In this document: piece by piece, positions 1-64,000 of the stretch
How the letters are laid out: each line of letters begins with the position of its first letter
How positions within the stretch are numbered: position 1 is the first letter of the stretch
Assembly (NCBI RefSeq): GCF_000949475.1
Contig: NZ_JRHC01000004.1
Coordinates: 124,001 to 188,000, forward strand
Direction of reading: 5' to 3'
Length of the DNA: 64,000 bases
Source: Draconibacterium sediminis
Lineage (GTDB): Bacteria; Bacteroidota; Bacteroidia; Bacteroidales; Prolixibacteraceae
Notes under the pieces: generated by a model
Told to the model about the DNA's origin: nothing
Seen by the model: the letters and a program-made list of their open reading frames with translations, nothing else
The model's database searches: none
Made by a program: the position numbers and the translations under genes

Positions 1-468
1 GTACTTGTCGGCCAGTTTTGTAAGCAGGCGAGATTCGTAAACCGAGTGAGTTAATGGCTTTTGCACATAAACGTGTTTACCCATTGTAATGGCATGAGCT
101 GCAACAATTGCGTGTGTGTGGTCGGCAGTTGCAACTACTACACCGTCAATGCTGTCACCCAACTCGTCATACATTTCTCTCCAGTCTTTGTACTTTTTGG
201 CGCCTGAGTATCTTTTAAATACAGGTGCTGAGTACTTCCAGTCAACATCACATAAACCAACGATGTTTTCCGACTCCAGGTTTTTCAAGTTAGCAAAACC
301 CATACCTCCAACACCAACACCGGCAATATTTAGCTTGTCGCTTGGTGCTTTATGACCAAGGCCTGCTACTGCGTGGCGCGGAACAATTGTAAATCCTGCA
401 GCTGCAGCTGCTGTTGTACCAAGAAATGCTCTTCTTGATACAGATGTCATTTTTGATTTTTCCTCCAT
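1..468 (-). CDS. Gfo/Idh/MocA-family oxidoreductase, N-terminal part (truncated by window edge)
   Basis: This is the first 156 codons of a gene that runs off the left edge. The N-terminus has a Tat signal (SRRAFLG followed by an Ala-rich stretch, then VPRHAVA), so the protein is probably exported folded. The Rossmann fold follows: NIAGVGVGGMG binds the nucleotide, LCDVD ends beta-2, and VVVATADHTHA and the conserved EKP-equivalent lysine region (GKHVYVQKPLTHS) are typical of the family. Usual length is about 400-470 aa, so roughly two thirds is missing here. The start at 468 gives MEEKSKM; 450 (MTSVSRR) is an equally possible start. Tat-exported Gfo/Idh enzymes in Bacteroidota usually act on sugars or glycosides; the substrate cannot be told from this part. 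Confidence 0.9.
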   Translation of the reverse strand, partial: MEEKSKMTSVSRRAFLGTTAAAAAGFTIVPRHAVAGLGHKAPSDKLNIAGVGVGGMGFANLKNLESENIVGLCDVDWKYSAPVFKRYSGAKKYKDWREMYDELGDSIDGVVVATADHTHAIVAAHAITMGKHVYVQKPLTHSVYESRLLTKLADKY

Positions 469-777
469 AACAATATTAAATTTAATCGGATAGGTATTAA
501 ATATTCTTGAAATATATTCCAAAAAAACGGTTAAATATAGTGATAGTTAAGTGCTTTTCAATAAAGAATGTTGAGAAACAAGTGTAAAAACGAAAATAAA
601 CCGACACCCGGACGAGCGGTATTTTTAGTTCGCGGAAACGAATAATCTTCAACATCAGCGGTTTACTGCTTCTTGTATAGCTTTTGTCTATTTCGCTTAA
701 AAAAAATCAATTTGACACGAGCTGTATTTCAATTTACATTTGCATGTAATCTTTAAAAAATAAAAAACGAAAAAATC
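469..777. other. Intergenic region between the divergent oxidoreductase and ahpC
   Basis: About 310 bases without a gene. The right end carries the ahpC promoter (listed separately). A 7-bp inverted pair, TAAACCG at 597-603 and CGGTTTA at 659-665, brackets the middle; it could be chance. No clear -7 box was found for the leftward gene and no reading frame of interest was seen. Confidence 0.5.
711..742 (+). promoter_or_regulatory. Bacteroidota-type promoter of ahpC-OsmC
   Basis: TTTG at 711-714 (-33 element) and TACATTTG at 735-742 (-7 element, consensus TAnnTTTG) are separated by 20 bases, the spacing expected for the primary sigma factor of Bacteroidota. Transcription should begin near 748, giving an A-rich untranslated leader of about 30 bases before the ATG at 778. 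Confidence 0.75.
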
Positions 778-1302
778 ATGAAATCAGTAGGAGATAAATT
801 TCCAAAGTTTAAAAAAACTGCAGTATTAGCAGATAACCAATTCGGAGAAGTAACATCAGAGGATCATAAAAAAGCAGGCAAGTGGATGGTAATCTACTTC
901 TACCCGAAAGACTTTACTTTTGTATGCCCAACCGAAATTGTGGAGTTTAACAACAACCACGCAAAATTTGAAGAGTTAAATGCTGAGTTATATGGTGTAT
1001 CAACCGATACTGCCGAGGTTCACCTGGCATGGAAATCGAACGACCCGCGTTTGGCCAATCTTACCTATCCGTTAATTGAAGATACTTCTAAGTCATTGTC
1101 CAAAAAATTGGGTATCTTACAACCTGGAAGCGTTGCTTACCGTGCTACGTTTATTGTTGATCCTGAAGGAATAATTCAGTGGGTAAACTGTAACAACGAT
1201 GCTACAGGCCGTAACGTTGCCGAGGTATTAAGAGCTTTGGAAGCTACTCAAAATCCTGGTTTAACCGGTTGTAACTGGCAACCAGGAGACAATACACTAT
1301 AG
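778..1302 (+). CDS. ahpC: Peroxiredoxin, AhpC/TSA family (alkyl hydroperoxide reductase subunit C)
   Basis: A 174-aa 2-Cys peroxiredoxin that reduces hydrogen peroxide and organic peroxides in the cytoplasm. The peroxidatic cysteine is Cys50 in DFTFVCPTEI, the family signature with the conserved Pro and Thr. The likely resolving cysteine is Cys165 in TGCNW near the C-terminus; Cys138 (WVNCNN) is an additional cysteine. The length is that of short AhpC proteins. A strong primary-type promoter lies just upstream, and an OsmC-family peroxidase follows 26 bases downstream, so the two form a peroxide-defence operon ending at the terminator at 1784. No ahpF-type reductase is present in the window, so the electron donor must be encoded elsewhere. 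Confidence 0.95.
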   Translation: MKSVGDKFPKFKKTAVLADNQFGEVTSEDHKKAGKWMVIYFYPKDFTFVCPTEIVEFNNNHAKFEELNAELYGVSTDTAEVHLAWKSNDPRLANLTYPLIEDTSKSLSKKLGILQPGSVAYRATFIVDPEGIIQWVNCNNDATGRNVAEVLRALEATQNPGLTGCNWQPGDNTL

Positions 1303-1328
1303 AAAGTAAAACTTAAAAGCTAGAAATT

Positions 1329-1754
1329 ATGTCAGTAAGAAAAGTAAACTCAGTTTGGAACGGAACTCTTAAAGAGGGAAAAGGAAATATGAACATCACC
1401 GGTTATAGCGGGCCGTTTACTTTTGCATCGCGTTTTGAAGATGGAAAAGGAACCAACCCCGAAGAACTGGTAGGTGCAGCACACTCAGGTTGTTACTCAA
1501 TGTTTTTAGCAGCTCTTATCAGCGGCGAAGGATTAACACCTGAAAGCGTTGAAACAGAAGCAGCCGTTACGCTTGGTCAGGTAGATGGCGGACCAGCCAT
1601 AACCAACATTAAATTAACCAACGTAACAAAATGCGAAGGTTTGTCGCAAGAGAAATTTGACGAACTTGCAGCTGCGGCTAAAGCAAAATGCCCGATTTCG
1701 CGTTTGTATGCCGGCGGTACTGCCGAAATTGAATTAGACGCAAAATTGGTTTAA
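1329..1754 (+). CDS. OsmC-family peroxiredoxin
   Basis: A 141-aa protein of the OsmC/Ohr family, which detoxifies organic hydroperoxides using two cysteines. Both are present: Cys55 in AAHSGCYSM (the conserved helix cysteine) and Cys121 in KAKCPISR. The SRFEDGKGTNPEELVGAAHSG segment is typical of the OsmC rather than the Ohr branch. It follows ahpC by 26 bases with no promoter between them and is followed directly by an intrinsic terminator, so the pair is very likely co-transcribed. Cytoplasmic, with no signal peptide. Function as a thiol peroxidase is from family knowledge. Confidence 0.93.
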   Translation: MSVRKVNSVWNGTLKEGKGNMNITGYSGPFTFASRFEDGKGTNPEELVGAAHSGCYSMFLAALISGEGLTPESVETEAAVTLGQVDGGPAITNIKLTNVTKCEGLSQEKFDELAAAAKAKCPISRLYAGGTAEIELDAKLV

Positions 1755-1783
1755 AAGAGAAAGTTATAATTGCATATATAGAA

Positions 1784-1808
1784 GGAGTCAGAAATGACTC
1801 CTTTTTTT
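1784..1808 (+). terminator. Intrinsic terminator of ahpC-OsmC operon
   Basis: GGAGTCA (1784-1790) pairs with TGACTCC (1795-1801) around a GAAA tetraloop, followed by seven T residues (1802-1808). It lies 30 bases after the OsmC stop codon. Confidence 0.9.
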
Positions 1809-1838
1809 ATGGAAATTATCGAGCAGACAGCATTTCAT

Positions 1839-1874
1839 TACCCATCCTCTTACCCATCCTCTTACCCATCCTCT
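1839..1874. repeat. Three tandem copies of a 12-bp unit
   Basis: TACCCATCCTCT occurs three times in exact tandem (1839-1850, 1851-1862, 1863-1874), with a partial fourth unit (TATCCT) after it. It lies between the ahpC-OsmC terminator and the 3' end of the LytTR regulator gene. Together with the region to 2060 it is non-coding; slippage during replication is the simplest origin. Confidence 0.85.
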
Positions 1875-1972
1875 TATCCTTCCCCGCAAGCAAGGAAGGA
1901 CGATTGGTCGGTCGATTTTTGAGCGTTCAGATCAATTAATGAGCCAATTGTTGTTTGAAATGGAGGCTGATC

Positions 1973-1998
1973 GTCTCTCCATTTTAGAAGGGAGAGAC
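1973..1998. repeat. Inverted repeat downstream of the LytTR gene
   Basis: GTCTCTCC (1973-1980) and GGAGAGAC (1991-1998) are perfectly complementary around a 10-base loop. It lies 60-90 bases past the stop codon of the leftward regulator gene (2061). There is no T-run on the leftward strand, so it is not a classical terminator; it could protect the 3' end of that mRNA. A CA-rich run lies at 2028-2039. The rest of 1809-2060 shows nothing I can name. Confidence 0.5.
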
Positions 1999-2060
1999 AG
2001 GAGAGAGGGTAAAGAGTCTGCAAATTGCACACACACACAGCCATTTTTCTTCGTCGATAT

Positions 2061-2813
2061 CTACTGATCCATCCAGCGCTTAAAACCCGAAACCTTATCG
2101 CGGCTAACGATAACATCTTCGTCCAGCTCGGCAGCCAGTTTTAGCTTTAATCGGGTAGAGGAGTAGCCCACAATTTCGTTAATACAGTTAATGTTTACCA
2201 GGTAATTACGGCTAATGCGGAAGAACTGATCGGGGTCGACCATTTTTTGCAGCTGATCGAGCGAAAAGTCGAGATCGTAGGTTTTGCCTTCCATGGTTTT
2301 TATAAATGTGCTGCGCTCCTGCACAAAAAAGCAGCAGATCTTACTCACCTGGATGGACTGAAAACGGTTACCGATTTTAATAAAGAACCGCGACTTGTAA
2401 GTTCTCGACAACTGCTCGATCACTTTAGCCACCTTGTCTTCCAACAGTTGGTGCTGACCATATAACTCCGTGTATTTCTCCATAGCCGAGCGCAAAGCTT
2501 CCAGCTCGATGGGTTTTAGCAGGTAATCAACGCTGTTTACTTTAAAGGCGCGAATGGCGTATTCGTCAAAAGCAGTGGTAAAAATTATTGGAGCTTTTAT
2601 TTCCAGCTCATCAAAAACTTCGAACGAAAGTCCGTCGTCGAGCTGAATGTCCATAAAAACCAGATCGGGAGCAGGATTCTCAGCAAACCAGTTCACCGCT
2701 TCTTCCACCGATTCCAACACCGCAAGTACCTCCGCTTCCGGGGCGATGGTGTGTAACTGCTGCATCAGCTTTTCAGCAGCAAAGTGCTCGTCTTCTACAA
2801 TTACTACCTTCAT
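2061..2813 (-). CDS. LytTR-family two-component response regulator
   Basis: A 250-aa regulator with a receiver domain (about 1-120) and a LytTR DNA-binding domain (about 145-245). The phosphoacceptor is Asp55 in VFMDIQL; the acidic pair is in VEDEH, the conserved Thr in IFTTAFDEYA and the Lys in YLLKP. The C-terminal domain has FFVQERSTFI, the HxS-equivalent FRISRNYLVN and VSRDKVSGFKRW. It overlaps the stop of the upstream kinase gene by 4 bases (2810-2813, ATGA), so translation is coupled and the two form a cognate pair. Targets are unknown; no direct-repeat LytTR site was identified with confidence. Confidence 0.93.
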   Translation of the reverse strand: MKVVIVEDEHFAAEKLMQQLHTIAPEAEVLAVLESVEEAVNWFAENPAPDLVFMDIQLDDGLSFEVFDELEIKAPIIFTTAFDEYAIRAFKVNSVDYLLKPIELEALRSAMEKYTELYGQHQLLEDKVAKVIEQLSRTYKSRFFIKIGNRFQSIQVSKICCFFVQERSTFIKTMEGKTYDLDFSLDQLQKMVDPDQFFRISRNYLVNINCINEIVGYSSTRLKLKLAAELDEDVIVSRDKVSGFKRWMDQ

Positions 2814-3868
2814 TTGCTCTGGTTATTCAGTTTTAATGGCACTTTCACAATAAATTCATCAGCAGTCTCCTGTATTTCCACTTCGCGGTTAAGGATGAGT
2901 TTGCAACGTTCGTTCAGGTTTTTTAAGCCAATTTTCGATGAGGTGGCCAGTTGCATACGTTGGCGTAGGTCGTTACGCACCACCAGTTTGTCCATTCCTT
3001 CAAAATGAATGGTGATGAGCAATGGCTCTTTGCGTGTGGCAACGTTGTGTTTTATGGCGTTCTCAACCAGCATTTGTAACGACACCGGGATGATCTTCGC
3101 GGTTCCTGTTTCTTCAAAATCGATTTTGAGCTCTATTTTCTCGCCGTCGCGAATTTTCTGTAGGTAAAAAAAGTCTTTTACAAATTCCATTTCGGCAGCC
3201 AGCGGAACGAGGTCTTTCTCCTGATTCTCGAGCACGTATCGGTACACGGCCGAAAGTTTATGAATAAATTTATCCGACAACGCGGGATCGGAACTTACCA
3301 GCGACGACAGCGTGTTTAAACTGTTGAACAGAAAATGCGGATTCACCTGCGTTTTCAGTGTCTCGTATTGAAAAATAAGCTTCTCTTCCTTTAGTTTCTG
3401 CATGCGTTTAACGGTGTCGGCCCATTGCGTGTAGAAAAAGAAGAGGGCACCCACGGCAAAACCAATTCCGGCAGCGGTTAAAAACGATCGCAACTCGGCA
3501 TGCATAAGGCTGGGGATAAACTCCGAAAATGGCGCTCCGCCACGCCAGAAGTGCCATGCGAAAAGTGTCAGGAACAATGCTGAGGCAATAAGCAACACCG
3601 TAAAGTAAAAGAGCACCAAACGGATGATGGTTTTCCTTATCGCACCCGGTGTATCTGGATCGACCGACTTGAAAAAACGATTGCCCAGGTACAGGAACAG
3701 CTCCAGCTGGATAAAAGTTAGCAGTACCATGTTCCACAAGCCTTGCAACGCGATACGTTGAAATAGCACCAGGCTAAAAACGATGCTGATGGCAACTGCA
3801 CCTGCCAGGATAGCCACGTGCTTGAGCACTTGTTTTTTTGTTTGTTTATGTAGTTGAAAGTTTGCCAT
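2810..3868 (-). CDS. LytS/YehU-type sensor histidine kinase
   Basis: A 352-aa membrane kinase. About four hydrophobic segments lie at 16-38, 46-64, 80-106 and 130-150. They are followed by a short coiled linker (VKRMQKLKEEKLIFQYETLK) and the His_kinase domain with phosphoacceptor His178 in QVNPHFLFNSLN. The ATP-binding domain has the N-box VENAIKHN and a late SSKIGLKNLNERC segment. It has no large extracytoplasmic sensor, so the signal is probably sensed in the membrane. The response regulator gene follows with a 4-base overlap. The start at 3868 (MANFQLHKQ) precedes the first membrane segment with no better alternative. Confidence 0.92.
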   Translation of the reverse strand: MANFQLHKQTKKQVLKHVAILAGAVAISIVFSLVLFQRIALQGLWNMVLLTFIQLELFLYLGNRFFKSVDPDTPGAIRKTIIRLVLFYFTVLLIASALFLTLFAWHFWRGGAPFSEFIPSLMHAELRSFLTAAGIGFAVGALFFFYTQWADTVKRMQKLKEEKLIFQYETLKTQVNPHFLFNSLNTLSSLVSSDPALSDKFIHKLSAVYRYVLENQEKDLVPLAAEMEFVKDFFYLQKIRDGEKIELKIDFEETGTAKIIPVSLQMLVENAIKHNVATRKEPLLITIHFEGMDKLVVRNDLRQRMQLATSSKIGLKNLNERCKLILNREVEIQETADEFIVKVPLKLNNQSK

Positions 3869-4254
3869 GGTTTCGGTTTATGAAGATAATAAAAAACTGT
3901 TTCTGAAAAACACTTTGTAAGGCAGCCGGTCAATTACGACCGGCCACCTGTAATCTCAATAATCAGATCAAAAGAAAAATTGTTTTCATGGTTTCGTTTT
4001 CGTTGGTTCAAAGATGCAGCAAACATTGTTCTTCCGAAAAAAAGAATTGCTGAGTGGGTGAATTTGGGGTACGAATGGGAAAGAGAAAGTCACTAGTCAC
4101 TAGACATTAGCCAATAGTTATTCTTTGGTGGTTCCAATGACTGATGACAAGTGACTTGTTCTGTTGCTAAACATAAGCCCACATCCCACCATTAATGCAA
4201 CCTTTTTCTACTTTTAATCATCTAAAAATCAAAAACATATTAAATCTAGCCGTT
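3869..4254. other. Divergent intergenic region, LytS kinase versus lipoprotein pair
   Basis: About 385 bases separating leftward and rightward genes, so it must hold promoters for both. I found no full TAnnTTTG box. On the leftward strand CATCTTTG (4007-4014) is one base off the -7 consensus. Short repeats of the type AGTCACTAGTCAC at about 4088 and GTGACTTG at about 4150 are low complexity and have no assigned role. Confidence 0.4.
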
Positions 4255-4989
4255 ATGAACTTGCATAAACTCATAAAACTTATTCCATTTATTTGTTTGG
4301 TGTTTCTTTTTGCTTGCGACAAAGAAAATGAATGGCCCGAATTAGTTATTAATGTGCAACTGATTGATGAAAATGAAAATGCCAGTGATGATCATTCCGG
4401 TGTTGCGATTACCTTAACAAGGGGGGAAGAGCAATTTAACGGTGTAACCGATTCAAACGGAGATTGCGTGTTCCCCGATTTCCCATATGGTATTTTTGCT
4501 GTAGAACTCGAAAAAAATGGCTTCGTAACGTTTGATACTTATCCAAAGCTCACATATCATATCAACGACAGAGTAAATACATTTTCATACAAGATGAATG
4601 AAGTACCTCAGTACAGAATAGAACTCGACAGTATAACCAAGCCCGAGGACGGTGAATGGTCTAGAATGTTTGCATACGGAAGAATATATAATATGAAAGA
4701 CCAACCTCCATCTTATTATCATGCAATTGCGTATTTTAATACAACAAATGACGTTTCGAAGGACAATTATTCATTTTTTCATTATGCAGGTATCTTGCTC
4801 GATGAGGTTGTAGGAGATACCCGCGAGATATGGATTACAAACTATGCATATGGGTATTTAATTCCGGAGAATACAGAAACATTATATGTTCGTTTGTATC
4901 CATGTGCAAAGTATTTTGATTGGGGAACAATACGCGACGAGGCGCTTGGAGAGCCATCAGAAGTTTTCGAATGGGTAATACCAAATTAA
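4255..4989 (+). CDS. Lipoprotein with N-terminal CarboxypepD_reg-like domain, function unknown
   Basis: A 244-aa lipoprotein. The SPII signal is MNLHKLIKLIPFICLVFLFA with Cys21, followed by DKENE. The frame is open 20 codons further upstream (4195), but that extension precedes the signal peptide and is rejected. Residues about 30-115 look like a carboxypeptidase-regulatory-like beta sandwich (GVAITLTRGEEQFNGVTDSNGDCVFPDFPYG). The rest is rich in Tyr and Trp and resembles no family I can name. The next gene, also a lipoprotein, follows after 28 bases, so they likely form a two-gene unit. Location is probably the outer membrane. Confidence 0.8.
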   Translation: MNLHKLIKLIPFICLVFLFACDKENEWPELVINVQLIDENENASDDHSGVAITLTRGEEQFNGVTDSNGDCVFPDFPYGIFAVELEKNGFVTFDTYPKLTYHINDRVNTFSYKMNEVPQYRIELDSITKPEDGEWSRMFAYGRIYNMKDQPPSYYHAIAYFNTTNDVSKDNYSFFHYAGILLDEVVGDTREIWITNYAYGYLIPENTETLYVRLYPCAKYFDWGTIRDEALGEPSEVFEWVIPN

Positions 4990-5017
4990 GTTATAGAACG
5001 AATTAAACCACTACCAA

Positions 5018-5932
5018 ATGAAAACAATAGCCATAAATTGCACATCCTTATTTTTTCTGTTGGTGTTATTCTTTGCTGCAGGTTGCAGCAAAGACGAAAA
5101 TGATATTAACGAAAATCTTACTGATGGATTTTCTATTACATCAAATGGCGAAGTTATTTTAACGCATAATGATTTTGAATACTACGATTATTCCGCTCAT
5201 CTGATTTATTTAAAAGATAGTAAGTCGTTTGCTGAGGATTTTGAAAACCTTGGAGAATTTAAAGTTCATGCAAATGGAGAGGAAATTTACAGCGGTGAAA
5301 CCTGGCCCGGTTATTCGTCTTCGATGCCTATCGGTCCGATAATTAATACCCATCCTTCTTTTTATGGCGACAATATCGTTTCAATTGGATTTATGCTCTT
5401 CCTCGATACCTTGGGTAACTTTTTACCTGATCCACGCGAAGATGAAAGAATTGTTGAGGCACTGCAAGAGTTTGATCAGTTTCATGCCGGGTTGAGTTGT
5501 GAAATTACATCCGTTGAGTATGTATCTTCAACTAACGTAACAGTTAAGCTACTGCTAAAAAATAACGACGATTTCAATTACTATTATATCGATCCTGAAA
5601 AAACCGGGATTGGCCTGTTTCACTATTTTACAAATGGGTTATACATCCGGAATTTCAGTACTTATGATCTGTATGAACATAAAATTGAGACAGTTTCGGC
5701 CGATCCATGGAATAGCTGGGATTTAGATTGGTTATCAGTTATTAATGGTAATCAGAGCAAAGTAATTACAATTAGCTATAGCAATTATGAAGCTGTACCA
5801 CCGGGGCAATACAAAGCTACTTTTGAATTTCCCGGGCTAGGTTTTCAGGTTAACAAAGAAGATATTAATCAAGATAATGGCCAGATTTGGTTGGGCAGCC
5901 TGAGAATGCAGAAGGAGATTACGATACAGTAA
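5018..5932 (+). CDS. Lipoprotein of unknown function
   Basis: A 304-aa protein with a clear SPII signal (MKTIAINCTSLFFLLVLFFAAGC, lipid-attached Cys23, then SKDEND). The mature part is acidic and beta-rich with many Tyr/Trp residues (ETWPGYSSSMPIG, DPWNSWDLDWLSVINGNQSK, PPGQYKATFEFPG). The last of these resembles the closing strands of an Ig-like or BACON-type domain, but this is only an impression. It is the second gene of a lipoprotein pair with the gene at 4255. I do not recognise the family and assign no function. Confidence 0.78.
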   Translation: MKTIAINCTSLFFLLVLFFAAGCSKDENDINENLTDGFSITSNGEVILTHNDFEYYDYSAHLIYLKDSKSFAEDFENLGEFKVHANGEEIYSGETWPGYSSSMPIGPIINTHPSFYGDNIVSIGFMLFLDTLGNFLPDPREDERIVEALQEFDQFHAGLSCEITSVEYVSSTNVTVKLLLKNNDDFNYYYIDPEKTGIGLFHYFTNGLYIRNFSTYDLYEHKIETVSADPWNSWDLDWLSVINGNQSKVITISYSNYEAVPPGQYKATFEFPGLGFQVNKEDINQDNGQIWLGSLRMQKEITIQ

Positions 5933-6013
5933 ATTCTACAGATGGCAGACTTTGCGGACTACTCTATCATGTATCAGGTCTTTGGCCCTCTATTTATGTA
6001 GTGAAACAGACCA

Positions 6014-6057
6014 GGGGCAACGCCCCGGCACGTTAAAGCATCGTCCGTAAGGGCGAT
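6014..6057. repeat. Two adjacent small hairpins, REP-like appearance
   Basis: GGGGC (6014-6018) pairs with GCCCC (6022-6026). ATCGTCC (6040-6046) pairs with GGGCGAT (6051-6057) around GTAA, a GNRA-type tetraloop, with one G-T pair. The two lie between a lipoprotein gene and the terminator shared with deaD. GC content is higher than in the flanks. They look like short palindromic repeat units; no second copy exists in the window. Confidence 0.4.
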
Positions 6058-6080
6058 GATTGTGTTATAAATTAAAGCAT

Positions 6081-6115
6081 AAAAAAATCCGGTCTCAAAA
6101 AAGACCGGATTTTCT
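6081..6115. terminator. Bidirectional intrinsic terminator between lipoprotein gene and deaD
   Basis: ATCCGGTCT (6087-6095) pairs with AGACCGGAT (6102-6110). The stem is flanked by A-run 6081-6086 and T-run 6111-6113, giving a U-tract on both strands. It lies between convergent genes ending at 5932 and 6161. Confidence 0.85.
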
Positions 6116-6160
6116 ATTTCTGAAGCTTGTCGCTTGAAACTTGCGTCTTGCAACTAAAAG

Positions 6161-7873
6161 CTATTTCTTTTTATTCGCTACCTCAATATTCACTTTCTGG
6201 CCTCTAAAACGGGCATTTTTGAAAGCCTTTGTAATTTCTTTCTCGTAGTTCGAGTCGATCTCGAAGAATGAGAAACCTTTCAGCACTTCAATGCTGCCAA
6301 TATCGATACTTTTTCCAGGGGTATTCTGGTTAATCAGATCGATGATTGCACGTTTGTTAACGCCGCTCTTTTTACCCAGGCTAAAGAAGAAACGCGACAT
6401 GTTGCCACCGTTGCCTCTTCGTGCTCTGCCACGATCTCCGCGTTCACGGTCTCCGCCGCGCTCGCGGCTTCCGCGGTCACCACGCTCACGTCCGTCGCGT
6501 CCACCTCTGCGGCGATCGCCACGCATCGATTCTTTTTCGCGCGCCTCGTCAACGTTAATATCCTTCGCGTTTTCGTAGTATTGTAAAAAGCGGTTAAACT
6601 CTACCGATACAAAGTGTTTGATCAGCTCTTCGCGCTCCAGCCATGCCAGTTTTTTGTAAATCACCGGCATAAACTCTGCAATCTGCTCGTTGTTCACTTC
6701 CACTTTTTCCACCCTGTCGATGAGGTTGAAAAGCTGCTTTTCGCAAATTTCTTTTCCCAGCGGAACCGGAATTTTAGTGAATTGTTTGCCCATTTTCTTC
6801 TCCACATCGCGAAGTTTTCCTTTCTCGCGCATGTGAATCAGTGTAATGGAAATTCCTTTTTTACCGGCACGTCCTGTCCTTCCGCTTCGGTGAATATACA
6901 CTTCAGGGTCGTCGGGCAGGTTATAGTTAATAACGTGGGTTAGTTCGTTCACATCCAGTCCGCGTGCAGCCACATCGGTAGCCACCAACATTTGCAGGTG
7001 TTTGCTACGGAAACGCGACATAACGTGGTCGCGCTGTGCCTGCGACAAATCGCCGTGCAATGCGTCGGCATTGTATCCGTCCTGCATCAGTTTGTCGGCC
7101 ACATCTTTAGTTTCGGCACGTGTACGGCAGAAAATAATCCCATAAATGTTGGGGTTAATATCGGCAACACGTTTTAATGCAATGTAACGGTCTTTGGCGT
7201 GTACCAGGTAGTAGTTATGCTCTACGTTTTCAGCGGCAGTGTTTCTTTTGCCCACTGTAACTTCGTGCGGATCGGCCATGTATGTATTGGCAATTCGTAC
7301 GATCTCTTTTGGCATTGTAGCCGAAAACAACAGTGTTTGTTTTTCTGCCGGAGTATCTTTCAAAATGGCATCAAGGTCGTCCTTGAATCCCATCGAAAGC
7401 ATTTCATCGGCCTCGTCGAGCACCAACCACTGGATTTCGTTTACTTTTAATTTACTCCTTTTTATCAGGTCGAGTGTACGGCCCGGTGTTCCCACAACGA
7501 TTTGGGCACCACTCTCAAGCTCTTTAATCTGTTTCCTGATATCGGAGCCGCCATACAAAGTGGCAATCTTTGCTCCTTTAATATTCTTCGAGAAATTCTC
7601 AAGGTCTTTTGCTATTTGTAAAGCAAGCTCGCGTGTCGGACTAAGTATTAAAGCCTGTGGGGCTTTTACCGAACAATCGAACTGCTGAACAATGGGTAAG
7701 CCAAATGCCGCTGTTTTTCCCGTTCCTGTTTGTGCCAAGGCAACCATATCCTGGTCGTTTTCCAGTAGAAACGGAATTGTTTGTTCCTGGATTGGCGTGG
7801 GATTCTCAAAACCAAGTTCCTGGATCGCCCCCAGGATTTCGGCTTTTAACCCCATTGTTTCGAATAAACTCAT
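6161..7873 (-). CDS. deaD: DEAD-box ATP-dependent RNA helicase, DeaD/CsdA type
   Basis: A 570-aa cytoplasmic helicase that remodels structured RNA and ribosome assembly intermediates, typically important at low temperature. All core motifs are present: Q motif GFENPTPIQ, Walker A AQTGTGKT, PTRELALQ, GTPGR, DEAD, SAT, ARGLDV and HRSGRTGR. After the helicase core comes an Arg/Gly/Asp/Glu-rich low-complexity linker (about residues 440-490). A C-terminal DbpA-type RNA-binding domain (MSRFFFSLGKKSG to INIEVANKK) is also present. The start is placed at MSLFETMG; the frame opens two codons earlier (MIM). A leftward -7 box lies at 7896-7903, about 25 bases upstream, supporting this start. Confidence 0.95.
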   Translation of the reverse strand: MSLFETMGLKAEILGAIQELGFENPTPIQEQTIPFLLENDQDMVALAQTGTGKTAAFGLPIVQQFDCSVKAPQALILSPTRELALQIAKDLENFSKNIKGAKIATLYGGSDIRKQIKELESGAQIVVGTPGRTLDLIKRSKLKVNEIQWLVLDEADEMLSMGFKDDLDAILKDTPAEKQTLLFSATMPKEIVRIANTYMADPHEVTVGKRNTAAENVEHNYYLVHAKDRYIALKRVADINPNIYGIIFCRTRAETKDVADKLMQDGYNADALHGDLSQAQRDHVMSRFRSKHLQMLVATDVAARGLDVNELTHVINYNLPDDPEVYIHRSGRTGRAGKKGISITLIHMREKGKLRDVEKKMGKQFTKIPVPLGKEICEKQLFNLIDRVEKVEVNNEQIAEFMPVIYKKLAWLEREELIKHFVSVEFNRFLQYYENAKDINVDEAREKESMRGDRRRGGRDGRERGDRGSRERGGDRERGDRGRARRGNGGNMSRFFFSLGKKSGVNKRAIIDLINQNTPGKSIDIGSIEVLKGFSFFEIDSNYEKEITKAFKNARFRGQKVNIEVANKKK

Positions 7874-7895
7874 AATCAATTTTTTAAAGTGGCCG

Positions 7896-7903
7896 CAAAG
7901 GTA
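7896..7903 (-). promoter_or_regulatory. -7 box for deaD
   Basis: On the minus strand this reads TACCTTTG, a perfect TAnnTTTG match 23 bases upstream of the deaD start codon. No TTTG was seen at the expected -33 position, so the assignment rests on the -7 box and its location. Confidence 0.5.
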
Positions 7904-8054
7904 TTCTTTTTATTTGTATTTCAGAGGTTTATAGCTTGTTGTTTCTTAAATTTAACTTTGGGTGTTCGCTTTGTATAGATCACACAGAAAATCTGGGGGA
8001 TAGCAATTTCAGGTAATGCAGAGTTAATCGGCTTTTCTGCCTGCCGGCGGTCAA

Positions 8055-8424
8055 ACTATTTGGCTTAATCCAAATAGTATGCACAAAGATCAAGGCTGCT
8101 TTTGATCTTCACCCTACATTTTCATAAAACCAAAGTTCGGACGGGTGATCTCCTCAATTCTTCGGAGCTTCCCGCTCTCACTAAGATTTTATTTCAACTT
8201 CGGGCAAAGACCAAAAGAGGCCGTTCCACTGATGTAACGACAGCTACATCAAAGCTTGGCCTCGGCCGGTGAGCCGGAAAACAAGTGGTGATGGCGTAAA
8301 AATTACTGTTGTCTGAGGAGGTACGACGAGTTTCAGGAATTTTAGCCGGCATCACGTAGCTTTTCCGAAGGAAGTGGGCGCAGCCTTGGGTTTTCTGTCT
8401 ACTCTTTGGGCTAAACCAAAGAGT
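8055..8424. mobile_element. 370-bp non-coding element with 45-bp imperfect terminal inverted repeats
   Basis: The ends 8055-8099 and 8380-8424 align as inverted repeats without gaps over 45 bases, about 34 of 45 positions identical. Each end is itself a hairpin: ACTATTTGG/CCAAATAGT (8055-8063/8070-8078) on the left, ACTCTTTGG/CCAAAGAGT (8401-8409/8416-8424, extendable to 12 bp) on the right. Each hairpin is followed inward, after 13 bases, by AAGGCTGC or its complement. TCTGCCTG occurs as a direct repeat outside both ends (8036-8043, 8429-8436). The inside is non-coding and holds further small hairpins such as GATGTA/TACATC (8231-8250). It fills most of a 770-base gap between deaD and the next gene and has no transposase. 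It could be a MITE-like element or a widespread Bacteroidota intergenic repeat. Confidence 0.6.
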
Positions 8425-8583
8425 AGAATCTGCCTGATAAGGCGAAAAGTTTGTTTTTTTGCATGCCCCTCAAATTCACTTCTTTTTTAGGTTGATCTCT
8501 TTGTATGCGATAAAACAATAGGTGCATTGTATGACAATTACCATTTTTAACACCGAAATGGCTTTAAATTCTTTCCAAACGTG

Positions 8584-8591
8584 TACTTTTG
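8584..8591 (+). promoter_or_regulatory. -7 box for the outer-membrane protein gene
   Basis: TACTTTTG matches TAnnTTTG. Transcription would begin near 8597, upstream of all three candidate ATG codons (8614, 8623, 8641) of the next gene. Confidence 0.5.
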
Positions 8592-8640
8592 TTAGTGTTC
8601 ATATGTAAAACACGTGTTAGATATGAAGCACAGAAAGCCC

Positions 8641-9444
8641 ATGAAAAGAATACTTCAAACTCAGATACTCCTATTGCTGCTGTTCTGTTTTTCCGGATTG
8701 GAAATAAAAGCACAGGAAAACGACAGCATTGTTCCCATTCAAAACCCACAGCGTTTTTTACGTAAAATCGATCTTTCAGAAGTAACCCACAACGGATTGA
8801 AATTGTGGCAAGACGACTTCTCGGGTCACTGGATTGGCATTGATTTTGGTTTTAATATGCTGCTTAACGAAGATTACACCGGTTACCAGTCGGAGTTTAT
8901 GGATAACGATATTTTCAGGTCGAATTCGGCGTATTTCAACTTCCTGCAACAAAGTATCGGCTTGCAGAAAAACAGGAATACCATTGGCCTGGTTACCGGG
9001 TTGGGGCTGCAATTGCAAAGTTACCGCTTGGATGATAATACGACGATTGTAAAAGGTTACGATGGGGTGATATCGCCCGAGTACCTGTATTTTAACGATA
9101 ACCAAAAATCGAAGCTGGCAGTTGAGATGATAACACTACCCTTGCTTCTTGAGTTTCAGATTCCCATCAATCATTACGATAACCGCCTGTTTTTTTCAGC
9201 CGGTATGGTGGGAAGTGTGCGGCTGAGTAGTCACACTAAAATAAAGTATAAAGAAGAAAAGAAAGAGAAATTAAAGGTGGTGGATGATTTTTCGATGCAC
9301 CGTTTCCGATACTCGGTAATGGTGCGCACGGGCTACCGCTGGTTTAATGTATTTGCCAGCTACGATTTGGTGCCGCTGTTTAAACCCGACAAAGGGCCGG
9401 AACTTACGCCATTTACTTTTGGAATCACTTTATTCCAATTATAA
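8641..9444 (+). CDS. PorT-like outer-membrane beta-barrel protein
   Basis: A 267-aa protein with signal peptide MKRILQTQILLLLLFCFSGLEIKAQ. Alternating hydrophobic/polar strands are typical of an eight-stranded outer-membrane barrel (WIGIDFGFNMLL, TIGLVTGLGLQLQSY, RLFFSAGMVGSVRLSSHTKIKYK, YSVMVRTGYRWFNVFASYDLVPLF). It ends in an aromatic-rich strand (FTFGITLFQL) as expected for BAM substrates. In-frame ATGs at 8614 and 8623 are possible, but 8641 puts a basic residue pair directly before the hydrophobic core. The gene at 9470 follows after 25 bases and is probably co-transcribed. Specific function unknown. Confidence 0.8.
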   Translation: MKRILQTQILLLLLFCFSGLEIKAQENDSIVPIQNPQRFLRKIDLSEVTHNGLKLWQDDFSGHWIGIDFGFNMLLNEDYTGYQSEFMDNDIFRSNSAYFNFLQQSIGLQKNRNTIGLVTGLGLQLQSYRLDDNTTIVKGYDGVISPEYLYFNDNQKSKLAVEMITLPLLLEFQIPINHYDNRLFFSAGMVGSVRLSSHTKIKYKEEKKEKLKVVDDFSMHRFRYSVMVRTGYRWFNVFASYDLVPLFKPDKGPELTPFTFGITLFQL

Positions 9445-9469
9445 ACGACAACAAACTAAACCTAACAGA

Positions 9470-10240
9470 ATGAACGCTAAACCTTTCGTGTTGGAACAAA
9501 CCAACTGGAAACAAGTAAAAAATCAAAAATACGATGTGGCTATTTTGCCCTGGGGAGCCACCGAACCGCATAATTACCATTTGCCCTACGGAACCGATTC
9601 GCTGGAGACCGCCAAAATTGCGGAGCAGGCAGCGGGTAAGGCTTGGGAAAAAGGTGCAAAAGTAATGGTGCTTCCGGTAATTCCGCTGGGTGCACAAAAC
9701 ATGGGGCAGATTGAAATGCCGTTTTGTTTGCATACCAAACCATCTACGCAACTGCTAATTTTAAAAGATCTATTAACTGCGCTAAGTGGGCAAGGCATAA
9801 AAAAGCTGGTGTTGATGAACGGTCATGGCGGAAATGATTTTAAGCCGCTGGTACGTGAGTTACAACCGCAGTTTCCCGATGTGTTTATTTCGCTGGTGGA
9901 GTGGTTTCGAATGATCGATCAGGAGGATTATTTTGAGGAAGCCGGCGACCATGCCAACGAAATGGAGACAAGCATTATCATGCATTTTTTCCCCGGGTTG
10001 GTTCTGCCGCTTGACGAGGCAGGTGACGGAGATGCAAAAGCTTTCAAACTTCAGGGGCTGAAAAATAAAACAGCCTGGGCGCCGCGACAATGGGATAAGG
10101 TTTCAGCCGACACCGGTGTTGGGAATCCGAAAAAAGCGACCGCCGAAAAAGGTAAAAAGTTCGTGGATGATGTAACTACACAAATAGCTGATTATTTTGT
10201 GGAATTGGCGGCTTGTGATTTGGGGAATATGTACGAATAA
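9470..10240 (+). CDS. Creatininase-family amidohydrolase
   Basis: A 256-aa cytoplasmic metal-dependent amidohydrolase of the creatininase/MftE/FAPy-deformylase group. The metal-binding signature is LPWGATEPHNYHLPYGTD, with Glu32, His34/His37 and Asp43. Further ligands are in MNGHGGND and in GDHANEMETS, which contains the conserved Glu. The frame is open upstream to 9347, but that part overlaps the barrel gene and lacks conservation, so ATG 9470 is chosen. The family includes enzymes acting on creatinine, formamidopyrimidines and mycofactocin precursor; the substrate here cannot be assigned. Peptidase E lies 178 bases downstream. Confidence 0.88.
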   Translation: MNAKPFVLEQTNWKQVKNQKYDVAILPWGATEPHNYHLPYGTDSLETAKIAEQAAGKAWEKGAKVMVLPVIPLGAQNMGQIEMPFCLHTKPSTQLLILKDLLTALSGQGIKKLVLMNGHGGNDFKPLVRELQPQFPDVFISLVEWFRMIDQEDYFEEAGDHANEMETSIIMHFFPGLVLPLDEAGDGDAKAFKLQGLKNKTAWAPRQWDKVSADTGVGNPKKATAEKGKKFVDDVTTQIADYFVELAACDLGNMYE

Positions 10241-10417
10241 AAATTCCTGAAAAACCAATAATTATCATTGGAAAAATACATAAGATTTCAGTTCTTTCGG
10301 CTACAAATTAATTGGTCAAGAGAAATGAAACGAGCATCATCAAAAGCTTCTTTAGTACTCAGAGGCATGACTATGCGAGTTACATGAGTCTCCATTAAAA
10401 TAAACAATTGTAGACGA

Positions 10418-11125
10418 ATGAAATTATTACTGCTAAGCAACTCAACAATGCCGGGCGAACCTTACCTGGATTACCCGAAAAATGAGATAAAAAAATTCCT
10501 GGGTGAAAAGTCGGTAACTGCGGTTTTTATTCCGTATGCAGCCGTTACTTTTTCGTTTGATACCTACTGCGAAAAAGTGGAAGAACGTTTTGCCGAAGTG
10601 GGGCATCACATTAAAGGTATTCATACCTTTAAAAATCCGGTGAAAGCAATTGAAGAAGCCGAAGCCATTGTTGTTGGTGGCGGAAACACCTGGCAACTGG
10701 TGCGTATGATGCACGATCAGAAGTTAATGAATCCGATTCGCGAACGCGTATACAATGGGGCTCCGTACATTGGCTGGAGTGCAGGATCAAACGTGGCCTG
10801 CCCAACATTGCGTACCACCAACGATATGCCGATTATCGATCCGTTGGGGTTTGACTGTATTAATATGGTGCCGTTTCAGATCAATCCGCACTACCTTGAT
10901 GCCAATCCTGAAGGACACGGAGGCGAAACCCGTGAACAGCGGATTACCGAATTTCTTGAAATTAATCCGAATTGCTACGTGGCAGGCTTGCGCGAAGGAA
11001 CCATGTTTAAAGTAGAAGACGGAAAAATTGAACTGATTGGTGAGAGAAGTTGCCGCATCTTTAGAAAAGGGCAGGAACCATACGAGTTAAAGGCCGGCGA
11101 CGATTTTAGCTTTTTACTGCCATAA
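10418..11125 (+). CDS. pepE: Dipeptidase E (alpha-aspartyl dipeptidase, peptidase family S51)
   Basis: A 235-aa cytoplasmic serine peptidase that cleaves dipeptides with N-terminal aspartate. The nucleophile is Ser121 in GWSAGSN, a glutamine-amidotransferase-like elbow. VGGGNTWQL precedes it, and QINPHYLD with His158 provides the catalytic histidine. Length and motif order match E. coli PepE. It is followed by an intrinsic terminator at 11146 and then by an AspT/YidE-type transporter, a family that includes an aspartate:alanine exchanger; a shared link to aspartate metabolism is possible but is inference. Confidence 0.93.
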   Translation: MKLLLLSNSTMPGEPYLDYPKNEIKKFLGEKSVTAVFIPYAAVTFSFDTYCEKVEERFAEVGHHIKGIHTFKNPVKAIEEAEAIVVGGGNTWQLVRMMHDQKLMNPIRERVYNGAPYIGWSAGSNVACPTLRTTNDMPIIDPLGFDCINMVPFQINPHYLDANPEGHGGETREQRITEFLEINPNCYVAGLREGTMFKVEDGKIELIGERSCRIFRKGQEPYELKAGDDFSFLLP

Positions 11126-11145
11126 ATTGGAACACATTATAAAGT

Positions 11146-11174
11146 AACCGGATAATTATAATCCGGTTTTTTTA
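11146..11174 (+). terminator. Intrinsic terminator after pepE
   Basis: AACCGGAT (11146-11153) pairs with ATCCGGTT (11161-11168) around a 7-base loop, followed by T-run 11169-11173. Confidence 0.88.
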
Positions 11175-11219
11175 TTCCTGTAGTTAACATTAAATCGGGC
11201 TGTATCTCGGGTTCGATGC

Positions 11220-11251
11220 TTGTTAGTCCCAGAAACTATTACTTACCTTTG
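11220..11251 (+). promoter_or_regulatory. Promoter of the AspT/YidE-type transporter
   Basis: TTG at 11220-11222 and TACCTTTG at 11244-11251 (perfect -7 box) with 21 bases between. Because the box overlaps the upstream GTG that would extend the reading frame, it shows that translation starts at ATG 11269, with a very short leader. Confidence 0.6.
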
Positions 11252-11268
11252 TGCCAAACTTAGCACAA

Positions 11269-12855
11269 ATGGAACTACTGGGAAATAGTTATTTTGCCCT
11301 CTTTGTAATTATTGCACTGGGCTTTATCGTTGGCCGTATAAAGGTTTTCGGACTGTCGCTTGATGTGTCGGCAGTAATTTTTGTAGCCCTTGTTTTTGGT
11401 CACTACGGCATAGTTATCCCAAAAGATTTCCAGTACCTTGGTCTGGTGCTGTTTATTTTTACTATTGGAATTCAGGCTGGTCCCGGTTTCTTCGAGTCGT
11501 TTAAAAAAGAGGGGCGGCAACTGGCTGGATTTGCATCTTTGCTAATCGTGCTGGCATCGGTAATTACCGTTTTTATTATCACCGTTTTTAAAATTGACCC
11601 GAATATCGCGGTTGGTCTCTTAACCGGTTCTTTAACCAGTACGCCGGGTTTAGCTGCGGCTATCGATTATACCGGTTCGCCACTGGCATCTATCGGTTAT
11701 GGTGTGGGCTATCCGTTTGGTGTTATTGGTGTAATCCTCTTCATTCGCTTCCTTCCTAAAATATTGGGTACTTCCATTGCTAAAGCCGAAGAAGAACATC
11801 TTGCGGTTTTAAAAGATGAATTTCCGGAGGTAGTAAAACGCAACTTTGTTGTTGAAAACGAAAATGTTGTTGGCAAAACCATCGGAGAGTTACGTATCCG
11901 GTTTATGACCAAGGCCGTTGTTTCGCGGGTGGTGCACGATGGTGTTGCTGTTACTCCAACTCCACAAACTTTATTACTGAAAGGTGATTTAATAAAAGCT
12001 GTGGGAACCGAAGAAGCGCTAAAAAATGTGGAGTTACTGATCGGACCTCAAACTGACCAGGAAATTTCAATCGACGCGAAATACGATGTGCGGTCGGTGC
12101 TGGTAACCAATAAAGAGGTGGTGAATAAAACCGTAGGGCAGATCAATCTGTTGCATACCTACGGTGCAACGATTACCCGAATTCGCCGTGCAGGTATTAA
12201 TATTGTGCCAAGTCCCAGTTCGAAACTGCAGTTTGGAGATAAACTTGTAATTGCCAGTAGCCGTGCCAATATGGATATGGTTTCAAGAATATTTGGTAAC
12301 GACCAAAAACGTTTGTCCGACACTGATATTTTGCCGGTAGCTCTCGGTATTATTCTGGGAGTATTGGTTGGGAAAATCAGTATTGCCATGGGAACCTTTG
12401 CCTTTAGTTTGGGACTTACCGGAGGTGTGCTTGTTGTAGCTTTGGTATTGAGTCGTATAGGTAAAACCGGCCCGATTTTATGGACCATGACAGGCGCAGC
12501 CAACCAGTTGGTTCGTCAGTTTGGTTTGTTGCTTTTTCTTGCAGCAGTTGGAACAGGCGCCGGGCAAAAAATCGTGGAAACATTCAATCAATACGGAATT
12601 GAACTGTTCCTGTACGGAGGTGCCATTACCATTCTGCCAATGATTGTGGCAGGAATTCTCGGGAAGTATTTCTTTAAAATGAACATTCTAACACTGCTGG
12701 GAGCTATCAGCGGAAGTATGACAAGTACGCCGGGTTTAGCAGCTGCCGATTCGATGACCGACACCAACGCGCACTCCATAGCCTATGCCACCGTTTACCC
12801 GGTAGCAATGGTGTTGCTGATTATTTGTGTTCAGCTGATTACGATGTTTTTCTAG
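11269..12855 (+). CDS. AspT/YidE/YbjL-type transporter with two RCK_C domains
   Basis: A 528-aa inner-membrane protein. It has two homologous hydrophobic halves of about five segments each (residues 1-165 and 355-528). Each contains the duplication signature: GSLTSTPGLAAAIDYTG in the first half and GSMTSTPGLAAADSMT in the second. Between them are two TrkA-C (RCK_C) domains at about 185-265 and 275-350 (VVGKTIGELRIR, VVNKTVGQIN), which usually bind small regulatory ligands. The best-studied member is the aspartate:alanine exchanger AspT; most homologues, such as YidE, have unknown substrates. The stop codon abuts the stop codon of the convergent gene with no space, so no terminator separates the two transcripts. 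Confidence 0.9.
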   Translation: MELLGNSYFALFVIIALGFIVGRIKVFGLSLDVSAVIFVALVFGHYGIVIPKDFQYLGLVLFIFTIGIQAGPGFFESFKKEGRQLAGFASLLIVLASVITVFIITVFKIDPNIAVGLLTGSLTSTPGLAAAIDYTGSPLASIGYGVGYPFGVIGVILFIRFLPKILGTSIAKAEEEHLAVLKDEFPEVVKRNFVVENENVVGKTIGELRIRFMTKAVVSRVVHDGVAVTPTPQTLLLKGDLIKAVGTEEALKNVELLIGPQTDQEISIDAKYDVRSVLVTNKEVVNKTVGQINLLHTYGATITRIRRAGINIVPSPSSKLQFGDKLVIASSRANMDMVSRIFGNDQKRLSDTDILPVALGIILGVLVGKISIAMGTFAFSLGLTGGVLVVALVLSRIGKTGPILWTMTGAANQLVRQFGLLLFLAAVGTGAGQKIVETFNQYGIELFLYGGAITILPMIVAGILGKYFFKMNILTLLGAISGSMTSTPGLAAADSMTDTNAHSIAYATVYPVAMVLLIICVQLITMFF

Positions 12856-13347
12856 TTATTTTTCGTACGACGCCGGATCTAAAGCAGCTGGCGACCAGTT
12901 TTTTAGAAAACGTAAGATTTTGTCTTTGTCGTAACTTTTATCCTTTTCTAAATAGGCCGAGTTTTGCGTGTGGATACGTTTGCCAGTTTCATCCAGAATA
13001 ACAAAAACGGGGAAGCCGAATCGTTGCGGAAATTCGAGTTCTGCGAACAGTTGTTCCTGGCGGTTGTTCTGATCGTAATTTACTTTTACCACCTCAAAAT
13101 TGTCTTCCATGAAAGAACTTAGTTCTTCATCGTCGTGCACAAAATTGTGGAATTTGATACACCAGGGGCACCAGTTTCCGCCAATTTGAAGGAATACATG
13201 TTTGTTAGCTTTTTGAGCGGCATCAACAGCCTCGGCAATGTCCTTTTTGGCATCAGCAGTAGTGTCGTAAATCTTCTGTTCCTGTGCACATATTAGCAGT
13301 GGCAAAATCATTACAAGGCTAAGAACTATTGTTTTAATGTGTTTCAT
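12856..13347 (-). CDS. Secreted thioredoxin-like protein
   Basis: A 163-aa periplasmic protein with signal peptide MKHIKTIVLSLVMILPLLICAQ and a thioredoxin fold of the Thioredoxin_7/YyaL-like type. The active site is Cys60-Pro-Trp-Cys63 in GGNWCPWCIKFH, followed by a VVKVNYDQ strand and the cis-proline strand FGFPVFVILDETG. It may reduce or isomerise disulphides. It lies 4 bases after the GH32 gene and is surely co-transcribed. Its stop codon touches the stop of the convergent transporter gene. Confidence 0.88.
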   Translation of the reverse strand: MKHIKTIVLSLVMILPLLICAQEQKIYDTTADAKKDIAEAVDAAQKANKHVFLQIGGNWCPWCIKFHNFVHDDEELSSFMEDNFEVVKVNYDQNNRQEQLFAELEFPQRFGFPVFVILDETGKRIHTQNSAYLEKDKSYDKDKILRFLKNWSPAALDPASYEK

Positions 13348-13351
13348 CGTT

Positions 13352-14803
13352 TTATTCTTTTTCCCAGATTGAATTCATTTCGTAAACATCAATTTTATCA
13401 ATTCCCAGTTCGCCACCATTGGTGAAAAGTACAACGTCGGTTGCATTTTCGTCAGGCGTAAAACAGTTACTGATCACTTTTTTGCCATCGTTGGCAAAGA
13501 TTTCAATGGAGGAGCGGTCGAGTAATATTTCGAGTTTAATTTTATTGCCAACAGGCGGAAGTGGCACGGTACAACCAAGTACGGATAGCGTTTCACGTTT
13601 TACATTATAAAGGATTTCTGTTCCGGCCAACTTGTTACTATTACGAAGCATAAATCCAAAATTGTCGCTTGTTTTCAGGTCGAATTCGCCAATAATGTGC
13701 AGGCAATCGCCCGATACCTTTTTTAGTTTGTTGTCGTTAAGTCCGGGAAAAACGTTTTTGTCTTCCAACGAATAATGTTTGCCATGCAATTTTTCGATCT
13801 CTGCAACCGGTTTTCGTACCAGTTGATAACCATAATCGAATTTTGTAACCGACAGTTCGCACGGAAACGACATCTGTCCGTTAAAGGGCATATCGGGAAA
13901 CTCTCCACCTCGCATCCAGGCAATTTGTATTACGCGGCCATCCGACTCCGGAATATTGCTCCAGGTTTGTGTGGCGTAATAATTTTTTCCCCAATCGCTC
14001 TTCATTTTAGCTGTTTCAGGGGTAAACGATTGCCCATCGAAACTACCAATAATATAGCTGCCGTCGCCATCAAAAAGTACCCATTTGGTTTCATCGGGGC
14101 GGTTGGTTACCTGGAATTTTACAAGGTCGGGGCACTCGTAAAAACCTGGAATGTGACTTTGCCACTCCCAGTCAACCAGGTTGGTTGAGGTATAGAACGA
14201 AACGCCTTTAGAGCCTTCTTCTTCACTCGTCTTGCGGTAAAGTGCCATTATCCATTTTCCGCTTTCTTCGTGCCAGAAAACCTTCGGGTCGCGGGCATCG
14301 TCATTTTCATCAAACGCTATTATCGGATTTCCCTCATATTTTTCCCAAGTTCTTCCTTTGTCGGTACTGTAAGCAATACGCTGGCCGCAATGCTGGCTGG
14401 TGTAAAAAGCTACCAGTGTTTTGTTGTTCCCGCTTTGTTTACCTAGCAGGTTGTTTTCATCAACAATTGCCGAGCCCGAATAGGCAGTGCATTTTTCTTT
14501 GTCAGTCGAACCTTCATCGGGGTAAAGCGCAATCGGAAGTGCTTGCCAGTTCAACAAATCTGTGCTTACCGTGTGCCCCCAATGCATGTATCCCCATTCG
14601 TTTCCTTTTGGGTTATATTGGTAAAACATGTGGTATTCATTTTCGTAAAAAACCAGCCCGTTTGGATCGTTATGCCAGTTTTTTTCCGGCGTAAAATGGA
14701 ATTGTGGCCGGTAAAGTTCGTCGTAAAGTTTTTGCTCCTTTTTTTGCGCCGGAAGACTAATAAGCAGAGCAATAGAGAGTAAGGCTGTTGATAAAAAGTT
14801 CAT
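13352..14803 (-). CDS. Glycoside hydrolase family 32 (levanase/fructanase/invertase type)
   Basis: A 483-aa secreted enzyme (signal MNFLSTALLSIALLISLPAQ) that hydrolyses beta-fructosides such as levan, inulin or sucrose. Conserved GH32 residues are in place: nucleophile Asp46 in WHNDPNG, Asp172 in the RDP motif (ARDPKVFW) and the acid/base Glu223 in YECPDLV. The five-bladed propeller is followed by a C-terminal beta sandwich (about 340-480). The gene is not in a SusCD-containing utilisation locus here; its only operon partner is a thioredoxin-like protein. The choice between exo-fructanase and invertase cannot be made from sequence alone. Confidence 0.93.
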   Translation of the reverse strand: MNFLSTALLSIALLISLPAQKKEQKLYDELYRPQFHFTPEKNWHNDPNGLVFYENEYHMFYQYNPKGNEWGYMHWGHTVSTDLLNWQALPIALYPDEGSTDKEKCTAYSGSAIVDENNLLGKQSGNNKTLVAFYTSQHCGQRIAYSTDKGRTWEKYEGNPIIAFDENDDARDPKVFWHEESGKWIMALYRKTSEEEGSKGVSFYTSTNLVDWEWQSHIPGFYECPDLVKFQVTNRPDETKWVLFDGDGSYIIGSFDGQSFTPETAKMKSDWGKNYYATQTWSNIPESDGRVIQIAWMRGGEFPDMPFNGQMSFPCELSVTKFDYGYQLVRKPVAEIEKLHGKHYSLEDKNVFPGLNDNKLKKVSGDCLHIIGEFDLKTSDNFGFMLRNSNKLAGTEILYNVKRETLSVLGCTVPLPPVGNKIKLEILLDRSSIEIFANDGKKVISNCFTPDENATDVVLFTNGGELGIDKIDVYEMNSIWEKE

Positions 14804-14879
14804 AAAAAATCGGATCTTAAATTTTGTTATCGAGCTAAACTTATGAAAAAAAATTTGGTTTAATTAAATTAATTCCTAC

Positions 14880-14903
14880 ATTTACATCCACAAACCCATA
14901 AAT
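14880..14903 (+). repeat. Hairpin with ACAAACCC loop, copy 1 (weak)
   Basis: ATTTA (14880-14884) pairs with TAAAT (14899-14903). The 14-base loop contains ACAAACCC (14890-14897). With only five A-T pairs, it is included because loop and layout match the stronger copies. Confidence 0.4.
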
Positions 14904-14926
14904 ATAGAACCGTTCTTTGACTGGCG

Positions 14927-14972
14927 CTTTTGATTTTCATCACAACATCAATCATCAAATTAAAATCAAAAG
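14927..14972 (+). repeat. Long-stem hairpin in the metalloprotease leader
   Basis: CTTTTGATTTT (14927-14937) pairs perfectly over 11 bp with AAAATCAAAAG (14962-14972). The 24-base loop contains several CATCA/ATCAA units. There is no T-run after it, so it is not an obvious terminator. Confidence 0.6.
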
Positions 14973-15305
14973 TTGAATTTTTTGCGTTAAGAAACCTTTG
15001 TTACAGGGTGGATATTTTGTGGAAGTGAATTACAAACCCACCGCTTTGCAGTATTATAATATTTGTAAAACGGATTTTTGCTTACTCAATATTTTTTTCG
15101 CTCTTACGAAAGTTTTGTAAAAGATTTTTCCGGATTCAAACGAATGTTTCATTATTTATAATTAAGAAGTTAGAACCTAATTTGAGTTGTAATGAAACAA
15201 AACCATTTAATTATTGAGGACGCTGTAATAAACAGAAAAAAATTTATTTACTGATCGCAGTTAAGCGAAACTTATTGGTGTAGAATTGAGGTTTCAACAA
15301 ACCCA

Positions 15306-15335
15306 ATGATTTACATTACAAACCCGGTAAATCAT
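15306..15335 (+). repeat. Hairpin with ACAAACCC loop, copy 2
   Basis: ATGATTTAC (15306-15314) pairs perfectly with GTAAATCAT (15327-15335). The 12-base loop is ATTACAAACCCG. Confidence 0.7.
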
Positions 15336-15717
15336 ATCAGGAACCAAAAATTCAGGCAGAACAATAAGGAGCGGGAAAAGATTTCGATCGTAAATTGCTG
15401 AGTACAAAAGTATGAGAACTTTGTGGGCAAACCATAGACAAACGGTCTAAGAAAAGTAAACCCATCTTCTCAGCAAAACATCCCGATTTCGGATCCCGAT
15501 CTAAGGATTTAATAAAATCATCAGCTTTTCACCGGTAAGATTTTGGTCAATCTGTGGTCAATCAATCAGCAACAATAATTAGGGTACTCTATTAAAAGTC
15601 AGGTTCTTTGTAGTGAATATTTGACAGGACAATATAGAAGTCGTTTTCCAAGAAGATTAAGTTCTTTGTTTACTGAAAAAAGTCTTAGGGAATAAGCAAC
15701 GCGGGATTACAAACCCA

Positions 15718-15751
15718 CTGTTTCAATAACAAACAAACCCGATTGAAACAG
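15718..15751 (+). repeat. Hairpin with ACAAACCC loop, copy 3
   Basis: CTGTTTCAAT (15718-15727) pairs perfectly over 10 bp with ATTGAAACAG (15742-15751). The 14-base loop is AACAAACAAACCCG. Another ACAAACCC lies just upstream at 15709-15716. Confidence 0.72.
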
Positions 15752-15818
15752 GTACACCGCAACGTAAGTTTCCTAAAACATGCCGAAAACCTTTGCGCAA
15801 ATTGAGATTTAGGCATGA

Positions 15819-15847
15819 CAATTTTTACAAACCCTAATTTAAAATTG
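15819..15847 (+). repeat. Hairpin with ACAAACCC loop, copy 4, abutting the metalloprotease start codon
   Basis: CAATTTT (15819-15825) pairs with AAAATTG (15841-15847) around a 15-base loop containing TACAAACCC. The stem ends two bases before the ATG at 15850, so in RNA it would cover the ribosome landing site. Confidence 0.62.
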
Positions 15848-15849
15848 TA

Positions 15850-18297
15850 ATGAGACATTTAATTATTACCGCCCTGGTATTAGTTGGCGCTTTTTGTGCC
15901 AGGGCCGAGCAATCCGATCAGGAAAGGATCACAAAGATCAATGCCCCGATCAATATTGCTTCTGAAGACAGTAAAAAATCATTTATCGCACCCCATGAAA
16001 CAAACTTAAAATCCGGATCGGTATTAAATTCCGATTTCCAGGTGGAGTTTGTGAACTTTCCTGAAAATGCAAAACCTGCATTTTTATATGCTGTATCTAT
16101 TTACGAAAACCTTATTTCGTCGCCCATACCGATTAAAGTGCGTGCAACGTGGAAAGGGGTCGGAACCAACGTATTGGCAAGTAGTGCTCCAAGTAGTATG
16201 TACCGCAACTTTAAAGGTGCACGACTGAGTAATGTGTATTACCCGGTGGCACTGGCTGAAAAACTTGCCGAAAAGGAATTGAACGGAACGGAAGCTGATA
16301 TCGAGTGTGCGTTTAACAGTTCAATTAACTGGTATTTTGGTATCAATGGCGATTGCCCGTCAAACGAGTACGATTTTGTAACCGTTGTGTTGCATGAGTT
16401 GGTACATGGTTTGGGATTTGTTGGTTTTTTCGATGTAGAAAACAACCAGGGAATTATTGATAACAGCGCGGATGCTCCAAGTATTTACGATGTTTATGTT
16501 TATAATCAGCTAAACCAGCAAATTGCCGATGCGAATCTTTTTTCTCGTCCGTCGGCTACACTTGCAGAGCAATTACTTTCGAATAATCTTGTATTGAAAA
16601 ATCAGAGTAATACTGAATCTGTAAAAGTATATGCTCCGCAAAGCTGGAACATTGGAACCAGTATTTACCATTACCCCGAAAATGAATTTAGCCAGGGAGA
16701 TGCCAACGCGCTGATGACTCCTTTTATTTACAGGGGAGAAGCCATTCATTATCCGGGTGATAAAACAATGGATATTCTGGCCCAAATGGGATGGAAGTCG
16801 GTTAGTTTTGACGGTTACGAGATTAAAGATTTTGAAGAGCCATGTGAAAAACTTCCGGTTTTTGTTGAGGTTGGAGGCGAAATGGATGTTGATCAATCAT
16901 CTGTAAAAATCAATTTCTCAACCGATAACTTCGCAACATCGCAAACGGTAAGTCTTACTTACAATAGTAATACAAATCAGTTTGAAGGTGACTTGCCGCT
17001 TAATAATGCACAAGGTAAAATATATTATTACTACGAAGCAAAAACTACAGGCAATGTAGCGTACAGTTACCCGGAACGTGCACCGGAGCAAAAGCTTAGT
17101 TTCCGCATAGGGGAAGATTATTATCCTCCGGTTTTGCAACATAACCCTGAGAAACTGGTAAACGCCGATAGTCCGGTAATGAACTTTGCAGCCGTTGCAA
17201 GCGATAATGTTGGAGTAAACCGAGTTGAGGTTCAATACCGTATTAACGGACAAGATCAGGAGCCTTTCATCTTGTCAAAAGCCGGGGCAGATAATTACGC
17301 CGGTAAACTTGAATTTCCAACACAATTATTTAGCGACGATGTGGTTGAGTACCGTATTATAGCTATCGACAATACCTCGCGCGAGAACCAGCGCCGTATG
17401 CCAGCCAGTGGTTATTATAACGTTTCAGTATTTGAAACTAAAGAAGCTTTAGCCGGTTACTTTAATAATTTTGATTCGCCAAATACCGATTTCGAAATTT
17501 CTGATTTTGAAGTAACCTTACCGGCCGGTTTCTCAAGCGGAAACCTGCACACCATAAATCCATATCCTGAATCGCAGGCTGATAACCAAAAATATAACCT
17601 GCTCGCCCAGTTAAAATATCCGATTGTTCTTGAAGAAAATGGTCTAATGAGTTTTGATGAGGTAGTATTAGTAGAACCGGGCGTAGAAGGAACAGTTTAT
17701 ACTGAAGATCAGTTTTGGGATTTTGTAATTGTTGAGGCCAGTAAAAACAATGGAAAAAGCTGGTTACCAATTACCGATGGTTACGACTCGAGTGTTGATG
17801 ATCTTTGGAGTTCGCAATTTACAGGTTCGTTAAAAAGTGCGGTGTCGCAGGCAGCCGGAGCAGAAAACATGTTCCTGAAGCAAACGATAAACCTAACCGA
17901 CAACACCGGTTTTGAAGCAGGCGACACCGTAATTTTTCGCTTTCGTTTAGCATCAGATAAGGCCACTACCGGATGGGGATGGGCAATCGATAATTTGTCA
18001 ATACAGCAAGTTACCACCGATGTTAACGAAGAGCTGGCTGCCAACGAGGTAAGCATTTATCCAAATCCGTTTAAAAGCAGCATTTATATCGATGGATTCC
18101 GTTCAGAGACGGCAGACGATGTTGAAGTAACTATTACCGACTTATACGGAAAAACAGTGCATCGCGAAACACTTTACAATGCAGCGTATTCCGGCAAGAT
18201 AAAAATCGATCTTCCTAATGTGGCTCCCGGAGTATACATGGCAAGTATATCAGATAATTATTTAAATACAATTACTCAAAAAATCATAAAAAATTAG
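15850..18297 (+). CDS. T9SS-exported putative zinc metalloprotease
   Basis: An 815-aa secreted protein. After a signal peptide (MRHLIITALVLVGAFCARA) comes a protease-like domain (about 60-320) with the zinc motif HELVHGLGF, giving His182, Glu183 and His186. Middle parts (about 330-530) look like Ig/fibronectin-type modules (VEVQYRINGQDQEPF). A segment of about 530-710 contains FDEVVLVEPG and GWGWAIDNLSIQ. The C-terminus (VSIYPNPFKSSIYIDGF to ITQKIIKN) is a T9SS sorting tail, so the protein crosses the outer membrane. The residue where metzincins carry their third histidine is Gly here, so the third zinc ligand is unclear. A paralogue follows at 18568. Proteolysis itself is inferred. Confidence 0.85.
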   Translation: MRHLIITALVLVGAFCARAEQSDQERITKINAPINIASEDSKKSFIAPHETNLKSGSVLNSDFQVEFVNFPENAKPAFLYAVSIYENLISSPIPIKVRATWKGVGTNVLASSAPSSMYRNFKGARLSNVYYPVALAEKLAEKELNGTEADIECAFNSSINWYFGINGDCPSNEYDFVTVVLHELVHGLGFVGFFDVENNQGIIDNSADAPSIYDVYVYNQLNQQIADANLFSRPSATLAEQLLSNNLVLKNQSNTESVKVYAPQSWNIGTSIYHYPENEFSQGDANALMTPFIYRGEAIHYPGDKTMDILAQMGWKSVSFDGYEIKDFEEPCEKLPVFVEVGGEMDVDQSSVKINFSTDNFATSQTVSLTYNSNTNQFEGDLPLNNAQGKIYYYYEAKTTGNVAYSYPERAPEQKLSFRIGEDYYPPVLQHNPEKLVNADSPVMNFAAVASDNVGVNRVEVQYRINGQDQEPFILSKAGADNYAGKLEFPTQLFSDDVVEYRIIAIDNTSRENQRRMPASGYYNVSVFETKEALAGYFNNFDSPNTDFEISDFEVTLPAGFSSGNLHTINPYPESQADNQKYNLLAQLKYPIVLEENGLMSFDEVVLVEPGVEGTVYTEDQFWDFVIVEASKNNGKSWLPITDGYDSSVDDLWSSQFTGSLKSAVSQAAGAENMFLKQTINLTDNTGFEAGDTVIFRFRLASDKATTGWGWAIDNLSIQQVTTDVNEELAANEVSIYPNPFKSSIYIDGFRSETADDVEVTITDLYGKTVHRETLYNAAYSGKIKIDLPNVAPGVYMASISDNYLNTITQKIIKN

Positions 18298-18301
18298 AAC
18301 T

Positions 18302-18415
18302 ATGGAAACTTTATTAATGATTGCTTTTATAGCAGCATTCGCAGGCTTAGTAACATCTTTAGTGGTGTTGTACAAATTACTAACTGAGAAAAAAGCGCAA
18401 AGGTTAGAATATTAG
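18302..18415 (+). CDS. 37-aa single-pass membrane peptide
   Basis: A small frame starting 5 bases after the metalloprotease stop: METLLMIAFIAAFAGLVTSL, then VVLYKLLTEKKAQRLEY. It has one hydrophobic segment of about 22 residues and a short, basic cytoplasmic tail, the usual design of bacterial membrane micropeptides. It is followed after 29 bases by a strong terminator, so it lies within the metalloprotease transcript. No homologue is recognised. Its position, clean start and stop, and hydrophobic composition support a real gene, but chance cannot be excluded at this length. Confidence 0.6.
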   Translation: METLLMIAFIAAFAGLVTSLVVLYKLLTEKKAQRLEY

Positions 18416-18444
18416 ATGATTGGTATTACGACCTTAAATTAGGT

Positions 18445-18476
18445 AATGCCGGAATGAAAATTCCGGCATTTTTTTT
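18445..18476 (+). terminator. Intrinsic terminator after the metalloprotease/micropeptide unit
   Basis: AATGCCGGAAT (18445-18455) pairs with ATTCCGGCATT (18460-18470), an 11-bp stem with a GAAA loop, followed by a T-run to 18476. Confidence 0.93.
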
Positions 18477-18567
18477 GCTTCTTATCCAACTTATATGAAC
18501 TTTTTGTTGTCCATGTTCTTTTAAATGTGAAAATTTACTGCCCTAAAAATGTTATTAAAAGAGTAAA

Positions 18568-21072
18568 ATGAGCAAGTATTATACATTGTTAAGTTTGTTG
18601 ATTCTTGTAGCGCTATCCTCAGGTGCACAAATGAAGAGTTACAATCAAAGCATAAAAGTTCCACCTCCGGTTTGTTACGGTTCCGGCGAAGTTGAAAGGG
18701 CTCGGATTGGGCCGCCTGTGGAATTTCTTCTGAAATCAGCCGGAGCAGCAAAAGCAGAAATAATTGTCGACTATAATGGTTTTACACCCGAAGCACAGGT
18801 GGCGTTCGCCTATGCTGTTAGCATTTGGGAAACGATTATTGAATCGGATATGCCCATACGGATGCAAGCCAACTGGGAGAACAATTTGGGAACGAATGTT
18901 CTGGGTAGTTGCGGTCCTGAGACCTATTACAAGGACTTTAAAGATGCTCCTTTTAAAGGTCGGTATTACCCGGTTGCCATAGCCGAAAAAATAGCCAAAA
19001 GAGAGATGAACGGAGAGAGCCGTTACGATATGATCGCCAATTTTAACAGCAACGTTGATTGGTACTACGGTACTGATATGAATTGCCCGGATACTCTCTA
19101 CGATCTGGTTACTGTTGTAATGCACGAAATTGGTCACGGGCTTGGTTTCACCGGCTTCTTTTTCGTCGATGATGCGGAGTCGCAAGGGGCCTATGGTTAT
19201 TACGAATTTGGTGATGCCACTTCTTTTGATTTGCTGGTAGAGCAAGGTGCTGCAGATGGCGAACAACTTGTAGATACATCATTTTTTGAGAATAAAAGTG
19301 CCGAACTTTTGAGTGCGCTACAATCAAGAAATCTGTATGCAAATAGTCCGATTGCAATGGAGCGTAACAGGGGAAATAAGCCCAGGCTTTATGCTCCCGA
19401 ATTTTTCGATGATGGTTCAAGTGTATATCACCTTAATGATAACACTTATCCGAATGGAAATGACAATTCATTGATGACTCATGCGATTGGCATGGCAGAA
19501 GCCATTCATGATCCGGGGCCACTTACTCGTGGAATAATGGACGATATTGGCTGGCGAAATATCTTTATTCGTTTCGATCAGGTAAAAGATATTGAGGAGA
19601 TAAAACCACTGGTTTTCAGCGGGTGGTTTGAAAGTGATTACGGTGTAAAAGCCGCCACGCCGAAACTCATTTATTCATTAGACGAATTTGTAAGCCATTC
19701 CGACACTCTTGAATTAATTGATATGGAAGGCGACGGAACGTACTCTGTAACTTATACTCCCGAAGCCGGTACCGATAAAATTTCTTATTATATTGAAGTT
19801 CAGGATACCATGAATCGTATGAGAACCGATCCTGCATTGGCGCCAACTGAATTCTATACTATTCATGTTGGTCCCGATACCGAAAAACCAGTTATTGCTC
19901 ATGATGAAATTGATTATTTCCTCTTAATAAATGAAGAGCAGCAACTATCCGCGAATATCAGCGACAATCTTGGTGTTGATACTGCGTACGTTCAATATTC
20001 TATCAATGGAGAAGCACAGGAACCCTTTGCATTAAAACGAGATTTTGATGATCGGTATATTGGCAATTTCCCATTCGATCTGAACACTCTGAAAGACGGA
20101 GATGAAATTACCTATGCAATATATGCTGTTGACGGAGCAAGCAGCCCGAATAGTGCAAGATTACCCGAAATACAAAAGATATCTTTCTCATTTAAAGTTG
20201 AAGAAATATTTGAGCCGGTTAGCTATTACAGTAATAACTTTAATCAGGAGACCCCTGATTTTGTAATTTCTGACTTTGATATTTATACGGCCGAGTTTTT
20301 TAACGATGGGGCGTTGCATAGTGTACATCCATATCCGGCTCCAAATAAAGATAACGAAGACCTGGAATTTTCTACTTTTCTGAAAAGGCCTGTGGTGTTA
20401 AAAGAAGGAGGGATCATGACTTTTGATGAAGTTGTTCTTATAGAACCCGGAGCGCAGCTATCGACTTATGGTGATAGCGATTTTTTCGACTATGTTATTG
20501 TTGAAGGAAGCAAAGATTTAGGTCGTACGTGGTATCCGCTGGCCGACGGTTATGATTCTTCATCCCAAAATACATGGCTAACCAACTATAATAGTGGAAT
20601 CCCAACTGGCGAACAGGATTCAGAAACCTTGGGAAAGGCTGAATGGTTTGTAACCCGTTCGATTACGCTAACCGATAACGATTATTGTGCGGCCGGTGAT
20701 ACTATTCTTATTCGTTTCCGGTTGTATTCCGACCCTTTCGCAGCAGGCTGGGGATGGGCAATCGATAATTTGGAGATTCAACGACCCGTGTCGGCCAATA
20801 TTACTTTGTTATCGCCGGGAGAGATTCTCGTTTATCCAAACCCGTTTACCGATAATGTTACGGTAAAAATTTCAGCTGTTCAACAGGAGTCGCAAATTCA
20901 AATCGATGTTTATAACGCTGTGGGGCAAAAAATATATGTTACACAAGAGCAGGGAGTAATTGGCACCTATTCGCATGAAATTAATCTCTCGCGATACGGA
21001 AATGGAATGTTCCTCGTAAAAGTGAGCCAAAACGGGCAAACAGTGCTGACTAAAAAGTTAATTAAAAACTAA
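18568..21072 (+). CDS. T9SS-exported putative zinc metalloprotease, paralogue of the preceding gene
   Basis: An 834-aa secreted protein with signal MSKYYTLLSLLILVALSSGAQ, zinc motif HEIGHGLGF (His186, Glu187, His190) and a C-terminal T9SS sorting tail (ILVYPNPFTDNVTVKIS to TVLTKKLIKN). Domain order matches the gene at 15850, and many segments are shared (MNCPDTLYDLVTVVMHE, AEAIHDPG, VQYSINGEAQEPF, FDEVVLIEPGAQ, AAGWGWAIDNLEIQ). It is therefore a tandem duplication that has diverged throughout. It has its own transcription unit: a strong terminator precedes it and a hairpin follows at 21077. The leader is short (about 90 bases) and has none of the ACAAACCC hairpins found in front of the first copy. 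Confidence 0.85.
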   Translation: MSKYYTLLSLLILVALSSGAQMKSYNQSIKVPPPVCYGSGEVERARIGPPVEFLLKSAGAAKAEIIVDYNGFTPEAQVAFAYAVSIWETIIESDMPIRMQANWENNLGTNVLGSCGPETYYKDFKDAPFKGRYYPVAIAEKIAKREMNGESRYDMIANFNSNVDWYYGTDMNCPDTLYDLVTVVMHEIGHGLGFTGFFFVDDAESQGAYGYYEFGDATSFDLLVEQGAADGEQLVDTSFFENKSAELLSALQSRNLYANSPIAMERNRGNKPRLYAPEFFDDGSSVYHLNDNTYPNGNDNSLMTHAIGMAEAIHDPGPLTRGIMDDIGWRNIFIRFDQVKDIEEIKPLVFSGWFESDYGVKAATPKLIYSLDEFVSHSDTLELIDMEGDGTYSVTYTPEAGTDKISYYIEVQDTMNRMRTDPALAPTEFYTIHVGPDTEKPVIAHDEIDYFLLINEEQQLSANISDNLGVDTAYVQYSINGEAQEPFALKRDFDDRYIGNFPFDLNTLKDGDEITYAIYAVDGASSPNSARLPEIQKISFSFKVEEIFEPVSYYSNNFNQETPDFVISDFDIYTAEFFNDGALHSVHPYPAPNKDNEDLEFSTFLKRPVVLKEGGIMTFDEVVLIEPGAQLSTYGDSDFFDYVIVEGSKDLGRTWYPLADGYDSSSQNTWLTNYNSGIPTGEQDSETLGKAEWFVTRSITLTDNDYCAAGDTILIRFRLYSDPFAAGWGWAIDNLEIQRPVSANITLLSPGEILVYPNPFTDNVTVKISAVQQESQIQIDVYNAVGQKIYVTQEQGVIGTYSHEINLSRYGNGMFLVKVSQNGQTVLTKKLIKN

Positions 21073-21076
21073 ATTT

Positions 21077-21098
21077 CGAATTTTAGCTTTAAAATTCG
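21077..21098 (+). terminator. Hairpin directly after the second metalloprotease gene
   Basis: CGAATTTT (21077-21084) pairs with AAAATTCG (21091-21098) around AGCTTT, starting 5 bases after the stop codon. There is no T-run after it, so it is at best a weak terminator or a 3'-end stabiliser. Confidence 0.45.
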
Positions 21099-21140
21099 GA
21101 GTAAAAACATGATAAAAATTTCATTTCAAAAATATATCTC

Positions 21141-21148
21141 TATATTTG
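21141..21148 (+). promoter_or_regulatory. -7 box for the aromatic leader-tyrA transcript
   Basis: TATATTTG matches TAnnTTTG perfectly. Transcription should begin near 21154, about 13 bases before the leader-peptide ATG at 21167. The -33 region (about 21117-21121) is AT-rich without a clean TTTG. Confidence 0.6.
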
Positions 21149-21166
21149 TTGACAGAAATTAAAGAA

Positions 21167-21241
21167 ATGACAACAAAATTTAACAATAACTATTTCTACT
21201 TTTATTTTTATTATGGTTCTGAAAACGGGGTCAGGAAGTAG
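21167..21241 (+). CDS. Tyr/Phe-rich leader peptide of the tyrA operon
   Basis: A 24-codon frame reading MTTKFNNNYFYFYFYY followed by GSENGVRK and a TAG stop. Residues 9-16 are YFYFYFYY, five Tyr and three Phe in a row (codons 21191-21214). This is the hallmark of a transcription-attenuation leader that measures charged tRNA-Tyr and tRNA-Phe. It sits between a -7 box (21141) and a terminator (21272), and the next genes are tyrA and DAHP synthase/chorismate mutase, whose pathway makes exactly these amino acids. No homologue was searched. The idea that the peptide is translated only to regulate is inference from the design known in enterobacterial pheL, trpL and hisL. Confidence 0.85.
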   Translation: MTTKFNNNYFYFYFYYGSENGVRK

Positions 21242-21271
21242 GGTATTGTCTAAATTAAAGATATTTTACAG

Positions 21272-21305
21272 AAAGGTCTCGAAAAAATTCGGGACCTTTT
21301 TTTTT
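21272..21305 (+). terminator. Attenuator terminator in the tyrA leader
   Basis: AAAGGTCTCGAA (21272-21283) pairs with TTCGGGACCTTT (21288-21299), a 12-bp stem with one T-G pair and an AAAA loop, followed by T-run to 21305. It lies 30 bases after the leader-peptide stop and 36 bases before the tyrA start. A possible competing helix is TTCTGAAAA (21217-21225) with TTTTACAGAA (21264-21273, one bulged A). It overlaps only the base of the terminator stem, so the antiterminator remains uncertain. Confidence 0.85.
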
Positions 21306-21340
21306 GGATAAAAATGAAATAAACAAAACTGAATATACAA

Positions 21341-22237
21341 ATGAAAACAACAGTAATAGGACTTGGATTAATTGGTGGATCAATTGCCCGCGATTTGCGA
21401 AAATCGGGTTTTGCCACCGAATTAATCGGGGTTGATGCCAGTGAAGAAAATGCTGCCAAGGCTCTGGAAATAGGGCTGGTTGACCGTATTGAAACACTGG
21501 AAAACGGGGTGAGAGATACCGACCTGGTTATTATTGCCATTCCGGTAAACAAGGAACTTGAGGTTTTGCCACAGGTGTTGGATACCATTAGCAGCGGAAC
21601 AACAGTAGCCGATATGGGATCGACAAAAAAAGTGATTGTTGATTTGGTGGCGAACCACAAAAGAAGAAAAAACTTTGTGCCGGGGCACCCCATGTCGGGA
21701 ACGGAAGACTCAGGCCCAACAGCGGCTTTGGAAGGATTGTTTAAAGGCAAAATTGCCATTCTGTGCGACCAGGAAGATTCAGGCCCGCAGCATGTGGCTT
21801 TAATTGAGAAGATGTTTCAGGTGCTGGGAATGGATATTGCTTATATGACATCGGATGAACAGGACCACAGCACCGCTTTTGTGTCGCATTTGCCGCACGC
21901 TGCTGCTTATGCGCTGGCCAATGCGGTTCAGGCAAAGGAGGATCGTAAAATTATTTTCGATTTGGCAAGTGGAGGTTTTCGTTCAACGGTTCGTTTGGCA
22001 AAGAGTTCGGCTACGATGTGGCACCCGATTTTTCAACAAAATCGTCAATACGTTGTTGAATCGCTGAACGTGTACATCAAACATCTTATTGAATTCCGCG
22101 ATTGTATGAAAAACAAGGAGGATGATAAAATGCTCGATCTGATTAACAATGCAAATAAAATCCGTGGAATTCTTGAAGGGAAGAATCCACATTTTCTGAA
22201 GAATGAAGAGAAATTGACAAAACTTTATACGAAATAA
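21341..22237 (+). CDS. tyrA: Prephenate dehydrogenase
   Basis: A 298-aa NAD(P)-dependent enzyme that converts prephenate to 4-hydroxyphenylpyruvate in tyrosine synthesis. The Rossmann motif is GLGLIGGSIA at the N-terminus. DLVIIAIPV and ADMGSTK follow, then the substrate-site block GHPMSGTEDSGP, with the HPMSG signature, and the DEQDHSTAFVSHLPH segment containing the catalytic His. No ACT domain is fused at the C-terminus, so allosteric control may be limited. The preceding leader region suggests control by attenuation instead. The next gene begins 2 bases after the stop, so the two are translationally close-coupled. Confidence 0.94.
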   Translation: MKTTVIGLGLIGGSIARDLRKSGFATELIGVDASEENAAKALEIGLVDRIETLENGVRDTDLVIIAIPVNKELEVLPQVLDTISSGTTVADMGSTKKVIVDLVANHKRRKNFVPGHPMSGTEDSGPTAALEGLFKGKIAILCDQEDSGPQHVALIEKMFQVLGMDIAYMTSDEQDHSTAFVSHLPHAAAYALANAVQAKEDRKIIFDLASGGFRSTVRLAKSSATMWHPIFQQNRQYVVESLNVYIKHLIEFRDCMKNKEDDKMLDLINNANKIRGILEGKNPHFLKNEEKLTKLYTK

Positions 22238-22239
22238 TC

Positions 22240-23331
22240 ATGACTTTAAAATTAGACATTAATCCGATTAAAGCGTGGATGCCAAATATCGACAATCCAC
22301 TGCTGATTTCAGGGCCATGTAGCCTTGAAACGGAAGAACAAACCATGGAAACTGCCCGTTTGCTGGCTAAAGACAAACGCGTATTTGTTTTTCGTGGTGG
22401 GGTTTGGAAACCCAGAACACGCCCGGGATCTTTTGAGGGTGTTGGATCGATCGGTTTAAAATGGCTGCAGCAGGTAAAAGAAGAAACCGGTTTGCCGGTG
22501 GGAACTGAGGTGGCCAACGCACAACACACCGAAGAGGCTTTAAAAGCCGGACTTGATGTATTGTGGATTGGAGCACGTTCTACTGCCAGCCCATTTGTGG
22601 TGCAGGAAATTGCCGATGTGGTGAAAGGAACGGATACCGTGGTAATGATTAAAAACCCGGTGAATCCTGATGTGCAACTATGGATGGGAGCAGTTGAGCG
22701 AATCCACCAGGCAGGTATTAAAAACATCGTGGGAATCCACCGTGGTTTTACGCCATTCCGCGAAACAAAATACCGCAACTACCCCAACTGGAAAACCTTT
22801 ATTGAGTTAAAGCGATTGCTGCCGAATTTACCTGTAATCTGCGATCCGAGCCACATTGCCGGAACACGCGAATACCTTTTCGAAATTTCGCAGAAAGCTT
22901 TTGATATGGGAATGGAAGGATTGATGGTTGAATCACACCGCGATCCGTCGTGTGCTTTGAGTGATGCCGGTCAGCAACTTACTCCTGCCGATCTTGGGAA
23001 AATGCTTGATAAATTGGTGATTCGTTACGAGAATGCAAGCAATCCTGAATTCGACAATCAACTGGATGTGTTGCGTAACCGAATTGATGCAATTGATGCC
23101 GAGTTGTTGGAAACACTGGCTTCGCGTGTGCAGATTGTTAAACAAATTGGTGAGTATAAACGCGACAATAACGTTACAGCGCTGCAGATAAACCGCTGGA
23201 CTCAGTTGATGGAAAACCGCGTAAAGCTTGGACAAAGTATGGACATAAATGAAACCTTTGTGAAAATACTATTTCAGTTGATTCACGAAGATTCGGTACG
23301 TATGCAAACCGAAATTATGGACCAGGAATAA
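22240..23331 (+). CDS. Bifunctional DAHP synthase / chorismate mutase (type II)
   Basis: A 363-aa fusion catalysing the first shikimate-pathway step and the branch-point step chorismate to prephenate. Residues about 1-255 are a class-I-beta-like DAHP synthase (SGPCSLETEEQ, FRGGVWKPRTRPGSFEGVG, WIGARSTASPFVVQEIAD, MIKNPVNP, HRGFTPF, CDPSHIAGTREY, EGLMVESHRDP). Residues about 270-350 are an AroQ-type chorismate mutase (LDVLRNRIDAIDAELLETLASRVQIVKQIGEYKR). It lies directly after tyrA, so the operon makes prephenate and carries it towards tyrosine. An intrinsic terminator follows at 23354. The fusion is common in Bacteroidota. Confidence 0.94.
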   Translation: MTLKLDINPIKAWMPNIDNPLLISGPCSLETEEQTMETARLLAKDKRVFVFRGGVWKPRTRPGSFEGVGSIGLKWLQQVKEETGLPVGTEVANAQHTEEALKAGLDVLWIGARSTASPFVVQEIADVVKGTDTVVMIKNPVNPDVQLWMGAVERIHQAGIKNIVGIHRGFTPFRETKYRNYPNWKTFIELKRLLPNLPVICDPSHIAGTREYLFEISQKAFDMGMEGLMVESHRDPSCALSDAGQQLTPADLGKMLDKLVIRYENASNPEFDNQLDVLRNRIDAIDAELLETLASRVQIVKQIGEYKRDNNVTALQINRWTQLMENRVKLGQSMDINETFVKILFQLIHEDSVRMQTEIMDQE

Positions 23332-23353
23332 AATTCTATTGGAAAAATGATAG

Positions 23354-23384
23354 AAAGCCTCGGGAGATTTACCGGGGCTTTTTT
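23354..23384 (+). terminator. Intrinsic terminator of the tyrA operon
   Basis: AAAGCCTCGG (23354-23363) pairs with CCGGGGCTTT (23372-23381) with one T-G pair. The T-run to 23384 overlaps the stop codon of the convergent rnpA gene (23383-23385). Confidence 0.88.
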
Positions 23385-23808
23385 ATGCTTTTTTGTTTTC
23401 TGCTTCAGCACACGAACTGGCCAGCTTAGAAAGAGCCTTCTTCATGGCTTTTTCAACCTGCACAAACTTTGGCAGTTCCTTACCAATAAAAATGAAGAAA
23501 ACGGCCATTTGCTGCTCATCTGCAAGCGGCGGAAGCATTTGTTTGTTCAAACGATAAGCTTCCCGCATCAGGCGTTTAATGCGGTTTCGCTTAACAGCTC
23601 GTTTGAATATTTTTTTACTAACCGTAAATCCTGCCTGTACAGGAACGGGTTGAGGAAGTTCAGTTACCTTGTAAACGACTTTTATTGGAAACGCTAAAAA
23701 CGACTCGCCCTCAGCAAAAAGTTTATCGATAACCTTTTTGCTGCACAAACGCTCCACTTTTTTAAGTGTGTAGGATGTTGGCGATTCTATTTTTTCTTTT
23801 GCTTCCAT
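23383..23808 (-). CDS. rnpA: Ribonuclease P protein component
   Basis: A 141-aa basic protein that assists the RNase P RNA in maturing tRNA 5' ends. The family signature is KRAVKRNRIKRLMREAYRLNK, preceded by the FTVSKKIFKRA strand, and the N-terminal part has SYTLKKVERLCSKKVIDKLFAEG. The start is placed at MEAKEKIESP (23808). A start eight codons earlier (23832, MTYGLYFF) lies inside a hairpin and gives an unusual hydrophobic N-terminus, so it is less likely. The usual neighbour rpmH is absent; instead the gene follows hemD, an arrangement common in Bacteroidota. Confidence 0.92.
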   Translation of the reverse strand: MEAKEKIESPTSYTLKKVERLCSKKVIDKLFAEGESFLAFPIKVVYKVTELPQPVPVQAGFTVSKKIFKRAVKRNRIKRLMREAYRLNKQMLPPLADEQQMAVFFIFIGKELPKFVQVEKAMKKALSKLASSCAEAENKKA

Positions 23809-23816
23809 AAAAAAGT

Positions 23817-23848
23817 AAAGGCCATACGTCATATGACGGACGGCCTTT
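23817..23848 (-). terminator. Hairpin plus U-run immediately before the rnpA start
   Basis: AAAGGCC (23817-23823) pairs with GGCCTTT (23842-23848), and CGTC/GACG (23827-23830/23835-23838) pair inside, within the 12-bp palindrome CGTCATATGACG. Read leftwards, the stem is followed by ACTTTTTT and then at once by the rnpA ATG (23808). This looks like an intrinsic terminator for hemD transcripts, or a 5' stem-loop of the rnpA mRNA. Confidence 0.55.
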
Positions 23849-23856
23849 CAAAAGTA
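23849..23856 (-). promoter_or_regulatory. Possible -7 box for rnpA
   Basis: The minus strand reads TACTTTTG, a TAnnTTTG match located between the hemD stop and rnpA. Transcription would begin within the GGCC hairpin. No TTTG at -33 was seen. Confidence 0.4.
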
Positions 23857-23869
23857 TATATTTTTCTAT

Positions 23870-24616
23870 TTAATTCTTGTTGCTCTTTTTTATGTATTGT
23901 TCAAGAGCCATTGTCATCGAAGGAGCCTGTGCTGTCGGAGCCTGAATATCCAGTCTTAATCCGGCTTCTTCTACTGCTTTTGCTGTTGACGGACCAAAAC
24001 ATGCTATGCGTGTTGAATTTTGCTCAAAGTCGGGGAAGTTCTGGAACAGCGACTTGATTCCCGACGGGCTGAAAAATACAAGCACATCATATTTTATATC
24101 TGCCAAATCCGATAAATCGGCACTAACGGTGCGGTACAAAATTGCTTTCGTATAGGTGTAGCCGCCTTTGTCTAACAGGGTTGGGATTTCCTGTTTGTGA
24201 ATATCAGAAAGTGGCACAAGGAATTTCTCATCTTTGTGTTTTTTCATCACATTCACCAAATCGGCGAATCTACCATCGGCATAAAATATTTTACGCTTAC
24301 GGTACACAATATACTTTTGGAGATAGAAAGCAGTTGCTTCAGAAATACAGAAATATTTCATCGAATCAGGCACTGTGATGCGCAATTCCTGTGCAATTCT
24401 GAAAAAATGGTCGATAGCAGTACGGCTGGTAAATATTACCGCAGTATGCTCAAGTATCTGCGTTCGTGTTTGGCGGAATTCCTTGGCAGGAACTCCCTCA
24501 ACTTGAATGAAGGGTCTGAAGTCGATTTTCAGGCCATTCTTTTCAGCCAACTCAAAATACGGTGATTTTGCGGTACTTGGCTCCGGTTGTGAAACTAAAA
24601 TGCTCTTGACTTTCAA
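23870..24616 (-). CDS. hemD: Uroporphyrinogen-III synthase
   Basis: A 248-aa protein with the two-lobed HemD fold: N-terminal KVKSILVSQPEP and IDFRPFIQVEGVPAKEFRQ, then AVIFTSRTAIDHFF and KYFCISEATAFYLQKY. The second lobe has DVLVFFSPSGIKSLFQNFP and RIACFGPSTAKAVEEAGLRLDIQAPTAQAPSM, the best conserved part of the family. The enzyme closes hydroxymethylbilane to uroporphyrinogen III in haem and corrin synthesis. The family is poorly conserved, but the order DUF4271-hemD-rnpA supports the call. It begins 37 bases after the DUF4271 gene. Confidence 0.88.
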   Translation of the reverse strand: MKVKSILVSQPEPSTAKSPYFELAEKNGLKIDFRPFIQVEGVPAKEFRQTRTQILEHTAVIFTSRTAIDHFFRIAQELRITVPDSMKYFCISEATAFYLQKYIVYRKRKIFYADGRFADLVNVMKKHKDEKFLVPLSDIHKQEIPTLLDKGGYTYTKAILYRTVSADLSDLADIKYDVLVFFSPSGIKSLFQNFPDFEQNSTRIACFGPSTAKAVEEAGLRLDIQAPTAQAPSMTMALEQYIKKSNKN

Positions 24617-24653
24617 ATTTTTATGCTTTTAATGAGACTTTCCCCCTTCTTAT

Positions 24654-25520
24654 TCAAACAACAACTTTATAAATTAAAAGCAAGGGTAAAATTTCAAGGG
24701 TACAAAGGTACAAAAACAGATAAAATAAAGAAAATTGTTTTTTCAATAATATTATTGCACCCCTTCTTAGTAATATTAGATTAAAAAGAAGGAGAATAAT
24801 TAGTCCTAAAATAGCTATAAATACAGGGGTTTTAAGCGGCGCAAATTGAATTAAGATTACCACCGGTAAAAAAACTAAACTGAGCGAACGGTTAAAATTA
24901 TCGTAGCTAAACAGATATTCCCGGGTTTCATTTTGCGTTTCAAACATCAATCCTAATGTTAAATAGATAACTTTTTTGCCAAAAAAGTAGAGTAAAGAAC
25001 CCCCGAAAATTAAGGCTAGCAACGCGGGCGTTAATGCTGTGTTTTGGTATTTAAACAAATTTAAACACTGAAAAAGAAAAATGGGGAAGATGATATAAAA
25101 AATGGTCTCAAGACGAAATGCCGCATGAAAAACAGGGTAATTCTTATCGTTGAGCATACGCGTTGAAGTGGCATTGTTGAATAGCGATAAAAAAAGTTGC
25201 TTAATATATTTGGCATACGAATACCGGATACTGGCAAATAGGGCAATGGCAACAAAAATAATAATGGTTAACCAGTCGTGCCCCGGATATTCGCGCTCAC
25301 GGTTAGGTAAAACCAGGGAGTTTTGTTCAAGTTGAGTGCTTTGCATTTCTGCCTGTTGTCGTGGAGCCATGTAGTCAGAGCTCTGCACTTCTTGTTTCTT
25401 TCGTTTGGGAGTGTTGTTGCCTGGTGCCGTTGTGCTTGTTTTTTCAACGTTTTGGGGCACTTCAGCACTTGCGTTATATGCTGCAGTAGTATCCTGATAA
25501 TATGTATAATTTGCCCCCAT
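24654..25520 (-). CDS. DUF4271 integral membrane protein
   Basis: A 288-aa protein. The first 70 residues are polar, Gln/Ser/Pro-rich and without a signal peptide. After residue 75 come about six to seven membrane segments (DWLTIIIFVAIALFASIRYSY, LETIFYIIFPIFLFQCLNLF, LTPALLALIFGGSLLYFF and others), ending at the extreme C-terminus. This matches the DUF4271 family found beside hemD in Bacteroidota; its function is unknown. A possible -7 box lies at 25535-25542, 15 bases upstream, and the gene heads the leftward cluster with hemD. Confidence 0.85.
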   Translation of the reverse strand: MGANYTYYQDTTAAYNASAEVPQNVEKTSTTAPGNNTPKRKKQEVQSSDYMAPRQQAEMQSTQLEQNSLVLPNREREYPGHDWLTIIIFVAIALFASIRYSYAKYIKQLFLSLFNNATSTRMLNDKNYPVFHAAFRLETIFYIIFPIFLFQCLNLFKYQNTALTPALLALIFGGSLLYFFGKKVIYLTLGLMFETQNETREYLFSYDNFNRSLSLVFLPVVILIQFAPLKTPVFIAILGLIILLLFNLILLRRGAIILLKKQFSLFYLFLYLCTLEILPLLLIYKVVV

Positions 25521-25534
25521 AGTTCTGAATGGCG

Positions 25535-25542
25535 CAAAGATA
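25535..25542 (-). promoter_or_regulatory. -7 box for the DUF4271-hemD transcript
   Basis: The minus strand reads TATCTTTG (TAnnTTTG), 15 bases upstream of the DUF4271 start codon, giving a very short leader. No -33 element at the right distance. Confidence 0.45.
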
Positions 25543-25646
25543 CCAAAATATTAGGATGAGAACTTAATCATTCAAAAGAACAAGTGGGCTTTTTTATAAA
25601 AAACAGCGGAGTAATTTTTGTTAATTTGTGAGGCATAAAACAAAAA

Positions 25647-26591
25647 ATGGAAGCAAAGATTTACATGGCCCCTTTACAGGGTTTCACCGACTATGTGTAC
25701 CGCGAATCATACGCGAAGGTATTTGGTACTGTTGATCGCTATTTTATCCCCTACATTTCGGTGAAGAATGATGCGATACCGAATAAATATATGCGCGAAA
25801 TACTTCCGGAGAATAATACGCAAAGCATTGTCGTTCCTCAAATTCTGGCAAAAGATGCTGCAGAGTTCGATTTTCTGAAAAATGTTTTAGCGGACCATGG
25901 CTATTCAGAATTTAACCTGAATCTGGGATGTCCTTATCCAATGGTCACCAACCGGGGGAAAGGTTCCGGGCTCTTACCTTTTCCGGAAGAAATTTATAAA
26001 ATACTTGATCATTTTTACTGCAGTGGAAAAGGAGAACTTTCAGTAAAATTAAGAGCCGGGTATAAATCAGCCGATGAGATAAAAGACGTTATAAACGTAT
26101 TGAATCAGTTTCCGTTAAAAGAAGTAATTCTCCATGCGCGGTTGGCCGGACAGTTGTATTCGGGTGAAATAGATGAAAACGCCTTTTCTTATGCAACACA
26201 GAATCTAAAACACAAGCTGGTTTACAACGGCGATATCTTTTCGAAACAGGATTTTATTGACAAACAAAACAAATTTCCGGGCATCGATACCTGGATGTTG
26301 GGACGCGGAATTTTAATGAATCCCTTGTTGCCACACGAAATAAAAGGTATTGATATTTCGGAGAAAGAACGTACCGATTTGTTGTACACATTTCATCAAA
26401 CCATGCTGGAACATTATCTTGAAATTATGGATAACGAAGGCAATGCGCTGAATAAAATGAAACAGTTCTGGAGTTATTTTGCCCATTGTTTTCCAAACCA
26501 AAAAAAGGTGATGAAACACATTAAAAAGGTAAAAGCCCTGAATAAATACAATCCAACTGTAAAATCAATATTTAACGAAATTAATAGCTGA
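25647..26591 (+). CDS. tRNA-dihydrouridine synthase family protein
   Basis: A 314-aa flavoenzyme of the Dus family, which reduces specific uridines in the tRNA D-loop using FMN and NADPH. It has a TIM-barrel start MAPLQGFTDYVYRESYAKVFG. The active-site loop NLGCPYPMVTNRGKGSGLL carries the catalytic cysteine, KLRAGY is the FMN/substrate strand, and VILHARLAGQLYSG and VYNGDIF..MLGRGILMNP close the barrel. It is slightly shorter than DusB-type enzymes (about 330 aa), and the exact target position cannot be assigned. It is transcribed divergently from the DUF4271-hemD cluster and convergently with polA. Confidence 0.9.
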   Translation: MEAKIYMAPLQGFTDYVYRESYAKVFGTVDRYFIPYISVKNDAIPNKYMREILPENNTQSIVVPQILAKDAAEFDFLKNVLADHGYSEFNLNLGCPYPMVTNRGKGSGLLPFPEEIYKILDHFYCSGKGELSVKLRAGYKSADEIKDVINVLNQFPLKEVILHARLAGQLYSGEIDENAFSYATQNLKHKLVYNGDIFSKQDFIDKQNKFPGIDTWMLGRGILMNPLLPHEIKGIDISEKERTDLLYTFHQTMLEHYLEIMDNEGNALNKMKQFWSYFAHCFPNQKKVMKHIKKVKALNKYNPTVKSIFNEINS

Positions 26592-26594
26592 GAC

Positions 26595-26643
26595 TTCGAC
26601 TTCGCTCAGTCTGACAGTTTTGGTCATGCTGAGCGTAGTCGAA
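26595..26643. repeat. Imperfect 21-bp inverted repeat between dus and polA
   Basis: The arms 26595-26615 and 26623-26643 match at 18 of 21 positions around a 7-base loop. Each contains the core TTCGACTnCGCTCAG. From memory, this core resembles a short intergenic palindrome scattered in many bacterial genomes. It sits between convergent genes 4 bases after the dus stop, so it may help end both transcripts, although T-runs are lacking. Confidence 0.6.
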
Positions 26644-26666
26644 ACAATCGTTGCAGAAACTGAATG

Positions 26667-29441
26667 CTAATGCGCATCCAGCCAGTTGTCGGCGGCGTTG
26701 CTTTCAACCGTTAACTGTACGCCGATATCCACCGCATTCTCCATTTCGGTTTTCACCAGCGAACGTACTGTTTCCAGTTCCGGTTTATACACATCAAAGT
26801 TCAATTCATCGTGTACCTGCAAAATCATTTTCGATTGCAGATTTTGTTCCTCCATTTTATTGTGGATATTGATCATCGCAATTTTAATGATATCGGCCGC
26901 AGAACCCTGAATCGGCGCATTTACAGCATTTCGTTCGGCCATTCCACGAACAACTGCATTGGCTGAATTAATATCATTCAAATAGCGTCGTCGTCCTTTT
27001 ATGGTTTCAACAAAACCCTGCTCGCGGGCCAGGTGAATTTGTTTGTCCATAAAAGCTTTAATCTTCGGAAAATTCTCGAAATAGCCATCAATCAAATCTT
27101 TTGCTTCAGTTCTTGGAATATTTAAACGCTGCGACAATCCAAAAGCAGAAATACCATAAATAATTCCAAAGTTGGCCGTTTTGGCTTTGCGGCGCATGTC
27201 TGAATCAACTTCGCTTTCCGGAATCTGGTATATTTTTGCGGCGGTAATGGAGTGAATATCTTTGCCTTCGTTAAAAGCGCGCAGCATTTCTTCATCGCCA
27301 CTCAGTGCAGCCATAATCCGCAACTCAATTTGCGAGTAGTCAGCAGAAAAGAATGTATGCTCATCATCCGAAGGAATAAAGGCTTTACGAATTTCACGGC
27401 CCGCTGCATCACGGATTGGAATATTCTGCAGGTTCGGATTAACCGAACTCAAACGTCCGGTGGCAGCAATGGCTTGGTTGTATGAGGTGTGGATTTTCCC
27501 GGTTTTTGGATTTACCAGCAGTGGTAAAGCCTCAACATAAGTCGAAAGCAGTTTCTTCAGCCCCCGGAAATCCAGGACTTTCTGAACGATTGGGTGTTTA
27601 TCTACCAAACGAATCAAAACTTCTTCAGAAGTGGAGTATTGTTTTGTTTTGGTCTTTTTGGCGTTGGTATCAATTTTTAGCTTCTCAAAAAGAATGGGGC
27701 CCAGTTGTTTTGGCGACGAAACGTTAAATTCTTCGCCGGCCAGTTCTATAATTTCCTTTTCCAGTTCAATGATCTGCTGGCGTAAAACGATGGCAGATTT
27801 ATTTAACTCGTCTGAATTTAATTTTACACCCGCACTTTCCATTTTTGCAAGCACCGGTACCAGCGGCATTTCAAGTGTTTCGAAAAGTTCGCGTACCCCG
27901 GCTTTGTCCAGCTCCGGGTCCAACGCATTTTTTAATTGCAGCGTCAGGTCAGCATCTTCGCAGGCATAATCGCGCAACTTATCCGTTGTTACCGAACGCA
28001 TGGTCACCTGGTTTTTCCCTTTTTTACCTATCAGGTTTTCGGTGGGTACTTTTTCATAGTTCAGATACTGCAAACACAACTGGTCGAGATTGTGTTTCAT
28101 GTCGGGCTGAATGAGGTAATGTGCCAACATAGTATCGTAAAGTGGCCCTTTCACCTCCAGGTTATAATTCTTCAGAATAAGAATATCGTATTTAATATTT
28201 TGCCCGATTTTGGTAATATTCGTATCCGCAAAAATTTCGCGGAACTCATCCATTACCTTTTGCGCTTCCTCCCGGTTGTTGGGAATAGTAACACAATAAG
28301 CTTCGTGCTCCCTAAACGCAAACGACATACAAACGATCTCGGCAATTTGAGTATCCAATCCGGTGGTTTCGGTATCAAAACAAAATTCCTTTTGCACCGA
28401 AAGTTCGGCCCGTAGACTGGCGCGTTGCAGTTCGTTTTCAACCAGGTAATACTGGTGCGGAACAGAATCGATATTTTCTTTTGTGGAAGGAACTTCAGTG
28501 ACAACTTCCTCCGGCGCTCCAAAAAGTGTTCCCTGCATGGCCGGTTGGGCTGGGGCACTGCTCAGGTTTAAGCGTGTAATGAGTGTTTTAAATTCAAGCT
28601 CGTTAAACAGTTTTACCAGTTCCTCTTTGTTGAGTTCGTCTTTCTGCAGCTGCTTAAGATCAAATTCTACCGGCGCATCTGTAATAATGGTTGCCAGCAC
28701 TTTTGATAGGCGTACCTGCTCTTCGTTTTTAACGATACGTTCTTTTTGTTTGCCTTTTAGCTTATCGGTGTTTTTGTACAGTTCTTCAATGCTTCCGTAA
28801 TCGGCAATCAATTTTTGCGCAGTTTTTGGTCCAATGCCAGGGCAGCCGGGGATATTATCTGCCGAGTCGCCCATCAAACCAAGAATATCAATTACTTGAT
28901 CGGCAGTTTCAATACCAAAGTTTTCCTGTACCTCCGGTAAACCCCAAATTTCTACATCGCCACCACCTTTTCCTGGTTTATACATAAAAACCTTATCCGA
29001 AACCAACTGTGCATAATCTTTATCAGGCGTCATCATGTATGTGGTGAAACCTTCTTTTTCGGCCTTTTTGGCCAGGGTTCCGATCACATCGTCGGCCTCG
29101 TAACCTTCCTTTTCAATAATGGGGATGTTAAAAGCCTCAATAATTTTACGAATATATGGAATCGATTTGCGCAGGTCTTCCGGCATTTCATCACGGTTGG
29201 CCTTGTATTCTTTAAACATTTCGTGCCTGAAAGTTGGCGCTGACACATCGAAAACCACAGCCAGATACTCCGGGTCCTCTTTTTCCATTAACTGCACAAT
29301 GGTGTTGGTAACCCCCAGCATTGCCGAGGTATTTACACCTTTTGAGTTAAACCTTGGATTGCGGATAAATGCGAAATAACTGCGGTAAATCAGTGCGAAA
29401 GCGTCTAAAAGAAAAAGTTTTTGCTGTTTGTTTTCAGCCAT
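26667..29441 (-). CDS. polA: DNA polymerase I
   Basis: A 924-aa three-domain polymerase for Okazaki-fragment processing and repair. The 5'-3' exonuclease (about 1-290) contains LFLLDAFALIYRSYFA, DKDYAQLVSD and GDSADNIPGCPGIGPKTA. The 3'-5' exonuclease (about 320-500) has intact Exo motifs FDTETTGLD, NIKYDILIL and YACEDAD, so proofreading is likely retained. The polymerase domain has motif A (FFSADYSQIELR), motif B (RRKAKTANFGIIYG) and motif C (QVHDE). The frame is open 47 codons further upstream (29582), into queD, but the conserved N-terminus starts at MAENKQQKLF (29441). It follows queD by 22 bases. Confidence 0.96.
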   Translation of the reverse strand: MAENKQQKLFLLDAFALIYRSYFAFIRNPRFNSKGVNTSAMLGVTNTIVQLMEKEDPEYLAVVFDVSAPTFRHEMFKEYKANRDEMPEDLRKSIPYIRKIIEAFNIPIIEKEGYEADDVIGTLAKKAEKEGFTTYMMTPDKDYAQLVSDKVFMYKPGKGGGDVEIWGLPEVQENFGIETADQVIDILGLMGDSADNIPGCPGIGPKTAQKLIADYGSIEELYKNTDKLKGKQKERIVKNEEQVRLSKVLATIITDAPVEFDLKQLQKDELNKEELVKLFNELEFKTLITRLNLSSAPAQPAMQGTLFGAPEEVVTEVPSTKENIDSVPHQYYLVENELQRASLRAELSVQKEFCFDTETTGLDTQIAEIVCMSFAFREHEAYCVTIPNNREEAQKVMDEFREIFADTNITKIGQNIKYDILILKNYNLEVKGPLYDTMLAHYLIQPDMKHNLDQLCLQYLNYEKVPTENLIGKKGKNQVTMRSVTTDKLRDYACEDADLTLQLKNALDPELDKAGVRELFETLEMPLVPVLAKMESAGVKLNSDELNKSAIVLRQQIIELEKEIIELAGEEFNVSSPKQLGPILFEKLKIDTNAKKTKTKQYSTSEEVLIRLVDKHPIVQKVLDFRGLKKLLSTYVEALPLLVNPKTGKIHTSYNQAIAATGRLSSVNPNLQNIPIRDAAGREIRKAFIPSDDEHTFFSADYSQIELRIMAALSGDEEMLRAFNEGKDIHSITAAKIYQIPESEVDSDMRRKAKTANFGIIYGISAFGLSQRLNIPRTEAKDLIDGYFENFPKIKAFMDKQIHLAREQGFVETIKGRRRYLNDINSANAVVRGMAERNAVNAPIQGSAADIIKIAMINIHNKMEEQNLQSKMILQVHDELNFDVYKPELETVRSLVKTEMENAVDIGVQLTVESNAADNWLDAH

Positions 29442-29463
29442 AATATTAATTTTCAGGATCGGT

Positions 29464-29913
29464 TTATTTATTGTCTTCTGCAAACCACTCGGCATACGAT
29501 GTTGCCGTTTCGTAAAGACGAATACTATACAAAGAAACATCTTCGGGCAGTTCTTGTTGAATAACGCCGGCAAAATACACACACATATTTTCCGATGTGG
29601 GCTGGAAATCGTGAACGATCAGTCGTTCAGTAGCTTTTAGCAGGTGCTCCTGGTTTTTATCGGCGTAAATACGGCTTACCACCAAACTGTGGTCGTACAC
29701 ATTTACGATCTTATCTTTTACCAGTTTTTTGAGCTTGCCAAAGTCAATCACCATGCCGTCTTTCGGGTGTCCTTTCTCCTCCCTAATTTCACCAAGCAGT
29801 GTAACTTCCATGTTGTAAGTGTGCCCATGAATATTGCGGCACAAACCATCGTAATTGTGCAGCGCGTGGCCCATTTCAAAATGGAATTTCTTGGTAACTC
29901 TAATCTTCGCCAT
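29464..29913 (-). CDS. queD: 6-carboxytetrahydropterin synthase / 6-pyruvoyltetrahydropterin synthase family (QueD)
   Basis: A 149-aa enzyme of the PTPS fold that makes 6-carboxy-5,6,7,8-tetrahydropterin from dihydroneopterin triphosphate in queuosine/7-deazaguanine synthesis. The zinc ligands are His16 (EMGHALH), His29 and His31 (NIHGHTYN), and the catalytic Cys25 is in GLCRN. DGMVIDFGKLKKLVK and YDHSLVV carry the conserved Asp and His, and PTSENMCVYFAG the purine-binding Glu. Other queuosine genes are not in the window. It lies upstream of polA in the same direction and divergent from the lipoprotein gene at 30012. Confidence 0.9.
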   Translation of the reverse strand: MAKIRVTKKFHFEMGHALHNYDGLCRNIHGHTYNMEVTLLGEIREEKGHPKDGMVIDFGKLKKLVKDKIVNVYDHSLVVSRIYADKNQEHLLKATERLIVHDFQPTSENMCVYFAGVIQQELPEDVSLYSIRLYETATSYAEWFAEDNK

Positions 29914-30011
29914 CTGTGTATAAATTTAAAGTCGTGAAATTACGGTTTTTATCCGACGAATTGGATGAACATTTAAAATTACGCAACTTTTTTATCCTTG
30001 AAATCATCTAT

Positions 30012-30428
30012 ATGAAAAGAATCAGAATGGATATGATGAAAAAGATTTTCATACTATTTGTGGTGCTGTTTGCGGTTTTTTCGTGCACAGATAATGAGGA
30101 ATCAAACATCTTCGATCTTGGAGAAGAGAAACAATTCCGGGTTCATGAATTTTATTCAGATTTCAGTGAATCGCTTGTTTTTGAAATCTCTGCTATTTCT
30201 GATTCGCGCTGCCCAACAGGAGTAGTTTGTATTTGGGCAGGAGAAGCTTGTGTTGAGATTGCCATTTCAAGCCCTGAAATTGATACGCTGGAGCTGAGTA
30301 CGCATGAACAACGCACGGCAACATCGGGTGATTATACTTTCGAATTAATTGATGTAACTCCTTACCCGGATATTAATGCGGAAACGAAAGTTGAAGATTA
30401 TCGGGTTAAAATGAAAATTCTCAGGTAG
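30012..30428 (+). CDS. Small lipoprotein with Cys-rich CPxGVxCxWAG motif
   Basis: About 138 aa. The lipoprotein signal is MKKIFILFVVLFAVFSC (if started at 30036, lipid-attached Cys17), and ATG 30012 adds eight residues. The longer frame from 29916 is rejected because the signal peptide would be buried. The mature part has the segment SRCPTGVVCIWAGEACVEI with three cysteines. I recall this as a recurring motif in short uncharacterised lipoproteins of several phyla, but the function is unknown. The stop codon overlaps the end of the convergent mntP gene by 8 bases. Confidence 0.75.
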   Translation: MKRIRMDMMKKIFILFVVLFAVFSCTDNEESNIFDLGEEKQFRVHEFYSDFSESLVFEISAISDSRCPTGVVCIWAGEACVEIAISSPEIDTLELSTHEQRTATSGDYTFELIDVTPYPDINAETKVEDYRVKMKILR

Positions 30429-30999
30429 CCTGCATAAAAAGGTGTTCTGCCAATATTTTCAGGCCAATGGCAATTAAAATTATTCCGCCAATAATAAGCG
30501 ATTGATGGCTTCTTTTTGCCGAAATGTTTTTCCCGAACAGCATCCCAAGCATAGCTGCAATAAAAGTTACCGAACCAATAACTAAAACCGGAAAAAGAAT
30601 AGGGATTTCAAGAAAACCAAAACTTAGCCCAACAACCAGTGCATCAATACTGGTTGCAATGGAAAGACCAATTAATACGCTGATTTTAAAAGGATCGAAG
30701 TTCTTAAGAGTGCCATCTTCTTTTATCCCTTCCACAATCATTTTTCCACCAATTAATGCCAGCAATCCAAACGCGATCCAATGATCTACCGAAGCGATCA
30801 GGTTTTTAAGCGCTTCGCCTATCAGCCATCCAATTACCGGAAATCCAGCTTGAAAAAATGCCAGCGACGCAGCAACCAATGTGGCTTGTTTAAACTTGAT
30901 CTCTCGTTTCATCAGTCCACACGAGACAGAAACTGCAAAGGAATCGAAACTTAAGCCAATACCGAGAAGTAAAAAGGTTATGAATTTTGCTGTTGTCAT
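30421..30999 (-). CDS. mntP: Manganese efflux pump MntP family
   Basis: A 192-aa inner-membrane protein with six predicted segments. The two-fold MntP signature is visible: GLSFDSFAVSVSCGL in the first half and ATSIDALVVGLSFGF in the second, each with the conserved Asp used for Mn2+ transport. The frame is open to 31053, but the first 18 residues are not part of the fold, so the start is MTTAKFITFLLLG. I looked for a yybP-ykoY manganese riboswitch in the 120 bases upstream and saw none. Convergent with a lipoprotein gene, overlapping by 8 bases. Confidence 0.92.
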   Translation of the reverse strand: MTTAKFITFLLLGIGLSFDSFAVSVSCGLMKREIKFKQATLVAASLAFFQAGFPVIGWLIGEALKNLIASVDHWIAFGLLALIGGKMIVEGIKEDGTLKNFDPFKISVLIGLSIATSIDALVVGLSFGFLEIPILFPVLVIGSVTFIAAMLGMLFGKNISAKRSHQSLIIGGIILIAIGLKILAEHLFMQAT

Positions 31000-31122
31000 T
31001 GGTGCCGCAAAAATAACAAAATTAGTTTTTCTGCATACTTTGAATTTGAGCATGAAAATAATTCGACTATTTTTTTGAAAATGTTTGTTATAAAACTGAA
31101 ACCAACTCGTCCAATATAGCAG

Positions 31123-31656
31123 ATGACCACTGAAGAGTTTAAAAATACGGTAATTCCATATTCCGTAAAGCTGTACCCGATGTTGTTTCGGATTCTCAGA
31201 AATGAGGAAGAAACACGCGATGCCTTGCAGGAATTGATGCTCAGGTTATGGAACCGGAAGGATGAGCTGGTAAAATGTACCAACCAGTCGGCCTACATAA
31301 TAACGATGGCACGAAATTACAGTTTTGATCTGCTGAAAAAGAAAAAGCCGCAGGCGATAGATGAGAAGCATGAATACTGGATTTTGAATATGGAAGCCGA
31401 TGGAGCAGATTCAGATACAATTGAGCGATACGAGAAGGTAAAACAGGTGATAAAAGAATTGCCGGAGAAATACAGAACGGTTATTGAATTGCGTGACATT
31501 GATGGCTTTTCATTCGACGAAATAAAGGAAATAACCGGTTATGAAGTGGCCAACCTGAGGGTGATTCTCTCGCGGGCCAGGCAAAAAGTAAAAGATGAGG
31601 TTGAAAAAATTTACGATTATGACACATCAGGAAAATATGCTCGACAAATATTATAG
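31123..31656 (+). CDS. ECF-type RNA polymerase sigma factor
   Basis: A 177-aa sigma-70 family factor with region 2 (YPMLFRILRNEEETRDALQELMLRLWNR) and region 4 (IKELPEKYRTVIELRDIDGFSFDEIKEITGYEVANLRVILSRARQKVK), joined by a short linker. The order sigma factor, short membrane protein, DUF4252 protein is typical of Bacteroidota ECF operons, where the second gene is the presumed anti-sigma factor. The downstream gene starts inside this one (31619), 38 bases before its stop, so expression is translationally coupled. The promoter it recognises is unknown. Confidence 0.93.
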   Translation: MTTEEFKNTVIPYSVKLYPMLFRILRNEEETRDALQELMLRLWNRKDELVKCTNQSAYIITMARNYSFDLLKKKKPQAIDEKHEYWILNMEADGADSDTIERYEKVKQVIKELPEKYRTVIELRDIDGFSFDEIKEITGYEVANLRVILSRARQKVKDEVEKIYDYDTSGKYARQIL

Positions 31657-32056
31657 AGGCGAAACTTCACTGGAGGAGGAAAAAGAGCTGAAAGCCGCCG
31701 TTTCAGAAAGTAAAACAAAAAGTGCGGAGAAGGATATTTTTTCTTTTTACCAAAAAGAAGCTAAGGTTCCGGACGGATTAGAGGACGATCTTTTTGCCGG
31801 AATTGAAACGCAGCTTGTTAAGAAGAAAAGTATTCGAATGCAGTTGTACTCGGTTATTTCGGCTGCTGCCGTTGTACTGATTGTGCTAACCGTTTCCCTT
31901 GATGTAAGAAATAAAAGGCAGACACAGTTGGCGGACCAGTTCTTTGTTATGGAGCAAGCCTTATTCCAGGTTTCGGAAAGTTTGCAGCCGGAGCCGGAAC
32001 CCGACGAGATGCTAATACTTTGGGTAGATGATGATGTGGAAATTATTATAAACTGA
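31619..32056 (+). CDS. Single-pass membrane protein, putative anti-sigma factor
   Basis: A 145-aa protein beginning MTHQENMLDKYYRGETSLEEEKELKAAV, a short N-terminal domain of the kind seen in Bacteroidota anti-sigma-like proteins. One membrane segment follows (about residues 70-92, YSVISAAAVVLIVLTVSL), then an acidic extracytoplasmic tail (EPEPDEMLILWVDDDVEIIIN). The start at 31619 overlaps the sigma gene by 38 bases in another frame; a start at 31595 would add eight residues. The zinc-type anti-sigma motif HxxxCxxC is absent. The anti-sigma role is inferred from position and layout only. Confidence 0.8.
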   Translation: MTHQENMLDKYYRGETSLEEEKELKAAVSESKTKSAEKDIFSFYQKEAKVPDGLEDDLFAGIETQLVKKKSIRMQLYSVISAAAVVLIVLTVSLDVRNKRQTQLADQFFVMEQALFQVSESLQPEPEPDEMLILWVDDDVEIIIN

Positions 32057-32145
32057 TGTGATTTTTTGGTGGTTATTTTAATGTGAATCCCTAAAACATT
32101 AAGAGAGAAATTAAAAGAACTAGAAACAATTAAAAAGTTAGTGAT

Positions 32146-33114
32146 ATGAGAAAGTTAGTAGTATTTGTGTTGATGATGGGAATTATTTTTCCGGTATTGG
32201 CACAGCAGTCTCAGAGCCTGTTTGAGCAGTTAACCGAAAAATATGCCAACCAGGATGGTTTTAGTGCCAGCATGTTAAGCAGCGATATGTTCGATCTGTA
32301 CCTGAAAAAGAAAAATATAGATGAAAACTCGGAACTGGCAGAAGCGCTGGAAAGTCTGGATAATATTTTAGTGATCAGCCAAAATAGATTTGGATCGGCA
32401 GAAGCTGCTTTTTTTGATGGCGATAAGCCTGCAAAGAAAGAAAAATCAGGAGAGCCTGAATTATTTGAGGATATTATAAAACACTACAAGCAAAATGGTT
32501 ATACGCTGCTGAAAACAGAAAAGCGGATGGGCGAAGAAGTAAAAGTTTATCTTCAACGAAATGATGGACTAATAACTGCACTCGCTTTAATTACCAACTC
32601 AACCATGTCAACAAGTTTGGTAGAGCTGGATGGCGATATTGACCTGGCAACGGTGGCCGACCTGAATAAAGCGTTAAGCCTGCGCGGATTAGAGAATCTG
32701 TATAAAATTGATAATTCACTGTCAAATTATTTTGCCGGCTCCGGGAACTTCCCTGGTTTTGAATTTGATGAAGCGCGACTGGCAGAAATTGAAGCCCGGG
32801 CACGCGAGATGGCTGAAACGGCAAAACTTTCGGAAGAGCAAATAGCCAAAATTGAGCAACAGGCGCAAATGCAATTTGAGAAACAACGTGAAATGGCCGA
32901 GAAGCAACGCGAACTGGCCGAAAAATATGGGCGACAGCCGATCTTTCTTACCACACCGGGTGACACCTCTACGGTTTATTACATCGATGGTAAAAAAGTA
33001 AAAAGCGACATGGTGAAGGAATTGTTGAAAAATACCGAGGTTGAGCGAATAGAGAAAACCAATGATGACGGTAAAACAGTAATTAAGATACAAACAAAAA
33101 AGGCGCTTAAATAA
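32146..33114 (+). CDS. DUF4252 domain-containing secreted protein
   Basis: A 322-aa protein with signal peptide MRKLVVFVLMMGIIFPVLAQ. Residues about 20-170 match DUF4252 in style (SLFEQLTEKYANQDGFSASMLSSDMFDLYLKKK, LDNILVISQN, GYTLLKTEKRMGEEVKVYLQRNDGLITALALITN). Residues about 210-265 are a Glu/Ala/Arg-rich coiled coil, and the end is a short beta module (STVYYIDGKKVKSDMVKELL). DUF4252 genes regularly follow ECF sigma/anti-sigma pairs in Bacteroidota, as here; the role is unknown. The stop codon lies inside the terminator stem at 33096. Confidence 0.85.
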   Translation: MRKLVVFVLMMGIIFPVLAQQSQSLFEQLTEKYANQDGFSASMLSSDMFDLYLKKKNIDENSELAEALESLDNILVISQNRFGSAEAAFFDGDKPAKKEKSGEPELFEDIIKHYKQNGYTLLKTEKRMGEEVKVYLQRNDGLITALALITNSTMSTSLVELDGDIDLATVADLNKALSLRGLENLYKIDNSLSNYFAGSGNFPGFEFDEARLAEIEARAREMAETAKLSEEQIAKIEQQAQMQFEKQREMAEKQRELAEKYGRQPIFLTTPGDTSTVYYIDGKKVKSDMVKELLKNTEVERIEKTNDDGKTVIKIQTKKALK

Positions 33115-33124
33115 GCGCCTTTTT
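33096..33124. terminator. Bidirectional terminator between the sigma operon and mscS
   Basis: GGCGCTT (33102-33108) pairs with AAGCGCC (33113-33119), loop AAAT, with A-run 33096-33101 and T-run 33120-33124. It contains the stop codon of the DUF4252 gene and can serve the convergent mscS gene on the other strand. Confidence 0.88.
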
Positions 33125-33143
33125 CTTTTCTGTATATAATTTT

Positions 33144-33959
33144 TTATTTCTGTAGGTGTACATCCATTTGCGGGAAAGGAATATTGAGACCTTCTTTCTC
33201 GAATGTTTTGTAAACGTTCTCGGTAAGATCGAAATAAACTCCCCAGTAATTGGCGGCTTCGGCCCAAACCCGAACCACTAAATTTACCGAGCTGTCGGCC
33301 AGTTCGCTAACCGCAATAAACGGTTCGGCCGGGTAATTAATAATTCTTTCGTCAGCCTTTATCAGTTTCATCAATACTTCTTTGGCCTTGTCAACATCGT
33401 CGCCGTAGGCAATGCCAAAGGTAAAATCAACACGGCGTTTTGGCTCGGCTGAAAAGTTGATCATTGATCCGGTTGCCAATCCACCATTTGGAATAATAAT
33501 CGTTTTATTATCAGGTGTTTTCAGTATCGTGTTAAAGATCTGAATTTCGTTTACCGTGCCCGAGTGGCCTTGCGCACTTATGTAGTTTCCTACTTTAAAT
33601 GGTTTGAAAATGAGGATCATTACCCCACCTGCAAAATTTGATAAAGTGCCCGAAAAAGCCATACCGATGGCCAAACCGGCAGCACCAAGAATGGCAATAA
33701 AAGAGGTCATCTGAACGCCCATCATTCCAATAACAGCAATCCACAACATGGCTTTTAAGCCAATCCCGACCAGGCTGTTTAGAAAGCCCCGTAGAGAGGG
33801 ATCTACATTTTGTTTTTCAAAACGGCCACGAATCGCTTTTCTAAGAATAGAGATAATCCATAAACCAACTATAAGTGTGACGATTGCCCCTATTAATTTG
33901 GGGCCATAGAACATTACTAGGTCGTAAATTTGTTCTGATAATTTGTTTACTTCTTCCAT
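33144..33959 (-). CDS. mscS: Small-conductance mechanosensitive channel (MscS family)
   Basis: A 271-aa inner-membrane channel that opens under membrane tension during osmotic downshock. There are three membrane segments (about 19-38, 64-83, 88-115). The third is the pore helix, with the Gly/Ala-rich pattern AAGLAIGMAFSGTLSNFAGGVMILIFKPF. The beta domain follows (GTVNEIQIFNTILKTPDNKTIIIPNGGL), then the cytoplasmic alpha/beta domain (VDFTFGIAYGDDVDKAKEVL). Its length is close to E. coli MscS (286 aa). It is monocistronic, bounded by terminators on both sides. Confidence 0.95.
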   Translation of the reverse strand: MEEVNKLSEQIYDLVMFYGPKLIGAIVTLIVGLWIISILRKAIRGRFEKQNVDPSLRGFLNSLVGIGLKAMLWIAVIGMMGVQMTSFIAILGAAGLAIGMAFSGTLSNFAGGVMILIFKPFKVGNYISAQGHSGTVNEIQIFNTILKTPDNKTIIIPNGGLATGSMINFSAEPKRRVDFTFGIAYGDDVDKAKEVLMKLIKADERIINYPAEPFIAVSELADSSVNLVVRVWAEAANYWGVYFDLTENVYKTFEKEGLNIPFPQMDVHLQK

Positions 33960-34018
33960 TTTGTTTGGTCATTTTAAATTTTGTATAAGATACAAACTTT
34001 CTTCAGAAAAGTTCAAAT

Positions 34019-34052
34019 AAAAAAGGGACTCAAATCTGTTGAATCCCTTTTT
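34019..34052 (-). terminator. Terminator after the acyl-carrier-like gene
   Basis: AAAAGGGA (34021-34028) pairs with TCCCTTTT (34044-34051), and TCAA/TTGA (34030-34033/34039-34042) pair above one mismatch. On the leftward strand the stem is followed by TTTT. It lies just after the stop of the gene at 34075. Confidence 0.8.
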
Positions 34053-34074
34053 CGTTCATTTCTGTTTCTACTGT

Positions 34075-34341
34075 TTAATTACTCGAATAAACCAATTCTC
34101 CACGTAAGTACAGGAGCGTATCGTTCACATTCGAAAAACTATTTAGCTCTTCATCCTTAATCCGAATGTTAAAGATGCGCTCTAAATAGTGAATAAAAAT
34201 TGTCCAATCAATGTTGTCGAAATTCAGATCCTCATAAAACGAGGCGGTTAAACAAATGTTATCTCTGGTAACACCCGTTTTACGCAACACCCGGTAGAGG
34301 TTTCTTCGTAGCGACTTTTCTGTAACTGTTTCTGTCTCCAT
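34075..34341 (-). CDS. Acyl-carrier-protein-like protein lacking the phosphopantetheine serine
   Basis: An 88-aa protein with the length and helical layout of an acyl carrier protein. TASFYEDLNFDNIDWTIFIHYLERIFNIRIKDEELNSFSNVNDTLLYL lines up with the ACP core around helix II (the run is quoted only up to what is needed for orientation; key residues are Asp42, Asn43, Ile44, Asp45). In true ACPs the motif is DSL(D), with the serine carrying 4'-phosphopantetheine. Here Asn43 occupies that position, so covalent loading is not expected. It is monocistronic with its own -7 box at 34380. It may be a degenerate or structural ACP homologue; this is inference from fold pattern. Confidence 0.65.
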   Translation of the reverse strand: METETVTEKSLRRNLYRVLRKTGVTRDNICLTASFYEDLNFDNIDWTIFIHYLERIFNIRIKDEELNSFSNVNDTLLYLRGELVYSSN

Positions 34342-34379
34342 TGTTATTGTTTAAAATTCGAACAAATGAATTTACGGGT

Positions 34380-34387
34380 CAAATATA
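34380..34387 (-). promoter_or_regulatory. -7 box for the acyl-carrier-like gene
   Basis: The minus strand reads TATATTTG (TAnnTTTG) 38 bases upstream of the start codon. No clean TTTG at -33. Confidence 0.5.
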
Positions 34388-34486
34388 TAAATTATCAACG
34401 AGTTCGTCGTACTTTATGGCTAACAATCTGCATCATAACCATTGTTTTACATTAATACCGACATGAAAATCGGGTGAAAGTTGCAA

Positions 34487-35026
34487 CTAATCTGCAATTT
34501 CGTGTTTGAGTTTGCTGTAAATTTTAAGATTTACGTAGCCGGTGTTGTGGTGTTCGCCCTGGCGTTCAGTGCCTTCGTATACGAATCCAAGTTTTTGTGG
34601 AATTTTCTCACTCTGTAAATTTTCTTCCGCCACTTTAATCTGTATACGATTCATTTTTTGTTTCTGAAAAGCAAAACGTACAAGTTTCTCAACGCAGGCT
34701 GTAATAATTCCTTTTCCCTGCATTTTTTCGGCCAGCCAATAGCCGAGTTCGGTTTTCCGGTTCACCCAATCGGTGTCTTTAAAACCAATCAGTCCGGCAA
34801 ATTCTTCATTGTACCAAATAGTGAAAATCAGGTCGCTTTTATTGCTGCTTCGGGTGATGCTGTCTATAAATGCCTGCGTGTCTTCAACTTTGCTGGTGTG
34901 CTGCACAAACGGGAGCCATTTTTTCAGGTATTCGCGATCGCGGTCAATGGTTTGAAAAACAATTTCTGCCATCGACGAATTAATCAGTTCGAGCCTGATT
35001 TTATGGTTTACCCTAATGTGTTCCAT
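34487..35026 (-). CDS. GNAT N-acetyltransferase, RimJ/RimL type
   Basis: A 179-aa cytoplasmic acetyl-CoA-dependent acetyltransferase. The N-terminal RLELINSSMAEIVFQTIDRDREYLKKWLPFV is typical of RimL-like enzymes that acetylate protein N-termini (ribosomal proteins L7/L12, S5). It is followed by FAGLIGFKDTDWVNRKTELGYWLAEKMQGKGIIT, with the acetyl-CoA loop QGKGI, and by NRIQIKVAEENLQSEKIPQKLGFVYEGTER. Its start overlaps the end of the upstream lipoprotein gene by 14 bases, so it is the second gene of a leftward pair. The true substrate is unknown. Confidence 0.9.
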   Translation of the reverse strand: MEHIRVNHKIRLELINSSMAEIVFQTIDRDREYLKKWLPFVQHTSKVEDTQAFIDSITRSSNKSDLIFTIWYNEEFAGLIGFKDTDWVNRKTELGYWLAEKMQGKGIITACVEKLVRFAFQKQKMNRIQIKVAEENLQSEKIPQKLGFVYEGTERQGEHHNTGYVNLKIYSKLKHEIAD

Positions 35027-35915
35027 CGTTGAGTTTATTTAAATCGAACAGAAAAACCTGCTGATTGTGACTTCTTGTTTTTTCGCACGATACCAAAATG
35101 CTGTCGTTGTTTAAAAAGCAGATACCTTCGGTTTGGGCACCGTCAATTCCTTCCAGTTTTATATGCCTGCTTTTTCCTACAAAAAATTGGTCTCCCGGAA
35201 AGTCGGAAAACAACCAGATAAACGAGCGGTAATTTTCGTAACCCACCAGCGCCAGCGTTTTATTATCGGGGCTAATATCGGCTCCGGTTACCAGGCATTT
35301 TACATTAAACGTATCGGTAGGCGTTATTTCGTATTCGCCCTTTTTTGCGGGTACTTCGTATTGCCAGGTAGTTCCGTCGCGCCAGTTTTTGCTAAAAAGG
35401 TACAGTTTGTTTTTAAAAGCCACCATCGCCTCGCAATCGTATGGAGTAGTTTTATCTAAAAACGAGAAACGATCCTGTTGGGCATATTTAAATATAATTT
35501 CTTTTACATCAACTTTTTGCTCTTCCTTGTCCGAAATGTCCTTTTTGTCAATTTTGTAAATGAGCAGATTGTTGCGGTTGCCCAGGTTGTTCCCAAAATC
35601 ACCGATAAAAATCTTTTCATCGGTTTGTGTTATCGATTCCCAGTCCCTGTTTTTGGCGTTGTCGAGCTCAATTTCGTACTTTATTTTCCCCGATTTATTA
35701 AAACCATACAATTCGTTTTTGCCACCGCTGTCGTTAAATCCCCAAAAATGATCGTCGAAAATCATCAGTCCCGAAATCTCGTTTAATTTATCTGCAACAT
35801 CAGGAATATATTTTTCGGCCTGCATTAGTACAATTGGGTTGTCTGCCTTCTTCTTGGGGCTTGAACATGAAAAAAACACGAACATTAAAAGAAGCCAGGA
35901 GTGAATGTTTATCAT
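35013..35915 (-). CDS. Lipoprotein with beta-propeller-like repeats
   Basis: About 300 aa with the SPII signal MINIHSWLLLMFVFFSC (Cys17, then SSPKKK). The frame opens 23 codons earlier (35984), but that part lies before the signal. The mature part shows recurring strands with motifs such as LNEISGLMIFDDHFWGFND, RDWESITQTDEKIFIGDFG, PYDCEAMVAFKNKLYLFSK and GADISPDNKTLALVGYE. This resembles an esterase-like or SdiA-regulated-type propeller with conserved acidic residues. No enzyme function can be assigned. It is followed, with overlap, by an acetyltransferase gene; the 5' end is divergent from the cyclophilin operon. Confidence 0.75.
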   Translation of the reverse strand: MINIHSWLLLMFVFFSCSSPKKKADNPIVLMQAEKYIPDVADKLNEISGLMIFDDHFWGFNDSGGKNELYGFNKSGKIKYEIELDNAKNRDWESITQTDEKIFIGDFGNNLGNRNNLLIYKIDKKDISDKEEQKVDVKEIIFKYAQQDRFSFLDKTTPYDCEAMVAFKNKLYLFSKNWRDGTTWQYEVPAKKGEYEITPTDTFNVKCLVTGADISPDNKTLALVGYENYRSFIWLFSDFPGDQFFVGKSRHIKLEGIDGAQTEGICFLNNDSILVSCEKTRSHNQQVFLFDLNKLNDGTH

Positions 35916-36061
35916 CTTTTTATCTTTACGGGAATTTTGTAATGTTAAAATAAGAAAATTATATAGGAATGAAGAAACGAGCATGTAAGAATTTTACACA
36001 ATGGAAGAGGATTATAAGCGAGTTCCCTGAGTTACCATTGAGAATTGACAATAGTAAACGA

Positions 36062-36880
36062 ATGAAATTAATTGTTTTAATATTAATTGCTTTTGTAGGC
36101 ATAGGAATTTCGTGCAGCAATGCCAAACAGAGCAACGAACAAGACCTTGTTGTTATTTCAACCGATTTTGGCGAAATAAAATTGAAATTATACGACGATA
36201 CGCCGGAGCACAAAAAGAATTTTCTGAAACTAATTGACGAAGGTTATTACGATGGATTGCTGTTTCATCGGGTAATGGAAAATTTTATGATACAGGGAGG
36301 CGATCCCGACTCGAAAGATGCAGCGCCCGGCAAACGTTTGGGAGGCGGAAATCCGGGATATACCATTCCGGCAGAAATCCTTCCGCAGCATTTTCATAAA
36401 AAAGGAGTTTTGGCAGCAGCACGCCGTGGCGGCCCTTCTAATCCTGAAAAACGATCGAGCGGCTCACAGTTCTACATTGTGCATGGCGAGGTTTTTACCC
36501 CCGGGAAACTCGACACCATGGAAATGATGCTGAACAGCCGCGCCAAGAATGAATTTATGCAGGAAAAATTTGCCGAAGAAAAACCGAAGTTAGACGAATA
36601 CCGAAAAAATAACGATCAGGATGGTTTTAATATTTTTGTTGCAGAACTGCGCGCAGCTGCCGATAGTGCCTGGGCTGAGCAGCCAAAATTTTCGTTTACC
36701 GACGAGCAGCGCGAGGCATACACTACCATTGGCGGCTATCCATCGTTAGATGGAGATTACACTGTTTTTGGCGAGGTTGTTGAGGGACTGGATGTTTTGG
36801 ATAAGATAGCGACTGTTGAAACGGATCAGTACGACCGTCCGAAGACAGATATAAAAATGGAAATAAAACGTACGAAATAG
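36062..36880 (+). CDS. Peptidyl-prolyl cis-trans isomerase, cyclophilin type, lipoprotein (copy 1 of 3)
   Basis: A 272-aa lipoprotein (signal MKLIVLILIAFVGIGISC, Cys18) with a cyclophilin domain that isomerises X-Pro bonds in the envelope. Active-site residues appear in DGLLFHRVMENFMIQGGDPDS (the Arg, Phe and Gln of the family), followed by GSQFYIVHGE and FGEVVEGLDVLDKIA. An insertion of about 70 residues rich in Glu/Lys (DTMEMMLNSRAKNEF to DSAWAEQPKFSF) splits the C-terminal half; the neighbours carry similar inserts. The frame from 35969 is open, but the signal peptide fixes the start at 36062. First gene of a three-cyclophilin operon; the next starts 3 bases after the stop. Confidence 0.93.
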   Translation: MKLIVLILIAFVGIGISCSNAKQSNEQDLVVISTDFGEIKLKLYDDTPEHKKNFLKLIDEGYYDGLLFHRVMENFMIQGGDPDSKDAAPGKRLGGGNPGYTIPAEILPQHFHKKGVLAAARRGGPSNPEKRSSGSQFYIVHGEVFTPGKLDTMEMMLNSRAKNEFMQEKFAEEKPKLDEYRKNNDQDGFNIFVAELRAAADSAWAEQPKFSFTDEQREAYTTIGGYPSLDGDYTVFGEVVEGLDVLDKIATVETDQYDRPKTDIKMEIKRTK

Positions 36881-36883
36881 TTT

Positions 36884-37693
36884 ATGTTTAGAACCGGATT
36901 GTTAATTGTATTTATTTGTTTATTAGGTGTTTCAGTAACTGCACAATCGCGTGTTATCGAGATTTCGACGAATTACGGCGATATGCGTTTCCGGCTTTAC
37001 GACGACACACCAAAACACCAAAAGGCTTTTATCGAGCTGGCCAACGAAGGTTATTACGATGGTACTTTGTTTTACCGTGTGATCGAGAATTTTCTGATTC
37101 AGGGTGGTTCAAAAAGCTCGCGAAACGCGCCTCCGGGAAAACGTATTGGTTATGGCGACCCGGATAAAACCGTTGACGACGAAATTCTGAAGCACTATTT
37201 CCATAAAAAGGGATCGCTTTGTGCGCCCCGCCAGCCCGATGAGGTAAACCCGTTTAAACAGTCGGATATTTCGCAGTTTTTTATTGTAAAAGGGAGCGTG
37301 CATACCAGTGGCGCTTTGGATACCATGGAAATGGCGGTGAATGTACCTATCCGAAAAAAAATTGTGGAGAAGTATATGACGCCTGAAGTTCGGGAGCAGC
37401 TGAAACAGTTGAAGGAAGAAAAAAAGGTGAAAGAATTCCGGGAATTGGCCGGCGAAATAAAAGACGACATTGAAACGGATTATAATCTAAATCCCAATAC
37501 GCTTGAATTTTCTGATGCCCAGCGCGAAGCGTATACTACCGTTGGAGGTTATCCTGAGCTGGATGGGAAATACACCATCTTTGGCGAATGCATTTCTGGA
37601 TTCGATGTGATTGATAAAATTGCAGCGCTAAAAACCGATAGCAATAACCGGCCGTATAACGATGTGAAAATCAAAGTGAATGTGATTAAGTAG
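36884..37693 (+). CDS. Peptidyl-prolyl cis-trans isomerase, cyclophilin type, periplasmic (copy 2 of 3)
   Basis: A 269-aa protein with a cleavable SPI signal (MFRTGLLIVFICLLGVSVTAQ) instead of a lipobox, so it is probably soluble in the periplasm. The active-site block is DGTLFYRVIENFLIQGGSKSS, with SQFFIVKGS and FGECISGFDVIDKIA following. It carries the same kind of Glu/Lys-rich helical insert (MTPEVREQLKQLKEEKKVKEFRELAGEI) as copy 1. It sits 3 bases after copy 1 and 4 bases before copy 3, a tight operon. The Tyr in place of His before the catalytic Arg is tolerated in the family. Confidence 0.92.
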   Translation: MFRTGLLIVFICLLGVSVTAQSRVIEISTNYGDMRFRLYDDTPKHQKAFIELANEGYYDGTLFYRVIENFLIQGGSKSSRNAPPGKRIGYGDPDKTVDDEILKHYFHKKGSLCAPRQPDEVNPFKQSDISQFFIVKGSVHTSGALDTMEMAVNVPIRKKIVEKYMTPEVREQLKQLKEEKKVKEFRELAGEIKDDIETDYNLNPNTLEFSDAQREAYTTVGGYPELDGKYTIFGECISGFDVIDKIAALKTDSNNRPYNDVKIKVNVIK

Positions 37694-37697
37694 TGTT

Positions 37698-39035
37698 ATG
37701 GTAAAACAAATTCTTTTCATATTACTGGCAGTTGTTTTTTTGAGTTCCTGTGGAAATAAAGAAAAAAAGCAAACAACGCAGCAGGAGGAAACCAAAGCCA
37801 ACCCGGACGCTGCTGCGGATGAAAAACAGGATATCTGGAATGAATTGATGCGGTCTGTAGCAAAAATCGATTCGTATGACGGGGACCGAATTCTGGAATC
37901 GGGACAAGGATTTTTCGTTGGCGAAGATCTGTTGGTTACCAAATATTCCTTGGTCAATCAGGCTACCAATGTTAAGGTTCAGCCGTTTGATGAGAATAAG
38001 AAATACACCGCACGCAGTTTTGTGGCTTTCGATCGTATAAACGACCTGATCATTTTAAAGGTGGATAGCATAAGCCGCGAACCCATTGAGTTGCACACAG
38101 ACACCTTGCCCAATTTTGCCAAATCGTTTTATGTGGCACCTAAAACAGGGAAAACCCTGCAACTTTTTACCGGCAAAGTGCTAAACCTTGCCAATATAAG
38201 AGGTACGCGGCTGTACCGCTTAAGCAACCGGATTCGGACATCGCAGTTTGGCGCACCAATTTTTGTGTCAACCGGAAAAGCGATTGGCGTGGCGTATTCC
38301 GGTACGGTTAATTTCGAATTGCAGAGTTTTGCCATCCCATCTGAATTTATCGCAGCCATGCTCAGAAAGAAAAACGATACGCCCGAGCCGTTGGAGATGC
38401 TGAAAAATACCTCGAACGAAAAGATTGCTGCCGAAAATCGTAAAATTAAGGGACTTGTTCTGGAAACCGATTACGGCAACATTACCATAAAACTTTTTAA
38501 CGAAACACCCGAGTACCGCGATAATTTTATCCGTCTGGCCAAAGAACATTATTTCGATAGTTTGTTGATTCACCGTGTGATTGCAGATTTTGGAATTCAG
38601 AGTGGTGCTGCCGATACACGTTATGCAGTGCCCGGTGCAAATGTGGGCTGGAAAGGTCCGGGTTACACCATTCCGGCGCATATTGTTCCGGGGGTGTATC
38701 ATAAGCGCGGAATGATAGGGTCGCCACGAAAACCGGATACTGAAAATGAACGTCAGCGTTCTGATGGATCGCAGTTTTACATCGTTTCAGGGCGAAAATA
38801 TTTTGATAAAGGTTTGGATGAGCTGGAAGAGATCAATAATTACAAGTTCTCGGCCGAGCAGCGACAGGTTTATAAAACCATTGGCGGTGCACCTCACCTC
38901 GATGGAAGTTACACCATTTTTGGACAGGTAACTTCAGGAATGGATGTGGTGGATAAAATAGTTCAGGTAGAAACCGACAGGCGTTGGCGGCCGCTTGAAG
39001 ATATCCGTATAAAACGGGTTCGCATCTTAAAATGA
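37698..39035 (+). CDS. Inactive trypsin-like domain fused to cyclophilin, lipoprotein (copy 3 of 3)
   Basis: A 445-aa lipoprotein (lipobox FLSSC, Cys19). Residues about 45-225 resemble a DegP/trypsin-2 protease: SGQGFFVGEDLLVTKYSLVN, DRINDLIILKVD and SQFGAPIFVSTGKAIGVAYS. However, the expected catalytic His is Ser84 and the expected Ser is Phe184; only Asp116 remains, so it should not cleave. Residues about 250-445 are a cyclophilin with active-site pattern LIHRVIADFGIQSG, GSQFYIVSGR and FGQVTSGMDVVDKIV. I infer a substrate-binding pseudoprotease joined to a prolyl isomerase, which would make a folding factor. It ends the three-gene operon. Confidence 0.85.
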   Translation: MVKQILFILLAVVFLSSCGNKEKKQTTQQEETKANPDAAADEKQDIWNELMRSVAKIDSYDGDRILESGQGFFVGEDLLVTKYSLVNQATNVKVQPFDENKKYTARSFVAFDRINDLIILKVDSISREPIELHTDTLPNFAKSFYVAPKTGKTLQLFTGKVLNLANIRGTRLYRLSNRIRTSQFGAPIFVSTGKAIGVAYSGTVNFELQSFAIPSEFIAAMLRKKNDTPEPLEMLKNTSNEKIAAENRKIKGLVLETDYGNITIKLFNETPEYRDNFIRLAKEHYFDSLLIHRVIADFGIQSGAADTRYAVPGANVGWKGPGYTIPAHIVPGVYHKRGMIGSPRKPDTENERQRSDGSQFYIVSGRKYFDKGLDELEEINNYKFSAEQRQVYKTIGGAPHLDGSYTIFGQVTSGMDVVDKIVQVETDRRWRPLEDIRIKRVRILK

Positions 39036-39071
39036 AATGGATATTTCAAATCATGTAAAATGTGAAGTTTG

Positions 39072-39143
39072 GCAGATTCCGCAAATCCCGTAAATTTCGT
39101 TTGTCAACGCGATGGTTTATCGGCGTAATTCCGCTTAATCTGC
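39072..39143. repeat. Inverted repeat in the gap between cyclophilin operon and HAD gene
   Basis: GCAGATT (39072-39078) and AATCTGC (39137-39143) pair at a distance of 58 bases. Phrases such as CCGCAAATCCCGTAAAT and TTCCGCTTAATCTGCG resemble short dispersed intergenic repeats of Bacteroidota genomes, as far as I recall. There is no T-run and no second copy in the window. Confidence 0.35.
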
Positions 39144-39181
39144 GAGAAACAAATTTAGAGGGTTGAAATATAGATAATTAC

Positions 39182-39805
39182 TTAAAATAGCTCCGTCATT
39201 TCCATGCCATTTTGTAACAAGAAAGTTTTTAATCCAGCTTTTTGCGCGGCATCGATATTATCTTTCAAATCGTCGATAAACAGCGTTTCTTCGGGATTAA
39301 CACCCGACAGTTTAATTACCTTTTCATACGCACTTACTTCCGGTTTTCGGTCGTGAATTTCGTGCGAATAATAAACCGTTTTAAACAGCGACGGGAAATT
39401 AATGCCATGTTGCGTCTTAAATTCGCTTAGCAACCTATCGATATGAATTTGATTGGTATTGCTAAACAAATAAAGGTTATAGTTTTTGCTGAGTTCCTGC
39501 ACCTTTTTTACCCGGTGTGCCGGAATGTCAAGGATCATGGCATACCAGGCTTCGTCAATTTGTGTGTCGGTAATTTGTTCGTTTTGAAGCAGTTTTCTTA
39601 CGCCACTCCTAAATTCAGCAGGAGTGATTTTTCCAATTTCAAAATTGTAAAAAATCGGGTCGGCATACGCATTTTTGTGATCGAGAACTTCTCCATCGCT
39701 GCCCAATTGTTGAAAAGCTTTAATCGACGCATCAAAATCAAGGTTTAACAACACGCGCCCCAAATCGAAAATGATATTTTTTATGTTCGTAAGGTCTGCC
39801 TTCAT
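39182..39805 (-). CDS. HAD-superfamily phosphatase (subfamily IA)
   Basis: A 207-aa cytoplasmic phosphatase of the YihX-like group. Motif I is NIIFDLGRVLLNLD (nucleophile Asp; Gly at +2 is normal for this group), motif II is LYLFSNTNQIH, motif III is the Lys in HDRKPEVSAYEKVI, and motif IV is TLFIDDLKDNIDAAQKAG. YihX-type enzymes remove phosphate from sugar phosphates such as alpha-glucose-1-phosphate; the substrate here is unknown. It is monocistronic, convergent with the cyclophilin operon and divergent from mtnA, 91 bases away. Confidence 0.9.
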   Translation of the reverse strand: MKADLTNIKNIIFDLGRVLLNLDFDASIKAFQQLGSDGEVLDHKNAYADPIFYNFEIGKITPAEFRSGVRKLLQNEQITDTQIDEAWYAMILDIPAHRVKKVQELSKNYNLYLFSNTNQIHIDRLLSEFKTQHGINFPSLFKTVYYSHEIHDRKPEVSAYEKVIKLSGVNPEETLFIDDLKDNIDAAQKAGLKTFLLQNGMEMTELF

Positions 39806-39896
39806 TCCACTAAATTTATTTCACGAAAGTAAGCATTTAGGGAAAATCTTTCTAACTTCATGTTAAACTTTAGAAACTACAGGAAGTTTATCTACA

Positions 39897-41003
39897 ATGA
39901 AAATTCAGGGGAAACATTATCATACTATTTGGGTTGACGCCGATGACCCAACAATTATTCAGGTAATCGATCAGCGGAAATTGCCTTTTGTATTCGAAAC
40001 TTTTGCCATGCGCTCGGCCGACGACGCTTTTTTTGCCATAAAAGAAATGGTGGTTCGTGGTGCGCCATTAATCGGGGTAACTGCGGCTTATGGCATGTAT
40101 CTGGCGCTTCTTCAGCTAAAATATGAAAATTGGGAAGAAGACTTGAACCGGGTAGCTGAGTATTTAAAATCATCGCGGCCAACAGCGGTAAATCTGGCTT
40201 TTGCTGTGGATGAAATGCTGGCCTTTATTCTGGCGAATAAGGATGACGCAGAATTGAACGAAAAGGCACTGGCCAAAGCCGGCGAGTTAAAACAGCAGGA
40301 AATAGAATTTAGCGATAAAATAGGAGAGTACGGGCTGGAACTGATCGAGGCTATTTATAAAAAGAAGGGCAGCACGGTGAATATTTTAACCCACTGCAAC
40401 GCCGGTTGGTTGGCTTGTATTGACTGGGGAACGGCAACTGCGCCCATTTATAAAGCGCATTTAAAAGGAATTCCGGTGCATGTTTGGGTAGACGAAACAC
40501 GCCCGCGAAACCAGGGAGCACGATTAACAGCTTACGAATTGGGCGAACAGGGAGTGCCGCACACGGTTATTCCCGACAATGCAGGTGGCCATTTAATGCA
40601 ACACGGCATGGTAGATATGGTAATTGTTGGCAGCGACCGAACAACTGTTACCGGCGATGTGGCCAATAAAATCGGAACGTATTTAAAAGCGCTGGCAGCT
40701 CACGATAATAACGTGCCTTTTTATGTGGCTTTGCCGTCAAGTACATTCGATTGGGAAATGAATGACGGAGTAAAGGAAATTCCCATCGAGCAACGTGCGG
40801 GCGGTGAGGTGGCAGAAATTGAAGGTTGGCATGATGAGCAGATAAAGTCGGTGCGTTTAATTCCTGAAAATAGTGAGGTTGCCAATTATGGTTTCGATGT
40901 AACTCCGGCGCGGCTGGTGAGTGGATTAATATCGGAACGTGGTATTTGTAAAGCTGATAAACAGAGTATTTTAAAAATGTATCCCGAGAAAATTAACAGA
41001 TAA
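39897..41003 (+). CDS. mtnA: S-methyl-5-thioribose-1-phosphate isomerase
   Basis: A 368-aa enzyme of methionine salvage that isomerises methylthioribose-1-phosphate to methylthioribulose-1-phosphate. It is homologous to eIF2B subunits. Family marks include MVVRGAPLIGVTAAYGMYLAL, SRPTAVNLAFAVDEM, NILTHCNAGWLA with the catalytic Cys, VWVDETRPRNQGARLTAYEL, DNAGGHLM and IVGSDRTTVTGDVANKIGTY with the catalytic Asp. The mtnP gene starts 4 bases after the stop, and the two catalyse adjacent steps. The later salvage genes (mtnB, C, D, K) are not in the window. Confidence 0.95.
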   Translation: MKIQGKHYHTIWVDADDPTIIQVIDQRKLPFVFETFAMRSADDAFFAIKEMVVRGAPLIGVTAAYGMYLALLQLKYENWEEDLNRVAEYLKSSRPTAVNLAFAVDEMLAFILANKDDAELNEKALAKAGELKQQEIEFSDKIGEYGLELIEAIYKKKGSTVNILTHCNAGWLACIDWGTATAPIYKAHLKGIPVHVWVDETRPRNQGARLTAYELGEQGVPHTVIPDNAGGHLMQHGMVDMVIVGSDRTTVTGDVANKIGTYLKALAAHDNNVPFYVALPSSTFDWEMNDGVKEIPIEQRAGGEVAEIEGWHDEQIKSVRLIPENSEVANYGFDVTPARLVSGLISERGICKADKQSILKMYPEKINR

Positions 41004-41007
41004 AGCT

Positions 41008-41760
41008 ATGAAGAAAATTGCAATAATAGGAGGTTCCGGCCTGGAAGATCCTGCTATCCTGAAAGATGTAACAGAGGTAAGTGTTGAAACGCCATATGGC
41101 ACGCCTTCATCGTCGTTTAAATGCGGCAAAATTGGTGGCGTTGAAGTGGCTATTTTATCGAGGCATGGCCGAGATCATTCGATTCCGCCCTCGGCAGTGA
41201 ATAACCGGGCCAACATCTGGGCCATAAAAGAACTGGGATGCACACACATTTTGGCCACCACCGCATGCGGAAGTCTTCGTTTGGAGATTGGCCGCGGCGA
41301 CATTGTGATGCTCGATCAGTTTATTGATTTTACCCGCTTCCGGAAAAACAGCTTTGTGGAAGAATTTGAAGATGGAAAACTTAACCACCCGGCAATGGCA
41401 GATCCGTTTAACTGGCACCTGCGTCGTGCTTTAATTGAAAATGCCAAAGATTTGGACCTTGCATTTCATAAATGCGGAACGGTAATAACTATTGAAGGAC
41501 CGCGCTTTTCAACACGTGCCGAATCGAATATGTTTCGTATGTGGGGCGCCGATGTTATAAATATGTCGACAGCACCCGAGTGTGCACTGGCTAATGAGCT
41601 GGAAATACCGTATGCGGCAGTGGCTCTTAGTACCGACTACGATTGTTGGAATGTGGATGAAGCGCCTGTTACTTGGGAAGAGGTGTTGAAAGTATTTAAT
41701 GAGAATGTTAGGCACGTAATTGCGCTGCTGCAAAACACGATCGCATCGCTGCAAAAATAG
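41008..41760 (+). CDS. mtnP: S-methyl-5'-thioadenosine phosphorylase (purine nucleoside phosphorylase family)
   Basis: A 250-aa enzyme that phosphorolyses methylthioadenosine to adenine and methylthioribose-1-phosphate, the substrate of the preceding mtnA product. Motifs are IIGGSGLEDP with the phosphate loop, LSRHGRDHSIPPSAVNNRANIWAIKELG, TTACGSL, EGPRFSTRAES, VINMSTAPECALANE and STDYDCW, in which the Asp favours 6-aminopurines. Methylthioinosine phosphorylases look similar, so some substrate uncertainty remains; linkage to mtnA favours methylthioadenosine. A terminator follows at 41910. Confidence 0.93.
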   Translation: MKKIAIIGGSGLEDPAILKDVTEVSVETPYGTPSSSFKCGKIGGVEVAILSRHGRDHSIPPSAVNNRANIWAIKELGCTHILATTACGSLRLEIGRGDIVMLDQFIDFTRFRKNSFVEEFEDGKLNHPAMADPFNWHLRRALIENAKDLDLAFHKCGTVITIEGPRFSTRAESNMFRMWGADVINMSTAPECALANELEIPYAAVALSTDYDCWNVDEAPVTWEEVLKVFNENVRHVIALLQNTIASLQK

Positions 41761-41909
41761 TATGTATTGAATGGTTTTTTGGCATTTTTGGCACAGCATT
41801 TGTAAAACCTGATACAACTGCCTCAATGCCATGAAACGCAGTTTTTATAACCGTTCAGTTAATACTAAATATTTCAGCCAACTTTGATTGTTTGGCTATT
41901 CAGTTTCCG

Positions 41910-41938
41910 GCGGCACTCAACAGAATGCCGCTTTTTTT
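41910..41938 (+). terminator. Intrinsic terminator downstream of mtnP
   Basis: GCGGCA (41910-41915) pairs with TGCCGC (41926-41931) around a 10-base loop, followed by seven T residues. It lies 150 bases past the mtnP stop; the stretch before it shows no gene. Confidence 0.8.
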
Positions 41939-41962
41939 ATGCGGGCATATTGCATAAAATAA

Positions 41963-41994
41963 CAAAGCCGGTACAACTAAATGCACCGGCTTTG
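41963..41994 (-). terminator. Terminator of the acidic secreted protein gene
   Basis: CAAAGCCGGT (41963-41972) pairs perfectly with ACCGGCTTTG (41985-41994). Leftward, the stem is followed by TTATTTTATG. It starts 23 bases past the stop of the gene at 42017. Confidence 0.82.
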
Positions 41995-42016
41995 CTGTTT
42001 CTGAAATTGTATTGAA

Positions 42017-42931
42017 TTAGTTTTCTTCCTCAATATTCTCTTCCACTTCCACATCAACTTTCATCTCACCATCTTTTTTTGTTTTTTTGATGATGATCTT
42101 TTTGCCGTCTTTTTCAATTACCTGTGTGTCTTCGTCGCTTTCCTCAACAGTCCAGGTTTTGCCGTTTTCCAAAATTTCAACATGGCCTTCATCGTCGGCA
42201 ATTACTTTAATTCTTTTGGTCATATTCGGCATTCCTTCGTGAATGATCATTGGCGCTGCGCCACTGTTGTGCATAATAATTTCTTCGTGCACCTCAACAT
42301 CCTCTTCACTTGGTTTTTCGCGCACGATCACAATCTTTTCTTTTCCGTTTTTCAGTTCTTTTTTCTCGAACGAAATAATGCCCGGATCACTCAGGTCGAT
42401 CACATTTCCACTTTTTTGTTTGTTGATGCGAATAACTTTAGGACTGGCTGAGCCCGGCTTGCCAAATAGCATTTCGTTACCATTTTTGCTGTGCCACTTC
42501 ATAATGTCAGAAGATACGTTGTCCGAAATTACTTTCATCATGATGTGTTTTGCCGAGTCGCCGTCGTTGGTTCTAAACTCGTATGTCATTGGCTTTGAGG
42601 CTCCGTCTCCCTTTAGTATAAATACATTCCCGTTTTCGTCGCTTTCCACATCAATGTCAAAGTCCATGTCAAAATCGAAATCCTCTTCCGAAATCCAACT
42701 CAAGGCTTTGCCGCCTCCAATTGTGTCGCCATTCCACACAAAAACCTGGTTGGCTTCAATTACCGTGTCGACTTCCATTTTTTTGCCATCGTCTCCAATC
42801 TTCACCATTTTAATGTGTTTCTTCTCCTTTTTAGTTTTTGGAGGATCCTGCGGAGCTTCGTTAATTGAAATGGCAGATGAGAAAAATAAGGCAAGGGCTA
42901 AAATTCCGGTAAGTGATAGTACTTGTTTCAT
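42017..42931 (-). CDS. Highly charged secreted protein of unknown function, divergent from a two-component system
   Basis: A 304-aa protein with a signal peptide (MKQVLSLTGILALALFFSSA). It has repeated short beta motifs with alternating acidic and basic residues. An Asp/Phe-rich run at about residues 84-99 starts EEDFDFDMDFDIDVESDE, and the end is Glu/Lys-rich (KKTKKDGEMKVDVEVEENIEEE). Several segments (MVKIGDDGKKMEV, VIADDEGHVEILENGKTW, TQVIEKDGKKIIIKK) look like repeats of a G-K/G-N hairpin module. No family is recognised. The divergent histidine kinase at 43103 carries a very similar Asp/Phe-rich run in its sensor, and the two promoters flank a set of direct repeats, so a functional link is likely. 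Confidence 0.8.
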   Translation of the reverse strand: MKQVLSLTGILALALFFSSAISINEAPQDPPKTKKEKKHIKMVKIGDDGKKMEVDTVIEANQVFVWNGDTIGGGKALSWISEEDFDFDMDFDIDVESDENGNVFILKGDGASKPMTYEFRTNDGDSAKHIMMKVISDNVSSDIMKWHSKNGNEMLFGKPGSASPKVIRINKQKSGNVIDLSDPGIISFEKKELKNGKEKIVIVREKPSEEDVEVHEEIIMHNSGAAPMIIHEGMPNMTKRIKVIADDEGHVEILENGKTWTVEESDEDTQVIEKDGKKIIIKKTKKDGEMKVDVEVEENIEEEN

Positions 42932-42995
42932 GTCGTTAAATTATTTTGTTTTACGTTTGATTCGGTTCGCTAAAATCAATTTCTGAATCACGAAA

Positions 42996-43003
42996 CAAAT
43001 ATA
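42996..43003 (-). promoter_or_regulatory. -7 box for the acidic secreted protein gene
   Basis: The minus strand reads TATATTTG (TAnnTTTG), 65 bases upstream of the start codon at 42931. Its -33 region would touch the first GTTAAA repeat at 43027. Confidence 0.55.
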
Positions 43004-43026
43004 GGGTGAGGGCTGTCAATCAATCC

Positions 43027-43064
43027 GTTAAAGGCCGGTTAAAATCTGTTAAGGAAAAGTTAAA
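43027..43064 (+). promoter_or_regulatory. Four phased GTTAAA direct repeats, likely OmpR/PhoB-type operator
   Basis: GTTAAA, GTTAAA, GTTAAG and GTTAAA begin at 43027, 43038, 43048 and 43059, a spacing of 11, 10 and 11 bases, one helical turn. The unit GTTAAAATCTG is repeated in full at 43038-43048 and 43059-43069. Tandem half-sites with this period are how winged-helix OmpR-family regulators bind (compare the CpxR box GTAAA-N5-GTAAA). The array lies between two divergent -7 boxes, so it could control both the secreted protein and the kinase/regulator operon. Confidence 0.65.
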
Positions 43065-43090
43065 ATCTGCAATCGGCATGGGTAAATGCC

Positions 43091-43098
43091 TATATTTG
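43091..43098 (+). promoter_or_regulatory. -7 box for the histidine kinase operon
   Basis: TATATTTG matches TAnnTTTG and lies only 4 bases before the kinase ATG (43103), which implies a leaderless or nearly leaderless mRNA. The direct repeats end about 22 bases upstream, where a -33 element would be, as expected for an activator site. Confidence 0.5.
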
Positions 43099-43102
43099 AA
43101 GC

Positions 43103-44857
43103 ATGAACAGAAAGCTTTTTACCGGATTAATCGTTTTGATGGGCATCTCCATTTTGGGGATTATTGCCGTTCAACTGGTGTGGATGAACAACGCCATCAG
43201 GGTAAAAAACGAGATGTTTGAACGAGGTGTTAACCAGGCGCTACAGCAAACCGTAAGCCGTTTGGAAGATCTGCATAATCTTGGTGTGGTAAACGAAATG
43301 GTGTTTGCCGGTGACTCAATCGATTTGCTTCAGGATTTTGATTTCGATGTTGAATTTGATTCCGATTCGGACAATACGATGAGATGGAATGTTTTGCCGG
43401 GTAAAACACGAGTTTTTCGGCAGCGTACCGACTCCACCCGACGCCCGGTAAAGATCATTCGCGAATTTGCACCCGACAATGATGAGGCCCGCATTGAAAT
43501 TCATATTGATAATGATTCCGACAGTCGTAAAGTGCAGTCGTACACGTATAATTTAAGCAGTTCTACTTCAGGGAAAAGCCATGTGGTAATTGCCGGCGAT
43601 AATCCGGAGCCGGGAAGTGTTGTATTTGTAAAAAGCGACACAATTATAAGAAGTGCCGACTCGCTTTACACCATTAGTACGGTAAAGATCGACTCGCTGC
43701 TTACTGATCTGGATACCTTCCAGATTCTGGCTCCCGATATCTCAAAACGTGTAAAACTTAAAGCTACCAGCCTGAAACGAATGGCCAACAAAGTGGTTAC
43801 AGAAGTTGCCACCTGGGACGTGCGTCAAATTGATGAAGACCTGATTTACGAAGTGCTAAAAAAAGAGTTGGACGAAAACAATATCCCACTCGATTTTGAA
43901 TACGGAATTTTTCGTGGTGATGAGTTAAGTTTCCCAAAACCGGTAACCGATTCATTAGAGGTGGCTAACACCATTTTTCAGGCCCAGCTTTATCCCAACG
44001 ATATTTTCCAGAAAGACATAAAATTAGCCGTTGTATTCCCCGGCCGTGACAGTTTTATTTATCGCTCGCTAAACTGGTTGCTGATAGCTTCCTTTTTATT
44101 CTCGCTGATCATCTTGATGACTTTTGCCCTCAGTATTTTTTATATTATTCGGCAAAAGAAAATTTCCGAGATGAAATCAGATTTCATCAATAACATGACC
44201 CACGAGTTTAAAACACCAATTGCAACAATTTCGGTGGCGACTGATTCGATTACTAATCAGAAAGTGCTGGGCGATCCGGAGCGCATAAAATATTTTGCGG
44301 GTATGATTAAAAAGGAAAATACCCGCATGAACCGTCAGGTGGAGGATATTCTTACCATTGCGCGATTGGATAAAAAGGATTTTGAATTTCATTGGGAAAC
44401 CATTGATGTGCACGAGTTGATCAGCGACGCCGTTCAGGGAATTAAACTGCAGGTTGAAAAACGTGGCGGAAAGATTGACCTGGATTTAAAAGCCATTAAT
44501 TCAATGGTGACGACCGACCGGATTCATTGTACAAATGTAGTTTATAACCTGATAGACAATGCCAATAAATATTCCGGCGATGCACCTGAGATTACCGTGT
44601 CAACCGCAAATCAGCAAAAGGGAGTGGTGGTTTCGGTAAGCGATAAAGGAATTGGAATGAGCAAGGCGGTTCAGGCAAAAATCTTTGAGCGTTTTTACCG
44701 CCAAACCAGTGGAAATATTCACAACGTAAAAGGTTTTGGGCTGGGATTGAGTTATGTAAAAGCCGTGCTGGAAGCGAATCGCGGAACCATTTCGGTGAGC
44801 AGCGAACCCGGCAAGGGAAGCAAATTTGATGTATTTTTACCTTTTGTGAGGGAGTAA
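43103..44857 (+). CDS. Sensor histidine kinase (HisKA type)
   Basis: A 584-aa inner-membrane kinase: first membrane segment about 5-27, extracytoplasmic sensor about 28-320, second segment about 322-349. HisKA follows, with phosphoacceptor His367 in NNMTHEFKTPIA, then an ATPase domain with N-box VVYNLIDNANKYS, DKGIGMS and GFGLGLSYVKAV. The sensor is unusual in carrying an Asp/Phe-rich run (about 78-91, DFDFDVEFDSDSD) that closely resembles one in the divergently encoded secreted protein. The response regulator gene starts at the base after this stop codon. Probably autoregulated through the repeats at 43027. Confidence 0.93.
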   Translation: MNRKLFTGLIVLMGISILGIIAVQLVWMNNAIRVKNEMFERGVNQALQQTVSRLEDLHNLGVVNEMVFAGDSIDLLQDFDFDVEFDSDSDNTMRWNVLPGKTRVFRQRTDSTRRPVKIIREFAPDNDEARIEIHIDNDSDSRKVQSYTYNLSSSTSGKSHVVIAGDNPEPGSVVFVKSDTIIRSADSLYTISTVKIDSLLTDLDTFQILAPDISKRVKLKATSLKRMANKVVTEVATWDVRQIDEDLIYEVLKKELDENNIPLDFEYGIFRGDELSFPKPVTDSLEVANTIFQAQLYPNDIFQKDIKLAVVFPGRDSFIYRSLNWLLIASFLFSLIILMTFALSIFYIIRQKKISEMKSDFINNMTHEFKTPIATISVATDSITNQKVLGDPERIKYFAGMIKKENTRMNRQVEDILTIARLDKKDFEFHWETIDVHELISDAVQGIKLQVEKRGGKIDLDLKAINSMVTTDRIHCTNVVYNLIDNANKYSGDAPEITVSTANQQKGVVVSVSDKGIGMSKAVQAKIFERFYRQTSGNIHNVKGFGLGLSYVKAVLEANRGTISVSSEPGKGSKFDVFLPFVRE

Positions 44858-45550
44858 ATGAGCAAAGCACAACACATATTTCTGGTGGAAGACGACCTGA
44901 GTTTTGGGGCGGTTTTAAAATCGTACCTCGAGTTGAACGACTACGAAGTAACCTGGGTTGACGACGGAAAATATGCGGTGGATAAATTCAAATCCGGGTC
45001 TTTTCAAATTTGTATTTTGGATGTAATGTTGCCCAATATCGATGGGTTTACCATTGGCACAGAAATAAGAAAACTTGACGCAAATATCCCAATGGTTTTT
45101 CTTACCGCAAAAACGCTGAAGGAAGATATTTTGAAAGGCTACAATGTGGGAGCCGATGATTATATAACCAAACCTTTTGATACCGAAGTGTTACTGTGTA
45201 AAATTCAGGCGATTATAAAACGGCAATCGGTGCAGCCGGTAAATGATGAAACTGTTTTTTCTATTGGCGTGTACGAGTTTGATTCAAAACTGCGGGTAAT
45301 CAGCAGTAACGGGAATAAACAAAAGTTGTCGCCAAAAGAAGCCGATTTGCTGAAATTACTCTGTCAAAACAAAAACGAACTGCTATCGCGCGAAACGGCA
45401 CTTCGCAAGATTTGGGGCGAAGACGGTTATTTTACCGCCCGCAGCATGGACGTTTTTATTACCAAACTGCGCAAATATCTGAAGGACGATCCGAACATCG
45501 AGATCAAGAATATTCATGGCAGCGGATTTCTTTTGGAAGTAAATTCTTAA
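44858..45550 (+). CDS. OmpR/PhoB-family response regulator
   Basis: A 230-aa regulator: receiver (about 1-120) with acidic pair VEDDLS, phosphoacceptor Asp55 in CILDVMLPN, Thr in VFLTAKT and Lys in YITKPFD. The winged-helix DNA-binding domain (about 130-228) has KQKLSPKEADLLKLLCQNKNELLSR and SMDVFITKLRKYLKDDP. The ATG directly follows the kinase TAA, so the pair is one operon and cognate. Winged-helix regulators bind tandem direct repeats, which fits the array at 43027-43064. Confidence 0.95.
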   Translation: MSKAQHIFLVEDDLSFGAVLKSYLELNDYEVTWVDDGKYAVDKFKSGSFQICILDVMLPNIDGFTIGTEIRKLDANIPMVFLTAKTLKEDILKGYNVGADDYITKPFDTEVLLCKIQAIIKRQSVQPVNDETVFSIGVYEFDSKLRVISSNGNKQKLSPKEADLLKLLCQNKNELLSRETALRKIWGEDGYFTARSMDVFITKLRKYLKDDPNIEIKNIHGSGFLLEVNS

Positions 45551-45664
45551 CAGAACGCTGATGACGCTGATCTAGAATGATTACCGCAGATCGGTCGATT
45601 AAAATCTCAAATAGCTGTTTTTTCAGAATTCCTCTTTCTATCTTTAGGTTTCAAATTAAAAAAT

Positions 45665-46366
45665 ATGAGTGGAAGTAAAATTGCTGTTGTAACAGGAGCA
45701 GGAAAAGGAATTGGTAAAGCCGTAGCCACAGGACTTGCGCAGCTGGGCTACCAAACCATTCTGGTGGGCCGAAATAAACAAAACCTTGAGCAAGTGGCGC
45801 AAGAGATTGAGAGTACTGCAAAAGTATTGCAGCTCGATATTACCGATAAGCCAGCCGTAAAAGGAGCGATTGCAAAAATTGTTTCGGAAAATGGAAGCAT
45901 CGATATTTTGGTAAATAATGCAGGAATTTATTATGATGGGACAGTGGATATTTCTGATGATGACTTTGAGAAAATGCTGGAGACCAATCTAAGAGCTCAG
46001 TTTTCACTGTTGAAAGAAGTTGTTCCGGTAATGAAAGCACAAAAATCCGGTTACATTTTTAATGTGGCATCGCGAGCGGGGAAAGTTGGTTTTGCCGGAA
46101 GTGGAGCTTACAGTGCCTCGAAATTCGGATTGGTTGGTTTAAGCGAATCGCTTTACCGCGAGTTAAATCCGCTGGGAATAAAAGTTACGGCTTTGTGCCC
46201 CGGCTGGGTAAACACCGAAATGGCTTTTGATGCCGGAACACCTTTGGAAAGTGAGGAGATGATTCAACCCAACGACCTGTTTAAAACTATCGAATGGTTG
46301 CTGCAGCTTTCTCCCGGAGCCTGTGTACAAGAAGTAATTTTAGAATCGCCAAACAGTATAAGTTAA
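45665..46366 (+). CDS. Short-chain dehydrogenase/reductase (SDR)
   Basis: A 233-aa classical SDR with the NAD(P) motif TGAGKGIGKA, LDITD, NNAGIYYDG and the catalytic pair in GAYSASKFG (Tyr and Lys), with the catalytic Ser in NVASRAG. CPGWVNTEM after the active site is usual. The N-terminal Arg after beta-2 (LVGRNK) suggests NADPH preference. Sepiapterin-reductase-like and 3-oxoacyl-ACP-reductase-like enzymes share this pattern, so the substrate is open. It starts a rightward set with the MazG-like gene, 4 bases downstream. Confidence 0.9.
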   Translation: MSGSKIAVVTGAGKGIGKAVATGLAQLGYQTILVGRNKQNLEQVAQEIESTAKVLQLDITDKPAVKGAIAKIVSENGSIDILVNNAGIYYDGTVDISDDDFEKMLETNLRAQFSLLKEVVPVMKAQKSGYIFNVASRAGKVGFAGSGAYSASKFGLVGLSESLYRELNPLGIKVTALCPGWVNTEMAFDAGTPLESEEMIQPNDLFKTIEWLLQLSPGACVQEVILESPNSIS

Positions 46367-46370
46367 AAAC

Positions 46371-46694
46371 ATGCCTACATTAAAAGATCAACCACAACTT
46401 GCCGATTTTCAAAACTATGTTACCGGATTGGAACAGGAGCGGGGCTTTTCCACGCAAACTACCATCGATAAGTGCCTGTTGTTGGGCGAAGAGGTAGGCG
46501 AACTATTTAAAGCCGTTCGAAAATCGGAAGGATTGCTAGTAGATTCAAATTCCAATTTCCCCGAAATTGCCGATGAGCTGGCAGACATTTTTATTTATTT
46601 GTGTGCCATTGCCAACCGTAAGGGCATTGATCTGGAAGAGGCTTTTCGCAGCAAAGAGGAAAAGAATAAAAAGCGTATTTGGGAAATTATATAA
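46371..46694 (+). CDS. MazG-like nucleotide pyrophosphohydrolase
   Basis: A 107-aa all-alpha NTP pyrophosphatase. The metal-binding pattern is LLLGEEVGELFKAV (EExxE) and, later, EIADELADIFIYLCAIANRKG (ExxxD). It is a single MazG domain, the size of house-cleaning enzymes that hydrolyse non-canonical nucleotides such as dCTP analogues or 8-oxo-dGTP. It is packed between the SDR (4 bases upstream) and the yiaK-like gene (no gap downstream), so it is co-transcribed. The exact nucleotide is unknown. Confidence 0.88.
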   Translation: MPTLKDQPQLADFQNYVTGLEQERGFSTQTTIDKCLLLGEEVGELFKAVRKSEGLLVDSNSNFPEIADELADIFIYLCAIANRKGIDLEEAFRSKEEKNKKRIWEII

Positions 46695-47702
46695 ATGAAG
46701 ACAATAAGAATTCCATATGCTGAGATGCGAGCGGAGTTTACCCGCATCCTTCTTAAAAACAATTTCTCTGAAGAAAGGGCTGAAAATTGTGCCGAAATAT
46801 TTGCCACAAACAGTCTGGAAGGAATTTATTCGCACGGCGTTTATCGTTTTTCCCGTTTTGTCGATTATGTCCGAAAAGGATTTGTAATACCCGATGCTGA
46901 ACCCGAAAAACATAGTGGCGTAGGAGCCATTGAACAATGGAACGGCAATCTCGGCCCCGGCCCTCTCAATGCAGAGTTTTGCACCAGGCAGGCAATGAAA
47001 CTGGCTTCGGATAATGGGATTGGATGCGTAGCAATTGCCAACACCAACCATTGGATGCGAGGCGGTACCTACGGGTGGCAGGCTGCCCGAAAAGGTTATG
47101 TCTTTATCGGATGGACGAATACCGAGAGAAATATGCCGGCATGGGGAGCAAAAGAAAGCCGACTGGGGAATAACCCCATGGTTTTTGCCGTTCCTTTTGG
47201 AACCGAAGCCATTGTTTTGGATTTCGCCATGACACAGTTTTCATATGGAAAAATTGAAGCACTAAAAACAGAAGGAAAAGAACTTCCTTTTGCCGGAGGT
47301 TTCAATAAAAACAATGAGCTAACCAACAGGCCGGATGAAATTCTTGAAACGATGCGAGGATTGCCGATTGGTTATTGGAAAGGTGCCGGATTATCATTGT
47401 TGCTAGATATATTGGCAACCATTTTATCGGCGGGATTATCAACCAGTGAATTAAGCAAAAGAGAAAAAGAACATGGTGTTTCGCAGGTTTTTATAGCTAT
47501 TGACTTGAAGAAACTAAAGAACTATCCCTCCATTGAAAGTACGATCTCTGCGATAATTGATGATTTTAAAGCCTCATCAACGATAACTGACGGTGCACAA
47601 ATTCGCTATCCGGGAGAACGGGTTATCACTACCCGAAACGAGAATTTAAAACACGGAATTCCGGTGGAGAAATTAACCTGGGAAATGATTCAGCAGATGT
47701 AA
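46695..47702 (+). CDS. yiaK: 3-dehydro-L-gulonate 2-dehydrogenase (YiaK, Ldh2/MDH family)
   Basis: A 335-aa NADH-dependent oxidoreductase of the type II malate/L-lactate dehydrogenase family. It is collinear with E. coli YiaK as I remember it: EGIYSHGVYRFSRFVDYV, GAIEQWNGNLGPGPLNA, GIGCVAIANTNHWMRGGTYGWQAARKGY, PAWGAKESRLGNNPMVFAVP, GLPIGYWKGAGLSLLLDILATILSAG and GVSQVFIAID. YiaK reduces 2,3-diketo-L-gulonate in ascorbate/lyxose catabolism. No other yia/ula pathway genes are nearby, so the physiological substrate may differ. Convergent with the LytTR gene, 11 bases away, with no terminator. Confidence 0.87.
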   Translation: MKTIRIPYAEMRAEFTRILLKNNFSEERAENCAEIFATNSLEGIYSHGVYRFSRFVDYVRKGFVIPDAEPEKHSGVGAIEQWNGNLGPGPLNAEFCTRQAMKLASDNGIGCVAIANTNHWMRGGTYGWQAARKGYVFIGWTNTERNMPAWGAKESRLGNNPMVFAVPFGTEAIVLDFAMTQFSYGKIEALKTEGKELPFAGGFNKNNELTNRPDEILETMRGLPIGYWKGAGLSLLLDILATILSAGLSTSELSKREKEHGVSQVFIAIDLKKLKNYPSIESTISAIIDDFKASSTITDGAQIRYPGERVITTRNENLKHGIPVEKLTWEMIQQM

Positions 47703-47713
47703 GTTTACTTTTA

Positions 47714-48463
47714 CTAAACACCTTTCAAAACACCCAACACCATCTCTCTTCTTTGGCGTGAGATACTAACCGACGAGCCATCGTTCATTTTTATGTAACC
47801 ACCGTCGGTTTTGATGTAAGACTTTACTTCGTTCAGGTTAATAAGGTGGGATTGGTGAACACGCAGAAAATTGTAATCGCTCAGCAATTCATCAAATTCT
47901 TTGAGTGTTTTGGAGGCAATTATTTTAACTCCGCTTTTTAGGAAAAGGTTGGTGTAATTACCATCGCCTTCGCAGCGAACAATCGAGGAAACCTCAACAA
48001 ATTCAATTTTATCAGATAGCGGAATGGCTATTTTGGGTGAGCTCAACTTGTTTTTCTGATTATTGAGCATTGTTTTCATTCGAAGGTTATCACTTTTCTC
48101 AACCAGGCGTTTCTCCACTTTGTCAACCGCCTGTGTAAGTTCCAGCAAATCTATGGGTTTAAGCAGATAATCGAGGGCGCAGAATTTTACCGCTTTAATT
48201 CCATAATGGTCGAATGCTGTTACAAAAATTACTTCAAAATTAATTTGTTCTAAACTTTCCAGCATCGAGAAGCCGTTGCCTCCGGGCATTTCAATATCCA
48301 AAAAAACCAAATCGGGTTGTAACTCGCCAATGGCCTTTCTACCTTCTATGGCTGAGCTGCATAGCGCAACCAGTTCTACATTCTTACAGTATTCAGCTAG
48401 AATTTTTGCAAGGTTTTCACGGTTGCTTTTTTCGTCTTCTACTATAATGGCTCGTATCTTCAT
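47714..48463 (-). CDS. LytTR-family response regulator
   Basis: A 249-aa regulator: receiver with VEDEKSN, phosphoacceptor Asp57 in VFLDIEMPGG, Thr in IFVTAFDHYG and Lys in YLLKPIDLL. The LytTR domain (about 145-245) has IVRCEGDGNYTNLFLKSGVKI, FLRVHQSHLINLNEVKSYI with the HxS pattern, and ISRQRREMV. Its ATG shares one base with the TAA of the upstream kinase gene (48463), so the two are coupled and cognate. Confidence 0.94.
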   Translation of the reverse strand: MKIRAIIVEDEKSNRENLAKILAEYCKNVELVALCSSAIEGRKAIGELQPDLVFLDIEMPGGNGFSMLESLEQINFEVIFVTAFDHYGIKAVKFCALDYLLKPIDLLELTQAVDKVEKRLVEKSDNLRMKTMLNNQKNKLSSPKIAIPLSDKIEFVEVSSIVRCEGDGNYTNLFLKSGVKIIASKTLKEFDELLSDYNFLRVHQSHLINLNEVKSYIKTDGGYIKMNDGSSVSISRQRREMVLGVLKGV

Positions 48464-51237
48464 TATTCAACAGGAATTATAAGGGTAACTTTTGTTCCAC
48501 TTTTGCCTTCCGAAACACTACGGTTTTCGACTTTCAGTTTCATCCGGGTTTTTAATTGTTCGCTCAGCAAATTAATCCTCTTTTCTGCAAATTTCATAGC
48601 CAGACCGTTTCCGTTTCCTGTTTTGGCCGGGTCGATTCCCACGCCATCGTCGGAAATTGAGCAAACCAGATCTGTTTCTGACTTCGAAATATCTACCTCA
48701 ATTATACCCTCTCCTTTGGGAGTGATGCCGTGTATCACGGCATTTTCAACAAAGGGCTGCAGCAGCATTCCGGGGATCTCTTCGGTTTCAGGATCTACAT
48801 CTTCTTTTACATCAATTTTAAAATTAAAACTCACACGAAGTTGTTCGAGTTCGAGGTAAAGTCGTATCAGTTTCAGCTCGTCAGAAAGGCTGACAAGCTT
48901 TTTGTTGGAACTGCTCAATACCATTCGCATTAGTTTGGCAAAGCTCGATAGGTAAAGATTTGCCTTTTCAGTTTTGCCATGGTTCATCAGGTTTTGGATC
49001 GATCCCATTGCATTAAAAATAAAATGCGGATTCATTTGCGACCGGATAGCTTTTAGTTCCAGCTCTGATAGTTTTCGGCGCGCCGACTCACGCTTTTTTA
49101 TACGCCGGTTGTTTATTTTAATAATCGTCCAGGCAATAAGCGCACTCCCGAATAACGCAATTAGCGCCCCTAAAATCATCGCTTTCCTGTTTTCGTGCGA
49201 TTGGGGTTGGTTCTGGGCTTTAATATATTCGGGAATTACATTATATATATCCCAGCCATTGCTACTTCTGGTTACTATTTTGTTATCGGGAGAAATAACA
49301 ATCAATCTTCCTGCAAATACTCTAAAAGTATTCCGGTCTTCCCAATACTTTTCGAATGAGCTAATTCCAATGTACGTCGTTTTAAAGTGTTCAGACTTTG
49401 GAAACTCTATATTTGTAAAACGTTTATCCCTCTCTTCATTATACACGACTATAAATTCAAGTCCATTTTTCAGGTTTAGCTTTTTTGTCGCAAACGAAAT
49501 ATTTTTAACTAATTGCTCCTTTTCATCTTCGTGCATATAGCCATGGAAAAGAACAACCTTGTATTTTCCGTTATCTCTATCAAAATTTTTGTGTTTTATG
49601 AAATTGAGTGGGAAATCCAATAGAGAGGCACCCGGTTCAATTTTTTGGATTTCATTGTAATACTCTTTAATTTCATTCAAAAGAGGTGGATATTTGCAGT
49701 TCGCCAGAAACTTATCGTAATTCTCCTGTGCGCTTTTTATACCATTATTTTCCAGGTCTGACAATACAATGTTTTTAAGTGTAAGATATTTAGGATATCC
49801 CCAATAAATCACGTCATAAATATCATAATTATCTATATGATTATAAATTCTTGTAAACCACTGATTTGTAGATACAGATTCAAAATCTGGCCTGAAACTA
49901 TTGTACGTTACATGTGTTAAATACCTTGTGTAATTATCAGGCATTGCATACTTCGCGTAAGTAACAGGCAGAAAAACATAATCATACAATGGATGAATAT
50001 TCTGAAAAGCTCCTATCTTGTTAATTTCAGAATAATTGGAGGGCATTTCTCTTTTCTCACACCAATAGATGATCCCGTCTGCAGTCCAGTAATAAATAGA
50101 CATTAACTGCTTTTTGTAGAAGTTGGCACTTAATTCATGTTTAAAACTATCCAAAGTGGTAATGAGTTGTTCCATGTACTCATTCAGAAATTGTATAACG
50201 GAATCCATCGAGTTTATTTTTTCCATGCCTTTGGGATAGAGCCGATCATATTTGGGCTCTTTTATCAAGTGCGAAAGATATTCCTGATCTCCCTGGAAAT
50301 TAGACACTAAACTATTGTAAAGTTCATCGTTATCTGCATCAAAATTAACGCGAAGACTATCATTGGGAGTTGCTATAAACTTTATTTCCCGGGCTCCGAA
50401 CCTGAGTTTTAACAGTCTTTGTTCTGGTAAATAAAGACTTAAATAATTTTCCCCCTTCTTCGCTCTTTGGCTAAATATCTTTTTGTTTATATCCTGAGGA
50501 AAGGAAATTAATGTCGTTTCAAAGATCTCCATTTCTTCCCCGATCAAACTATCAGGAACATTAATTACCACCTGAAAATTATGCTCAGCCGGAAGATTAG
50601 ATTCTAATATGCGATACTTTTTGTAATCTGCCACATCAATATCTCCACTCGCCGGAAGAGGAATATTATAATCTTGTTTTTGCCAGTCTTTTAAATAACC
50701 TTCTATCAAGTATCTCACAAATTTTAAAACGACTGCCTCGCCATAAGTAGCGGATGACATGGACATCCCTTTAATATCTACCATTCGTGAAAACGTAGCA
50801 TAACTATATACATCAGAATCTGATATGCCAGCATTTAAAAACTGAATAGGATCGTTTCTTAGATTAGCCTCCACCTTAAAAACGATATCCTGAAGATCCA
50901 CATCATTTTTAACGACCGTTTCGTTTTCAAAATAGGAGTCGTAGTATCTTCCATCTTCAGAAAGATCAAATACTCTTTCAAACCGAAAGTCTAATCTTAA
51001 ATTCTTATTGGATATTTCGGCTACCTCACATTTTAACGCAAGTTTCTTTAAATCAATCGGAGCACAATAATTGATCGAATCTACCGGAGTGGAATAATCT
51101 TCTAATCGATTGGTGAACTCAATCGTAAACCAATCCCCTTTTTTTAATTGGGGAGACTCATCATCGCTGATGATGTTTGAAAAAAGCATTTGGGAACAAA
51201 TGCAGGTAAAAGTTAGAATTAGGCTGATTTTCTTCAT
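48463..51237 (-). CDS. LytS-type histidine kinase with large TlpA-like extracytoplasmic region
   Basis: A 924-aa protein: signal peptide (MKKISLILTFTCICSQMLFS), about 660 extracytoplasmic residues, one membrane segment (about 684-706, ILGALIALFGSALIAWTII), then a His_kinase domain with His738 in QMNPHFIFNAMGS and an ATPase domain (VENAVIHG, SDDGVGIDP, GNGLAMKFAEKR). The exterior resembles TlpA/DUF4369-type proteins of Bacteroidota. A C-terminal part (about 560-675) reads like a thioredoxin fold: KVVLFHGYMHEDEKEQL where the WCxxC helix would be, EFIVVYNE, and FRVFAGRLIVISPDNKIV. The CxxC pair is absent. The frame opens eight codons earlier, but the signal peptide sets the start. Confidence 0.87.
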   Translation of the reverse strand: MKKISLILTFTCICSQMLFSNIISDDESPQLKKGDWFTIEFTNRLEDYSTPVDSINYCAPIDLKKLALKCEVAEISNKNLRLDFRFERVFDLSEDGRYYDSYFENETVVKNDVDLQDIVFKVEANLRNDPIQFLNAGISDSDVYSYATFSRMVDIKGMSMSSATYGEAVVLKFVRYLIEGYLKDWQKQDYNIPLPASGDIDVADYKKYRILESNLPAEHNFQVVINVPDSLIGEEMEIFETTLISFPQDINKKIFSQRAKKGENYLSLYLPEQRLLKLRFGAREIKFIATPNDSLRVNFDADNDELYNSLVSNFQGDQEYLSHLIKEPKYDRLYPKGMEKINSMDSVIQFLNEYMEQLITTLDSFKHELSANFYKKQLMSIYYWTADGIIYWCEKREMPSNYSEINKIGAFQNIHPLYDYVFLPVTYAKYAMPDNYTRYLTHVTYNSFRPDFESVSTNQWFTRIYNHIDNYDIYDVIYWGYPKYLTLKNIVLSDLENNGIKSAQENYDKFLANCKYPPLLNEIKEYYNEIQKIEPGASLLDFPLNFIKHKNFDRDNGKYKVVLFHGYMHEDEKEQLVKNISFATKKLNLKNGLEFIVVYNEERDKRFTNIEFPKSEHFKTTYIGISSFEKYWEDRNTFRVFAGRLIVISPDNKIVTRSSNGWDIYNVIPEYIKAQNQPQSHENRKAMILGALIALFGSALIAWTIIKINNRRIKKRESARRKLSELELKAIRSQMNPHFIFNAMGSIQNLMNHGKTEKANLYLSSFAKLMRMVLSSSNKKLVSLSDELKLIRLYLELEQLRVSFNFKIDVKEDVDPETEEIPGMLLQPFVENAVIHGITPKGEGIIEVDISKSETDLVCSISDDGVGIDPAKTGNGNGLAMKFAEKRINLLSEQLKTRMKLKVENRSVSEGKSGTKVTLIIPVE

Positions 51238-51417
51238 CGCAATAAAATTAATGTTTAACATGATTTTTTTACGACAAATGTGTGACGAATCATACTACAA
51301 AAAGGAAGGGAATGATTAAATGGCAGGTTTCAATGAGTATTTCGCTCTTTTTTGCGTTGTAAGGACAAAATCTTATTGAAAATCAATCTCTGAATAACTG
51401 GGTAGTGTGATTTAGGG

Positions 51418-51449
51418 AAAAAGAACAGGCGAACTAGTGTCCGCCTGTT
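51418..51449 (-). terminator. Terminator of the RND efflux operon
   Basis: AACAGGCG (51424-51431) pairs with CGCCTGTT (51442-51449) around a 10-base loop. Leftward, the stem is followed by CTTTTT. It lies 10 bases after the stop of the TolC-like gene. Confidence 0.87.
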
Positions 51450-51458
51450 ATATCTTAT

Positions 51459-52748
51459 TTATTCGTATTCCTGCACAATTACGCCGGTTAAGCGTAACAG
51501 GGATGTTTGTGCGTTGATAAAATTGTATATCGCTTCCAGTTTCCCTTGCGAAGCGCGCAGGTAAATTTCCTGTACATCGCGGAAATTGAACGAGTTAATG
51601 GCACCTGCTTCAAACTTGTCGCGCGAAATTTGCAGGTTAAGTTGTGCTGCTGCCAGGTTTTCGTCGGCAACCATCAGCAACTCTTTGCGAACCTGGTAAA
51701 ATTCGAACAGATTGGCCAGACTATTATCCAGATCATGTTGCATGTCGCTTAGCTGAATTTCAGAAATGTCGCTGTCGATCTCCGCAATTTGTAATGCACG
51801 TTTACGGTTTCCTCCGCTAAATAAGTTCCAGCTAAGCGTAAAGTTTCCGTAAAAGTTTGCCGAGTTCGCCCAGTCCATATCTGCATCTCCAATTTTGATT
51901 CCGGAGCGTGATCCGGTAACTCCACCTGTAAATCCTAAGGATGGAGAAAAAGAACTTTTTGCCGAAGCAATGGCATTGCTAAGCAGGCGCTGATTAATGT
52001 ACTGGTTTTGCAAGCTTTTATTGTTTTCAATCATTTGCGCTCTTAAATCAGCCAGTGCGTAATCCTCGGTTATTGCTTCAAATTTATCGGTGTACTCGTA
52101 GTCAACAGCTTCTTTTTCGGCCATTAAATAAGCCAGATTTCTTTTCGAGTTTTTATAGGCCACTTCCTGCAGCAGATATCCTGCCCGGTCGGCCAGGTAG
52201 GCATTTTGCGCCTGTAAAACATCGTAAGTAACTGCCGATCCGTATTCTCTTTGCTGCTCAGCTTTCTGATACCGGTCTTGCGAAAGTGCCATTACCTCGT
52301 TATAAGTTGCCAGAATTTCCTTCTGTAACAAAACATCGTAGTAGGCAAGAATCACCGATTGAATAGTGCCTTCAACCATAACCGCCGTATTGTTTTTCGA
52401 CAGGTTTTCCAGCTCTTCCAAGCGGGTTTTGGTAATATTCACTGAAAAACCATCAAAAATTGTCCAGTTTACCGAAGCTCCGCCCGATAAGCCAATGGTG
52501 GTGGTGTTGTCGCCATCAACTACCCGCAGCGAATTATTGTCGCCCAGCGACAGATTGATGTATGGATAGCGGCCTGCTGTTCCCCAGTTGTTTTCAATCC
52601 CGGCAATCCGTTGGTTTTCTTTGGCAATAACAATGTCGTAGTTATTCTCCAAAGCCTTGCTAATGGCATCGGTAAGTGTAAGTGGCTGCTGGGCCTGTGC
52701 AAACAAACCCATAGCCATAATTAATAGTAGTGTAATGATCTTATTCAT
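51459..52748 (-). CDS. TolC-family outer-membrane efflux protein
   Basis: A 429-aa outer-membrane factor with signal peptide MNKIITLLLIMAMGLFAQAQ and the duplicated OEP fold (LTDAISKALENNYDIVIAKENQRIAG at the start of repeat 1). Long alpha-hairpin segments (about 160-240, 350-410) form the periplasmic tunnel. It forms the exit duct for the RND pump encoded just upstream. Its start codon overlaps the end of the RND gene by 8 bases. The longer frame starting at 52871 lies wholly inside the pump gene and is rejected. Last gene of the operon, followed by a terminator. Confidence 0.93.
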   Translation of the reverse strand: MNKIITLLLIMAMGLFAQAQQPLTLTDAISKALENNYDIVIAKENQRIAGIENNWGTAGRYPYINLSLGDNNSLRVVDGDNTTTIGLSGGASVNWTIFDGFSVNITKTRLEELENLSKNNTAVMVEGTIQSVILAYYDVLLQKEILATYNEVMALSQDRYQKAEQQREYGSAVTYDVLQAQNAYLADRAGYLLQEVAYKNSKRNLAYLMAEKEAVDYEYTDKFEAITEDYALADLRAQMIENNKSLQNQYINQRLLSNAIASAKSSFSPSLGFTGGVTGSRSGIKIGDADMDWANSANFYGNFTLSWNLFSGGNRKRALQIAEIDSDISEIQLSDMQHDLDNSLANLFEFYQVRKELLMVADENLAAAQLNLQISRDKFEAGAINSFNFRDVQEIYLRASQGKLEAIYNFINAQTSLLRLTGVIVQEYE

Positions 52749-55700
52749 TGGTATCCTCCTCCTCATCTTCTTCGTGATAAATGCTGTTATCGATTTTGCG
52801 TTGTGCATTTTGCCATGCAACTTCCACGTGCTCGCGTTCAAATGTTCTGCCGTACCACTGTTCGCGAACAAATTTTCGGATATCGTTCAGCACCAAAATA
52901 AGTGCCGGGAAAAACAATAGAATGAACATAGTACCGAAAGCTACTCCATACACCAGCGAAATGGCCATTGGAATAAGGAACTGCGCCTGGAAACTGGTTT
53001 CGAGAATAAGCGGATACAGTCCGAAAGCAGTGGTTAGCGTAGTTAAAATAATAGGACGAAGCCGTGATTTTCCGGCCTCAACAATGGCATCTTTTACTTT
53101 TAATCCTTCCTCGATAAGAAGGTTGTATTTGGCAAGCAGTACCACCGCATCGTTAACAATTACACCGGTAAGTGCCACGATTCCCCACAAACTTAAAATT
53201 GAAAGCGGTTTGCCGTGAATACCGTGTCCCCAAACAGCTCCCAGTATCGATATCGGAATCATAATAATAATGATCATCGGTTGCTCGAACGAACGGAAAC
53301 TGATCATCAGGATAAAGATAATAGCCAGGAAAGCCATAGGGAAAAGGAAAGCCAGGTCGCTCATGTTTCGTTCACTTTCGCGTTGCTGACCCTGGAAAAT
53401 TACCGTAATTCCCGGGTAAAGCACTTCCAGTTCGGGTATTACTTCTGCTTTAATCAGATCCAGAGTTTCGGTAACCGAAGCATCCGGATCAACCATGTCG
53501 GCATTTACCCTGATTTCGCGTTTTCCGTTAAAACGATTAATGTTTACCGGACCACGTTTCATATCGTAATCAACCAGTTCCATTAATGGGTATTCTCCTT
53601 GTGGCGTTTTAACTTTCATTTTTTCCAGCTGACCAATTCGCTCGCGTCCTTCGGCCGGGTAACGCACCCAAATACGAAGTTCATCGCGGCCAACCTGCAG
53701 GCGTTGTGCCTGTCCGCCGTAAAATGCCTGGCGCACCTGGCCGGCAATGTATGTTTCGTTCAGGCCAAGCATGTACGCTTTAGGTTTTAGCTGCAAAAGA
53801 ATTTCCTGTTTACCCAAGGCATTTGAATTAACCACATCTTTTAACTGCGGGTATAACAATAGTCTGTCCATAAGGTAATCGCGTGCAGCTTCCAGCTCTT
53901 CTGTATTTCTCGACATTAAACCGATAGAAACCGGGTTTCCAAAACGGTTGCTGGCGCCAATGGTAAATTTTTCTGCTTCGGGAACTTTACCAATTTTCTG
54001 ATTCAGCCGGCGGATAATTTCATAAGAACTGATTCCTGTTTCTTCCGAGTTTCGTGGCGATACATCAATATTTCCGCAGTGTGCGCCACTTTCATCGCGG
54101 CTAAATGCCGATCCCAGATTGATAATGCTGTTTTCGATAATTGGCAGCGTGTCGTTGTATTCGGCCATCATTTCTTCGTTTACCACCCAAACAATGCTGT
54201 CGAAACGCTCCAGGTATTCCATGGTTTGGCGTTCGCCGGAACCTGGGGTAAAAGCAATGTTAATGTTAAACGAGTCGAATTCCATTCGCGGGAAAAACGT
54301 TGTTTTAATCAGCTGTCCGCCAATTAACCCCAATGTAATTACAATCATTGCCACCGGAATACCTAAAACAATGTAACGCCATTCCAGAACCAGTTTTATA
54401 ACCCGGTCGTAGGCATAATCGCGCAACCAGGTAAAAAAGCCTTCGGTATATTTTCGTAAGCCTTTTGCTTTTCGGTGTAATGTTTTTCGGTTTAACACTT
54501 TTTCGTTTCCGAGGTGAGCCGGAAGAACGAGGAAGGCTTCAATTAACGAAATGAGCAAACTGGCAATTACAATTACTGCCATTTCATACATCATTTCCAT
54601 ACGGCCGGTAATAAAAATTAGCGGCGAGAAAGCCATAACCGTAGTTAATACCGATGAAGTTACAGCTGGAATAACTTCCACTGTTCCGTCAACGGCGGCC
54701 CGCATCGGGCTTTTGCCCCGTTCGAAATGCTGGAAGATGTTTTCCCCGATTACAATTCCATCGTCAACCAGGATACCAATAACCAGAATCATTCCAAAAA
54801 GTGACATCATGTTAATGGTAACTCCCATTAAATTGGCCACGATAAACATTCCAAGGAACGACGCCGGAATTCCCCAGGCAACCCACAATGAAAGGCGGGT
54901 GCTAAGCATGATTCCAAGAATAAGAACGACCAGAATTAATCCCATTCCACCATTGCTGTAAAGCAGGTCGAGACGCGATTTTAATAATTCGAGATACGAA
55001 CGCGAGTAGATCAATTTAACACCATGTGTTTCAGCATTAAATTCTTCCACATATTCCCGGATATATTGGTCAATCTCGTCAAGATCTTCCGTAATCAGCT
55101 TCATTACGTTGATGTTGATCAGCGGATTTCCTTTCTCCAGTGCTTTGTTGGGCACATCCGAGAATTTCATTTTTACCGTGGCAATATCGTTAATCCGAAG
55201 CACGCTTCCATCGGGATTGGCACGTAAAATAATGTTGCCAATTTTATTCGGATCAGCACTCCGCGAGCGCAAACGAATCAACAACTCTTCATCTTTCGAT
55301 CTTAGTTGTCCGCCCGAAACGTCGCGGTTGTTATTGGTAATTGCATTTTGTAAATCGTTGAAAGTTAGCCCGTAGCGCAGTAAGTCTTCCTCCTCTGCTT
55401 CAACCGAAATTTCGAGGCTTGGGAAACCTGAGATGGTAACCTGGCTCATAATTCCCGATCCCAGGAAATCTTCTTCCACCTGTTGGGCATACGATTTTAG
55501 GGTCATTAAATCAACGTCGCCGGTAACCAGCAAACGTGCTCCCGGCGAGGTAGTCCGTGTTTTGGCCACAATAGGGCGTTCGGCAGCTGTTGGCAGTGCC
55601 GAAATTCCGTCAACGGCATTTTTTACTTCAATAAGAGCTTCGTCAATATCGTATCCGGGCTGAATTTCAATTCGTATGCTGGCACTGTTTTCTGCCGATA

Positions 55701-55950
55701 CCGAATTGATTTCGTATATGCCGGGAATTGCGCGGACTGCTTCCTCAACGCGCGAGGTAACCCCTTCTTCCATTTCAACCGGCGATGCACCCGGATAGGC
55801 TACACGAACGGTGATCATATGCGATTCGCGCTCGGGGAAGAAAGATTTCTTCATCGAAAGAAAACTTATGCTACCCACCACGATAAGGAAAAGCAGGATC
55901 AGGTTGGCGTAAAACGGAAATTTTACAAATAGTTCAACTATCTTCTTCAT
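52741..55950 (-). CDS. Efflux RND transporter permease (AcrB/CusA superfamily)
   Basis: A 1069-aa inner-membrane pump with the usual 12 membrane segments and two large periplasmic loops. Marks include an N-terminal segment NLILLFLIVVGSISFLSMKKSFFPE, then FPERESHMITVRVAYPGASPVEMEEGVTSRVEEAVRAIPGI (quoted in part; the key pattern is AYPGASPxEME). The segment-4 pair is GILVDDGIVIGENI, with Asp residues for proton relay, and the second half has GVIVNDAVVLLAKYN. The sequence is closer to the multidrug (HAE) than to the heavy-metal type, as judged by eye. An acidic C-terminal tail (HEEDEEEDTNE) is notable. It is encoded between the adaptor and the TolC gene. Confidence 0.93.
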   Translation of the reverse strand: MKKIVELFVKFPFYANLILLFLIVVGSISFLSMKKSFFPERESHMITVRVAYPGASPVEMEEGVTSRVEEAVRAIPGIYEINSVSAENSASIRIEIQPGYDIDEALIEVKNAVDGISALPTAAERPIVAKTRTTSPGARLLVTGDVDLMTLKSYAQQVEEDFLGSGIMSQVTISGFPSLEISVEAEEEDLLRYGLTFNDLQNAITNNNRDVSGGQLRSKDEELLIRLRSRSADPNKIGNIILRANPDGSVLRINDIATVKMKFSDVPNKALEKGNPLININVMKLITEDLDEIDQYIREYVEEFNAETHGVKLIYSRSYLELLKSRLDLLYSNGGMGLILVVLILGIMLSTRLSLWVAWGIPASFLGMFIVANLMGVTINMMSLFGMILVIGILVDDGIVIGENIFQHFERGKSPMRAAVDGTVEVIPAVTSSVLTTVMAFSPLIFITGRMEMMYEMAVIVIASLLISLIEAFLVLPAHLGNEKVLNRKTLHRKAKGLRKYTEGFFTWLRDYAYDRVIKLVLEWRYIVLGIPVAMIVITLGLIGGQLIKTTFFPRMEFDSFNINIAFTPGSGERQTMEYLERFDSIVWVVNEEMMAEYNDTLPIIENSIINLGSAFSRDESGAHCGNIDVSPRNSEETGISSYEIIRRLNQKIGKVPEAEKFTIGASNRFGNPVSIGLMSRNTEELEAARDYLMDRLLLYPQLKDVVNSNALGKQEILLQLKPKAYMLGLNETYIAGQVRQAFYGGQAQRLQVGRDELRIWVRYPAEGRERIGQLEKMKVKTPQGEYPLMELVDYDMKRGPVNINRFNGKREIRVNADMVDPDASVTETLDLIKAEVIPELEVLYPGITVIFQGQQRESERNMSDLAFLFPMAFLAIIFILMISFRSFEQPMIIIIMIPISILGAVWGHGIHGKPLSILSLWGIVALTGVIVNDAVVLLAKYNLLIEEGLKVKDAIVEAGKSRLRPIILTTLTTAFGLYPLILETSFQAQFLIPMAISLVYGVAFGTMFILLFFPALILVLNDIRKFVREQWYGRTFEREHVEVAWQNAQRKIDNSIYHEEDEEEDTNE

Positions 55951-55967
55951 TGATCTGTCTCCTTTCT

Positions 55968-57146
55968 CTATTGAGGTTTAGCCTGGTTTCCGTGTTTTGG
56001 CTTGTTGTTGCCTTCTTCGCCCAGAATATTAACCGGAGTATTTTCTTTTACATTGATAAGTGGTTCCGAAACCACTTTGCTTCCTGTCGGCAAACCATCA
56101 AAAATCAGTGTTGTTTCGTTGCGTTTTATCACGTTTATTTCACGTTTTTTCAGTTCGCCATCGATGACAACATAAACAGTACTTGAATTAAAAACTGCAC
56201 CGCGTGGGATTTCCATGACATCGGCAATTTTTTGTCCGGGGAAAGTTACTTCGTAAATCTGTCCCGGAAGAACCTTGTCAGAGTCGGCTTGACCCACCTG
56301 AACAAAAACGCTAAGTGATTGTGTTTCTGCTTCAACAAAATTTGATTTTCGCACCACCTTGCCGGTAATTTGTGAATCATCGAGATTGGAATGAATAAAC
56401 ACTTTGTCGCCAATTTTTATCCACTCGCTGTCTTCGTTCGGAACAGGCACTTCAATTTCCACATGGTCGGTACGAATCATTCGTGCAATTTGTCCGCCGG
56501 TGTTTACATACGATCCGGTTTCGTAATTTACCTGGGTGAATGTTCCGTCGAAAGGCGCATAAAGCGTATGGCGTTTCAATTTTTTCTCATCCTGTTTTAT
56601 ACCGTAATATTCGGTTAGTACGCCCTGGCTGGCTAAAAACACTTTAAGTTTTTCATCTTTTACCACCGGCATTTCAGGTAGTTCGCCATCCAGATCAATG
56701 GCTCTGAAAAATGTTTCGTAGGCATTTAGCTGATCCGGAAAATCTACTTTCATGTCGGGCAACAACGATGTCATTGTTGTTAAAAATTTTGCTTTGCGCG
56801 CTTTTAAAGCCAACTCTACCTCATCTTTGTAAATTTCGGCAAGCAACTGCCCTTTTTTAAAGGATGTGCCTTTACGAAGAACAACGGCGCCCGGTTCGAT
56901 TTTTCCTGATGCTTCGGCAACCAGTAATACTTCGCTGCCCGATACGGCGCGGCCTCCCGGAAGCGAAAGTGGCGAAGTAATTTCTGAATAGTTAACTGTT
57001 TCCACTTTTACCGATCGTTTCATCTCAACATCGGGCCTTTTGGGTTGCTCCGGTTTCATTGAAACGAACAGTTTTGATAATGCTGCTGCTCCTCCTAACA
57101 AAACAATAAGGGCAACAACAATGAACGTAGTCTTTCTCCAACTCAT
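55968..57146 (-). CDS. Efflux RND periplasmic adaptor subunit (membrane-fusion protein)
   Basis: A 392-aa adaptor anchored by an N-terminal membrane segment (TTFIVVALIVLLGGAAALSKLFV) that links pump and TolC duct. The biotinyl-lipoyl half-motifs are at about 80-110 (SGKIEPGAVVLRKGTSFKKGQLLAEI) and about 195-230 (LYAPFDGTFTQVNYETGSYVNTGGQIA). A helical hairpin lies between them, and beta-barrel and membrane-proximal domains follow (VPNEDSEWIKIGDKVFIHS, LPGQIYEVTFPGQKI). First gene of the three-gene pump operon; the pump gene begins 17 bases later. No local regulator gene is present. Confidence 0.92.
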   Translation of the reverse strand: MSWRKTTFIVVALIVLLGGAAALSKLFVSMKPEQPKRPDVEMKRSVKVETVNYSEITSPLSLPGGRAVSGSEVLLVAEASGKIEPGAVVLRKGTSFKKGQLLAEIYKDEVELALKARKAKFLTTMTSLLPDMKVDFPDQLNAYETFFRAIDLDGELPEMPVVKDEKLKVFLASQGVLTEYYGIKQDEKKLKRHTLYAPFDGTFTQVNYETGSYVNTGGQIARMIRTDHVEIEVPVPNEDSEWIKIGDKVFIHSNLDDSQITGKVVRKSNFVEAETQSLSVFVQVGQADSDKVLPGQIYEVTFPGQKIADVMEIPRGAVFNSSTVYVVIDGELKKREINVIKRNETTLIFDGLPTGSKVVSEPLINVKENTPVNILGEEGNNKPKHGNQAKPQ

Positions 57147-57372
57147 GGCTATTTTATTTTATTTGAATTTATACTCAACATAGGTTTAATGGCGAGCACA
57201 AAAATCATTAATTTTTTAATGTAACAAATTTTATTTTGTAAAAACGACACATTAATCGCCTATATTTAACCTCTACCGTCTCAATACAAGTACCTAAAAG
57301 ACCTTTTTATTAATGCTTGGTTTAATTGAATAATAACTATTTTAGATTAGCAAAAACACAAAAGTATATAAG

Positions 57373-57711
57373 ATGTTTACCAAGAGCAATTTCCGATCGT
57401 ATAAAAGCTTATTGCCCGGTGTAAAAATGAGGCCACTGGCTTTTGAAGAGCAATCGATTATGTGTGAATTTGAATTACAAAAGGGGAGTGAATTGCCGCC
57501 GCACAGCCATCCGTACGAACAAACCGGTTACCTTCTTTCCGGGAGGTTGAATTTTCGTATCGACAATGAGTGGGTAATTGCCGAGCCCGGCGACAGTTGG
57601 TGTATCCCCTCAACTATTGAGCACCAGGTTGAAGTGTTGGAAGATGCCAAGGTTTTGGAGGTTTTTACCCCAATTCGTCCCGATTATTTGCCGGATGAAA
57701 AAGAAAGGTGA
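57373..57711 (+). CDS. Small cupin-domain protein
   Basis: A 112-aa single-domain cupin. The metal-binding motif 1 is PPHSHPYEQTGYLLSGRLNF, with two His and Glu (the family pattern G(X)5HXH(X)3-4E(X)6G). Motif 2 is EPGDSWCIPSTIEHQVEV, with the final His. It probably binds a divalent metal, but small cupins have very varied roles. Monocistronic, between the divergent efflux operon and nadB; 57147-57372 upstream shows no clear promoter box. Confidence 0.88.
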   Translation: MFTKSNFRSYKSLLPGVKMRPLAFEEQSIMCEFELQKGSELPPHSHPYEQTGYLLSGRLNFRIDNEWVIAEPGDSWCIPSTIEHQVEVLEDAKVLEVFTPIRPDYLPDEKER

Positions 57712-57824
57712 GGAAATTCTAAGATTTTTTGGAAATCAAGTATCATTTTTTGAGGCGAGGGATTGCCTTTGCCGTAATGAAAAACCTAAGTGATAAAATA
57801 TAGGTATTTGCTTAAAAGAAATGC

Positions 57825-57832
57825 TAACTTTG
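57825..57832 (+). promoter_or_regulatory. -7 box for the nadB-nadC-coaX transcript
   Basis: TAACTTTG matches TAnnTTTG, 31 bases upstream of the nadB ATG. A TTTG at 57807-57810 is too close to be the -33 element. Confidence 0.5.
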
Positions 57833-57863
57833 CAGGCTTGTTTGCTGGAAGCATAGAAAACAG

Positions 57864-59435
57864 ATGCAAATACTTGAATTTGATACGATTGTAATAGGAA
57901 GTGGGCTGGCAGGTTTGTCGGCTGCTTATCACTCTTCAAAATACGGACGCGTTGCGATAGTTACCAAGTCGCAGCTTGATGTCAGTAATTCGTATTATGC
58001 GCAGGGAGGAATTGCAGCAGCCATTGCTGAAGAAGATTCGCCTGAACAACATGCACACGACACATTGGTTGCCGGACGTGGTATTTGCGACCACGATGCG
58101 GTAGAGGTTTTGGTGAACGAAGGTCGCGAACGTGTTCAGGAACTCATCGATTTGGGTATGCAGTTCGATAAGAAAAACGGCGAATTTGTACTGGGGCTTG
58201 AAGGCGGACATACCAAACGACGCATTTTACATGCAGGCGGCGATGCCACCGGAAAAGAATTGACGTTGTTTAAACTGCATCTTATTCAGCAAAAAAAGAA
58301 TGTAGAGGCTTTTGAGTATGTAGTGGCCGTAAAACTGCTGAAGCACAACAATGCGATTGTCGGGCTTCAGGCTTACGATTTTAAAACCAACGAAAATATC
58401 ATATTCAAAACCAAAGCCGTAATTGTTGCAACGGGAGGTATGTCGCGGGTTTTTGCCCGGTCAACAAATCCGCACACAGCAACCGGCGATGGAATTGCAC
58501 TGGCTTACGATGCCGGAGCGCGACTGGCCGACCTCGAATTTGTTCAGTTTCACCCGTCGGCTTTATACCTGCCGGGAAAAGAAGCGTACCTGATTAGCGA
58601 AGCAGTTCGTGGCGAAGGCGCGTGGTTGCTGAATTCGAAGGGCGAGCGTTTTATGAAAGATATTCATCCGCTGGCCGAACTGGCACCACGCGATGTGGTT
58701 GCCTACAGTATTTTCCGGCAGATTCAAAAATCGGATGAGGAGCATATCTTTTTGTCGTTAAAACATTTGGATAAGGAAAAGATCAGGAACCGCTTTAAGA
58801 ATATCGACAGGCATTTACGGGAATTTGGTTTCGATTTAACCGAAGATAATTTGCCAATTGCTCCGGCGGCTCACTATATGGTTGGCGGAATCCGTACCAA
58901 TCTTGATGCCGAAACAAATATCTCGGGACTTTTTGTTTGCGGCGAGGCGGCATCAACCGGAGTGATGGGAGCCAATCGCTTGGCCAGTAATTCCCTGCTC
59001 GAATGTTTGGTTTTCGGGAAACGTGCCAGCGAAAAAGCAGCAAAACTGGTGGCCCCGGAGTATTTGCTCGAAAAGCCCGAGCCGGTAACGCTGGATGCCA
59101 GTAATGAGCAGCTATTTCTGAAGTACCAGAATGAATTGGCGCAAATTATGTCGAAAAAGCTGGGGATTGTCAGAAACCGGGAAGACCTGGAAGCTGCACT
59201 CAGCCGTCTTTCTGAAATTGTTTCAGAATTCGACATCGATCAACACGAATATAATTTAATTAAAATCAGGAACATGTCGCTCATCAGCAAACTCATTGCG
59301 CAATCGGCACTGATTCGCGAAGAGAGCCGCGGCGGGCATATCCGGGAAGATTTTCAGAAGGAGAATCCTGATTTTAAAACACATATTATTCAACAAAAAA
59401 ACAAAAACATTGAGTTTGAACCCATAAGAAAGTAA
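57864..59435 (+). CDS. nadB: L-aspartate oxidase
   Basis: A 523-aa flavoprotein that oxidises L-aspartate to iminoaspartate, the first step of de novo NAD synthesis. The FAD motif is IVIGSGLAGLSAAYHSSKYG, then SNSYYAQGGIAAAI, HAHDTLVAGRGICDHDAV, LGLEGGHTKRRILHAGGDATG and EFVQFHPSAL. APAAHYMVGGIRTN and GEAASTGVMGANRLASNSLLECLVFG place it with NadB rather than fumarate reductase. nadC follows after 4 bases. The partner quinolinate synthase (nadA) is not in the window and must lie elsewhere. Confidence 0.95.
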   Translation: MQILEFDTIVIGSGLAGLSAAYHSSKYGRVAIVTKSQLDVSNSYYAQGGIAAAIAEEDSPEQHAHDTLVAGRGICDHDAVEVLVNEGRERVQELIDLGMQFDKKNGEFVLGLEGGHTKRRILHAGGDATGKELTLFKLHLIQQKKNVEAFEYVVAVKLLKHNNAIVGLQAYDFKTNENIIFKTKAVIVATGGMSRVFARSTNPHTATGDGIALAYDAGARLADLEFVQFHPSALYLPGKEAYLISEAVRGEGAWLLNSKGERFMKDIHPLAELAPRDVVAYSIFRQIQKSDEEHIFLSLKHLDKEKIRNRFKNIDRHLREFGFDLTEDNLPIAPAAHYMVGGIRTNLDAETNISGLFVCGEAASTGVMGANRLASNSLLECLVFGKRASEKAAKLVAPEYLLEKPEPVTLDASNEQLFLKYQNELAQIMSKKLGIVRNREDLEAALSRLSEIVSEFDIDQHEYNLIKIRNMSLISKLIAQSALIREESRGGHIREDFQKENPDFKTHIIQQKNKNIEFEPIRK

Positions 59436-59439
59436 AGCT

Positions 59440-60285
59440 ATGATGGATGAGAAAACATTAAAATCGGCCGAAGTTCTGTTCGACATGGCGTATGCCGAAG
59501 ATATTGGCGACGGAGACATAACTACAAATAACCTGATTGATAACAATGTTATAAAAACGGCACAATTTGTTGCTAAAGAAGAGGGTGTTGTTGCCGGTTT
59601 AGAGGTGGCAGAAATGGTTTTCAGAAAATTCGACAAAGATCTGGTATGGAATGTATTTATTCCCGACGGATCCCACGTGGTACCGGGCGATGTAATTGCC
59701 GAGTTTAAAGGAAACTACCGTGCTTTGTTAAGCGGCGAAAGAAAAGCCCTGAACTTTTTACAGCGTTTATCAGGTATTGCCAGTTATGCCAACCTTTGTA
59801 TGAAAGAAATTGAAGGTACGAAAGTTGAGATTCTGGATACCCGAAAAACTTTACCCGGATACCGTTACCTCGATAAGTATGCGGTTAGGATGGGAGGCGC
59901 TTCGAACCACCGTTTTGGATTGTACGATATGGTAATGATTAAAGACAACCACATTCAGGTGGCCGGAAGCATTACCAAAGCTGTTGAAGCCATTCGTAAG
60001 AAAATTCCAAAAAGTATCAAGATCGAGGTGGAAACCACAACCATCGACCAGGTAAAAGAAGCCCTGGCTGCCGATGTTGATATTATCATGCTCGATAATA
60101 TGCGCTCGTCGATGATGAAAGAGTGTGTTGATATTATCGATCGTCGTGCAAAAATTGAAGCGTCGGGAAATATGACCATCAAACGTATTCGCAAAGTGGC
60201 GCATACCGGAGTTGATTATATTTCGATTGGTGCATTAACTCATTCGGTAAAAGCACTCGACATCAGTCAGCGTATAATTGACTAA
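59440..60285 (+). CDS. nadC: Nicotinate-nucleotide pyrophosphorylase (quinolinate phosphoribosyltransferase)
   Basis: A 281-aa enzyme converting quinolinate and PRPP to nicotinate mononucleotide. Marks: AYAEDIGDGDITTNNLID, GERKALNFLQRLSGIAS, DTRKTLPGYRYLDKYAVRMGG with the substrate-binding Arg/Lys residues, NHRFGLYDMVMIKDNHI, IEVETTT, DIIMLDNM and YISIGALTHSVKALDIS. The start may be 59440 or the next ATG at 59443. The stop overlaps the coaX start by one base (TAATG at 60285), so translation is coupled. Confidence 0.95.
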   Translation: MMDEKTLKSAEVLFDMAYAEDIGDGDITTNNLIDNNVIKTAQFVAKEEGVVAGLEVAEMVFRKFDKDLVWNVFIPDGSHVVPGDVIAEFKGNYRALLSGERKALNFLQRLSGIASYANLCMKEIEGTKVEILDTRKTLPGYRYLDKYAVRMGGASNHRFGLYDMVMIKDNHIQVAGSITKAVEAIRKKIPKSIKIEVETTTIDQVKEALAADVDIIMLDNMRSSMMKECVDIIDRRAKIEASGNMTIKRIRKVAHTGVDYISIGALTHSVKALDISQRIID

Positions 60286-61019
60286 TGAATCTTGTAATAG
60301 ATATAGGCAATACGCGAACAAAATATTCGGTTTGTACTGAAAACGAGGTGGTAAAAACGGTATCGGTTGATACCTTTTCTACTGCTTTGATCAGTACATT
60401 AAAACAAGAATACGAGGGGCTGGATAGTGCAATTCTGTCGTCGGTAAAAGATTATCCCGATGAATTGAAAGTTGCGCTGACCGGGCAGTTCGATCCGTTT
60501 ATTGAGCTGAACGCCACAACGCCCTTGCCTGTTGAAAACTGTTACGAGTCGAACGAGACATTGGGAAAAGACCGCATTGCGGCGATTGTAGGAGCTTTCG
60601 AGCTGTATCCCAAAACAAATGTTTTGGTTATTGATGCCGGAACAGCAATTACCTACGATTTGTTAACCGCCGAAGGTAAATACCTGGGCGGAAATATTTC
60701 ACCTGGTTTGGAGATGCGCTTTAAGGCATTAAACCAGTTTACTGGAAAACTTCCTAAAGTAGAAAAGGGAGTTATTAAACAACTAATTGGAAAAACAACC
60801 GAGCAGGCAATTAGAGCCGGAGTACAACACGGTATGGTATTCGAAGTAGACCATGCAATTACCTCATTTAAGGAAAATTATAATAATTTAAAAGTTATTA
60901 TGACCGGGGGCGATGCCGAATTTTTTGATAACAAATTAAAAAATTCTTTCTTTGTACACTTTAATTTAACCAGCATTGGTTTAAACCGCATTTTACAACA
61001 TAATGGGGAGACTAAATAG
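60285..61019 (+). CDS. coaX: Type III pantothenate kinase
   Basis: A 244-aa ASKHA-fold kinase for the first step of coenzyme A synthesis, feedback-insensitive to CoA in this class. Motifs: LVIDIGNTRTKYSV (phosphate-1), ETLGKDRIAAIVGAF, NVLVIDAGTAITYDLL (phosphate-2) and YLGGNISPGLEMRFKAL with the substrate-binding GG. It overlaps nadC by one base and the outer-membrane protein gene downstream by 17 bases, so cofactor and envelope genes are locked in one operon, an order recurrent in Bacteroidota. Confidence 0.95.
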   Translation: MNLVIDIGNTRTKYSVCTENEVVKTVSVDTFSTALISTLKQEYEGLDSAILSSVKDYPDELKVALTGQFDPFIELNATTPLPVENCYESNETLGKDRIAAIVGAFELYPKTNVLVIDAGTAITYDLLTAEGKYLGGNISPGLEMRFKALNQFTGKLPKVEKGVIKQLIGKTTEQAIRAGVQHGMVFEVDHAITSFKENYNNLKVIMTGGDAEFFDNKLKNSFFVHFNLTSIGLNRILQHNGETK

Positions 61020-62283
61020 AGTAAGTTTTTTGATCGCCGGGTTACTGTTTGTCCCGGCTGTATTGTTTGCACAGTTTAATAATAACACCACATCGCCGTA
61101 TTCGCGTTATGGTCTTGGTGATTTGCAACCCTATTCGCTAGGACGTTCGTCGGCAATGGGAGGAGCAAGCCTTGCAAGCAGATACAAAATGCAGATAAAT
61201 GCGGCCAACCCCGCCAGTTACACATCGCTTGATTCGCTCAACTTTATTTTTGAGTTTGGTTTGGAAGGCAAATTTGCCAATAACCAAACCGAAAGCACAA
61301 GTATGAAGACGAATGATATAAACTTCAAGTATTTTGCCATGAGCTTCCGGATAACCGACTGGGCGGCAACAAGCTTAAGTTTAACACCCTATTCTGACGT
61401 AGGTTATTACGTAACATCTACCGCGGACATTGAAAATGTTGGAAACGTTTACAACACATACTACGGAGCGGGAACCATTTCGAATGCCCGCTGGGGAATT
61501 GCTATCGAACCCATTAAAAACGTGTCGTTTGGTGCAAACCTGAATTACCGTTTCGGGCAATTAAACCGAAATACGGAAGTAACTTTTGCCGATCCAACAT
61601 TTTATAATGTACAACGGTATTCAACAGTTCGTATACGCGATTTTGGTTTGGATTTAGGAGCACAGGCAACCCTGCCATTGAAAAATGATAAAAGTTTAAC
61701 ATTTGGATTGGTGTTCGCCAATTCACCTGAATATACCGACTTTGTATCCGATATTATTCAGAAAAACCTGTCGTACGGAGGTGCCCTGGACCAGGATACC
61801 TTGAACTATCGCGAAGAAGAGGAGGGAAAGTTGACTTTCCCAATGATGATAGGCGGTGGACTATCGTTGGCCAAAGAAAATGTGTATGAAATAAATGTGG
61901 ATTATTACCACGAAGGATGGGCCAACGCCGAATTTTTAGGAGGTAAAAGCAATTTCTTGACAGATTTAAATAAATTTGCGATTGGGGCTGAGTGGATTCC
62001 GGATAAGTTTTCGATCAGAAGTTTTATTAACCGTGTTGCATATCGCGCCGGTTTGAAATACGAACAAACTTACCATACCTTCGCCGGACAGCACATAAAT
62101 GACTTTGGCATAAGTTTTGGTGTTGGATTACCACTGTATCGCTCTAACTCAACACTTAATCTAAGTGCCGAGTTCGGGCAAAGAGGAACAAAAGAATATA
62201 ATTTGGTACTCGAAAAATATGCAAAAGTGAATGTGAGTGTAAGCTTACACGACTTATGGTTTATGCAACGAAAAATTGACTAG
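61003..62283 (+). CDS. Outer-membrane beta-barrel protein, FadL/OMPP1-like
   Basis: A 426-aa protein with signal peptide (MGRLNRVSFLIAGLLFVPAVLFAQ) and barrel strands with outer-membrane character throughout. The start of the mature part, TSPYSRYGLGDLQPYSLGRSSAMGGASLASR, followed by INAANPASYTSLDS, is typical of FadL-like/PorV-like barrels of Bacteroidota that follow coaX. It ends VNVSVSLHDLWFMQRKID. It overlaps coaX by 17 bases. The transported substrate is unknown; hydrophobic compounds or lipids are possible by analogy with FadL. Confidence 0.87.
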   Translation: MGRLNRVSFLIAGLLFVPAVLFAQFNNNTTSPYSRYGLGDLQPYSLGRSSAMGGASLASRYKMQINAANPASYTSLDSLNFIFEFGLEGKFANNQTESTSMKTNDINFKYFAMSFRITDWAATSLSLTPYSDVGYYVTSTADIENVGNVYNTYYGAGTISNARWGIAIEPIKNVSFGANLNYRFGQLNRNTEVTFADPTFYNVQRYSTVRIRDFGLDLGAQATLPLKNDKSLTFGLVFANSPEYTDFVSDIIQKNLSYGGALDQDTLNYREEEEGKLTFPMMIGGGLSLAKENVYEINVDYYHEGWANAEFLGGKSNFLTDLNKFAIGAEWIPDKFSIRSFINRVAYRAGLKYEQTYHTFAGQHINDFGISFGVGLPLYRSNSTLNLSAEFGQRGTKEYNLVLEKYAKVNVSVSLHDLWFMQRKID

Positions 62284-62318
62284 AATTCAAAAAAAAGAAA
62301 AAACAAATAAAACTCATT

Positions 62319-63962
62319 ATGAAAGCTATTTTACGCATATCTCTTTTAATCGCGGCGGTTGTAATGGTCGGTATTACAGGTGCACAGGCGCAAAGAGTTG
62401 TTAAAGGAACTGTTTACATCGACGGAGAACCGGCTGCTGGTATTACTGTTGAAGCCCATAAGGGTGGAGAAATGATGACCAGTTTTGATGGTAAATACGA
62501 AGTTGAAGCTGATGAAAAATCAAAATACATCAGGTTTACATTTATCGATGAATCAAAAAAATTAGACATCGAAGGCAAATCAGGCGATGTGTTTGATTTT
62601 GCATTTAGCGGAAGTCTTCCTTCTGGCGATGGCGAAAAAGAAGAAACCGGAGAAGTAAACCTAAGCACTTTGGAAGAACTGATGAAAGCTCAGGATAGAG
62701 ATTTCTTAAACGAGCTTAGTTTGTATGGTGAATTCTTCAAACAAAAAGACTATAAGTCAGCTATTCCACACTGGCAAAAGCTGTATAACAAGTATCCTAA
62801 ATCTACCATGAACCTGTATATTCACGGTTCTAAGATTTACGAACACCAGATTGAAACTGCCAAAACTGATGCTGAACGCGATAAGTACATTGATTTGTAC
62901 ATGAAATTGTACGACAAACGAATGAAGTACTTTGGCGAGCGTGGTTATGTGCTAGGACGTAAAGGTACATCATGGTTAAAATACAAATTAGACCAGAACA
63001 GAGATAAAGCACCTGAAGGTGACGCTTTAAAAGCAATTCATAAGTCGGGTTACGAGTGGTTGTCAGAATCGGTTGAGCTGCAAGGCAACCAAACTGAACC
63101 ACCTGTACTTCTGTTGTACATGCAAACAACTGTTGCATTGTTCAAGTTGGGTGAACTTCCAAAAGAGCAGGTAGTTAAAAATTACGAAGAGTCGACTGCA
63201 ATTGCAAATAAAATTGTTGAAGCTAACGAAGATGCAGATAAAGTAAAACTCACTCAGGAAACAGTTATTCCTTATATCGAAAATATTTTCGGAAAATCAG
63301 GTGCTGCTGATTGCGAAGCTTTAATTAGCATTTACGAACCTCAGTACCACGATAATTCAAGCGATGCTGATTTTATCAAATCAATGTTACGTCGTTTGGG
63401 TAGAGCCGGATGTACTGAAACTGAACTTTTTGGTTTAGCTACCGAACGTTTGTACGAACTTGATCCTTCGGCCGAAGCAGCATTTAACATGGCTCGTCGT
63501 TTCCTGAAAAAGGACGATGTTGAAAAAGCACGTGAATACTACCAAATGGCTATTGACCAGGAAACTGATGATAAATTGAAAGCTACTTACCATTACGAGC
63601 GCGGTTTGGTTCGTTTTACAAAAGACGGTAACTATGTTGGAGCACGTAACGATGCCAGAAGAGCTCTTGAGTTGGATCCTGATTTATGTGATGCAAACTT
63701 GCTGATTGCAAACATCTATGTTGCTGCTTCACAAAAATTTGACGGATCGGCCATGGAGAAATCAGCAGTATTCTGGGTAGCATGCGACTACTTCGCAAAA
63801 GCACGTCGCGGCGAAGACTGTGCAATCGATGCAGCAGAAAACCTTAGAAAATACAAAGCTTATTTCCCTAACAAAGAAGAAGCATTTATGGAAGGACTAC
63901 AGGAAGGTTCTACATATCACGTAGGAGGTTGGATTAATGAAAACACAAAAGTTCGCTTCTAA
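62319..63962 (+). CDS. Secreted tetratricopeptide-repeat protein
   Basis: A 547-aa protein with signal peptide MKAILRISLLIAAVVMVGITGAQA. Residues about 25-100 form a carboxypeptidase-regulatory-like module (VVKGTVYIDGEPAAGITVEA). Residues about 130-530 are helical TPR-type repeats, clear at LYELDPSAEAAFNMARRFLKKDDVEKAREYYQ and ARNDARRALELDPDLCDANLLIANIYVAASQ (given in part). Conserved cysteines (Cys in SGAADCEAL, RAGCTE, DLCDAN, WVACDY, GEDCAID) occur every 35-50 residues. It lies 35 bases after the barrel protein, so the two may act together at the outer membrane. The gene ends 38 bases before the window edge. Confidence 0.85.
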   Translation: MKAILRISLLIAAVVMVGITGAQAQRVVKGTVYIDGEPAAGITVEAHKGGEMMTSFDGKYEVEADEKSKYIRFTFIDESKKLDIEGKSGDVFDFAFSGSLPSGDGEKEETGEVNLSTLEELMKAQDRDFLNELSLYGEFFKQKDYKSAIPHWQKLYNKYPKSTMNLYIHGSKIYEHQIETAKTDAERDKYIDLYMKLYDKRMKYFGERGYVLGRKGTSWLKYKLDQNRDKAPEGDALKAIHKSGYEWLSESVELQGNQTEPPVLLLYMQTTVALFKLGELPKEQVVKNYEESTAIANKIVEANEDADKVKLTQETVIPYIENIFGKSGAADCEALISIYEPQYHDNSSDADFIKSMLRRLGRAGCTETELFGLATERLYELDPSAEAAFNMARRFLKKDDVEKAREYYQMAIDQETDDKLKATYHYERGLVRFTKDGNYVGARNDARRALELDPDLCDANLLIANIYVAASQKFDGSAMEKSAVFWVACDYFAKARRGEDCAIDAAENLRKYKAYFPNKEEAFMEGLQEGSTYHVGGWINENTKVRF

Positions 63963-64000
63963 CATATTGCAACTAATAAAATTGTCTCGTATTGCAGTTC

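Follow-up and report, generated by a model that had tools for sequence, protein, structure and literature searches.

The leader that precedes tyrA in the window (the whole 64,000-nucleotide stretch of Draconibacterium sediminis DNA that was analysed) is very probably a ribosome-mediated transcription attenuator that senses tyrosine and phenylalanine, as judged from comparative sequence analysis, and the tyrA operon is most likely kept on only when these amino acids are short. The initial annotation of this region had proposed a classical attenuator layout, and the proposal is supported by a run of Tyr, Phe and Trp codons, by a conserved terminator and by mutually exclusive pairings that covary. 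The parts lie in the order given by that annotation, namely −7 box, leader open reading frame (ORF), terminator, tyrA and DAHP synthase/chorismate mutase (Table 1). Direct reading bore out the TATATTTG element at 21141–21148, which we take to be what is called a −7 box, and the 24-codon frame with YFYFYFYY at 21167–21241; Pfam searches confirmed the identities of the two downstream genes. The terminator, annotated as a 12-bp hairpin with a T-run at 21272–21305, was found as a stem spanning 21270–21301 with 14 pairs (G-T allowed), a 4-nt loop and a T-run at 21297–21305. The leader of the window folded better than its shuffled versions (0 of 200 folded equally well; z −3.1).

Table 1. Coordinates of the tyrA leader and the genes that follow it, in window positions.
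Feature	Position	Strand	Sequence, partner or remark	Basis
−7 promoter box, Bacteroidota-type	21141..21148	+	TATATTTG	Direct reading; upstream motif conservation
Leader ORF	21167..21241	+	MTTKFNNNYFYFYFYYGSENGVRK then stop; 24 codons, ATG 21167, TAG 21239–21241	Read directly; orthologues
Regulatory codon run	21191..21214	+	YFYFYFYY	Direct reading; run columns of 60 aligned leaders
Arm 1	21183..21188	+	ACAATA, partner 21244–21249 (TATTGT); early-codon arm of the 1:2 hairpin	
Sequestering arm	21214..21221	+	TGGTTCTG, partner 21226–21233; would sequester antiterminator arm	
Antiterminator 5′ arm	21226..21232	+	CGGGGTC, partner 21275–21281; within last leader ORF codons	
Inner antiterminator arm	21238..21247	+	GTAGGGTATT, partner 21260–21269; across leader stop codon	
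Inner antiterminator 3′ arm	21260..21269	+	GATATTTTAC	Pairing counts, 60 leaders
Shared arm	21275..21281	+	GGTCTCG; antiterminator 3′ arm and terminator 5′ arm	
Intrinsic terminator and T-run	21270..21305	+		Terminator scan; pairing conservation
tyrA, prephenate dehydrogenase	21341..22237	+		Pfam PF02153/PF20463; NCBIfam NF006307 above cut-off
DAHP synthase/chorismate mutase type II, fused	22240..23331	+		Pfam PF00793 and PF01817 above cut-off

The genome that contains the window is 5.99 Mb in size, and its closest named tyrA record belongs to an uncultured Draconibacterium (97%), with records of the genome itself possibly outside the comparison. The gene upstream of the leader (18568–21072) encodes a protein with a secretion-system sorting domain. 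A second terminator-like hairpin lies at window positions 23352–23383, just 3′ of the DAHP synthase/chorismate mutase gene, and is consistent with a two-gene operon.

Both the Tyr/Phe run and the terminator are conserved in the aligned tyrA leaders of related genomes. We found tyrA in 87 of 120 relatives searched, with 69 strong matches from the same family, Prolixibacteraceae, including that of the window, and at all 69 of these loci a leader ORF and a hairpin preceded the gene. The family ORFs have 15–24 codons and a Tyr/Phe-rich run, broken up at one locus only (L059, FYRSSYYY), and each is followed by a hairpin that ends in a T-rich tail. A script requiring this tail identified the terminator in 64 loci; the other 5, whose stems contain mismatches (L055, L056, L057, L063 and L064), were judged by eye. 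Across 60 aligned leaders, 452 of the 474 run-column residues were Tyr, Phe or Trp, compared to 57 of 885 elsewhere in the ORFs; 48 leaders had a run made purely of these residues and 12 had some other residue in the run columns. Trp occurred somewhere in the leader at 34 of the 69 loci, and 31 of the run-column residues were Trp, encoded by TGG. The motif TANNTTTG was present within 60 nt 5′ of the leader start at 64 of 69 loci, compared to 65 of 2070 control windows, and in none of 64 stretches between the called terminator and tyrA. Named records gave a similar picture: at 38 loci with tyrA identity of at least 61% (L186–L222 and L230, the truncated L223 being excluded, and several being genomes that also appear under G handles), 33 passed the strict script and the other 5 were recognized by eye, L210 partly. 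The loci that passed include species of Maribellus, Mariniphaga, Sunxiuqinia, Mangrovibacterium, Gaoshiqia, Puteibacter and Prolixibacter.

At a few loci the end of the leader peptide has been lost and the RNA arm encoded there has been retained, after a frameshift that follows the run (L050) or with a stop codon placed before the arm (L066 and L071), and the 'GS..GI' ending found in many leader peptides seems to be a coding shadow of this arm. Such retention of the arm despite a moved frame or stop would also suit an attenuator that senses a ligand or a protein (a riboswitch, a T-box or a target of an RNA-binding protein) and in which the ORF is incidental. We consider this explanation highly improbable: no Rfam family, T-box included, matched at the gathering score across the whole window, the codon run matches the products of the operon, and runs of His, branched-chain and Cys codons precede hisG, ilvD/leuA and cysK, respectively.

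We counted each named pairing in an alignment of 60 leaders (A1) as the percentage of cells paired, and reconstructed substitutions by Fitch parsimony on the tyrA tree. The terminator stem is the best kept pairing, with 97.2% of cells paired (slid partners 17–72%), both-side changes at 8 of 10 pairs, 21 double changes that preserved a pair and 15 changes by which pairing was gained or lost. A covarying antiterminator was found at 21226–21232 × 21275–21281. This outer helix was paired in 96.4% of cells, with both-side changes at 4 of 7 pairs, 5 pair-keeping double changes and 13 gains or losses of pairing. The clearest compensation is GGGGATC × GGTCCCC in Prolixibacter-type leaders versus CGGGATC × GGTCCCG elsewhere, with the terminator 3′ arm changing in step. 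The inner antiterminator helix (21238–21247 × 21260–21269) was paired in 83.7% of cells and showed 9 pair-keeping double changes. For the antiterminator as a whole, 89% of cells were paired compared to 35–53% for slid partners, a control that favors this structure because it was first drawn on the window. None of 500 shuffles reached its overall paired fraction; two of five measures were weak, the number of pairs with both-side changes being reached by 72 and that of further pair types by 34 of the 500 shuffles.

The 1:2 hairpin was paired in 82.4% of cells overall (slid partners 39–54%). Within it, the arm 1 helix reached 91.4%, with both-side changes at 3 of 6 pairs, 7 pair-keeping double changes, including the replacement of A-U by G-C at one position of the helix on four branches of the tree, and 42 gains or losses of pairing; the middle helix reached 77.3%. 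The sequestering helix (21214–21221 × 21226–21233) was paired in 80.8% of cells, with both-side changes at 4 of 8 pairs and 4 pair-keeping double changes. The inner antiterminator and sequestering helices are loosely kept, as indicated by 90 and 75 changes, respectively, into or out of unpaired states. RNAalifold applied to A1 recovered the terminator alone, and the remaining helices had to be specified for counting.

A different pairing, 21217–21225 × 21264–21273, had initially been put forward as the best antiterminator candidate, with the reservation that it overlaps the terminator by only a few bases. It can be drawn in the window and beats all 500 shuffles on cells paired, but it is paired in 60.1% of cells in the 60 leaders versus 96.4% for the outer helix described above, and may contribute weakly to the switch. 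The reservation falls away with the better antiterminator, which takes seven bases of the terminator 5′ arm.

The start codon of tyrA lies 13–40 nt 3′ of the terminator hairpin in 47 of 64 loci, a spacing that would suit a ribosome acting mainly on tyrA translation or RNA stability instead of termination, but the T-rich tail that follows the hairpin, the strong preservation of the terminator stem and the capture of seven of its bases by the rival helix make this reading highly unlikely. Equally slight is the chance that the hairpin terminates the upstream gene and that the short ORF is a fortuitous T-rich frame: the upstream gene ends 68 nt 5′ of the −7 box and the + strand terminator scan lists no terminator in the interval from that gene to the leader, but the −7 box stands 5′ of the leader at nearly all family loci, T-richness does not explain run columns so dominated by Tyr, Phe and Trp or the 31 TGG codons among them, and the alternative pairings are maintained by compensatory changes.

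For the ribosome-mediated attenuator, the comparisons establish the layout, its conservation and the covariation in arm 1, in the outer antiterminator helix and in the terminator stem; the sequence of events that follows is what we infer. Transcription would start just 3′ of the −7 box, and the leader would be translated as RNA polymerase advances. A shortage of charged tRNA-Tyr or tRNA-Phe would stall the ribosome in the YFYFYFYY run, where it would mask arm 1 and, towards the end of the run, also the sequestering bases, and would leave 21226–21247 free to pair with 21260–21281; this pairing would capture the terminator 5′ arm and allow polymerase to continue into tyrA and the DAHP synthase/chorismate mutase gene. 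When tyrosine and phenylalanine are plentiful, the ribosome would proceed to the stop codon, where it would sit atop the antiterminator 5′ arms, and with these covered the terminator would form and transcription would end. In the window there are eleven bases between the last Tyr/Phe codon and the antiterminator arm, and the stop codon falls within the inner arm; the antiterminator 5′ arms (21226–21247) surround the stop codon at 21239–21241, a position that would fit a block by a ribosome at the end of the leader. The Trp codons in half of the relatives would suit DAHP synthase, which catalyzes the first step shared by the synthesis of all three aromatic amino acids.

We also folded 64 loci with a masked ribosome, using an assumed footprint of 12 nt from the first A-site base, and calculated how probable it is that upstream sequence holds the terminator 5′ arm. 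With the ribosome in the run, the mean probability was 0.91 and the value was at least 0.5 in 63 of 64 loci; with the ribosome at the stop codon, the mean was 0.30 and 15 of 64 loci reached at least 0.5. Without a ribosome, the mean was 0.63 and 42 of 64 loci still reached at least 0.5, and thus the folding does not clearly predict that an untranslated leader terminates by default. For the leader of the window (L001) the contrast was weak: the probability was 0.49–0.92 for a ribosome in the run, compared to 0.52 for one at the stop codon and 0.50 for the ribosome-free RNA.

A covariance model of the 1:2 hairpin plus the terminator fold (R1) gave a match at E ≤ 0.1 in 134 of the 140 family genomes and none in the other 6; in 125 genomes the E value was below 1e-5. 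We fetched 20 strong hits from genomes outside the model, and all 20 lie 10–168 nt 5′ of a tyrA match. Arm pairing was scored in 17 of these, the other 3 falling outside the scoring pattern, and all 17 form 6 or 7 pairs; the held-out genomes are relatives of the training set, and this test thus addresses the place of the structure and not its independence.

Beyond the family, DAHP synthase matched 190 of 247 class genomes at E ≤ 1e-40, and we examined 72 loci, 12 from the order located through tyrA and 60 from the order and class located through DAHP synthase, approximately one per family. The strict script found 25 leader-terminator candidates on the forward strand in 21 of the 72 loci, none on the reverse strand and nothing in the remaining 51. 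The gene following a candidate encodes prephenate dehydratase, an aminotransferase, TyrA or DAHP synthase, as called by Pfam at L087, L095, L100 and L129 and by eye for the rest, with L093 ambiguous. For 20 of the 25 candidates, pairing between leader end and terminator arm beats 97% or more of the shuffles, a level that the other 5 do not reach; at L090, L119 and the first candidate of L143, the mean of swapped arms outscores the true arm. Tandem Tyr/Phe leader-terminator candidates were seen at L095, L096, L097 and L143, before aminotransferase or prephenate dehydratase genes. Among another 42 named loci, which lie outside the 38 named family loci and for which 1.5 kb or less of upstream sequence was available, a forward candidate appeared at 7 and a reverse candidate at 1 (L247), the only reverse-strand candidate among the 80 named loci.

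Leaders were present at five of seven operons examined in the D. sediminis genome: tyrA, hisG, ilvD, leuA and trpE. A His leader, MTVTTLHHGHHWKNQPSGRL, with a terminator precedes hisG (L164, G000:C17:88884-89014) and also occurs in relatives. Branched-chain leaders precede ilvD (MRILSINIIVLLVVILGNTEKGH; L182, contig C17) and leuA (MTKNINISILNLLIGILLLTRQK; L293, contig C13), and in both the terminator arm matches the leader end. Two Trp leaders, MQKINTIWLPWWGLLT and MRTNNNIWWWHSNFLQIS, stand in tandem before trpE (L183, contig C1), and a terminator-like hairpin follows each; a simple pairing test gave no convincing antiterminator for them. In one relative, a leader with a Cys run, MNFIKINMCCCYRSTQRRL, and a terminator lies before the cysteine synthase gene cysK (L175, G046:C1:2786633-2786756). 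R1 gave weak hits (E about 0.001–0.005) to the hisG, ilvD and cysK leaders, including branched-chain ilvD leaders in two relatives and the Cys leader before cysK in one; some other weak hits are not leaders. At hisG, ilvD and cysK, an arm at the ORF end pairs with the terminator 5′ arm through 8–9 pairs, and leuA shows the same by eye.

No leader was seen at the genome's own pheA, which has a −7 box near the gene start, at its aspartokinase-homoserine dehydrogenase gene or at two further HMGL-domain loci. Upstream of that aspartokinase-homoserine dehydrogenase gene (L292, contig C15), a gene judged by eye to be recA-like ends in four Thr codons, possibly by chance, and is followed by a terminator. 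A search of the same genome for Tyr/Phe runs gave 17 matches, two of them in the run of the window, and by eye the tyrA run was the only one in a leader (13 loci were inspected, and the remainder overlap those 13). A search for His runs gave 4 matches, located at two places that are not leaders; the hisG leader surfaced through R1. It is possible, if rather doubtful, that many amino-acid operons of the family share one RNA scaffold by common descent, with the codon run swapped. This idea, which covers the Tyr/Phe, His and branched-chain leaders, perhaps the Trp leaders and the Cys leader in one relative, draws on the presence of leaders at five of the seven operons, on the weak cross-hits of R1 and on the pairing between ORF end and terminator arm at hisG, ilvD, cysK and leuA.

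Enterobacterial pheL, trpL and hisL are ribosome-mediated attenuators. Like them, the tyrA leader has an ORF rich in codons for the product, an early arm, an antiterminator and a terminator as alternative pairings, and then a biosynthetic operon. Unlike in those systems, its run alternates Tyr and Phe (with Trp too in relatives), and the final codons of its ORF contain the antiterminator arm, which pairs directly with the terminator 5′ arm. The tyrA leader matched no Rfam leader family at cut-off. Vitreschak et al. are said to have predicted phenylalanine and other amino-acid attenuators in 2004, with some Bacteroidetes/Chlorobi cases, by the same comparative logic. T-boxes bind tRNA directly and control aromatic genes by tRNA charging; T-box tyrosine leaders have control by tRNA charging in common with the proposed attenuator, and the window contains no T-box match.

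Leader-peptide attenuation is not new to Bacteroidota: it has already been proposed for Flavobacterium psychrophilum, where the available text of one study speaks of 'strong clues' for such attenuation before amino-acid operons and describes conserved 5′ elements before pheA and hisG, with no Rfam hits according to its authors (PMC9723704). These elements share the phylum and the proposed mechanism with the tyrA leader and differ in family and gene (PMC9723704). A second source, in its available text, names T-box leaders for tyrosine genes and places phenylalanine under attenuators (PMC1262725). Our literature search, in which coverage of subscription papers was thin, found no paper on the leader of the tyrA-DAHP synthase operon and none on tyrosine codons in leader-peptide attenuation. 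On the basis of this search and of the T-box assignment of tyrosine genes in the available text of PMC1262725, an attenuator that reads Tyr codons seems unusual.

The tyrA leader suggests a logic for the aromatic pathway, in which the first enzyme is controlled by a single leader that reads Tyr and Phe and, in half of the relatives, also Trp. Ribosome-mediated attenuation requires a ribosome close behind RNA polymerase, and transcription-translation coupling is, to our knowledge, little studied in Bacteroidota. An attenuator that is conserved and whose elements are mapped to individual bases offers a direct test of such coupling in this phylum, and a single scaffold with swapped codons, if it exists, would mean that transcription and translation are tightly coupled in Bacteroidota.
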